A DNA stretch of 32,411 nt. Source: an uncultured Fodinibius sp. (GTDB lineage: Bacteria > Bacteroidota > Rhodothermia > Balneolales > Balneolaceae). The notes under the pieces are model-generated. The model was not told the origin of the DNA. It saw only the letters and a program-made list of their open reading frames with translations, and did not search any database. Made by a program: the position numbers and the translations under genes. Of this stretch, positions 1-32,411 are shown in pieces (position 1 is the first letter of the stretch; the number at the start of each line of letters is the position of its first letter). The stretch is taken from NCBI GenBank assembly GCA_913057775.1, contig CAJXOG010000015.1, forward strand, positions 1 to 32,411. Reading direction: 5' to 3'.

Positions 1-1
1 C

Positions 2-277
2 GGTGTTGGTTACGAGGCCTCTACTTTCAGTATTACCACGCCGGGATCGTATCCCACCGTTGTTCCCAATGAGGCATACCAGAACGATCCTCAAACTAAT
101 GAGCCCTTAATCGTTGATGCGGTTGATGAGCCTATTGATGTATCTATTGATGGAGATAATGGATTTCGGGCTCTTGCTGGATTCAGGCTTAAATTTACCG
201 TTCTACACATCTCGGGCTCATATACCCTCTCGAATTATTCAAGCTATAATCTGGGCGTAGGTATTAGCTTCAGATAA
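2..277 (+). CDS. C-terminal end of an outer-membrane beta-barrel-like protein (partial)
   Basis: An open frame runs in from the window edge and stops at TAA 275-277, giving 91 visible residues. The last stretch alternates hydrophobic and polar residues and ends in an aromatic-plus-basic tail (GVGISFR), as expected for the last strand of an outer-membrane barrel. A segment with GFRALAGFRLKF and ISGSYTLSNYSSYNLG looks like paired transmembrane beta strands. It resembles the DUF6588-type proteins of Bacteroidota/Balneolota from memory, but the family call is tentative because the N-terminus and signal peptide lie outside the window. A strong terminator follows about 30 bases after the stop, so this is the last gene of its transcript. 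Confidence 0.6.
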   Translation, partial: GVGYEASTFSITTPGSYPTVVPNEAYQNDPQTNEPLIVDAVDEPIDVSIDGDNGFRALAGFRLKFTVLHISGSYTLSNYSSYNLGVGISFR

Positions 278-301
278 ACATGAACTCAAATTTTTTATTG
301 C

Positions 302-335
302 AAAAGAGGGGAGTTCACTCGAACTCCCCTTTTTA
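302..335 (+). terminator. Intrinsic terminator after the barrel protein gene
   Basis: A perfect 9-bp stem (GGGGAGTTC at 308-316 with GAACTCCCC at 321-329) with a 4-base loop is followed by a T-run. The stem can extend through the flanking A and T tracts. It lies 25-30 bases after the stop codon of the partial gene. Confidence 0.9.
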
Positions 336-359
336 TTTGAGCTCAGAAGTACATAAAAA

Positions 360-982
360 ATGTCAGAGTCTATAGATATACTTTACCACTTGGATCTTTT
401 CTGAGTAGCTGTTTTTGCAATATCCGGTGCTCTTGCCGCCGGACGTAAAAGCCTTGATCTGCTTGGAGTAGTAATTATTGCTGTGGTAACAGCCGTAGGT
501 GGTGGTACAACCCGTGACTTACTATTGGATCGGCATCCTGTTTTTTGGATTGCTGATCCTACTTACCTGCTGGTAATTATTATCGCATCTCTCTTTACCA
601 TAGGATATACCCAGTACAATGATCCACCCGAAAAAGCACTCCTAGTAGCCAATGCACTCGGTTTGGCCGTTTTTACCATATTGGGAGCTCAAGTTACACA
701 GGAAGTAGTTTCAAGCAGTATTATAATCGTTATCATGGCAGCGATAACCGGTACTGTCGGAGGATTAATTCGAGAGGTCTTAAGCAACGAAATCCCCTTA
801 TTCTACGCCGTGATATTTATGCCACAGCAGCATTGGCCGGAGCAACCATTTATCTACTACTACAGTTAAGTACCTCAGAACCAACTCTCAATATTGTTTT
901 GGGAATATAGGTCGTTATAGTCCTGCGCTTCGCAGCTATTCAATGGAATCTCTACCTTCCCCGTTTCAAGTTAGAAGAATAA
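360..982 (+). pseudogene. Decayed TRIC/UPF0126 (YicG-like) membrane channel gene
   Basis: Translation from ATG 360 gives a TRIC/UPF0126-type protein (a small membrane family, formerly DUF of unknown function, related to trimeric intracellular cation channels) but with three lesions. First, TGA at 402-404 sits just before [15 protein letters not shown], where a glycine codon (GGA) would fit the family. Second, one base appears to be missing from the C-run at 794-797: adding a C restores [17 protein letters not shown]. Third, TAG at 908-910 lies inside the last helix, between IVLGI and VVIVLRFAAIQWN. Repaired, the gene would encode about 207 residues ending at TAA 980-982, the normal size for the family. 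The family's duplicated GGG/R-D motifs are still legible ([11 protein letters not shown] and VGGLIREVL). Protein-level similarity outside the lesions is well kept, so inactivation looks recent; sequencing error is the alternative, though three independent errors are unlikely. Confidence 0.85.
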
Positions 983-998
983 AAAAGTTGGTCTTTAG

Positions 999-1006
999 TA
1001 TATTTG
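999..1006 (+). promoter_or_regulatory. Candidate promoter -7 element for the DUF2914 gene
   Basis: TATATTTG matches the Bacteroidota -7 consensus TAnnTTTG and lies 46 bases before ATG 1053. No convincing TTTG -33 element is seen at the usual 19-base spacing, so this is a weak call. Confidence 0.3.
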
Positions 1007-1052
1007 TAACAATATTTCTTTAAGTCTGAAAAGAAAATAGGGATATAACGTT

Positions 1053-1445
1053 ATGAAAACACAAATATACGTGCTACTATTTTTAATCATTTCATTTACA
1101 GGGACAACTCAAGCTCAAGAAATCAAGATCCAACAGTTTGATTTTGCCGAAGCTATAGAAGATCGCAAACCCTCAGGTATTGATACGGTCTTTACTGCTG
1201 ATATTGGCACTATCTACTGTTTTACGCAAGTTGAAGGCGTCTCCGATACTACCCAAATTACACACGAATGGTATTACAAAGATGAGGAAAAAGCTCGGGT
1301 GGACTTAACGGTAGCTGGAGATAACTGGCGGACATGGAGTTCCAAAAAAATACTCGAAAGCTGGACCGGCTCCTGGCGGGTAATGGTGCTTGGACCAAAT
1401 GGCGATGTACTTGCAACCAAAAATTTCGTTATTACAGAAAATTAG
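1053..1445 (+). CDS. Secreted DUF2914 domain protein
   Basis: The 130-residue product begins with a typical signal peptide (lysine at position 2, a hydrophobic run at about 5-17, then a likely cleavage at TQAQE near residue 22). The mature part matches the DUF2914 pattern: YCFTQVEG, HEWYYKDEE, then WRTWSSKKI, and WTGSWRVMVLGPNG followed by a closing strand. The family is of unknown function and consists of small beta-rich exported domains, sometimes attached to membrane proteins. This is the stand-alone exported form. Its stop codon (1443-1445) overlaps the stop codon region of the convergent polA gene by 4 bases, leaving no room for a terminator between them. Family assignment is from motif recognition; a precise role cannot be given. 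Confidence 0.75.
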   Translation: MKTQIYVLLFLIISFTGTTQAQEIKIQQFDFAEAIEDRKPSGIDTVFTADIGTIYCFTQVEGVSDTTQITHEWYYKDEEKARVDLTVAGDNWRTWSSKKILESWTGSWRVMVLGPNGDVLATKNFVITEN

Positions 1446-4222
1446 TGCGCTTTAAGCCAGTTTTTGGCCAGCCCCATATCAACTTTCAGTGGACATGCTA
1501 ATTCGTAAGCAGATTCCATCAGTTCTTTCAACTTTTGGGGAACGGAATCTTTCTCTTCTTCAGGTACCTCAAAGATAAGTTCATCATGAACCTGCAGCAG
1601 CATCCGGGTTTGAAGTTCATTCTTTTCCAGGTACTCCTGAATATCGATCATCGCCTGCTTAATGATATCCGCGGCTGTTCCCTGTATAGGCATATTTATG
1701 GCCGTTCTCTCTGCAAATGATCGCCGATTCCAGTTACTGGCATTAATATCTGAAATATACCGGCGACGCCCCATCAGTGTTTTTACGTAGCCGTGTTCTT
1801 TAGCAAAAGCTTTCGTTTCGTTGATGTACTCCAAAATTCCCGGAAACCGCTCAAAATACTGATCAATCATATCCTTCCCTTCACTATTACTGACGCCTAA
1901 ACGATTTGCTAAACCATAGGCACTTACACCATAGGGGATTCCAAAGTTAACCTCCTTGGCTTTTCGACGGTGATCAGAGGTTACATCATCAAGGGAATCC
2001 AGCTCAAAAATCTCTTTTGCTGTTCGTGAGTGAATATCCTCATCATTTTTAAACGCCTGAATCATATTTTCATCGTCCGACATAGAAGCTATAACCCGAA
2101 GTTCAACCTGCGAGTAATCGGCCGATAACAGCTCAAATCCATCATCCGCAATAAATGCCTTGCGAATCTCACGACCGCGCTTGGTGCGAATTGGAATATT
2201 CTGAAGGTTTGGATTCGATGACGAGAGGCGTCCCGTTGCAGCTATATGCTGATTAAAATCTGTATGTATGCGGCCGGTCTCCTCATTGATTAACTTTGGC
2301 AGAGCATCCACATAGGTTGACTTTAACTTGCTAAGAGCCCGGTACTCCAAAATAAGATCCGGCATCTCGTAATCCTTGGCTAACTTCTTAAGTACTGATT
2401 CAGCCGTAGAATACTGTCCGGTTTTCGTCTTCTTACCAGCTGGCAATCCCATCCTGTCAAATAATACTTCGCCCAGCTGTTTCGGAGAATTAATATTAAA
2501 TTCCGTACCCGCCTTCTCATAAATCTTTTGCTCGAGTTCCAATAAATCATCGCGCAGCGACGCAGATAACTCGTTAAGCATTTCTTTATCCAGCAAAATG
2601 CCGTTCATCTCCATTTTTGCCAGCACTTCAATAAGCGGAAACTCCAGATGATCAGCAATATCATCAAGTTCGTCATCCTCTAATTTATCACTTAGTATCT
2701 CATACAATCGCAACGTAATATCAGCGTCTTCACAAGCATACACGCGAACTTCTTCCGGATCAAACTCATCCATCGATTTTTGTTTACGCCCACTCCCAAT
2801 CAGATCAGTAATAGGAATTGGTTCATAGCCGAGATATTCCTCTGCCAGCGTATCCATTTTTAGTTTTTGATCGGCATTGATTAGATAAGCCGCAATCATC
2901 GTATCGAAAACCTTACCCTGAATCTCCAATCCAGCCCGCCGAAGCATCATATAATCAAACTTAAAATTGTGGGCAACCTTTTTGGTTGTCGGATTTGTAA
3001 AAAGTGGACTCATAATCTCCAATGCCTCTTGCTCATCAATTCCTTTCTCTCCATTTAATGGGATATAGTAGGCAACACCAGGCGTGGCAGAGATAGCAAT
3101 TCCAACCAAGGAATTTTCCATGGGATCAACGCCATCGGTTTCAGTATCAAAACAAAAAACATTCTTACCGTTGAACCTATCTACCAGTTCTTCAAGACTT
3201 TCTTTAGAATCCACCAATTCATAGGTCACAATATCTTCGTCATAACTCTCAAGAGGCGATTCTTCTTCGGTCTCATCATCCGCTATAAACAGGTCACCCT
3301 GATTTTTATTTCCCGAATCTGATTTTTTATCCGCCGATCGAACGATCTCTTCACCCAAATACTTTTTGGTGAGTGTACGAAACTCCATACGTTTAAAGAA
3401 AGCTCCCAGCTTTTCATCATCAGCTCCCTGCCAGTCCAGATCCTCCCATTCCACTGTTTCAGGCACATCTGTTTTTATCTTTACCATTTCCTTGGCATGC
3501 AGTGCTTCTTCGGCATATTCCTGCAACCCTTCGCGGTCACGCTTAGAACTCATATTCGGAGCATCTTCAATAGCAGCTTCAAGAGAGCCGTATTTATTGA
3601 TTAACTTGGGAGCTCCTTTCTTTCCAATTCCTTTCACCCCCGGGATGTTATCAGATTTATCTCCAAGTATAGCTAGCACATCAACTACTTTTTCAGGATA
3701 TACTCCGAAGTAATCTTTAACTCCTTCGCGATCTATCAGATTGAAGCCCCCATTTTGATTATCAGGTTTGTACATGGTGATATGATCATGCACCAACTGC
3801 ATAAAATCTTTGTCGGGCGTAACCAGAAAAACATCCACATCTTCAGCATTCGCACGATCTGCTACTGTCCCTATAATATCATCAGCCTCGTAGCCATCCT
3901 GCTCAATATTATTGATCCCGTAGCCCTCAATCATCTCTTTTATCAATGGAATACCAATCGTTAATTCTTCAGGTTGCGGTGGTCGATTAGCTTTATAATC
4001 ATCATCCATCTTATGCCTAAAAGTCGGCGCCTGTGTATCCCACGCCACGGCAATATGGGTAGGTTCATGCTCATCCAACAGCTTCTCAAGCGTATTAGCA
4101 AAGCCCAAAATTGGTCCCGTGGGAATACCTTCGGAATTCTGTAAATTACTGCTTATAAATGCGAAGTGTGAACGATAGGCCAAGGCCATACCATCCAACA
4201 AAAAAAGGAGGCTTTTAGACAT
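1442..4222 (-). CDS. polA: DNA polymerase I
   Basis: The 926-residue, three-domain Pol I removes RNA primers and fills gaps in lagging-strand replication and excision repair. The N-terminal 5' nuclease (about 1-290) keeps DGMALAYR (10-17), YEADDIIGT (111-119), TPDKDF (135-140) and GDKSDNIPGVKGIGKKG (187-203). The central 3'-5' exonuclease keeps all acidic motifs: D359/E361 in FDTETD, D423 in NFKFD, and Y495/D499 in YACEDAD, so proofreading should be active (many Pol I enzymes have lost it). The polymerase domain has motif A DYSQVELR (702-709), motif B with R752, K756, F760 and Y764, and motif C HDE (879-881). Length and order match the E. coli enzyme. The gene converges on the DUF2914 gene with overlapping stops, and is divergent from the PP2C gene across 128 bases that should hold both promoters. 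Confidence 0.98.
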   Translation of the reverse strand: MSKSLLFLLDGMALAYRSHFAFISSNLQNSEGIPTGPILGFANTLEKLLDEHEPTHIAVAWDTQAPTFRHKMDDDYKANRPPQPEELTIGIPLIKEMIEGYGINNIEQDGYEADDIIGTVADRANAEDVDVFLVTPDKDFMQLVHDHITMYKPDNQNGGFNLIDREGVKDYFGVYPEKVVDVLAILGDKSDNIPGVKGIGKKGAPKLINKYGSLEAAIEDAPNMSSKRDREGLQEYAEEALHAKEMVKIKTDVPETVEWEDLDWQGADDEKLGAFFKRMEFRTLTKKYLGEEIVRSADKKSDSGNKNQGDLFIADDETEEESPLESYDEDIVTYELVDSKESLEELVDRFNGKNVFCFDTETDGVDPMENSLVGIAISATPGVAYYIPLNGEKGIDEQEALEIMSPLFTNPTTKKVAHNFKFDYMMLRRAGLEIQGKVFDTMIAAYLINADQKLKMDTLAEEYLGYEPIPITDLIGSGRKQKSMDEFDPEEVRVYACEDADITLRLYEILSDKLEDDELDDIADHLEFPLIEVLAKMEMNGILLDKEMLNELSASLRDDLLELEQKIYEKAGTEFNINSPKQLGEVLFDRMGLPAGKKTKTGQYSTAESVLKKLAKDYEMPDLILEYRALSKLKSTYVDALPKLINEETGRIHTDFNQHIAATGRLSSSNPNLQNIPIRTKRGREIRKAFIADDGFELLSADYSQVELRVIASMSDDENMIQAFKNDEDIHSRTAKEIFELDSLDDVTSDHRRKAKEVNFGIPYGVSAYGLANRLGVSNSEGKDMIDQYFERFPGILEYINETKAFAKEHGYVKTLMGRRRYISDINASNWNRRSFAERTAINMPIQGTAADIIKQAMIDIQEYLEKNELQTRMLLQVHDELIFEVPEEEKDSVPQKLKELMESAYELACPLKVDMGLAKNWLKAH

Positions 4223-4350
4223 TCTTTTTACTTAAACTTGGAACGTTAAAATTCTTACTATTCAGTTGTTAAATTATCCGGTAAAAGGTAAAACTTTTTA
4301 GTGTCGTTTTCGAATAACAACTTCACCTATATAATTGACCAAACTCTTTC

Positions 4351-5508
4351 ATGGGATTAAAAAACGAAGCGCAATCAGCATTCCAAAATACTAAATCCTT
4401 CTATAAGGAATACGTTTCGGGTATGACCCGTCAACGTATGGGAAAGGAATTTTATAAGGACACCGATCGCCTTAAGCAGCTCTACACCGAAGCCATCGGT
4501 GAAAATATCGAGAAAGCGGAAAATGAAACAATACCCGGTCATTTAAAAATAATGCGCCTTTTTTCCGCGTTAACGCAGCGCCTTAATCCTACCCGGCGAT
4601 TGGTGTTTGGCTTGTCGGTTGTATCATTTATAGGGCACTATTTGATCGGTTTTCTACAGCTTACAGGCATTGTATTTTTTCATAACCTACTCCTGCCCTT
4701 TGCATTTGTTTCCATGCTGATGTTGCTTCTCGTTGAGCTATTGGAAAAATCGGATGTAAAACGGGAGATAGACCTTGCAAGGGAAATTCAGCTTAGCTTA
4801 CTACCCAATACCGAACACTCTCGCAAAAATCTGGAAATTGCCTGCTTTGCCAATACTGCAAAAGAAGTAGGCGGTGATTACGTTGATATTATCGAAACTG
4901 ATGAAGGAACATATATCGTGATTGCTGATGTCTCGGGCAAAGGACTTTCAGCCGCTTTATATATGGTGCGTATGCAGGCTTTAGTTCACCTTATCATCGA
5001 AAAAAGTCAACCTTCCCCAAAAGAGCTTTTCCTTGAGCTCAATAATTACGTAAAGTCAGATATTAAGGATAAAACCTTTGTCACGGCCTGTGCTGCTTTC
5101 TTCCCCGATGGAGAAGATCATTTCATTTTTGCCCGCGCCGGTCATAACGCCCCCATCCTATTCAGTAATGAACGCGATGCTACTTTTGATTTACGATCCG
5201 ACGGGTTTGCCCTTGGTATGACGACATCAACAAATATGCAGGAACACTTGCAGGAAAAGAAATTCCATTTTAATCGCGGAGACAGTATACTTTTTTATAC
5301 CGATGGGCTTACCGAATCGCGCAATGAATGGGGTGAAGAATATGGTGAAGAACGTCTCGATGGTATTATGAGTGTCTACGGCTCACTTCATTCCAAATCG
5401 ATAATCCACAAAATACAATCTTCACTGGAAAACTTTATCGGAAACGAAGAACCGGTAGATGATGTAACATTTACTTGCGTCCATCATACTACTACAAAAA
5501 ACAAATAA
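4351..5508 (+). CDS. RsbU-like PP2C (SpoIIE-type) serine phosphatase with membrane anchor
   Basis: The 385-residue protein has two predicted transmembrane helices (about 84-104 and 109-130), then a short signalling helix (REIDLAREIQLSLLP, about 138-152) and a SpoIIE/RsbU-type PP2C phosphatase domain. Metal-binding motifs are present: GGDYVD (D176), IADVSGKG (D193), RAGHNAP (262-268), FYTDGLTESRN (D318) and DDVTF (D370/D371). Such enzymes usually dephosphorylate an anti-sigma-factor antagonist in partner-switching pathways. No anti-sigma kinase or STAS antagonist is encoded nearby, so its partner must lie elsewhere. There is no recognised sensor domain in the N-terminal 80 residues. The linker pattern AREIQ-x-SLLP is typical of the family and supports the call. 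Start ATG 4351 has no clear Shine-Dalgarno. Confidence 0.9.
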   Translation: MGLKNEAQSAFQNTKSFYKEYVSGMTRQRMGKEFYKDTDRLKQLYTEAIGENIEKAENETIPGHLKIMRLFSALTQRLNPTRRLVFGLSVVSFIGHYLIGFLQLTGIVFFHNLLLPFAFVSMLMLLLVELLEKSDVKREIDLAREIQLSLLPNTEHSRKNLEIACFANTAKEVGGDYVDIIETDEGTYIVIADVSGKGLSAALYMVRMQALVHLIIEKSQPSPKELFLELNNYVKSDIKDKTFVTACAAFFPDGEDHFIFARAGHNAPILFSNERDATFDLRSDGFALGMTTSTNMQEHLQEKKFHFNRGDSILFYTDGLTESRNEWGEEYGEERLDGIMSVYGSLHSKSIIHKIQSSLENFIGNEEPVDDVTFTCVHHTTTKNK

Positions 5509-5509
5509 G

Positions 5510-5528
5510 ATAAGCGGGGACGGCTTAT
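5510..5528. terminator. Bidirectional terminator between the PP2C and transketolase genes
   Basis: A 6-bp stem (ATAAGC / GCTTAT) with a 7-base loop sits in the 34-base gap between convergent genes. T-rich sequence follows on the plus strand (TTTCTTCTT), and a T-run from the end of the PP2C gene follows on the minus strand. The stem is short, so strength is uncertain. Confidence 0.55.
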
Positions 5529-5542
5529 TTCTTCTTAATAAA

Positions 5543-7552
5543 TTATTTCAGAAGCCTAAGTGCCTCTTCTACCATTCGATCGCTGGTTATGCCATATTCC
5601 TGGAAAATAGTTTCGTAAGGTGCTGAGGCACCAAAGCGGTCAACCCCAATAATGGCTCCTTCTGTACCAACCCATTCTCTCCAACCCTGTGAAGCGGCCG
5701 CCTCAATAGAGACCCGACTCGTAACTTCTTTAGGAAGTACCTGTTGTCTATACTCTTGATCCTGCTCTCGAAAAAGCTCCCATGACGGCAAGCTAACTAC
5801 TCTTGCATCAACATCTTTGTCAGCAAGTTTTTCTTTTGCTTCCATAGCACGATACACTTCTGATCCGCTACCCATCAAAATAACATCGGGCTGATCTTTT
5901 TCAGAATCCGCTAGAATATAGCCTCCCTTAGTGGCATTCTTGGCTGTATTCTCTTGTGTACGTTCAAAAGTTGGTACATTTTGTCGGGTAAGAACAATCA
6001 ATGATGGACCTTCATCGTAATCCAGTGCCGCTTTCCAGCACCAGGCTACTTCATTGGCATCGGCAGGTCGAAGTACCAATGTATTGGGCATAGCACGCAG
6101 TGATGCCAAATGCTCCACAGGCTGATGCGTGGGTCCATCTTCTCCCAACCCAATACTGTCATGGGTAAATACGAATATAGACGGAATATGAGACAGTGCA
6201 GCTATACGTATTGCCGGGCGGCAATAATCAGAAAATATGAGGAACGTTCCGCCGTATGGTATCACTCCTTTATGCAACGCCATACCATTAAGCGCAGCTC
6301 CCATAGCGTGTTCTCGTACTCCAAAATGGATATTGCGTCCGCTATAATCAGAAGCTGAAAAGATCCCGGCATCATCAATCCAGGTTTTATTACTTCCTGT
6401 AAGATCCGCCGACCCACCAATCATCTGCGGCACATTATCTGTTAATGACTGTAATACTTTACCTGATGATGCACGCGTTGCCATGCCTTTTTTATCCGCC
6501 TCGAAAGTGGGTAAAATATCCTCGAAATTGTCGGGAAACTCACGATTTATAGCGTTCGAAAATGCCTCAGATTGCTCAGGATGAGCTTGCTGATATTGCT
6601 CAAATGTATCCTGCCACTCTTGGAAAGATGCAGCTCCGTTCTCAATAGCAGTGCGAAAATGCGTTAATGCTTTATCAGGAATATGGAATTTTGCATCTGA
6701 ATCCCAATTAAGATTTTCTTTCGTCTTTTTGACTTCTTCCTCTCCAAGTGGAGCCCCGTGCGAATCAGCGCTATCCTGCTTATTGGGACTTCCAAATCCG
6801 ATATGCGTTCGACAAATTATGAGCGAGGGACGCTCGCTTTCTGCCTGAGCTTTTTCAATAGCTTGTTCTACTTCTTGCCGATCATGACCATCTACTTTGA
6901 TCGTATGCCATTTATCAGCCTCAAAACGTTTTTGCACATCCTCGGTAAAAGCTAAATCCGTGCTTCCATCAATAGAAATTTCGTTGTCATCATACAGATA
7001 AATCAATTTACCCAATTTAAGATGACCGGCCAACGAAGCAGCTTCTTGTGATATCCCTTCCATCAAATCGCCGTCACTTACAATGCCGTATGTATAGTGA
7101 TCTGTAATTTGATACTCATCAGTATTAAACTTTGCACTCATATGCTTCTCAGCCATAGCCATACCTACTCCTGTAGCAAAACCCTGTCCAAGTGGCCCAG
7201 TTGTAGTCTCCACACCCGGTGTCAAACCATACTCGGGATGTCCTGGCGTCAAACTTCCCCATTGCCGAAAATTCTTGAGTTCATCAAGTGAAAGATCATA
7301 TCCACTAAGATGAAGCAAACTATAAAGCAGCATTGAACCATGTCCCGCTGATAAGACAAACCGATCCCGATCATACCACTCGGGATTAGCAGGATCATGC
7401 TTTAAAAATTTCGTCCACAAAACGTAAGCGGCATCTGCCATACCCATTGGCATACCCGGATGGCCGGATTCTGCAGCCTGTACCGCATCAATAGAAAGGG
7501 TTCTGATCGTATTTACACATAGCTCGTCAAATGTGGATTGTTTAGAGCTCAT
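5543..7552 (-). CDS. tkt: Transketolase
   Basis: The 669-residue enzyme transfers two-carbon ketol units between sugar phosphates in the non-oxidative pentose phosphate pathway, using thiamine diphosphate. The full-length bacterial form is present, in the order TPP-binding domain, pyrimidine-binding domain, C-terminal domain. Visible residues include H31 (SGHPGMPMG), H71 (SAGHGS), H105, the TPP/metal motif SDGDLMEG (159-166) with N190, H266 and the catalytic glutamate E414 in [10 protein letters not shown]. These line up with H26, H66, H100, H261 and E411 of the E. coli enzyme. Start ATG 7552 is the first in frame and gives the usual N-terminus. It is transcribed toward the PP2C gene and ends at a shared hairpin. 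Confidence 0.97.
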
Positions 7553-7640
7553 TTTATAAATCTGGTTTTATTTGAGGGCCAAAATTAGTGCTGAAAATAG
7601 TCAATGCTCAGCTTACTTAAAAGAGAAGTTCTATAAATTA

Positions 7641-7670
7641 AAAAAGGCCTCCAAGATTGGAGGCCTTATA
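7641..7670 (-). terminator. Intrinsic terminator of the TPR protein gene
   Basis: A perfect 10-bp stem (AAGGCCTCCA at 7644-7653 with its complement at 7658-7667) and a 4-base loop are followed, on the minus strand, by a T-run. It starts 25 bases after the TPR gene's stop, so it belongs to that gene and insulates transketolase. Confidence 0.9.
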
Positions 7671-7694
7671 AAATATTTGAACTAAATAAACTAC

Positions 7695-8717
7695 TTATCC
7701 GGTAGTATTTCCGCATTCAAGTTCATACTCCATCTGGTGTTCGGCGGGAGATTTAAAATTACCATAAGCGGCGTTATTATAGGCACCACATGCATTTTCT
7801 TTTTGACCCAATCCCTGATACGCTGTACCAAGTTCAAAATAGATCTTTGCTTTATCAGTTCGCCCTCCTGTTTCAAGGCCTAGAGCTTCTTCAGAATGGT
7901 CAACCGCTTGTTGCCAGTCTTGGGTTTTATTGTAAGCCTGGGCCAAACGATAATGGGCATCTGCAGAGCTTGAATCATACTTGAGGGCTCTATTCAACAA
8001 TTCTTTTGCCCGCGAAAAGTTTTTCTCTTCGATTGCTGTAGCTCCACGATACACAAGTTCATCGCGAGCAGCATTATTTGCTCGAGAAACAATTTGGTTA
8101 TCATTTGTTTTTTGTCCCACTTCAATAGCTTGATCAAAAAGATCTATAGAACGCGACAAGTCAGTTCCATCAATCTTTTTAAGTACAATGCCCTTCTGAT
8201 AATATGCTTTAGCATAATTGGAATCATTTGCAATCACTTCGTCAAGTGTTGTAAGAGCATCTTGGAAATTTTGCTGCTTATATTGGATAATAGACTTACT
8301 GTACAGTAACTGATTAATTACTCCATTCGCCTGATTTGATACTTGAGAATTGTCATATTCATCAGCTACGTCTTTTGTCTCCCGGAAAGCATCTATCGTA
8401 GCATCAAGGTTTGAAATAGTTTGATTTTGTTTAAAAGCACGATATTCGTCAAGGGCTATCTGCCGGTACACTTCGGGCAATTTTCCTTCAGCTCGTTCGA
8501 CGATATCCTTTCCTTGAGGACCAAGTTGGCTGCCAACCTCAATCGCTTTTTTAAATTGATCAATGGCTTTCTGATAATCGCCACTCTGAACCATCTCCCG
8601 AGCACTATTATACGTTTGGACGGCCTCTTTGCGATCTTGTGCTTCAACAGTCTGGCCTAACCCAAAGATAAAAAGACCAAGTAGGAGTACAGTTATGCTT
8701 GATTTCAACAACTTCAT
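7695..8717 (-). CDS. Exported TPR-repeat protein
   Basis: The 340-residue protein starts with a signal peptide (MKLLKSSITV..., hydrophobic to about residue 20, probable cleavage after VEA at 26), so the mature protein is periplasmic or surface-exposed. The rest is built of tetratricopeptide repeats. Recognisable units include about 29-62 (AVQTYNSAREMVQSGDYQKA), 155-190 (FQDALTTLDEVIANDSNYAK), 225-260 (FSRAKELLNRALKYDSSSAD) and 260-293 (HYRLAQAYNKTQDWQQAVDH). There are two cysteines near the C-terminus (ENACGAY and ELECGN). TPR proteins act as protein-interaction scaffolds; no partner can be named from the context. It stands alone, with its own terminator downstream and a 205-base AT-rich gap upstream. 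Confidence 0.85.
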   Translation of the reverse strand: MKLLKSSITVLLLGLFIFGLGQTVEAQDRKEAVQTYNSAREMVQSGDYQKAIDQFKKAIEVGSQLGPQGKDIVERAEGKLPEVYRQIALDEYRAFKQNQTISNLDATIDAFRETKDVADEYDNSQVSNQANGVINQLLYSKSIIQYKQQNFQDALTTLDEVIANDSNYAKAYYQKGIVLKKIDGTDLSRSIDLFDQAIEVGQKTNDNQIVSRANNAARDELVYRGATAIEEKNFSRAKELLNRALKYDSSSADAHYRLAQAYNKTQDWQQAVDHSEEALGLETGGRTDKAKIYFELGTAYQGLGQKENACGAYNNAAYGNFKSPAEHQMEYELECGNTTG

Positions 8718-8922
8718 TATTTGTTCGGTTTATGGTTAAATTTACAAATACGCAATTCTAATGAATTTCACGATTTATACAAAAAGTTAACTAAATCATG
8801 CGCATTTTATTGTTATGATTTAAAAAATAGACCTTTTATGGTCACTAACAACACATTATATAATGGTTGATAGAAAATTTTGTTTCAATGTATAACTATT
8901 TTTTTAATAAAATTAAACCCAT

Positions 8923-9627
8923 TTAGAAATTTGGACTTAACGTATGTTTCTGATAGAAATCACAGATAATTTCTACAGCCTCTTCCTCATCATCCGTTAA
9001 ATGGAAGAGATCAATATCTTCTTCTGATATCGTACCATTAGCAACCATGGTTTCAGTAATCCAGTCAACCAAGCCCCTCCAGTAATCCGTTCCTATTAAC
9101 ACAATGGGGAAAGCATTAATTTTTTTGGTTTGTATCAGTGTCATTGCCTCAAAAAACTCATCAAGTGTTCCCAGACCACCGGGAAAAACAATAAATCCTT
9201 GAGCATATTTTACAAACATCACCTTGCGAACAAAAAAGTAATGAAAATTGATAATATAGTCGTCATCAACATAGGGATTCAATCCCTGTTCGTGAGGTAG
9301 CGTAATACCAAGACCTACCGATTTACCTCCCCCCTCCTGGGCTCCTTTATTGGCAGCTTCCATGATTCCAGGTCCCCCACCAGTAATAATTCCAAACCCT
9401 CTTTCTGTGACTTTCTTAGCGGTTTGCTGAGCCATTTCATAATAGACATCACTTTCACCCATTCGTGCAGATCCGAATATGGATACACAAGGACCAATTT
9501 TAAAAAGCTTATCGTAGCCCTCCACAAATTCACCCATAATTTTAAAAATAAACCAGACATCACTTTCGTGGCTATCGCCAAAGTTATCGGGCACCGTCAA
9601 TTTACTTAAATCATTTTTACTGCTCAT
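8923..9627 (-). CDS. LOG-family (TIGR00730) nucleotide 5'-monophosphate phosphoribohydrolase
   Basis: The 234-residue Rossmann-like protein has both LOG signatures: GGGPGIMEAANKGA (83-96) and PGGLGTLDE (149-157), with the family's arginine in FFVRK (R134). Characterised members hydrolyse nucleoside monophosphates to base and ribose 5-phosphate, some acting as cytokinin-activating enzymes and others (such as PpnN) in purine nucleotide turnover. Substrate here is unknown. The gene begins 9 bases after the DUF5683 gene stop, in the same direction, and is probably the last gene of the parA-parB-DUF5683 operon. There is no strong terminator after it; a weak 4-bp hairpin with a T-run is noted near 8830. 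Confidence 0.9.
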   Translation of the reverse strand: MSSKNDLSKLTVPDNFGDSHESDVWFIFKIMGEFVEGYDKLFKIGPCVSIFGSARMGESDVYYEMAQQTAKKVTERGFGIITGGGPGIMEAANKGAQEGGGKSVGLGITLPHEQGLNPYVDDDYIINFHYFFVRKVMFVKYAQGFIVFPGGLGTLDEFFEAMTLIQTKKINAFPIVLIGTDYWRGLVDWITETMVANGTISEEDIDLFHLTDDEEEAVEIICDFYQKHTLSPNF

Positions 9628-9636
9628 AACACTTAT

Positions 9637-10314
9637 TTAGTTAGCTATTAAATTGATTGATAATGTGATTCCCGGCAATTTAGACTGTGCCATAAGTGCA
9701 GGTTTTACACGCGGACGCATGCTCAAATCTTTTGATACATCAAACGATCGCATGTGGGCAAATACATAGGCATCTATAATATTAAGGCCGTATGCCAAAA
9801 CTATGCCCACGTAAACCAGATCACGATTATTTCTAAACTGGTTTCGCAGATCTCGCACCTCATTCAAATTAGCATTTTCAGGAATATACGAAGGGGTTTC
9901 TCCAAATCGTAAGTCATCAGGGGTATCCGGATTTAAATTATAAAACGCCGCACGATAATCATGGTATTTTTTTGTCAGATGAACACTGTAATACCCCAAT
10001 CCCCCTAAAGCTGCATATACAATCGGAACCTTCCAGGCTTGGTTATTAACAATTTGTCCCCAACCCGGAATAATCATCGACTTGTATAATACACTGTTAG
10101 GATCGGGTAGACCTTCATTTACATTCTTGCTAGTCGTATCACTTGAAAATTTAAATTTCTGATAATAAACATCAGCATTAGTGTAAAGACTTCCATATTG
10201 AGAGGAAAGCGAATTATTCAATTGCTGGGACTGACCTGGCGTAGGTATACACAGAAAAACAGATATGCTAAGAAATAGAATCGAAAAGATCGAGCAGGCG
10301 ATCCAGTTCTTCAT
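9637..10314 (-). CDS. DUF5683 membrane protein downstream of parB
   Basis: The open frame could start at 10347, but the ATG at 10314 gives a clean signal peptide (MKNWIACSIFSILFL...) and a 225-residue product, so I choose it. It overlaps the end of parB by 47 bases. The body matches DUF5683: SMIIPGWGQIVNNQAWK (start of the first helix region), YYSVHLTKKYHDY, RNQFRNNRDLVYVGIVLAYGLNIIDAYV and a C-terminal region. It is predicted to have two to three membrane-spanning segments. The family is of unknown function but is commonly found right after parAB in Bacteroidota, which supports a membrane role linked to chromosome segregation or merely a conserved neighbourhood. I cannot tell which. Confidence 0.8.
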   Translation of the reverse strand: MKNWIACSIFSILFLSISVFLCIPTPGQSQQLNNSLSSQYGSLYTNADVYYQKFKFSSDTTSKNVNEGLPDPNSVLYKSMIIPGWGQIVNNQAWKVPIVYAALGGLGYYSVHLTKKYHDYRAAFYNLNPDTPDDLRFGETPSYIPENANLNEVRDLRNQFRNNRDLVYVGIVLAYGLNIIDAYVFAHMRSFDVSKDLSMRPRVKPALMAQSKLPGITLSINLIAN

Positions 10315-11206
10315 CCGAATAATATTCGATACGTATTTCGCCACCATTCTTCTTAGATTTAATATTGACCTTTGTACTTAACGTACTACGTAGTCGATTC
10401 GATATTTCTTTTAAAAATGCACGTTCCTGATCAGTGGTATCAGTTTGCTCAGAGTCCTTTTGTTGATCCTCATTTAGTTTCCGGATTACCTTTTCCGTCT
10501 TTCGAACAGAATATCCATTATCAATAATTTTATTATACACTTCCTCCTGATCGTCTTCATCATCAATAGAAAGAAGTGCTCGTGCATGTCCCATAGATAT
10601 CTTTTGATCGCGCAAGCCTGCCTGAATAAATGCCGGTAAATTCAACAATCGTAGCATATTGGTGACCGTAGACCGATTTTTACCGACCCGTTCGGCTACT
10701 TCAGCCTGGGTATAGCCGGCTTCTTCCACCAATCGCTGATAACCCATCGCAACTTCAATAGGGTTTAAATCCTCGCGTTGAATATTCTCAATAAGCGCAT
10801 ACGATATAATATCATCATCATTAACTTCACGAATATACGACGGAATTTCTTCCATCCCAGCCAGCTTTGCTGCCCGTAAACGTCGTTCACCACTTATGAG
10901 TTCGAACCGCTTTTCACCTATATAACGTACGGTAATCGGCTGGATTAATCCATGAGCATCAATAGAATCCGCAAGTTCCTCAAGACGCTCCTCGTTAAAC
11001 TCCTTGCGGGGCTGATGCGGATTGGGACGGATATTATCAACCGGCACATGCAATACAATATTTACCCGCTTCTGCGGCTCTACATACGGCGATCCATCCC
11101 CTTCCTGTTCTCCACTTTGTTTTTTTTCTTTTGCTTGCTTCCCTTCCTCATCATATTCGGGGAAAAAAGCTCCTAAACCGCGACCTAAAACCTTTTTTGA
11201 TGCCAT
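10268..11206 (-). CDS. parB: Chromosome-partitioning protein ParB
   Basis: The 312-residue centromere-binding CTPase-type clamp loads at parS sites and spreads along DNA to organise the origin region. The conserved parts are an N-terminal ParA-interacting basic region (KKVLGRGLGAFF, 4-15), the ParB box with PNPHQPRK (61-68), the CTP-binding GERRLRAAKLAG (106-117), the NIQREDLNP motif (141-149), and a helix-turn-helix (about 166-188) followed by GHARALL. The C-terminal dimerisation part (about 255-312) is less conserved. It follows parA by 13 bases. The acidic/lysine-rich linker at 19-47 is low complexity, as is usual in the family. Confidence 0.97.
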   Translation of the reverse strand: MASKKVLGRGLGAFFPEYDEEGKQAKEKKQSGEQEGDGSPYVEPQKRVNIVLHVPVDNIRPNPHQPRKEFNEERLEELADSIDAHGLIQPITVRYIGEKRFELISGERRLRAAKLAGMEEIPSYIREVNDDDIISYALIENIQREDLNPIEVAMGYQRLVEEAGYTQAEVAERVGKNRSTVTNMLRLLNLPAFIQAGLRDQKISMGHARALLSIDDEDDQEEVYNKIIDNGYSVRKTEKVIRKLNEDQQKDSEQTDTTDQERAFLKEISNRLRSTLSTKVNIKSKKNGGEIRIEYYSDEELDRLLDLFDSIS

Positions 11207-11219
11207 AATTCATCACCTT

Positions 11220-12020
11220 TTAACTACTCGCAAATACCGGACTATCTTTAAAAAGTTCTTTATTGCGATGGATAATTTCGCGTGCCAATGCCAGATAATT
11301 CTTAGCGCCTACGCTTGTAGAATCATAAAGCAATGCCGGCTTTCCAAAGCTGGGTGCCTCGGCAAGACGAACATTCCGTTTAATAATAGCTTCAAAGACA
11401 CGATCCTCGAAATACTTCCGCACTTCATCAGCCACCTGGTCCGAAAGCCGTGTACGCGTATCATACATCGTTAGAAGTACGCCCTCAATTTCAAGTTCGG
11501 TATTTAAATGCTGACGCACAATCTTAATCGTATTTAATAACTGTCCCAGCCCTTCCAAAGCAAAATATTCACATTGCACCGGAATAAGAACCGAATCTGA
11601 AGCCGTTAATGCATTAATAGTAAGCAATCCAAGCGAAGGCGGACAATCAATAATAATAAAATCGTATTGCTCCTTGAGACCCGAAATAGCTTTCTCCAAG
11701 ATACGCTCCCGCTGATCTCGATCAATCATCTCAATTTCGGCCCCAACCAGATTAATATGCGAAGGTATCAACTCCAAAAAAGGTAATTCCGTCTCCCTGA
11801 TAGCATCCGAGGCATCCACCCCTCCTACCATCACTTCATAAACGGAATGCGATACCGTCTTCGCCTCAACACCCAACCCACTGGTAGTATTACTCTGGGG
11901 ATCAATGTCAATTATTAACGTGGTATGCTCGATAGCAGCAAGGCTGGCAGCGAGGTTGATAGCCGTCGTTGTTTTACCAACGCCGCCTTTTTGGTTTGCT
12001 ATGGAAATTATCTTGCCCAT
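11220..12020 (-). CDS. parA: Chromosome-partitioning ATPase ParA/Soj
   Basis: The 266-residue deviant Walker ATPase drives movement of ParB-bound origin DNA. It has the deviant Walker A motif KGGVGKTT (11-18, with signature lysine K11), the A' motif DIDPQSNTT (38-46) and Walker [11 protein letters not shown] (122-131). It is the chromosomal Soj/ParA type rather than a plasmid type, judging by its small size with no N-terminal helix-turn-helix. It heads a minus-strand run parA-parB-DUF5683-LOG. A candidate promoter lies 41 bases upstream. Confidence 0.97.
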
Positions 12021-12060
12021 GTAAATAATCTATAACAACAATTATTAATGTAATGATTTA

Positions 12061-12092
12061 AAAATATAATGGGATGACTTATGGTAAACAAA
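12061..12092 (-). promoter_or_regulatory. Candidate Bacteroidota-type promoter for parAB
   Basis: Read on the minus strand, TTTG (12089-12092) is followed after 20 bases by TATATTTT (12061-12068). This resembles the TTTG-N19-TAnnTTTG promoter of Bacteroidota, one base off in spacing and one in the -7 element. The element ends 40 bases before the parA ATG. Confidence 0.4.
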
Positions 12093-12235
12093 AATACTTA
12101 TTAACAAGTTGTTCACCAAGATATCAACATGCTTAGTTACCTGCATGCCAATACATTACAACTGATTAGCTAAAGAAATATTTTATATGTTCCACATATT
12201 GTTTCACGAATGTTAGAGATGTGCAAAGTTTTAAT

Positions 12236-12272
12236 AAAAAAGCCGAACATCTTTTTACAGGTATTCGGCTTC
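12236..12272 (-). terminator. Terminator of the alanine dehydrogenase gene
   Basis: The arms AGCCGAA (12241-12247) and TTCGGCT (12264-12270) form a 7-8 bp stem with a 16-base loop. On the minus strand the stem is followed by a run of seven T. It lies about 20 bases beyond the ald stop. Confidence 0.75.
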
Positions 12273-12292
12273 TCTACTAATAATCGCAGTAT

Positions 12293-13405
12293 TTATAAAA
12301 CGTTTTCAATAGGAGTGTAATCCATATTAAACGCTTCAGCTACTTCTTTATAAACAATATCTCCATCAACAATATTGAGTCCTTTAAGCAGCTCCTCGTC
12401 GTCTTTCAGAGCTTTTTTCCAACCTTTATTTGCAATATCAACCGCATATGGCAGTGTAACATTGGTTAATCCGAGCGTTGATGTTCGGGGCACTGCTCCG
12501 GGCATATTCGCTACGCAGTAGTGCACAACGCCGTCAACCTCATAAATTGGATTGTCGTGTGTTGTCGGCTTGGATGTTTCGAAACATCCGCCCTGGTCAA
12601 TAGCTACATCCACCAATACTGATCCTTTTTGCATATCGGCAAGCATATCACGAGTAATTAAGCTGGGCGCTTTGGCTCCAGGAATTAATACTGCGCCAAT
12701 TACCATATCAACATGAGGAAGCATCTTTCGGATATTAGCTTCGGAAGAGAACATAGTATCCACATTGCGCGACATGATATCATCCAAATGGCGAAGCCGC
12801 GGCATACTGATATCCATGATCGTAGTATTGGCTCCCATTCCGGCAGCAATCTTTGCGGCATTAACGCCTACAATACCACCGCCAATAACCAACACATTAG
12901 CCGGTTTTACGCCGGGAATACCTCCCAGTAAAATTCCAAGTCCACCTTCGGGCTTTTCCAAATATTTGGCCCCTTCTTGGGAAGCCATACGTCCAGCAAC
13001 CTCACTCATTGGTATAAGCAATGGCAAAGATCCGTCTGCCTTTTCTACCGTTTCGTAGGCAATTGCTACAGCTCCAGACTCTTTAACAGCCTCGGTAAGT
13101 TGCCGACTGGCAGCAAAGTGAAAATAGGTGAAAATAATTTGTCCCTTCTTCATCCTGTCATACTCTACCTCAATAGGTTCCTTCACCTTCATGATCATTT
13201 CGGCCTTATCCCAAAGCTCATCTACATCGTCAATAATTTCAGCTCCGGCTTCTATGTATTGCTCATCCAGAAAACCGCTGCCCTGTCCGGCTCCTTTCTC
13301 GATCAATACATCATGACCATTACGTTTCATCTTTGTTACACCGCCGGGTAGTAGAGCCACGCGGTTTTCATGTGTTTTAATCTCTTTGGGTACACCTATA
13401 ATCAT
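12293..13405 (-). CDS. ald: Alanine dehydrogenase
   Basis: The 370-residue enzyme catalyses NAD-dependent oxidative deamination of L-alanine to pyruvate and ammonia, or the reverse. Length is right for the family (about 370). Catalytic and substrate residues are visible: R15 (HENRVALLP), K75 in MKVKEP and H96 in YFHFAAS, the positions described for M. tuberculosis Ald. The NAD-binding Rossmann loop is GGGIVGVNAA (175-184) with D198 binding the ribose, and VDVAIDQGG contains the second key aspartate. The start MIIGVPKEIKTHENR is canonical. It is probably transcribed alone, with its own terminator. Confidence 0.97.
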   Translation of the reverse strand: MIIGVPKEIKTHENRVALLPGGVTKMKRNGHDVLIEKGAGQGSGFLDEQYIEAGAEIIDDVDELWDKAEMIMKVKEPIEVEYDRMKKGQIIFTYFHFAASRQLTEAVKESGAVAIAYETVEKADGSLPLLIPMSEVAGRMASQEGAKYLEKPEGGLGILLGGIPGVKPANVLVIGGGIVGVNAAKIAAGMGANTTIMDISMPRLRHLDDIMSRNVDTMFSSEANIRKMLPHVDMVIGAVLIPGAKAPSLITRDMLADMQKGSVLVDVAIDQGGCFETSKPTTHDNPIYEVDGVVHYCVANMPGAVPRTSTLGLTNVTLPYAVDIANKGWKKALKDDEELLKGLNIVDGDIVYKEVAEAFNMDYTPIENVL

Positions 13406-13452
13406 GAATACAGAATTTTTGTTAATAGTATGCTGCGGAGTTAAATCCGTGC

Positions 13453-13460
13453 CAAAGGTA
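13453..13460 (-). promoter_or_regulatory. Candidate promoter -7 element for ald
   Basis: On the minus strand this reads TACCTTTG, a perfect TAnnTTTG match, 47 bases before the ald ATG. The -33 TTTG element is not evident at the expected spacing. Confidence 0.3.
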
Positions 13461-13517
13461 GGTAATTTTTGGGAAAAATTTAACTACAACTATCCCAATT
13501 TTTATAATCTGAATCAC

Positions 13518-13787
13518 TCATAAGCAATTAAGCTTTTTATACTTTTCTATTCCCAATTCTGTTAAAGTAACATGCCCATATAGAAGAGGACCACCAATCG
13601 TTTTTGTATTAATTAATCCAATCTCTTGAAAATACTCCAGCCCATTTTTTATTTCTGTCCGATCCCATTCGAGATTGTCATTAATTTTCTTGACTGAGAT
13701 CTGTTTACAAGTATCCTCCTGCGAAAGCGAACCAATTTCCCTCAAAAATCGCTGATACTTTTTACTGAATTTACTACCAATAAGCAT
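13518..13787 (-). CDS. Small winged-helix-like protein of unknown function
   Basis: The 89-residue product has no signal peptide or membrane helix. Its second half reads like a winged helix: a helix (WDRTEIKNGLEYFQEIGLI, about 40-58), then a beta-hairpin wing (TIGGPLLYGHVTLTELG, about 62-78) and a last helix (IEKYKKL). The pattern of a recognition helix followed by GL-I/V and a wing ending in T-x-LG is common in small bacterial wHTH domains. It ends in NCL. The gene is isolated between ald and the divergent DUF58 gene, with 192 bases upstream. No Shine-Dalgarno is seen before ATG 13787. Coding potential is supported by the domain-like pattern rather than by a recognised homologue; it could be a regulator of a neighbour or an orphan. 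Confidence 0.6.
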   Translation of the reverse strand: MLIGSKFSKKYQRFLREIGSLSQEDTCKQISVKKINDNLEWDRTEIKNGLEYFQEIGLINTKTIGGPLLYGHVTLTELGIEKYKKLNCL

Positions 13788-13873
13788 GGCTAATCTATTC
13801 GATCATTCCACTGTTTTAGATATTTCAATACAATAATTGAATCTAAACAAACCGTTATGAAACTGTTACTAAA

Positions 13874-13902
13874 TTGTTATCATATCTAAATTGCCATCTT
13901 TG
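13874..13902 (+). promoter_or_regulatory. Candidate promoter for the DUF58 gene
   Basis: TTG (13874-13876) is separated by 18 bases from CATCTTTG (13895-13902), one base off the TAnnTTTG -7 consensus of Bacteroidota. The start codon is 77 bases downstream. Confidence 0.3.
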
Positions 13903-13979
13903 GAAAACCTGATTATCAACTTTTAAAGAAATAATAATTCCCCTATTCTTGCCCTTACTGCAATACCAATATTTCAATT

Positions 13980-14855
13980 ATGATCTCAAAAGAAATTCTT
14001 CAGAAAGTCCGCAAAATTGAAATTCGTACTAAAGGAAAGGTGAACAGCCTTTTTGGCGGGGAATATCAATCCGCATTTAAAGGGCGCGGAATGGAGTTTT
14101 CGGAAGTACGCGAATATACCTATGGGGATGACATCCGGCAAATCGACTGGAATGTAACCGCCCGCACCGGAGACCCATTTATTAAGCAGTTTGAAGAAGA
14201 ACGCGAACAAACCCTGATGCTGTGCGTTGATATTTCTCCCAGCGGCATCTTTGGCAGCCAGGGACAAAGCAAAATGGAGCTATCAATAGAGATATGTGCC
14301 GTACTGGCATTCAGTGCTATCAAGAATGGGGATAAAGTCGGGCTTATTCTTTTTACGGATGAAATCGAAAAGGTAATCCCACCAAAAAAAGGAAGACTAC
14401 ACGTATTACGGCTTATCCGTGAACTTTTAACCACAGAACCCAAAGGCACAGGTACAGACATCAGCGAGGCGTTATCGTACGTAAACCGCCTACTGAATCG
14501 ACGAGCTATCATCGTATTGGCCAGCGACTTTCAGGATGATAAATACGATCGGCAGCTCAAGATCACCAACCGTAAACACGATCTTGTAAATATTTTTATC
14601 AACGATAAGTTTGAAGATGAACTGCCCGACCTCGGATTAGTTCCGCTACGGGACGCCGAAACCGGTGAAGAAGTGCTAGTAGATACATCCAGCGAAAAAG
14701 TGCGAAAGGAGTATCAAAAGAAAAGAGAAAAGGCCAAACACCAGCTTCGGGATCAATTTTTACGGATGAAAATTGATATGATTGAACTGGAAACCAACGC
14801 CTCGTATATCCGCCCTCTCATGACTTTTTTCCGCAGACGCATGCACCGTTATTAA
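13980..14855 (+). CDS. DUF58 (VWA-like) protein of the MoxR/Bat type
   Basis: The 291-residue cytoplasmic protein carries the DUF58 signature GRGMEFSEVREYTYGDD (35-51) followed by IRQIDWNVTARTGDPFIKQF (52-71). The VWA fold after it has a metal-ion (MIDAS) motif DISPS (D84, S86, S88). In Bacteroidota and others, DUF58 genes sit between moxR (AAA ATPase) and batA/batB/batD and are linked to envelope stress or metal-centre maturation, but the molecular role is unproven. Here moxR is absent from the window, and the next two genes of the usual set are separated from this one by an opposing M23 peptidase gene. There is no obvious Shine-Dalgarno before ATG 13980. Confidence 0.92.
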   Translation: MISKEILQKVRKIEIRTKGKVNSLFGGEYQSAFKGRGMEFSEVREYTYGDDIRQIDWNVTARTGDPFIKQFEEEREQTLMLCVDISPSGIFGSQGQSKMELSIEICAVLAFSAIKNGDKVGLILFTDEIEKVIPPKKGRLHVLRLIRELLTTEPKGTGTDISEALSYVNRLLNRRAIIVLASDFQDDKYDRQLKITNRKHDLVNIFINDKFEDELPDLGLVPLRDAETGEEVLVDTSSEKVRKEYQKKREKAKHQLRDQFLRMKIDMIELETNASYIRPLMTFFRRRMHRY

Positions 14856-14858
14856 TTA

Positions 14859-16148
14859 TTATTTTACCTGTGTGATAACAGGTCCGCTGTCTTGCATAGT
14901 ATCTATTTTTGCTTCCAGATGGCGATCCAAGCTATCTCTTACCTCAGTAAAAACATCCATCAGGCTATCAGGCACCGCCTCTGATGATGGTAAATCAACC
15001 GTACGAGAGTTTACCGGGTGATCATTTTTATAGAGCGAATAATGCAGATGAGGACCAGTAGCACGACCAGTACTTCCTACATAACCAATAACCTCTCCCT
15101 GCTCTACTTTTACTCCACGATTGATCCCCCTTGCAAACCCCCGCAGGTGCAGGTATGCGGTCCGATAGGTCGAATTATGAGTTATTTTTACAATATTTCC
15201 ATTAGCACCACGGTATCGTGCTTCCGTAACGGTTCCATCCCCTACTGCCAATACCGGTGTACCTGGCGGAGCCGCATAATCAACACCGGTATGAGGAACT
15301 CGCTTCTTTAGTATGGGATGATAGCGACTGCGTGAAAAATTTGAGCTTACTCGCTGACTAAACTTGAACGGAGCTTGTAAGAGTGCTTTCTGTACACTTT
15401 CTCCCTTTTCATTGAAATAGCCTTCCACATCTCCATGACGAAATTTATATGCCTGATAGGATTCCCCCCGATGGGTAAACTCAGCTGCTTTTATATCACC
15501 AATACCATAGTAATCGTCATCAATAAATTGTTTGTCATAAAGAACTTCGAAAGAATCGCCCGGTCGTAATCCAAAAAAGTTGATCTGCCAAGCAAAAATA
15601 TTCGCCATTCTATTGGCCAACAGTTGACTGCCACCTTTCGAACTTATGGTTTGATATAATGAATTCTCTATCTTGCCAGAAGCCGCAACTGTTTTGCTGG
15701 TAAGTGGACGCGATGCTTTATAAATTTGTAACGAATCTTTCTGCCAGTCCAACACCACATAATCCAATGGATTGTTCTGTATGAGTATATGTGACACATC
15801 TCGCGTACTGTCAGCAGATATATACGCACGGTATTTTTGACCCGGCTTAATTTGATTAAAATCGATAATATCACTCGCCTCTTGTGTTATCGAGTAAATT
15901 TCCTGCGGACTAAAATCAAATTTATCGAGTATAAGATATAGACTTTCGTTGCGTTTAACGATATAATCTTGAATCTCAACGCTATCTATGGGAATGCCAA
16001 ATTGATCAAATGTTGGAGCAGAAACCGAGGTATCAACAGTTGCTGAAATAGGTTCCAGCTGCTGTTCAGGCACACTATTGTCCGTTTCTAAAATACATCC
16101 CCACATAATAAAGATTAACAGTACACTTAATAATGAGCTCGTTCGCAT
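14859..16148 (-). CDS. Membrane-anchored M23 family metallopeptidase (lipoprotein)
   Basis: The frame opens at a GTG (16208), but ATG 16148 has a good Shine-Dalgarno (GGAG about 4 bases before it) and starts a lipoprotein signal peptide (MRTSSLLSVLLIFIMWGC), giving 429 residues. The N-terminal third includes a LysM/OapA-like segment (IVKRNESLYLILDKF, KPGQKYRAYI). The C-terminal lysostaphin-type M23 domain keeps the zinc and catalytic residues: HTGVDYAA (H286, D290), H334 in AYLHLRG and HLH (367-369). The active site is therefore intact, so it should cut peptidoglycan cross-links at the outer membrane or in the periplasm. The gene runs opposite to the Bat-type genes on both sides: its stop lies 3 bases from the DUF58 stop, and it is divergent from the BatD-like gene. 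Confidence 0.93.
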   Translation of the reverse strand: MRTSSLLSVLLIFIMWGCILETDNSVPEQQLEPISATVDTSVSAPTFDQFGIPIDSVEIQDYIVKRNESLYLILDKFDFSPQEIYSITQEASDIIDFNQIKPGQKYRAYISADSTRDVSHILIQNNPLDYVVLDWQKDSLQIYKASRPLTSKTVAASGKIENSLYQTISSKGGSQLLANRMANIFAWQINFFGLRPGDSFEVLYDKQFIDDDYYGIGDIKAAEFTHRGESYQAYKFRHGDVEGYFNEKGESVQKALLQAPFKFSQRVSSNFSRSRYHPILKKRVPHTGVDYAAPPGTPVLAVGDGTVTEARYRGANGNIVKITHNSTYRTAYLHLRGFARGINRGVKVEQGEVIGYVGSTGRATGPHLHYSLYKNDHPVNSRTVDLPSSEAVPDSLMDVFTEVRDSLDRHLEAKIDTMQDSGPVITQVK

Positions 16149-16344
16149 CACTCCAAATTTGTTAGAAATAATTCGCTTTAAGTTATCATTTTCACAACAT
16201 CTATGCACAGTTAATATTGCACATAACTTTTAGGCGTCCAGTTTTTCCGAATGGCGCTATTTTTTCTATTTTTGGTGCCTATTAATTGGGATTGCGTTAT
16301 TATCATCCTCATATAAAATAAATTTCAACCATCGTATTATTTCA

Positions 16345-17367
16345 GTGGCAATAAAAAGATTTGTAAACGAATTTTCCATCATCTGCCTTCTATTGATTTT
16401 TATTCCCCTCAGTGGGCAGACCCAAAATCTAAAAGAATTTTCCACTGTCGACTCTCTGCAAGTCGGAGATACCTTCGATTTTTCTATTACGCTTGATAAA
16501 AACCAAGAATACGATGACATCACTTTCCCCGACAGTTCTCACCTCAGTGGAACTTTTGAGATTCGTTCCCGAAAGCAGTTCCAGATCTCCGAATATAAAG
16601 ACAGCGTTTATTACGAGCTTCAATTCTTTGGCACCGCCGATACGCTCATTCCTAAATTACCCGTTCAATTAGTAAAGGAACAAGATACAACAACCTTATA
16701 CACAAAACCTATCCCCGTTGGTTTTAGCAGTATTCTTGCAGGCAACGATGAATCCCTTCGTCCGCTTAAACCCATTTTTGATTTTGCACAGGCTTGGTGG
16801 CCGTACCTTTTGGGATTCCTGATTTTAGCCATCGCTGCCTATTATGCCTATCAGTACTATCTGCAGTGGCAACAACGTCAACAGCAAGAAAAAGAGCGGC
16901 CTGTATTTAATCCCACTCCATTTCAAAACCCATTAAAGGAGTTTCGAAAATCGATCAAGCAGCTCGAAAATGCTAAATTATCCAGCCAAGAAGATTACAA
17001 GGCTTTTTACAGTGATCTCGGAGATGCCATCCGGCAATATTATGAATCACTTTATAACCTTCCTGCTTTAGAATCAACCAGTGGCGAACTTTTAACTATG
17101 CTTAGAAATGGTTCTATCGACCAAGATCTTATTGATGATACCAGAGCGGTCCTGCAGGAAGCAGATATGGTGAAATTTGCCAAATTTAATCCTACTCCCA
17201 AGCAGGCCGAGCGAGCTCTCCAAAAAGCTTACAACTTTCTGGATCGTGCTCAACAAATTGACGGACCCCGCATCGATCATCTCCGGCGCAAACATCAGTC
17301 TAAAATAGAAGCCCAACGCGAAGAATTTTATGAAGAACATGAAAAAAGTGAGAAGGTGAACGCATGA
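16345..17367 (+). CDS. BatD-like/DUF4381-like single-pass membrane protein
   Basis: The 340-residue protein starts with GTG and an N-terminal signal peptide (hydrophobic about 11-22, cleavage near SGQTQ). An exported beta-rich domain follows (about 30-135, containing LQVGDTFDFSITLDK and FEIRSRKQFQ). One transmembrane helix (about 152-174, WWPYLLGFLILAIAAYYAY) leads to a cytoplasmic helical tail (about 200-340) rich in charged residues. This layout matches the BatD-like or DUF4381-type partner encoded next to BatA in Bacteroidota. The stop overlaps the start of the VWA gene by 4 bases (ATGA at 17364), so the two are translationally coupled. Family identity is by architecture and neighbourhood, not by a decisive motif. 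Confidence 0.7.
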   Translation: MAIKRFVNEFSIICLLLIFIPLSGQTQNLKEFSTVDSLQVGDTFDFSITLDKNQEYDDITFPDSSHLSGTFEIRSRKQFQISEYKDSVYYELQFFGTADTLIPKLPVQLVKEQDTTTLYTKPIPVGFSSILAGNDESLRPLKPIFDFAQAWWPYLLGFLILAIAAYYAYQYYLQWQQRQQQEKERPVFNPTPFQNPLKEFRKSIKQLENAKLSSQEDYKAFYSDLGDAIRQYYESLYNLPALESTSGELLTMLRNGSIDQDLIDDTRAVLQEADMVKFAKFNPTPKQAERALQKAYNFLDRAQQIDGPRIDHLRRKHQSKIEAQREEFYEEHEKSEKVNA

Positions 17368-18356
17368 GTTGGGCAAATCCTCATTTATTATGGTTGTTAC
17401 TGCTGCTGATACCGATTATTGGTTATCAGATCTGGAAACATCGAAGCAAAAAAAATCCCAGCCTCCTATTTTCGAGCACTTCCGGACTTAAAAATATTGG
17501 GGGCAACTGGCGATCGTACGGAATCTGGGCAACCCCAATATTACAAGTTTTAGCTTTCATTCTTGTAGTAATTGCTCTTGCACGTCCGCAGTATAAAAAT
17601 ACCACCGTAGAACGCAATGCCGAAGGAATTGACATTGTCCTGACGCTGGATATTTCCACATCGATGAAAGCCGAAGACCTTAAGCCAAACCGTTTAGAGG
17701 CAGCAAAAGGTGTAGCTGAAGATTTTATCAACAAACGTATTTCGGACCGCATCGGCCTAGTACTTTTTGCTCGACAAAGCTTTACGATGGTGCCTCCTAC
17801 CCTTGATTACGATCTGCTGAAACGATTACTCGATGATGTTGAGATGGGCGTGGTAGAAGACGGAACAGCCATCGGAATGGGAATTGCCACAGCCGTGAAC
17901 CGCCTCAAAGAAAGTAAAGCTGAAAGCAAGGTTATTATCCTTCTCACCGATGGCCAAAATAACGCAGGAGAAATTGATCCTGTTACAGCAGCAGATCTTG
18001 CTGTTTCTTATGATATCAAAATTTATACCATCGGTGCCGGCACGCGCGGGACAGCTCCTTATCCGGTTAAAGATCCTATTTTCGGGGATCGGTATCAAAA
18101 TGTAGAGGTTAATATTGACGAGGAAATGCTTACGCAAATTGCCAATATGACCAATGGATCATATTTCAGAGCTACCGATACCAAAAAACTGGAAGACATT
18201 TATAATCAAATTGATGAACTGGAAAAGACAGAGATTGAAGAAGTTATCTACACCGATGTACAGGATTTATATCTGCGATTTCTGATCCCCGGTATATTAC
18301 TGCTGGTTCTGAGTATCATCTCTGAACAATTCATCTTCCGTAAAGCCACTGAGTAA
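17364..18356 (+). CDS. batA: BatA-type VWA domain membrane protein
   Basis: The 330-residue protein has an N-terminal hairpin of two membrane helices (about 6-22 and 55-73), a VWA domain and a C-terminal membrane helix (about 305-323). The VWA MIDAS is complete: DISTS (D96, S98, S100), T168 in DGTAIGMG and D196 in LLTDGQNN. BatA proteins work with MoxR ATPases and BatB/BatD in a poorly understood inner-membrane complex first linked to aerotolerance in Bacteroides. Here the gene is coupled to a BatD-like gene upstream; no batB or batC follows, because mfd comes next after 129 bases. The symbol rests on the architecture. Confidence 0.88.
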   Translation: MSWANPHLLWLLLLLIPIIGYQIWKHRSKKNPSLLFSSTSGLKNIGGNWRSYGIWATPILQVLAFILVVIALARPQYKNTTVERNAEGIDIVLTLDISTSMKAEDLKPNRLEAAKGVAEDFINKRISDRIGLVLFARQSFTMVPPTLDYDLLKRLLDDVEMGVVEDGTAIGMGIATAVNRLKESKAESKVIILLTDGQNNAGEIDPVTAADLAVSYDIKIYTIGAGTRGTAPYPVKDPIFGDRYQNVEVNIDEEMLTQIANMTNGSYFRATDTKKLEDIYNQIDELEKTEIEEVIYTDVQDLYLRFLIPGILLLVLSIISEQFIFRKATE

Positions 18357-18485
18357 TCACCAAAAACAGTCATTTTATTATAAAACCGGATAACAGCTAC
18401 CGTTCCCATTCCCATAGAACCTAATTTATGGTTATTTTGTTACCCAATTTCTGAGCAGTAGAATTCTTTTCCAATTTACAATTTC

Positions 18486-21400
18486 ATGGCGCTACAGTCT
18501 GTATTAAAAACATTTTCAGCCCAAATCCCGTGGAGTGATCTGCACTCCCATATCAAAGAACGTAACACTGTACAGCTCAACCATTTTGTAGGCTCCACTC
18601 CCTCTTTTTTGGTTGCCAAGCTGGCTCAAAAATATAACAAGGTTGTTGTCATTCACGGTGATCCTGAATCAGCCCAATTTATGCAGGGCGATCTTGAAGC
18701 ACTTGATGTTCAACAGGCCAGCTATTTTCCTGAGACCGGTCATAAACCTTATGACGATCAGCAGATCACCGACAGCTCCGTTGTCGTTCAGCGTTCTGAA
18801 GTGCTTGAAAAAATAAACACGGATCCAAAAGCAGTATTGGTCACGTCGGCAGCGGCTATTTTTGAAAAAATTGTGGCTCCGGATGTTTTCACGGAAGCAT
18901 CACTGACGATTAAAAATGGAGATTCAGTTGAAATCGATCACCTCAGGAAAGAGCTGGTCGACCAAGAGTACGACCCTGTAAAGTTCGTAAATCAACCGGG
19001 CGAATTTGCTCATCGGGGGGGCATCCTCGATGTGTATCCCTATTCGGGCGAATATCCTATACGCTTGGAATTTTTTGGGGATGAAGTAGACTCCATCAGG
19101 GAGTTTGATCCCGACTCACAGCGTTCCGTATCATTTTTGGATACCGCTCGTTTTGTGCCCGATGCCTCCAGCCTGAGCAAGGGTCAGAAACAAGGTGTTC
19201 TCTCCTATTTCGATGAAGACACCGTATTTGTATTACTGAACCGCTCGCTTATTGAGTCGGATATCGAAGAGCGATTCCAGCAAGCTTCCGAAACGTTTAA
19301 TGAGCTTGAATCCACGGAAGATATTCTGCCGCCCGAAGAACTCTATGTGGATCTGGAGAATCTGCAGAAATCCTATCAGAACCATCCACGCATTCAGCTC
19401 GGTGGCTTTTCGGAAAAAAGTAATCCAGACTGGTCGTATCGCCTGGATGCCAGTCCGCAACCGGATTTTAACGGTAGTATTAAGCTGCTGCGTGAAAATA
19501 TTAATAAGCTTAGCAAACAAAGCTTTGATACCTATATCCTCTGTGATAATGAAGGTCAGCGCGACCGTTTTGAAGAGCTGCTAGGCGAACCTTCTAAAGA
19601 TCTACGATACCATCTATCTGTAGAATCTATGCACGAGGGCTTTACACTCAACGATGAGGGATTAGCCGTTTATACCGACCATCAAATCTTTAACCGGTAT
19701 CATCGCCCCAAAGTCCGCCGAAAACGCCATACCAGCAATATCTCTATTAAAGAACTGCGCGACCTGAACATCGGGGATTATGTAGTACATGTAGATTATG
19801 GAATCGGCAAATTTGCCGGATTTAAAAAGATCGAAGTGCGTGGCGTGGAACAGGAATCGGTGGTACTACGCTATAAGGAAAATTCCCTGCTTTACGTCAA
19901 CGTTACCAGCTTGCATAAAATCCAGAAGTATTCGGGCAAAGAAGGCACACAACCCCGAATAAGTAAACTGGGCTCTGGGCGTTGGGCACGTAAAAAGGCG
20001 CAAACCAAGGAAAAAGTTAAGGATATAGCGCGCGACCTTATCGAGCTGTATGCCAAGCGAAAATCCAAAGATGCTTTTGATTTCTCAGCTGATACATCCT
20101 GGCAAACAGAGATGGAAGCTCGTTTTGAGTTTGAAGAAACGCCCGACCAGCGCGATACCATTGAAGCCGTAAAATCAGATATGGAATCCAATACGCCCAT
20201 GGATCGTCTGGTTTGCGGCGACGTTGGATTCGGGAAAACGGAAGTGGCCGTCCGAGCCGCATTTAAGGCTGTAATGGATCACAAGCAAGTAGCCGTACTT
20301 GTGCCGACGACTATTTTGGCTGATCAGCACTACAAAACATTTTCGGAGCGAATGAAAGATTTTCCTGTTACGGTAGAGGTGCTTTCTCGCTTTCGAACGC
20401 GCAAAGAACAGAAAGAAACGCTCAAAAAACTCAAAGAAGGCAAAGTTGACATAGTTGTCGGCACCCATCGACTTACATCCAAGGATGTTGAATTTGATGA
20501 TCTGGGCTTACTGGTTGTGGATGAAGAGCAGCGATTCGGCGTTAAGACAAAAGAAAAACTTAAGGAGTACCGCACTACCGTTGATGTTCTTACTCTCACA
20601 GCTACCCCCATTCCGCGCACGCTACAATTTTCGCTGATGGGCGCCCGCGATCTCAGCATCATTAATACCCCACCGCCCAATCGCCAACCGGTAGAAACGG
20701 AAATCCACAGTTTTGACAAAGAACTTATACAGGATGCTATCTCACAGGAAGTTTCACGAGGCGGACAGGTTTTCTTTATTCACAACCGGGTAAAAACGAT
20801 TGAGTCTATTGCTAATATGGTGCGCGAAATTATGCCCAATGTTCGCGTTCGATTTGCCCACGGACAAATGAGTTCAAAACAGCTGGAAAACATCATTGAG
20901 GATTTTTATGAGCACAAGTTTGATGTGCTTGTTTCTACCAATATTGTCGAAAACGGCATCGATATTTCTAATGCTAACACCATGATCATCAACCGTGCAG
21001 ACATGTTTGGATTGGCTGAACTCCACCAACTGCGGGGACGCGTGGGCCGATCACACCGAAAAGCATTTTGTTACCTGATTACAAAAGATATTAAATCCCT
21101 TACTGATGATGCCCGTAAACGACTGCTGGCATTAGAAGAATTTTCGGATCTTGGAGCCGGATTTAATATTGCCATGCGCGACCTCGACATTCGGGGGGCA
21201 GGCGATATTCTGGGAGCCGAACAAAGCGGCTTCATTAACGATCTTGGCTTTGACCTCTATCAAAAGATACTCAATGATGCCGTCAAAGAACTCAAGGAAC
21301 AGGAGTTCAGTGATGTATTCAGCGATGTAGAAACCGAAATTGAGCTGCCGGAAACACAGGTCGAATTCGATCTCCCTGCCCTGCTCGAAAGTGATTATGT

Positions 21401-21839
21401 ATCTGACAATGTGGAACGGCTGAACCTGTATCGAAAACTGGCCGGAGCTGAAAAGCTGGAAACCATCAAGGAATGGAAAGAAGAAGTGAAAGATCGCTTT
21501 GGTCCCATTCCCGATGCTACTCAAAACCTGATTACTGCTTCTGTTGTCAAGCTCTATGCATCGCGGCTGTTTATGACGAAAGTTCGTATTCGCTCAAATC
21601 GTATGTGGATGGAATGCCCAAAACATGATTCCGATCTGGGTGAAGAATTTTATGGCGACCGTTTCCAGCACGTGCTCAAGAAAATGCAAAAAGAAGCCGA
21701 AGGCCGGTACGAGGTTATCCAAAAAGAAGACCGTGTGCGCTTTGCCATCCAAGAGATTCCAGATTTAGAAGCAGCTGCAAGTTTTTTAAAAGAATTGGCT
21801 CCTTCAACCGAAAAGAAACAGGAGGTTAGCCTTGCTTGA
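18486..21839 (+). CDS. mfd: Transcription-repair coupling factor Mfd
   Basis: The 1117-residue ATP-driven translocase displaces stalled RNA polymerase and recruits UvrA to lesions. It has the order of the E. coli protein: a UvrB-like N-terminal part (about 1-300, GGILDVYPYS), the CarD-like RNA-polymerase-binding module (about 430-490, YVVHVDYGIGKFAGF), a RecG-like helicase pair with Walker A GDVGFGKT (578-585) and DEEQ box (679-682), motif TATPIPRTL, motif QLRGRVGRS, and a C-terminal TRCF domain. All helicase motifs look intact. Its last bases contain a strong GGAGG that serves the overlapping Sua5 gene. Confidence 0.98.
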   Translation: MALQSVLKTFSAQIPWSDLHSHIKERNTVQLNHFVGSTPSFLVAKLAQKYNKVVVIHGDPESAQFMQGDLEALDVQQASYFPETGHKPYDDQQITDSSVVVQRSEVLEKINTDPKAVLVTSAAAIFEKIVAPDVFTEASLTIKNGDSVEIDHLRKELVDQEYDPVKFVNQPGEFAHRGGILDVYPYSGEYPIRLEFFGDEVDSIREFDPDSQRSVSFLDTARFVPDASSLSKGQKQGVLSYFDEDTVFVLLNRSLIESDIEERFQQASETFNELESTEDILPPEELYVDLENLQKSYQNHPRIQLGGFSEKSNPDWSYRLDASPQPDFNGSIKLLRENINKLSKQSFDTYILCDNEGQRDRFEELLGEPSKDLRYHLSVESMHEGFTLNDEGLAVYTDHQIFNRYHRPKVRRKRHTSNISIKELRDLNIGDYVVHVDYGIGKFAGFKKIEVRGVEQESVVLRYKENSLLYVNVTSLHKIQKYSGKEGTQPRISKLGSGRWARKKAQTKEKVKDIARDLIELYAKRKSKDAFDFSADTSWQTEMEARFEFEETPDQRDTIEAVKSDMESNTPMDRLVCGDVGFGKTEVAVRAAFKAVMDHKQVAVLVPTTILADQHYKTFSERMKDFPVTVEVLSRFRTRKEQKETLKKLKEGKVDIVVGTHRLTSKDVEFDDLGLLVVDEEQRFGVKTKEKLKEYRTTVDVLTLTATPIPRTLQFSLMGARDLSIINTPPPNRQPVETEIHSFDKELIQDAISQEVSRGGQVFFIHNRVKTIESIANMVREIMPNVRVRFAHGQMSSKQLENIIEDFYEHKFDVLVSTNIVENGIDISNANTMIINRADMFGLAELHQLRGRVGRSHRKAFCYLITKDIKSLTDDARKRLLALEEFSDLGAGFNIAMRDLDIRGAGDILGAEQSGFINDLGFDLYQKILNDAVKELKEQEFSDVFSDVETEIELPETQVEFDLPALLESDYVSDNVERLNLYRKLAGAEKLETIKEWKEEVKDRFGPIPDATQNLITASVVKLYASRLFMTKVRIRSNRMWMECPKHDSDLGEEFYGDRFQHVLKKMQKEAEGRYEVIQKEDRVRFAIQEIPDLEAAASFLKELAPSTEKKQEVSLA
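21821..21834 (+). promoter_or_regulatory. Shine-Dalgarno and TTG start of the Sua5 gene inside mfd
   Basis: GGAGG (21821-21825) is followed after 6 bases by TTG (21832-21834), which begins LLDRYINLLKSGEVVAFPTE (with Met at position 1). The mfd stop TGA is at 21837-21839, so the frames overlap by 8 bases. This unusually strong site fixes the start and points to translational coupling. Confidence 0.85.
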
Positions 21840-22764
21840 TCGATATATAAATCTTCTAAAATCCGGAGAAGTTGTCGCTTTTCCCACCGAAACTGTTTAC
21901 GGACTCGGCGCAGACGCTAAAAATCCCGACGCCGTAAAAAAGATCTTTGAAATCAAGGGACGCCCCTCTGATAACCCGCTCATTGTACATATTTCTGACA
22001 AGAAACAAGCTAAATATTTTGCTTTAGAAATTTCAGATGATGCCCACAAACTCATGGATGCGTTCTGGCCGGGTCCCCTAACGCTCATCTTTAAGAAGAA
22101 ACCGCAAGTACTCGATATCATCACTGCGGGTTTGGATACCATAGCCCTTCGCTGGCCCAAGCATCCGCTTTCCCAACAGCTTATAGCATTGGCCGGACCA
22201 GTTGTAGCCCCCAGCGCCAACTCATCGGGCAAGCCCAGCCCTACCAAAGCAGAGCACGTCAAAGAAGATTTTGGAGATGACTTTCCTGTAGTGAATGCGG
22301 GCGAAACCGAAATCGGACTTGAATCTACGGTATTGGACATTACTTCTGAGCCTTATACCATTTACCGTCCCGGTGCTGTAAGTGCAGATGAAATTTCCAG
22401 AATTGTTGACAAAGATGTTATTCAGGATAGCGGATCTTCAAAAGATGAAACGGCCAAAAGTCCCGGGACCAAGTATTCGCACTATTCCCCGGAAGCGAAA
22501 GTACAGTGGATAAGCAGCGGCGATACCACTTTTATTGATGAAGCGTTGTATTTACTTCACAGTCGACCTGCACCCCGAAAAAGCGATCGCGTTATTCATT
22601 ACGAGGGGAATTTCAACAAAATGGCGCACGAACTATACGATCGGTTTCGACATGCCGATCATCAAAACTTAGAATTTGTTTTTGTCGAACCTTTCTCAAG
22701 TGAACAGCTCCAAAATCCGATTGTCCAAGCCCTGCAAAACCGCATTTCGAAAGCTCTAGGCTAA
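21832..22764 (+). CDS. L-threonylcarbamoyladenylate synthase (Sua5/YrdC)
   Basis: The 310-residue enzyme makes threonylcarbamoyl-AMP from threonine, bicarbonate and ATP, the first step of the t6A37 tRNA modification. The YrdC domain (about 1-190) is clear: FPTETVYGLGADA (18-30), KGRPSDNPLIVH (43-54), FWPGPLTLIF and VAPSANSSGKPSPT. A C-terminal Sua5 domain begins at KSPGTKYSHYSPEA, so this is the two-domain Sua5 form, slightly shorter than the usual 330-350. It starts with TTG inside mfd, with a strong Shine-Dalgarno. mfd and Sua5 are not functionally related in a known pathway, so the overlap probably reflects genome economy rather than a joint role. Confidence 0.95.
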   Translation: MLDRYINLLKSGEVVAFPTETVYGLGADAKNPDAVKKIFEIKGRPSDNPLIVHISDKKQAKYFALEISDDAHKLMDAFWPGPLTLIFKKKPQVLDIITAGLDTIALRWPKHPLSQQLIALAGPVVAPSANSSGKPSPTKAEHVKEDFGDDFPVVNAGETEIGLESTVLDITSEPYTIYRPGAVSADEISRIVDKDVIQDSGSSKDETAKSPGTKYSHYSPEAKVQWISSGDTTFIDEALYLLHSRPAPRKSDRVIHYEGNFNKMAHELYDRFRHADHQNLEFVFVEPFSSEQLQNPIVQALQNRISKALG

Positions 22765-22894
22765 GCTCTTCTCACACGTTAAAACTCAACAGTTTCTCCA
22801 TCTTATAACAATGTGCTCTGGGTTCCGTAGCATAGAACTGTGTTTTAAATCAACACAGCTAAAACTTTTATCTGAAATCAATATTAAGCGTCCT

Positions 22895-24874
22895 ATGGAA
22901 CTCTTAAAGAAGTATCTTGGCTTAGTCATTGTTTTTCTGTTAACATCAAGCGTTTTAGTAGCACAGGATTCTCCTGTTACTATTGAGCCGCAACAACCGG
23001 AACCTGGAGATATGGTTACCATAACGTATCATCCCGATCACCCTAATGCTGATATCAAATCAGCTGAAGAAATGTTTTTTGTTAAAAACTTTGCTCCCAC
23101 TCTCTATAATATTCCCAAAAAAGTTCCACTCGAGAAAACAAAAGACCGCTGGCAAATCCAGATTCAACTGGTCGATAAATTCGACTTTGCCACTTTTTAT
23201 GTTAAATCCGAAGATCAAGTTGATAAAAATACAGATGATCAACATTACGAACTTATCGCATACCAAGAGGGAAAACCTGTGAAAGGAGTCTTTCTTTTAA
23301 AATCGTATATCCTTTCGGATCGTTACGAAGATTTATCTGATTCCGCAGTGACTGAGAAAAGAATCAAACTTTACCGTAAAGAATTAAAACATCATCCCGA
23401 TAATTATGATGCTAAAATAAGATTGACTGCTCATAAACTGTATAACGAAGAAAACAGTGATCAAAAAGCTGAACTTCGTCAAAAAGCTTATAAAATTATT
23501 AATGATCGTCTACAAGAAACCCCCCGGTCCTACTCTGTATTACAGGATGTTAAAATGGGATATAAGCTTATCGGAGAAAAGACAAAAGGTGACAGTTTAG
23601 AAAGTGAGCTCATCAAAAAGTACCCTGACAGTGATATTGCAATGCTTAAATTATACGAAAAAACTGAACAGGAGAAACACTTCAAGAAAAAACTGGAACA
23701 GCTCGAACGCTTTGTCAGAACTGACTTTGAACCCTCTACCTTTAACAAATATAACATTCAGGAAGCGTACAAAAGTCTTATCAAATATTATACACACCGT
23801 GGCGAATTCGAAAAAGCTAAAAAAGCAGCGGCAGAGTGGCTACAGGATCGAGAACCTCTTTTTGATAAACAGATACTTTCAGAAAACTATCTTGCGGTGG
23901 CTCAGATATTTCTGGAGCATGAAAATTTGATCGATCCAGCAATGGATTATGCCCGGCAAGCACTTAAACAAACTGATACAGATCCCGCCAAATTAATAAA
24001 AACAAATAAAGGGTATATTCCTCGTCAGCTTTCTGATGATGAATCAACGAAGTTCAAAGAACAACGCAAAGGAGATATTTTAAGTACCATAGCTCAGATT
24101 TATACTAAGAAAGGAGAGTATAAAAGAGCGGATAAGTACCTCAACAAGGCCCAAAACCTTTCGGATTCCAGGACGGTAAAAAAATACCTTGCCAATTACT
24201 ACTTGCATAAGGAGCAGCCCAAAGCCGCTTTCGATATTTACAAAGATATCTTAATGAAGATTCCTACTGACACTTTTTATCAGAAGAAATTAAAAGAAGC
24301 ATATATGGCTTTTAACGGTTCTGAAGATGGTTTTGGAAAGGAAACGCAAGCAATTCACAATGTCTGGGAAAAGAAAAAACGAAAAGAGTTAAACAAAAAT
24401 CGTATCGGTAAAGAAGCTCCTGAATTTGATCAAATTACGGATTTAGAGGGCAATCCCGTTGACCTAACACAGTTTGAGAAAAAAGTTCTAGTGATCGACT
24501 TCTGGGCTACCTGGTGCAAGCCGTGCCTAGAGATTTTTCCATACCTGCAAAACGTTTATGAAAAATACAAAGACCATCCCGAAGTAGAATTCCTTATTCT
24601 AAATTCCAGATGGAACAATACTCTGGAAAAGGCAAAATCATTTAGCAGCGAAAATGACTACACCTTTCCCTATTACTTCGATAAAAATAGCTCTACCACT
24701 GAGGCCTTCGAAATTCGCGCATTGCCTACCACTGTATTTGTAGATAAATCGGGAACTATACAATTTAAGAAAATGGGTCTGCGTGGCAATAATATCGAAA
24801 AAACTGTTTCACTCAGAATTGAAATGTTATTGGATAAAAATAAGGACAGTTCAAACACCAACACTTCTAAATAA
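22895..24874 (+). CDS. Exported TPR protein with C-terminal thioredoxin-like (TlpA/ResA) domain
   Basis: The frame is open from 22811, but ATG 22895 gives a clean signal peptide (MELLKKYLGLVIVFLL..., cleavage near VLVAQ) and a 659-residue product. After an immunoglobulin-like segment (PVTIEPQQPEPGDMVTITY) comes a long TPR-type helical region (about 130-490). The C-terminal domain is thioredoxin-like, of the AhpC/TSA-redoxin type: GKEAPEFDQITDLEGNPVDL, then FWATWCKPCLEIFPYL with the redox pair CKPC (541-544), and a cis-proline loop LPTTVFVDKSG. It should act in the periplasm as a thiol-disulphide reductase with a scaffold. Its partner is unknown. It converges on the M1 peptidase gene through a long hairpin. 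Confidence 0.88.
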   Translation: MELLKKYLGLVIVFLLTSSVLVAQDSPVTIEPQQPEPGDMVTITYHPDHPNADIKSAEEMFFVKNFAPTLYNIPKKVPLEKTKDRWQIQIQLVDKFDFATFYVKSEDQVDKNTDDQHYELIAYQEGKPVKGVFLLKSYILSDRYEDLSDSAVTEKRIKLYRKELKHHPDNYDAKIRLTAHKLYNEENSDQKAELRQKAYKIINDRLQETPRSYSVLQDVKMGYKLIGEKTKGDSLESELIKKYPDSDIAMLKLYEKTEQEKHFKKKLEQLERFVRTDFEPSTFNKYNIQEAYKSLIKYYTHRGEFEKAKKAAAEWLQDREPLFDKQILSENYLAVAQIFLEHENLIDPAMDYARQALKQTDTDPAKLIKTNKGYIPRQLSDDESTKFKEQRKGDILSTIAQIYTKKGEYKRADKYLNKAQNLSDSRTVKKYLANYYLHKEQPKAAFDIYKDILMKIPTDTFYQKKLKEAYMAFNGSEDGFGKETQAIHNVWEKKKRKELNKNRIGKEAPEFDQITDLEGNPVDLTQFEKKVLVIDFWATWCKPCLEIFPYLQNVYEKYKDHPEVEFLILNSRWNNTLEKAKSFSSENDYTFPYYFDKNSSTTEAFEIRALPTTVFVDKSGTIQFKKMGLRGNNIEKTVSLRIEMLLDKNKDSSNTNTSK

Positions 24875-24890
24875 AACTGATCCCGCAGAA

Positions 24891-24932
24891 TAAAGTAAAA
24901 GAGCCTGCTGTAGTGCAGGCTCTTTTACTTTA
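24891..24932. terminator. Bidirectional terminator between the redoxin and M1 peptidase genes
   Basis: A perfect inverted repeat has 18-bp arms (24891-24908 and 24915-24932) and a 6-base loop. The core GAGCCTGC/GCAGGCTC is flanked by A and T tracts on both sides, so it can stop transcripts from either direction. It lies 17 bases after the redoxin stop and 16 bases from the M1 peptidase stop. Confidence 0.92.
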
Positions 24933-24947
24933 TTGTTACAACTTAAC

Positions 24948-26945
24948 TTAGTTATTTGAAGTATCTTTCTTTGCTGATTCAGTTTTCCAGATATTATTTT
25001 CAGGATTCACATCAGGAAATTCTTTATTTGGATCAATAACCACCTTCTCAAGCGGTGAGGTGGAGTTATACTTGAAAAGCCACTCATTCCCACGATGCCA
25101 GGTGTGCACAGGAAATTCTATTATTTCGGTTTTACCATTTTTCTGAGTGATTTCTATTTTTACAGGCATCACTAACTTACCTTTATTTTTGATGCGGATA
25201 AATGCACCCTTTGAAGGATCTTCATTGGTATAAGCTACTTTATCTACAGCCTGATCCATCGTCCACGTCTTTTCAAACCAGCCCCGCCAGAACCAATCCA
25301 ATTCTCGACCGGTAACATCTTCGATGGTATTGAAAAAATCATCCGGTGTAGGATGCTTATACGCCCATCGATCCACATACGCATTTATAGCTTCATCAAA
25401 AAGCTCTTTCCCGACTATCGATTCGCGAAGTATTTGCAAGCCAAGAGCCGGTTTGTAATACGATACGCGTCCAAAATTCCCTTCTTGAATTTGATCGGGA
25501 GCCGTCATAATGGGTTCAGTATTTTCGCTGGTCAACCAATTATTCAAAAAACGAGCATTACGGGGATTATGATATTCGCCATCATTAAAATTAGCGGTAC
25601 TCAAACTGTTGATAAAGGTATTAAACCCTTCATCCATCCAGGCGTGTTCACGCTCGTTAGAGCCTACAATCATAGGAAACCACTCATGACCAAACTCGTG
25701 ATCAGTAACACCCCATAAGCTAGCTCCCTTAGCTTGCCAGCTACAAAATACAATCCCGGGATATTCCATTCCGCCTACCGTACCGGCTACATTAATTGCA
25801 TTCTCATATGGATATTTTGACAAGTATTCGGAATAAAATTCGATTGATCCTTTAACATATTCCGTAGAACGTCCCCAAGCCGAATCACCAGCTACTTCGG
25901 TTGGATATACCGACATCGCCATCGAAATATCTCCATCAGGTAAATTAATACGCGCGGCATCCCATACAAACGCTTTTGATGCCGCCCAAGCAACATCACG
26001 TGTATTTTCCATCTTGTAGTTCCATGTCAGCCGATCCTTACCTCTAGGCCTAGAATCCTCAGAATCCACTTCATTCTTTCTAATGATATACACCCTTTTG
26101 TCACTATTTCGGGCCTGCTCCATCCGCTTTTGCTGTGTTTTGGTAAGAACATCTTCTGGATTTAAGAGCTCACCGGAAGCCACAACAACATATTCAGCCG
26201 GAGCCGTAATGGAGTAATCGAAGGTCCCGTATTCCATATAAAACTCACCGGCTCCCAAATACGGCATCACATTCCATCCTTTAATATCATCATAGACAGC
26301 CATCCGGGGATACCACTGCGCAACCTCATAGATGACACCATTTTTCGTATCCAGGCGTCCCAATCGATCAGAACCTTGCTCTGGAACTCTAAAACTATAA
26401 TCGATGCTGATTTGTAGCTTACTACCTTCAGCCTCAAGAGCCTCTCTGAGATTCAGTTTCAAATTGGTATCCACTGTATGAGTTTCAGGATTATACGTAT
26501 CACCGTTATGTGTTACTTGAATATTTTCTATGTTAATACCACCATCAAATCCCTCGTTACCAAAACGAGCTCCTCCCAGCGGAGTAAGCTTAGCGCCCCA
26601 AGAGTCCTCCTCAAACAGATCCTGATCGAGTTGCAGCCAGACAAACTCCAAATTCTGAGGACTGTTATTGGTATAATCAATAGTAATAGAGGTTTCTATT
26701 CTATGATCATCGGGATAAAGCTGCGCATCAATGTCATAATCGGCAGCATTCTGCCAGTAGGCTTCGCCCGGCTCACCGCTGGCACTCCGATATATGGTGC
26801 TTTTTCCGGTTTCATAAGGCAAAAAAGCTTCCTGAACCGTATTCGGTGTCTGTTCTTGTGCCTGTAATGTTGTTGCCATCAACATGGACAAAAAAAGAAT
26901 CCATACGAACTTTACTTTCATCATAATATTTGACTGTAGTTTCAT
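24948..26945 (-). CDS. M1 family metallopeptidase (exported aminopeptidase-like)
   Basis: The 665-residue protein begins with a signal peptide; ATG 26921 (M9, giving [14 protein letters not shown]...) or M8 would give a more canonical one than the first ATG. The gluzincin site is complete: HEFGH (416-420) followed by the third zinc ligand E439, exactly 18 residues later (HExxH-X18-E). The substrate-binding GAMEN-like motif reads GGMEYP (391-396), a variant usual in Bacteroidota exported M1 enzymes. A beta-sandwich N-terminal domain (about 65-250) precedes it. Such exported M1 proteins release amino acids from peptides outside the cytoplasm, possibly for nutrition; the exact substrate is unknown. 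It ends at the shared hairpin. Confidence 0.92.
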
Positions 26946-27461
26946 TGAAAAAGTTAGATTTATCTATCCAAACTAATCAGCTGGTGAAAATTTTCAGATT
27001 TATTTTAGCACTTGGAATGCTTGATACCGTGCCATACTCAGGATAGTTTCAGTCACTAATACAATATTACTAAAAATAACCAATTCTACCTGGGAACACA
27101 TATATCGGGCAAAGTAAAGAAATGAAAACACTTGGATTTCTGAATTTTTGATACATGTGCTGAAATTATCGGTACCAGTAGAACACTGATAACTCATTTC
27201 GAAAACTCAATGTTTATGTCCGTATCATCTACAAAAAAACTAAATAATTTGAATTGAATTCTAACTATTAAAGGCTGGTAACACTTAAAATCAGGATAGA
27301 ATTGCATTCAACGGTATGTTCTATCAACAAGTTAAAACCTATTGTCTTAGTACATTAGTAAAATTATGAATCGATTAAATTTATATTCTTGGAAAATATT
27401 TCTCAATTTGAACTAGTCATACCTGTTTTTTTTAGTGTACAATTACTGACATGTAGTAAGA
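26946..27461. other. AT-rich gene-free region upstream of the sigma-factor operon
   Basis: These 516 bases between the M1 peptidase and sigma-factor genes (both pointing away) hold no supported gene. A 65-codon minus-strand frame (27000-27197) lacks features of a protein. The right end carries the promoter-like element at 27412-27439. An inverted repeat GATAGAA/TTCTATC (27295-27301 and 27319-27325) lies about 110 bases before it. Otherwise I see nothing. Confidence 0.7.
27412..27439 (+). promoter_or_regulatory. Two-block promoter element of the sigma-fecR-receptor operon
   Basis: CTAGTCATACC (27413-27423) and TAGTGTA (27433-27439) are separated by 9 T-rich bases, with block spacing suited to an ECF-type -35/-10 pair. 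The end lies 22 bases before the sigma-factor ATG. A near copy with identical spacing precedes the FAS1 gene, which makes this a candidate autoregulated promoter. Confidence 0.6.
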
Positions 27462-28034
27462 ATGGACTCAATTTCTGATAAGCAATTTTCTGAGTGGGCT
27501 CGTAGCATTCAAAGCGGCGACGAAATTGCTTTTAAAAATATGTTTGATGCAACCTTTGAAAATTATGTAAGATATGCTTGGCGGTTTACCAAAAACAAAG
27601 ATTCTGCCATGGATATTGTTCAGGAAAGTTTTATAAAACTTTGGCAGAAACGTTCAAATCTAGATCCTTCAAAATCATTGAAAACCTATTTATACCGGAT
27701 CGTGAAAAACAATTCACTCAATTATTTACGCGATACCCGCCAACACACAACACAGATGGAGGACGTGCAAATTGCTGACGATAGTTCAATCGTTTTTGAA
27801 GAAGATCAGGAATCAGAATTACTAGAGCCGTTAAAAAAGTGGATTGATGAATTGCCCGACAGACAGCAGGAAGCATTTAAATTAAGCAGATATGAAGGGC
27901 TTTCCCACGATGAAATTGCTGAAATTATGGATATATCAGCACGTACAGTAAATAACCACATTGTTGCAGCACTCAATAACCTTCAGGAAAGGTACAAATC
28001 CTACAAGGACGTTAGTGGCAAACATTATGAATAG
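27462..28034 (+). CDS. ECF RNA polymerase sigma factor (FecI-like)
   Basis: The 190-residue protein has region 2 (about 15-95, DIVQESFIKLWQKR at 51-64, followed by the family's YLYRIVKNNSLNYLR) and region 4 (about 121-175, LPDRQQEAFKLSRYEGLSHDEIAE, HTH at VNNHIVAALNNL), without regions 1 or 3. This is the ECF class. The gene is followed by a FecR anti-sigma gene whose start overlaps it by 8 bases, then by a TonB receptor with an STN domain, so it is the sigma of a cell-surface signalling system. It is presumably held inactive by FecR until the receptor senses its ligand. The ATG 27462 follows the two-block element closely. Confidence 0.95.
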   Translation: MDSISDKQFSEWARSIQSGDEIAFKNMFDATFENYVRYAWRFTKNKDSAMDIVQESFIKLWQKRSNLDPSKSLKTYLYRIVKNNSLNYLRDTRQHTTQMEDVQIADDSSIVFEEDQESELLEPLKKWIDELPDRQQEAFKLSRYEGLSHDEIAEIMDISARTVNNHIVAALNNLQERYKSYKDVSGKHYE

Positions 28035-28992
28035 CAAAAATTCCTTTAACAACTGGCTAAATAAATTCCTGGATGAATTGGATCAGGAAAAACAAGAAAA
28101 TGTTGAGAAAATTTGGACAGAAGCAAAAAGAACTGATGAAAGTCAGAAGGTATCTGTTTCCGAAGAGGAAAAGGATAAAGTATTTGCTACTATCGCTTCA
28201 CAAACTGGAATAGATACTGATACTAAAGATAAAGATGATGAACCCAAACCAACGAAAATCAGAACATTAAATTGGAGATGGATAGCGGCTGCAGCAACTA
28301 TCGTTATTGCGGCAGGTTTATCCTATCTTGCTATACCGGTACAATACTCAGCCTCATATGGAGAAATGGCTACCGTAACTTTGCCTGACCAATCTACTGT
28401 TACGCTTAATAGCGGCTCATCTATCACTTACAATCGACTATTCAATTTAATCGACAGAGAAGTTTCTTTAGAAGGTGAAGCGTATTTTGAAGTTGAAAAT
28501 AGGAATCTTCCCTTCATAGTACATACCTCAAACGCAACCGTAAAGGTATTGGGAACTTCTTTTAATATTCGCTCTTGGAAAGATAGTCCGGTACCGGAAA
28601 CATCAGTGCTTTTAACGGAAGGATCACTTGCTTTTTATCCTACCGAGAAACCTGATAAGTCCGTTATTCTGGAACCCAGTCAAAAAAGCAGTCTTAAAAA
28701 TATTGATGGAATTCCAGAACAGCCTTTTGATGTTTCTAAAGATAAAACTTTAGCTTGGATGAATAATCAATTTGCCTTCGAAAATGTGCCTTTAATACAA
28801 ATTATTAGAGAAATAGAGAGGCGATTTGATCTTAATATTCAAGTAGAACCGAAAGAGGTGTTATTTGATACCCTCACCATATACTACAATAACAAAGTGG
28901 ATGCTGATCAAATTGTACAGGATATTTGTCAGAGCAAAGCACTGAAGTATCGAAAAATAAATGGCGGATTTATCATAGAAAACAAGAGATGA
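28027..28992 (+). CDS. FecR-type anti-sigma factor with DUF4974 domain
   Basis: The frame is open from 27961, but ATG 28027 (8 bases inside the sigma gene) gives a sensible 321-residue protein. A cytoplasmic N-terminal helical part (about 1-80) precedes one transmembrane helix (about 85-103, WIAAAATIVIAAGLSYLAI). The periplasmic FecR domain (about 112-235) contains YGEMATVTLPDQSTVTLNSG and EVSLEGEAYFEV. The C-terminal DUF4974 domain (about 245-321) contains FENVPLIQIIREIERRF and ends in NGGFIIENK. By the FecIR model, it binds the sigma factor on the inside and the receptor's STN domain in the periplasm. The receptor gene starts 22 bases after its stop. Confidence 0.94.
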   Translation: MNSKNSFNNWLNKFLDELDQEKQENVEKIWTEAKRTDESQKVSVSEEEKDKVFATIASQTGIDTDTKDKDDEPKPTKIRTLNWRWIAAAATIVIAAGLSYLAIPVQYSASYGEMATVTLPDQSTVTLNSGSSITYNRLFNLIDREVSLEGEAYFEVENRNLPFIVHTSNATVKVLGTSFNIRSWKDSPVPETSVLLTEGSLAFYPTEKPDKSVILEPSQKSSLKNIDGIPEQPFDVSKDKTLAWMNNQFAFENVPLIQIIREIERRFDLNIQVEPKEVLFDTLTIYYNNKVDADQIVQDICQSKALKYRKINGGFIIENKR

Positions 28993-29014
28993 TCAATTCT
29001 TTTACTGCATCGGC

Positions 29015-31795
29015 ATGAAATTAAAGAGTATACTGCTATTTTATTTACTTTTATTCTCAATGTCTTCCAGTTTTGCTCAAAACAATGGCAGAACGGCATC
29101 CGAAAGATATACCCTCATGTTTCGCGGAACACCCATCGAAGAAGCGATTAAAGAACTTGTTGACAAAACTCAAATTGACCTTATATATGATTCGTCAATC
29201 TTAAGCTCTCAGCAAGTTTTTAGCCTTTCAAAAAATCAAACGCCGGAACAGATTCTTTCCAATATTTTGGAAGGTACCAACCTGGATTATATCCAGCTTT
29301 CCTCGGGCACGTATGTCATTATTAAATCTGCTCAAAATCGATCCCGGTATGGCAGTTTGGCCGGCATGGTACTTGATAAGAATACGGGAAAGCCTCTTGA
29401 AGACGCAAACATTTTAATTGCTGATGCTTCTACCGGGACTTCTTCCAACAGCGCGGGACGGTTTACTATTGCTCCATTGTTAACCGGCAAATATGAAGTA
29501 GCCGTTACCTATGTAGGTTACAGAACCGTGAGAGATACTGTTTCCATCCCACTAAATAGTGAAAACCCACGTAAGTTCTACCTAGAATCCCGTCCGGTAT
29601 TTATTGAACCACTGGTGGTATCAAGTATACAGCCAAGACTACCCTATAATAAATCAGGAAGTGAAGAGGTGAATAACCTCACACAAACACTTTCTTCTTA
29701 TACCGGTTCTCCCGATGCCATGAAAAGTGTGCAATCCGTAATGGGTGTTAATTTCAGTATTCCTTTGGCTGATTTTAATATTCAAGGTGGGGCGGAAGGA
29801 GAAAACCAGGTTATGCTGGATGGTGTACCTATTTACAATCCAGTCAGCTTTGGCAGGTTAACTGGTGCCTTTAGTCCCTACGCCTTACAAAAAGTTACTG
29901 TGCACAAAGCCGGCTACCGACCCTCGATTGGCAGTCAGCTCTCCGGTATTATTTCTATAACCCAAGATCTGCCGGGTGAAGAGGAAAACAATGCCATGCT
30001 GCAGGCTGATCCGCTTAGTCTAAATGGCCGGATAAACCTGACAACATCACTTGGTAAAGGGATCGAGTATAAAACTATGATAGCAGGTAGAACAAATATC
30101 TGGAGATGGTACCAAAAACCTACCCTTTCTAATACCCTTGAAAATTGGGACCGTCTGGATCCCATAATTTCCGGCAACCTGATTAACAATGGCATGGACG
30201 GAATACTTTTTGAACAGGCTAGTCATCAATCCAATGTCAATTTCTATGATTTGCACTGGAGCAATGAAATAGCATTCAATGATTTTCATACGACTTACTT
30301 GAGCTACTATCGGGGCAAAAACTACCTTCAGACCCGTCTGCTTTCCAACAATAGTGATCAGGATGGAACCCCTGAGTCGATGTATACCCGCGATACCTAT
30401 GACTGGATGAATGATATATTACGATTGGAACATAACTGGCTGATCAATTCCCGCTGGCAGACCCAATTCAGCCTTTCCTATTCCAATCATTACTCAAATC
30501 ATCACTTTGGCATGGCAAGCACTGAGGATATTGCTTCAGTACCCGGCAATAATAACCAGCTTATAAACAACTTGGATCAATATATTGACAGCCAACCTCA
30601 CACAGGTGATCAAAGTTCAATCAGGGAGTATTCTTTTAATGCAAATTTTGAATATAGCCTGAATCGAAATCATAAACTGAACTTCGGTATTGAGCCAAAA
30701 ATTGTAGATTACTCTTTTAAGCTGTCAGATCTATTTTACCACTTCTCTTCTTCCCGCAGTTCAACCTTTCTGTTATCAGGATTTCTTGAAGATGATTATA
30801 CACTTAATCTTAATACAAAAATTACCACGGGATCAAGATTTACCTATGTCCCAAACCGGCAGAAGTTTTTTCTGGAACCCCGAATTTCCGCCCAGACTGA
30901 TTTCCAGGAAACCACCTTGGGCTTTGTTTCATTAAGGTTGTCAGGAGGATTATACCGGCAGTATGTAAATCAGTTTGATGTGACCAATGTAGGCCCCAGT
31001 TCCATTGTTCCCTCAATCCGTTTTTGGGTACCGGTTGACTTTACCACAGATGTTCCGAAATCATATCATACCAGTTCTGAGATTCTTGTGGAACCCCAAG
31101 AAACCCTCTCACTAAAATGGGAAGGATATTACAAATGGAACCCCACTATTTTGATGCTTGACTACCATGCCCTTCTGGAACAGCCTGATGATCCAAATGC
31201 CAAATTTGACAGACAGAGCACTTTTATTGAACATGGCAAAAGATATAGCTACGGTACCGGTGTTAGTGCTGAGAAGCTTTTTGAGGAGCTGATGATGGAG
31301 TTAAGCTTGTCTTATGAATACAGTATTTCCAAGCAGAGAAGTCCCAAACGATTTAACGCCCAATATGTCACAGCACCTTGGAATGAACCTCACAAGCTTA
31401 CGGCCGCTGTCAACTGGAATATATTTTCTTCTTTCATGATAACAGTCAGGTGGCAGAGCATTTGGGGAAGAAGCTGGGCCTTCAATAAATCATACTATGA
31501 TTACCTGCCCATCAATAACAATCGCTCACAATATGGCACCGTCGATTTCAACAGCCCATCCAACGATATCCTAAGTCCCTATCACCAGCTCGATGTCGGC
31601 TTCAACTGGTCATGGGATTTAAACGATTCAAAAATTAAGCTAAGACTGGATTTGGTCAATTTGTTAGATCGAAAAAATACCCTGGAAAAGAGATTGATCC
31701 CGGAACAATCATCACAGGGTGCCCTGCAGTACGCCATCCAACGAAAAAACCTGCCTGGATTTACCCCTTCTGTCGGTATTCGATTTATTTATTAA
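29015..31795 (+). CDS. TonB-dependent outer-membrane receptor with STN signalling domain
   Basis: The 926-residue protein has a signal peptide (hydrophobic about 5-18, cleavage at SSFAQ near 22). Next is an STN domain (about 31-104, RYTLMFRGTPIEEAIKELV to GTYVIIK), a carboxypeptidase-regulatory-like domain (about 113-195, GSLAGMVLDKNTGKPLEDAN), a plug (about 225-315, NIQGGAEGENQVMLDGVPIYNP) and a long beta-barrel ending in GFTPSVGIRFIY with an aromatic C-terminus. The STN domain marks it as a signal-transducing receptor acting with the FecR/sigma pair upstream. Its substrate is unknown; no siderophore or glycan gene is visible nearby. No SusD follows: the next gene is a FAS1 lipoprotein. Confidence 0.95.
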   Translation: MKLKSILLFYLLLFSMSSSFAQNNGRTASERYTLMFRGTPIEEAIKELVDKTQIDLIYDSSILSSQQVFSLSKNQTPEQILSNILEGTNLDYIQLSSGTYVIIKSAQNRSRYGSLAGMVLDKNTGKPLEDANILIADASTGTSSNSAGRFTIAPLLTGKYEVAVTYVGYRTVRDTVSIPLNSENPRKFYLESRPVFIEPLVVSSIQPRLPYNKSGSEEVNNLTQTLSSYTGSPDAMKSVQSVMGVNFSIPLADFNIQGGAEGENQVMLDGVPIYNPVSFGRLTGAFSPYALQKVTVHKAGYRPSIGSQLSGIISITQDLPGEEENNAMLQADPLSLNGRINLTTSLGKGIEYKTMIAGRTNIWRWYQKPTLSNTLENWDRLDPIISGNLINNGMDGILFEQASHQSNVNFYDLHWSNEIAFNDFHTTYLSYYRGKNYLQTRLLSNNSDQDGTPESMYTRDTYDWMNDILRLEHNWLINSRWQTQFSLSYSNHYSNHHFGMASTEDIASVPGNNNQLINNLDQYIDSQPHTGDQSSIREYSFNANFEYSLNRNHKLNFGIEPKIVDYSFKLSDLFYHFSSSRSSTFLLSGFLEDDYTLNLNTKITTGSRFTYVPNRQKFFLEPRISAQTDFQETTLGFVSLRLSGGLYRQYVNQFDVTNVGPSSIVPSIRFWVPVDFTTDVPKSYHTSSEILVEPQETLSLKWEGYYKWNPTILMLDYHALLEQPDDPNAKFDRQSTFIEHGKRYSYGTGVSAEKLFEELMMELSLSYEYSISKQRSPKRFNAQYVTAPWNEPHKLTAAVNWNIFSSFMITVRWQSIWGRSWAFNKSYYDYLPINNNRSQYGTVDFNSPSNDILSPYHQLDVGFNWSWDLNDSKIKLRLDLVNLLDRKNTLEKRLIPEQSSQGALQYAIQRKNLPGFTPSVGIRFIY

Positions 31796-31809
31796 AAAAA
31801 TCAGTGCCG

Positions 31810-31837
31810 ACTAGTCATACCCTTTTTTTCTAGTGTA
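31810..31837 (+). promoter_or_regulatory. Second copy of the two-block promoter element, before the FAS1 gene
   Basis: CTAGTCATACC (31811-31821) and TAGTGTA (31831-31837) are separated by 9 bases, the same distance as at 27412-27439. Over the 27 positions 24 are identical. It starts 15 bases after the receptor stop and ends 54 bases before ATG 31892. Confidence 0.6.
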
Positions 31838-31891
31838 TATAAGTGTGAACTCAAATTATTAACTAATTCACACTATATATTATATACTATT

Positions 31892-32411
31892 ATGGAAACA
31901 ACAACTCACAATCCCTTAATAAAACTAAGAACGTTTCTGTTCAATAGTTTTATTGCAGTTCTATTAGTATTTACGCTACAAGCGTGTGGTGGCGATGACG
32001 ACGGTCCCACGGACCCGCCGAGCGAAACAGGAAATATTGTTGAAGTCGCTCAGTCAAATGACGATTTCAGTGATCTTGTTTCAGCCTTAAGTGATGCCGG
32101 TTTGGTATCTACTCTCGAAGGTGATGGCCCGTTTACGGTCTTCGCCCCGACCAACGATGCGTTCGCTAATCTTGGGGTCGATATTTCCACGCTCTCAACT
32201 GAACAGCTCGAAGAAGTACTCAGCTATCATGTCGTAAGCGGAAATATCGCATCAGGTGACCTTACTCCACCACAATCTGCCGCAGCACTTGCCGGAGGAG
32301 ACCTCTTTATTACGAGCGCCGACGGCAATGTCACTGTCAATGACAATGCCACGGTCGTGAATGCCGATATCGAAGCCTCCAATGGCATCATCCATGCTGT
32401 CGATCAGGTGT
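31892..32411 (+). CDS. FAS1 (fasciclin) domain surface lipoprotein (partial, runs off the window)
   Basis: The 5' part of a gene is cut by the window edge with no stop, giving 173 residues. It starts METTTHNPLIKLRTF, then a hydrophobic stretch and a lipobox (LQAC, Cys at about 32), so it should be an outer-membrane lipoprotein. The first residues after the Cys are GGDDDGP, an acid-rich start of the kind used as a lipoprotein surface-export signal in Bacteroidota. The FAS1 domain begins near residue 48; the two conserved boxes are seen: FTVFAPTNDAF (H1) and NGIIHAVDQV (H2) at the window edge. FAS1 domains mediate adhesion or protein contacts. It has its own copy of the two-block promoter. Base composition is richer in G+C than the preceding operon. 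Confidence 0.9.
   Translation, partial: METTTHNPLIKLRTFLFNSFIAVLLVFTLQACGGDDDGPTDPPSETGNIVEVAQSNDDFSDLVSALSDAGLVSTLEGDGPFTVFAPTNDAFANLGVDISTLSTEQLEEVLSYHVVSGNIASGDLTPPQSAAALAGGDLFITSADGNVTVNDNATVVNADIEASNGIIHAVDQV

Follow-up and report, generated by a model that had tools for sequence, protein, structure and literature searches.

Matching two-block elements before an ECF sigma operon and a FAS1 gene in an uncultured Fodinibius sp., predicted to be promoters of the encoded sigma factor

The window, that is the whole stretch of 32,411 nucleotides analysed, spans all of contig C15 of an uncultured Fodinibius sp. Four genes are arranged at the locus in the order ECF sigma factor, FecR anti-sigma factor, STN/plug receptor, and FAS1 (Table 1). 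Systems of sigma factor, anti-sigma factor and receptor are widespread among bacteria of this group. As the window is the entire contig, it covers just the first 173 codons of the FAS1 gene. The receptor STN domain (PF07660) scored above its cut-off, and the plug domain (PF07715) reached 22.4 bits, slightly under the cut-off of 23.9. Solved chains related to the FecR protein are 4m0n and 4m0h, and no solved structure related by sequence to the receptor was found. No SusD was found among the four proteins scanned at the locus, the contig ending within FAS1. An Rfam search of 26800-32411 gave no match, and a search of named organisms with the sigma factor recovered six loci, all distant. A second FAS1 copy (L121; G000 contig C8, 1-523, minus strand), with a protein 86% identical to that of the window, is cut by the end of contig C8, and its upstream region lacks the element described below; a frame that looks RuvB-like by eye ends before it. 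The near-repeat FAS1 copies are a likely cause of the assembly break between C15 and C8.

Table 1. Genes and predicted promoter elements at the sigma-FAS1 locus (positions in the window)
Feature	Position	Strand	Basis and remarks
-35 element TAGTCAT, sigma operon promoter (predicted)	27414..27420	+	motif reading and comparison; core TC goes with Arg161
-10 element AGTGTA, sigma operon promoter (predicted)	27434..27439	+	preceded by T-rich 13-base spacer
ECF sigma factor	27462..28034	+	TIGR02985 (Sig70_bacteroi1) above cut-off; Sigma70_r2, Sigma70_r4_2
Arg161 codon	27942..27944	+	first part of sigma4 recognition helix; residue associated with the -35 core; alignment
FecR anti-sigma factor	28030..28992	+	FecR (PF04773) and FecR_C (PF16344) above cut-off
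Outer-membrane receptor	29015..31795	+	STN, CarboxypepD_reg and TonB plug domains
-35 element TAGTCAT before FAS1 (predicted)	31812..31818	+	motif match, comparison of FAS1 loci
-10 element AGTGTA before FAS1 (predicted)	31832..31837	+	13-base spacing as at the sigma operon
FAS1 (fasciclin) domain protein	31892..32411	+	domain match; lipoprotein-like start by eye; gene cut by contig end

The element CTAGTCATACC-N9-TAGTGTA lies at 27413-27439 and again at 31811-31837, both on the plus strand, with 24 of 27 bases identical between the copies and equal spacing. Gaps to the annotated ATG codons are 22 bases for the sigma gene and 54 bases for the FAS1 gene, as the initial annotation had given them. 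It had noticed no further copy of the pair in the window, and comparison of the whole window revealed no other direct-orientation pair of 27-mers with at least 24/27 identity. At up to three mismatches, the motif has two matches in the window, with 0.01 expected from shuffles. Both spacers contain runs of 7 or 8 T. When the AT-rich region before the sigma gene was shuffled, 2 of 100 base shuffles reached an equal score. The genome (3,113,415 bases in 21 contigs) was searched with TAGTCATACC-N9-TAGTGTA, and nine matches at up to three mismatches were found, namely the two of the window at 0 mismatches and seven at 3 (7 + 9 matches in the reversed-motif control); the window's two sites are the only ones of the genome at up to two mismatches. 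A flood of matches away from gene starts, named beforehand as the outcome that would speak against a promoter role, was not found.

Relatives were sampled as 92 genomes of the family, and the receptor search gave 43 matches in 40 of them. The resulting set of 42 family loci includes the window's own, and contig ends truncate several of them. Upstream regions of the sigma genes share a TAGxyA block, a spacer of 13 bases (L046 has 14), and a GTGT-like block shortly before the start in 37 of 40 genes, 38 of which come from operons and two (L167 and L147) were located via the TAGTCAT pattern itself; five of the 37 sites have an imperfect block. Genes without a site are L058 and L063, both truncated, and L082, where none was found. 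The general form before the sigma genes of relatives is TAGxyAT-N13-nGTGTA; the conserved portion of the window's element is TAGTCAT-N13-nGTGTA, and the ACC next to TAGTCAT varies. The best shared 27-mer between sigma and FAS1 upstream regions separated the loci poorly, as a score of at least 20/27 was found for just 6 of 24 pairs from one locus and also for 37 of 864 pairs across loci, and the two-block motif was therefore adopted. A single motif for all such operons was ruled out too, as the core varies with the sigma class. At up to one mismatch, the strict motif occurs in the 92 genomes twice in G000, twice in G034, and once in G088. Both matches in G034 precede FAS1 genes, of which one follows the orthologous receptor (77% identical) and the other, unlinked, starts 49 bp after its match; the match in G088 lies inside a frame unrelated to the sigma operon or FAS1 genes.

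The core xy agrees with the residue preceding TVNNHI in the sigma4 recognition helix, which is Arg161 in the window, at 37/37 family sites (35/35 if the pattern-located L167 and L147 are excluded). Arginine is paired with TC at 11 sites, lysine with GT at 19, and asparagine, serine, or tryptophan with TT at 7. This column was the most informative of the alignment columns scored, with 1.47 bits vs 1.01 for the next. In the alignment, Arg161 falls opposite a glycine in sigma E of E. coli, which we take to be Gly168. Residue classes cluster on the sigma tree with four changes, and 37/37 thus overstates the independence of the sites.

The residue-core rule had been noted before loci of other families were fetched as holdouts, and the 80 holdout loci are part of the other-family matches listed. 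In the first holdout (40 loci, 39 with a sigma gene, 13 under a 10-bit threshold that was derived from that scan's own shuffles), the predicted core was found in 22 of 26 confident sites among the matches listed (permutation p 0.0002), the upstream sequences having been read before the scoring script was written; 25/39 match without the threshold. The procedure and the 10-bit threshold were set in advance for the second holdout (40 loci, 37 scored, 29 below threshold), several loci of which come from genomes also present in the first. All 8 confident sites among the matches listed were as predicted, with a permutation p of 0.12 taken alone, because nearly all of them pair lysine with GT; 22/37 match without the threshold. 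In both holdouts together, 30/34 confident sites among the matches listed agree, and 0 of 50,000 permutations were as good. All four misses belong to family f2 and are of the R type with GT or TT cores (L244, L254, L267, and L257), and L247, L248, L251, and L252 of the same family obey the rule. Before these four R-type sigma genes TAGGTAT or TAGTTGT is found, and close relatives retain TC; another residue may compensate in the exceptions. R-type sites of family f16, under threshold, are mostly TAGGCAT or TAGGCAC, with G first and C second in the core. On a joint tree of 63 sigma factors, the core needs 10 changes and the residue 7. Among at most five independent (starred) pairs differing in TC, a mean of 3.4 agree, 0 disagree, and 1.6 are without a residue difference, a number of pairs with which the sign test cannot attain 0.05. 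By association, the motif fits the sigma factor's own specificity both in the family and in other families.

FAS1 genes are present in 22 of the 42 family loci: in nine behind the receptor on its strand, in 12 divergent before the sigma gene, and in one elsewhere. A scoring matrix that ignored xy and left the window's sigma site out of its construction detected the element in 9/9 loci before the first FAS1 gene that follows the receptor on its strand, at 12.0 to 19.9 bits and with core TC every time; 0 of 200 shuffles were as good. The same matrix scan found the element in 0 of 13 FAS1 genes otherwise placed near an operon of the family loci, and the second FAS1 gene of L047 is without it. The possibility that divergent FAS1 genes have the element in common was rejected (0/12). 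Instead, 11 of these 12 (L057, L060, L065, L069-L075, and L083) share a leader like AATCCTTAACCCCA right before the start, a pattern written after inspection of the upstream sequences, and in view of it the divergent genes seem to be under another common control. In other families, a TC site above 11 bits was found in two of three FAS1 genes examined (L236 and L243, not L255). At L048 (G074 contig C41), a TAGTCAT element behind the receptor has no FAS1 gene after it, and a GC-rich inverted repeat with a T run was seen by eye within about 150 bases after the element, which may mark a lost gene or a short RNA.

The three dialects, TAGTCAT, TAGTTAT, and TAGGTAT, were searched as exact patterns, which gave 86 distinct sites in the 92 genomes. 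The total of TAGTCAT matches across the genomes does not exceed that of the reversed control, and the argument therefore rests on the position of the sites. Genomes with an operon of the same class have 60 exact sites, 57 of them intergenic and 48 at the same time within 110 bp of a gene start; for genomes with another class, the latter number is 5 of 10. Where the system was counted as lacking, 1 of 16 sites is intergenic near a gene start and 11 lie in coding regions, the classes having been assigned by hand and G027, with a cut operon, being counted here. Among the 48 promoter-placed sites, 18 are at sigma genes that helped to define the pattern; nine of the other 30 are at FAS1 genes, and one is at a doubtful frame (L154). 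What follows the exact matches in same-class genomes is mostly a sigma, FAS1, serpin, or other lipoprotein-like gene. Pfam assigned a family to 12 of 27 proteins behind the sites, some of them from other-class genomes, and none to 15. These were serpin (G011, G055, and G064), BsuPI and an outer-membrane barrel (G074), DUF6174 (G016 and G067), DUF4377 (G068 and G074), LVIVD (G065), a sorting tail (G033), and a weak barrel match (G016). The serpins, together with BsuPI, hint at protease inhibitors in the regulon.

The element before serpin genes is TAGTTAT in the S-type genome G011 and TAGGTAT in the K-type genomes G055 and G064; before FAS1 genes it is TAGTCAT in R-type genomes and TAGTTAT in the S-type G011 and G012. 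As these sites follow the sigma type, targets of the same kind appear to switch dialect along with the sigma factor. Counterexamples are the N-type G017 and G018, where TAGTCAT precedes a FAS1 gene and a lipoprotein-like gene, and the R-type G010, G033, G067, and G074, with TAGTTAT sites before exported-protein genes. The serpin lipoproteins of L193, L203, and L207 are directly behind their sigma's own dialect element in three genomes; the start of L205, which was outside the Pfam scan, resembles that of L207. In G016 (contig C41, L197/L198), two TAGTTAT elements 149 bases apart precede one 486-codon frame that adjoins the second operon of that genome.

In the window's genome, 19 of 23 ECF-like loci were scorable, with the window's at 16.9 bits and the next at 9.5. 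Of seven FAS1 genes there, only the window's has the element (16.9 bits vs 6.3). Further targets at one mismatch were rejected, as 12 extra matches were found, below the 17 + 21 of the control; eight of the 12 are inside open frames longer than 300 bases, and of the remaining four only L276 is promoter-like in placement (479-aa frame 47 bp on). The regulon in this genome may be two promoters.

An element is thus shared by the promoter regions of sigma genes and of candidate target genes, and very probably the ECF sigma factor encoded beside the first window copy uses both copies as promoters and would thereby drive its own operon and FAS1. The use of both sites by this sigma factor agrees with where they lie, how their blocks are spaced, their conservation ahead of sigma and FAS1 orthologues, and the residue-core tracking, so that comparison argues well for the autoregulation and FAS1 activation proposed by the initial annotation. 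FAS1 follows the receptor on its strand after a gap of 97 bases, in which a strong terminator was not called, and the region has two weak terminator-like sites vs 4.5 in shuffles, all of which would suit expression of FAS1 mainly by read-through from the sigma operon, with the second element adding little. Such a reading is improbable, given that the element is kept before FAS1 in all nine same-strand loci and also precedes unlinked FAS1 genes in G034, G011, and G012. Slightly less probable still are operators of a separate transcription factor, with the transcripts made by another sigma; shared DNA sites by themselves cannot tell promoter from operator, but the two blocks keep a nearly fixed spacing of 13, and the first, both within the family and in others, goes with the residue that the neighbouring sigma has in its recognition helix. 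That the sites serve a different sigma as promoters, housekeeping or another ECF, is very unlikely. A weak sigma70-like match (9/12) overlaps the first site at 27414-27443 and ECF-like genes are numerous in the genome (23 matches), but such sigma70-like matches number 22 in the region vs 15.7 (sd 4.1) in shuffles, which weakens the overlap; moreover, sigma genes of this operon type have the same site before them class-wide, where it tracks their own residue, and the matches in genomes counted as without the operon are mainly in coding regions. Chance or a recent functionless copy, suggested by there being just two copies in the genome, can practically be dismissed in view of the 0.01 matches expected, the lack of any similar pair in the window, and the recurrence of the arrangement in other genera with diverged spacers (9/9 comparable loci).

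With both sites read as promoters of the encoded ECF sigma factor (-35 TAGTCAT, 13-base spacer, -10 nGTGTA), the following circuit is proposed. FecR would keep the sigma factor inactive until the STN signalling domain of the receptor reports an outside ligand. The freed sigma factor would then bind and transcribe its own sigma-fecR-receptor operon, in positive feedback, and the downstream FAS1 gene from the second promoter, with Arg161 of the recognition helix presumably setting the TC of the -35 core. In relatives, sigma factors of the same kind probably also drive unlinked surface proteins, serpins included.

The system is a variant of FecI/FecR surface signalling. As in FecI/FecR/FecA of E. 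coli, an ECF sigma factor, a FecR regulator, and an STN-domain receptor are clustered together. In E. coli, fecIR shows no autoregulation, and the single promoter served by FecI is that before fecA (PMC9249621). Here, the element precedes the whole sigma operon, receptor included, which points to autoregulation, and further predicted promoters are at FAS1 and, in relatives, at other exported-protein genes. HemI of Stenotrophomonas, a FecI-like sigma, was also found not to be autoregulated, in a study that describes many ECF sigmas as autoregulated (PMC12772443). In Bacteroides, an anti-sigma factor joined to an outer-membrane porin releases a sigma factor (PMC3878776). The window resembles the ECF sigma/anti-sigma/SusC-like systems of Bacteroides in its sigma model, TIGR02985, and differs from them in that FAS1 is the gene behind the receptor and no SusD was found among the four scanned proteins. 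In that study, ECF promoter prediction was called challenging; here the motif is readable by comparison. The T runs of both window spacers agree with the T-tract in ECF spacers described in PMC11588781, where it is also stated that few residue-base pairs govern ECF promoter choice (Todor et al. 2020). By comparison with this -35 specificity code, here one position goes with three dialects in one operon type, and targets such as FAS1 and serpins shift along with the sigma factor. A literature search joining FAS1 with ECF, FecR, or anti-sigma, with most subscription journals outside its reach, found no paper treating both and no precedent for FAS1 and serpin lipoproteins in a surface-sensing circuit.

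The mechanism is known in kind, and new here are the one-residue dialects and the targets, namely FAS1, serpins, and other lipoproteins. With confidence evenly balanced, we propose that a class-wide self-activating surface-signalling sigma factor deploys FAS1, serpins, and other lipoproteins, and that sigma and dispersed targets would have switched dialects together, mainly via one recognition-helix residue, keeping parallel systems within one cell (as in G016, G034, and G069) apart. FAS1 and serpin lipoproteins would in this way be tied to a surface-sensing circuit, and the readable motif with its one-residue code makes the regulons predictable from sequence and directly testable.
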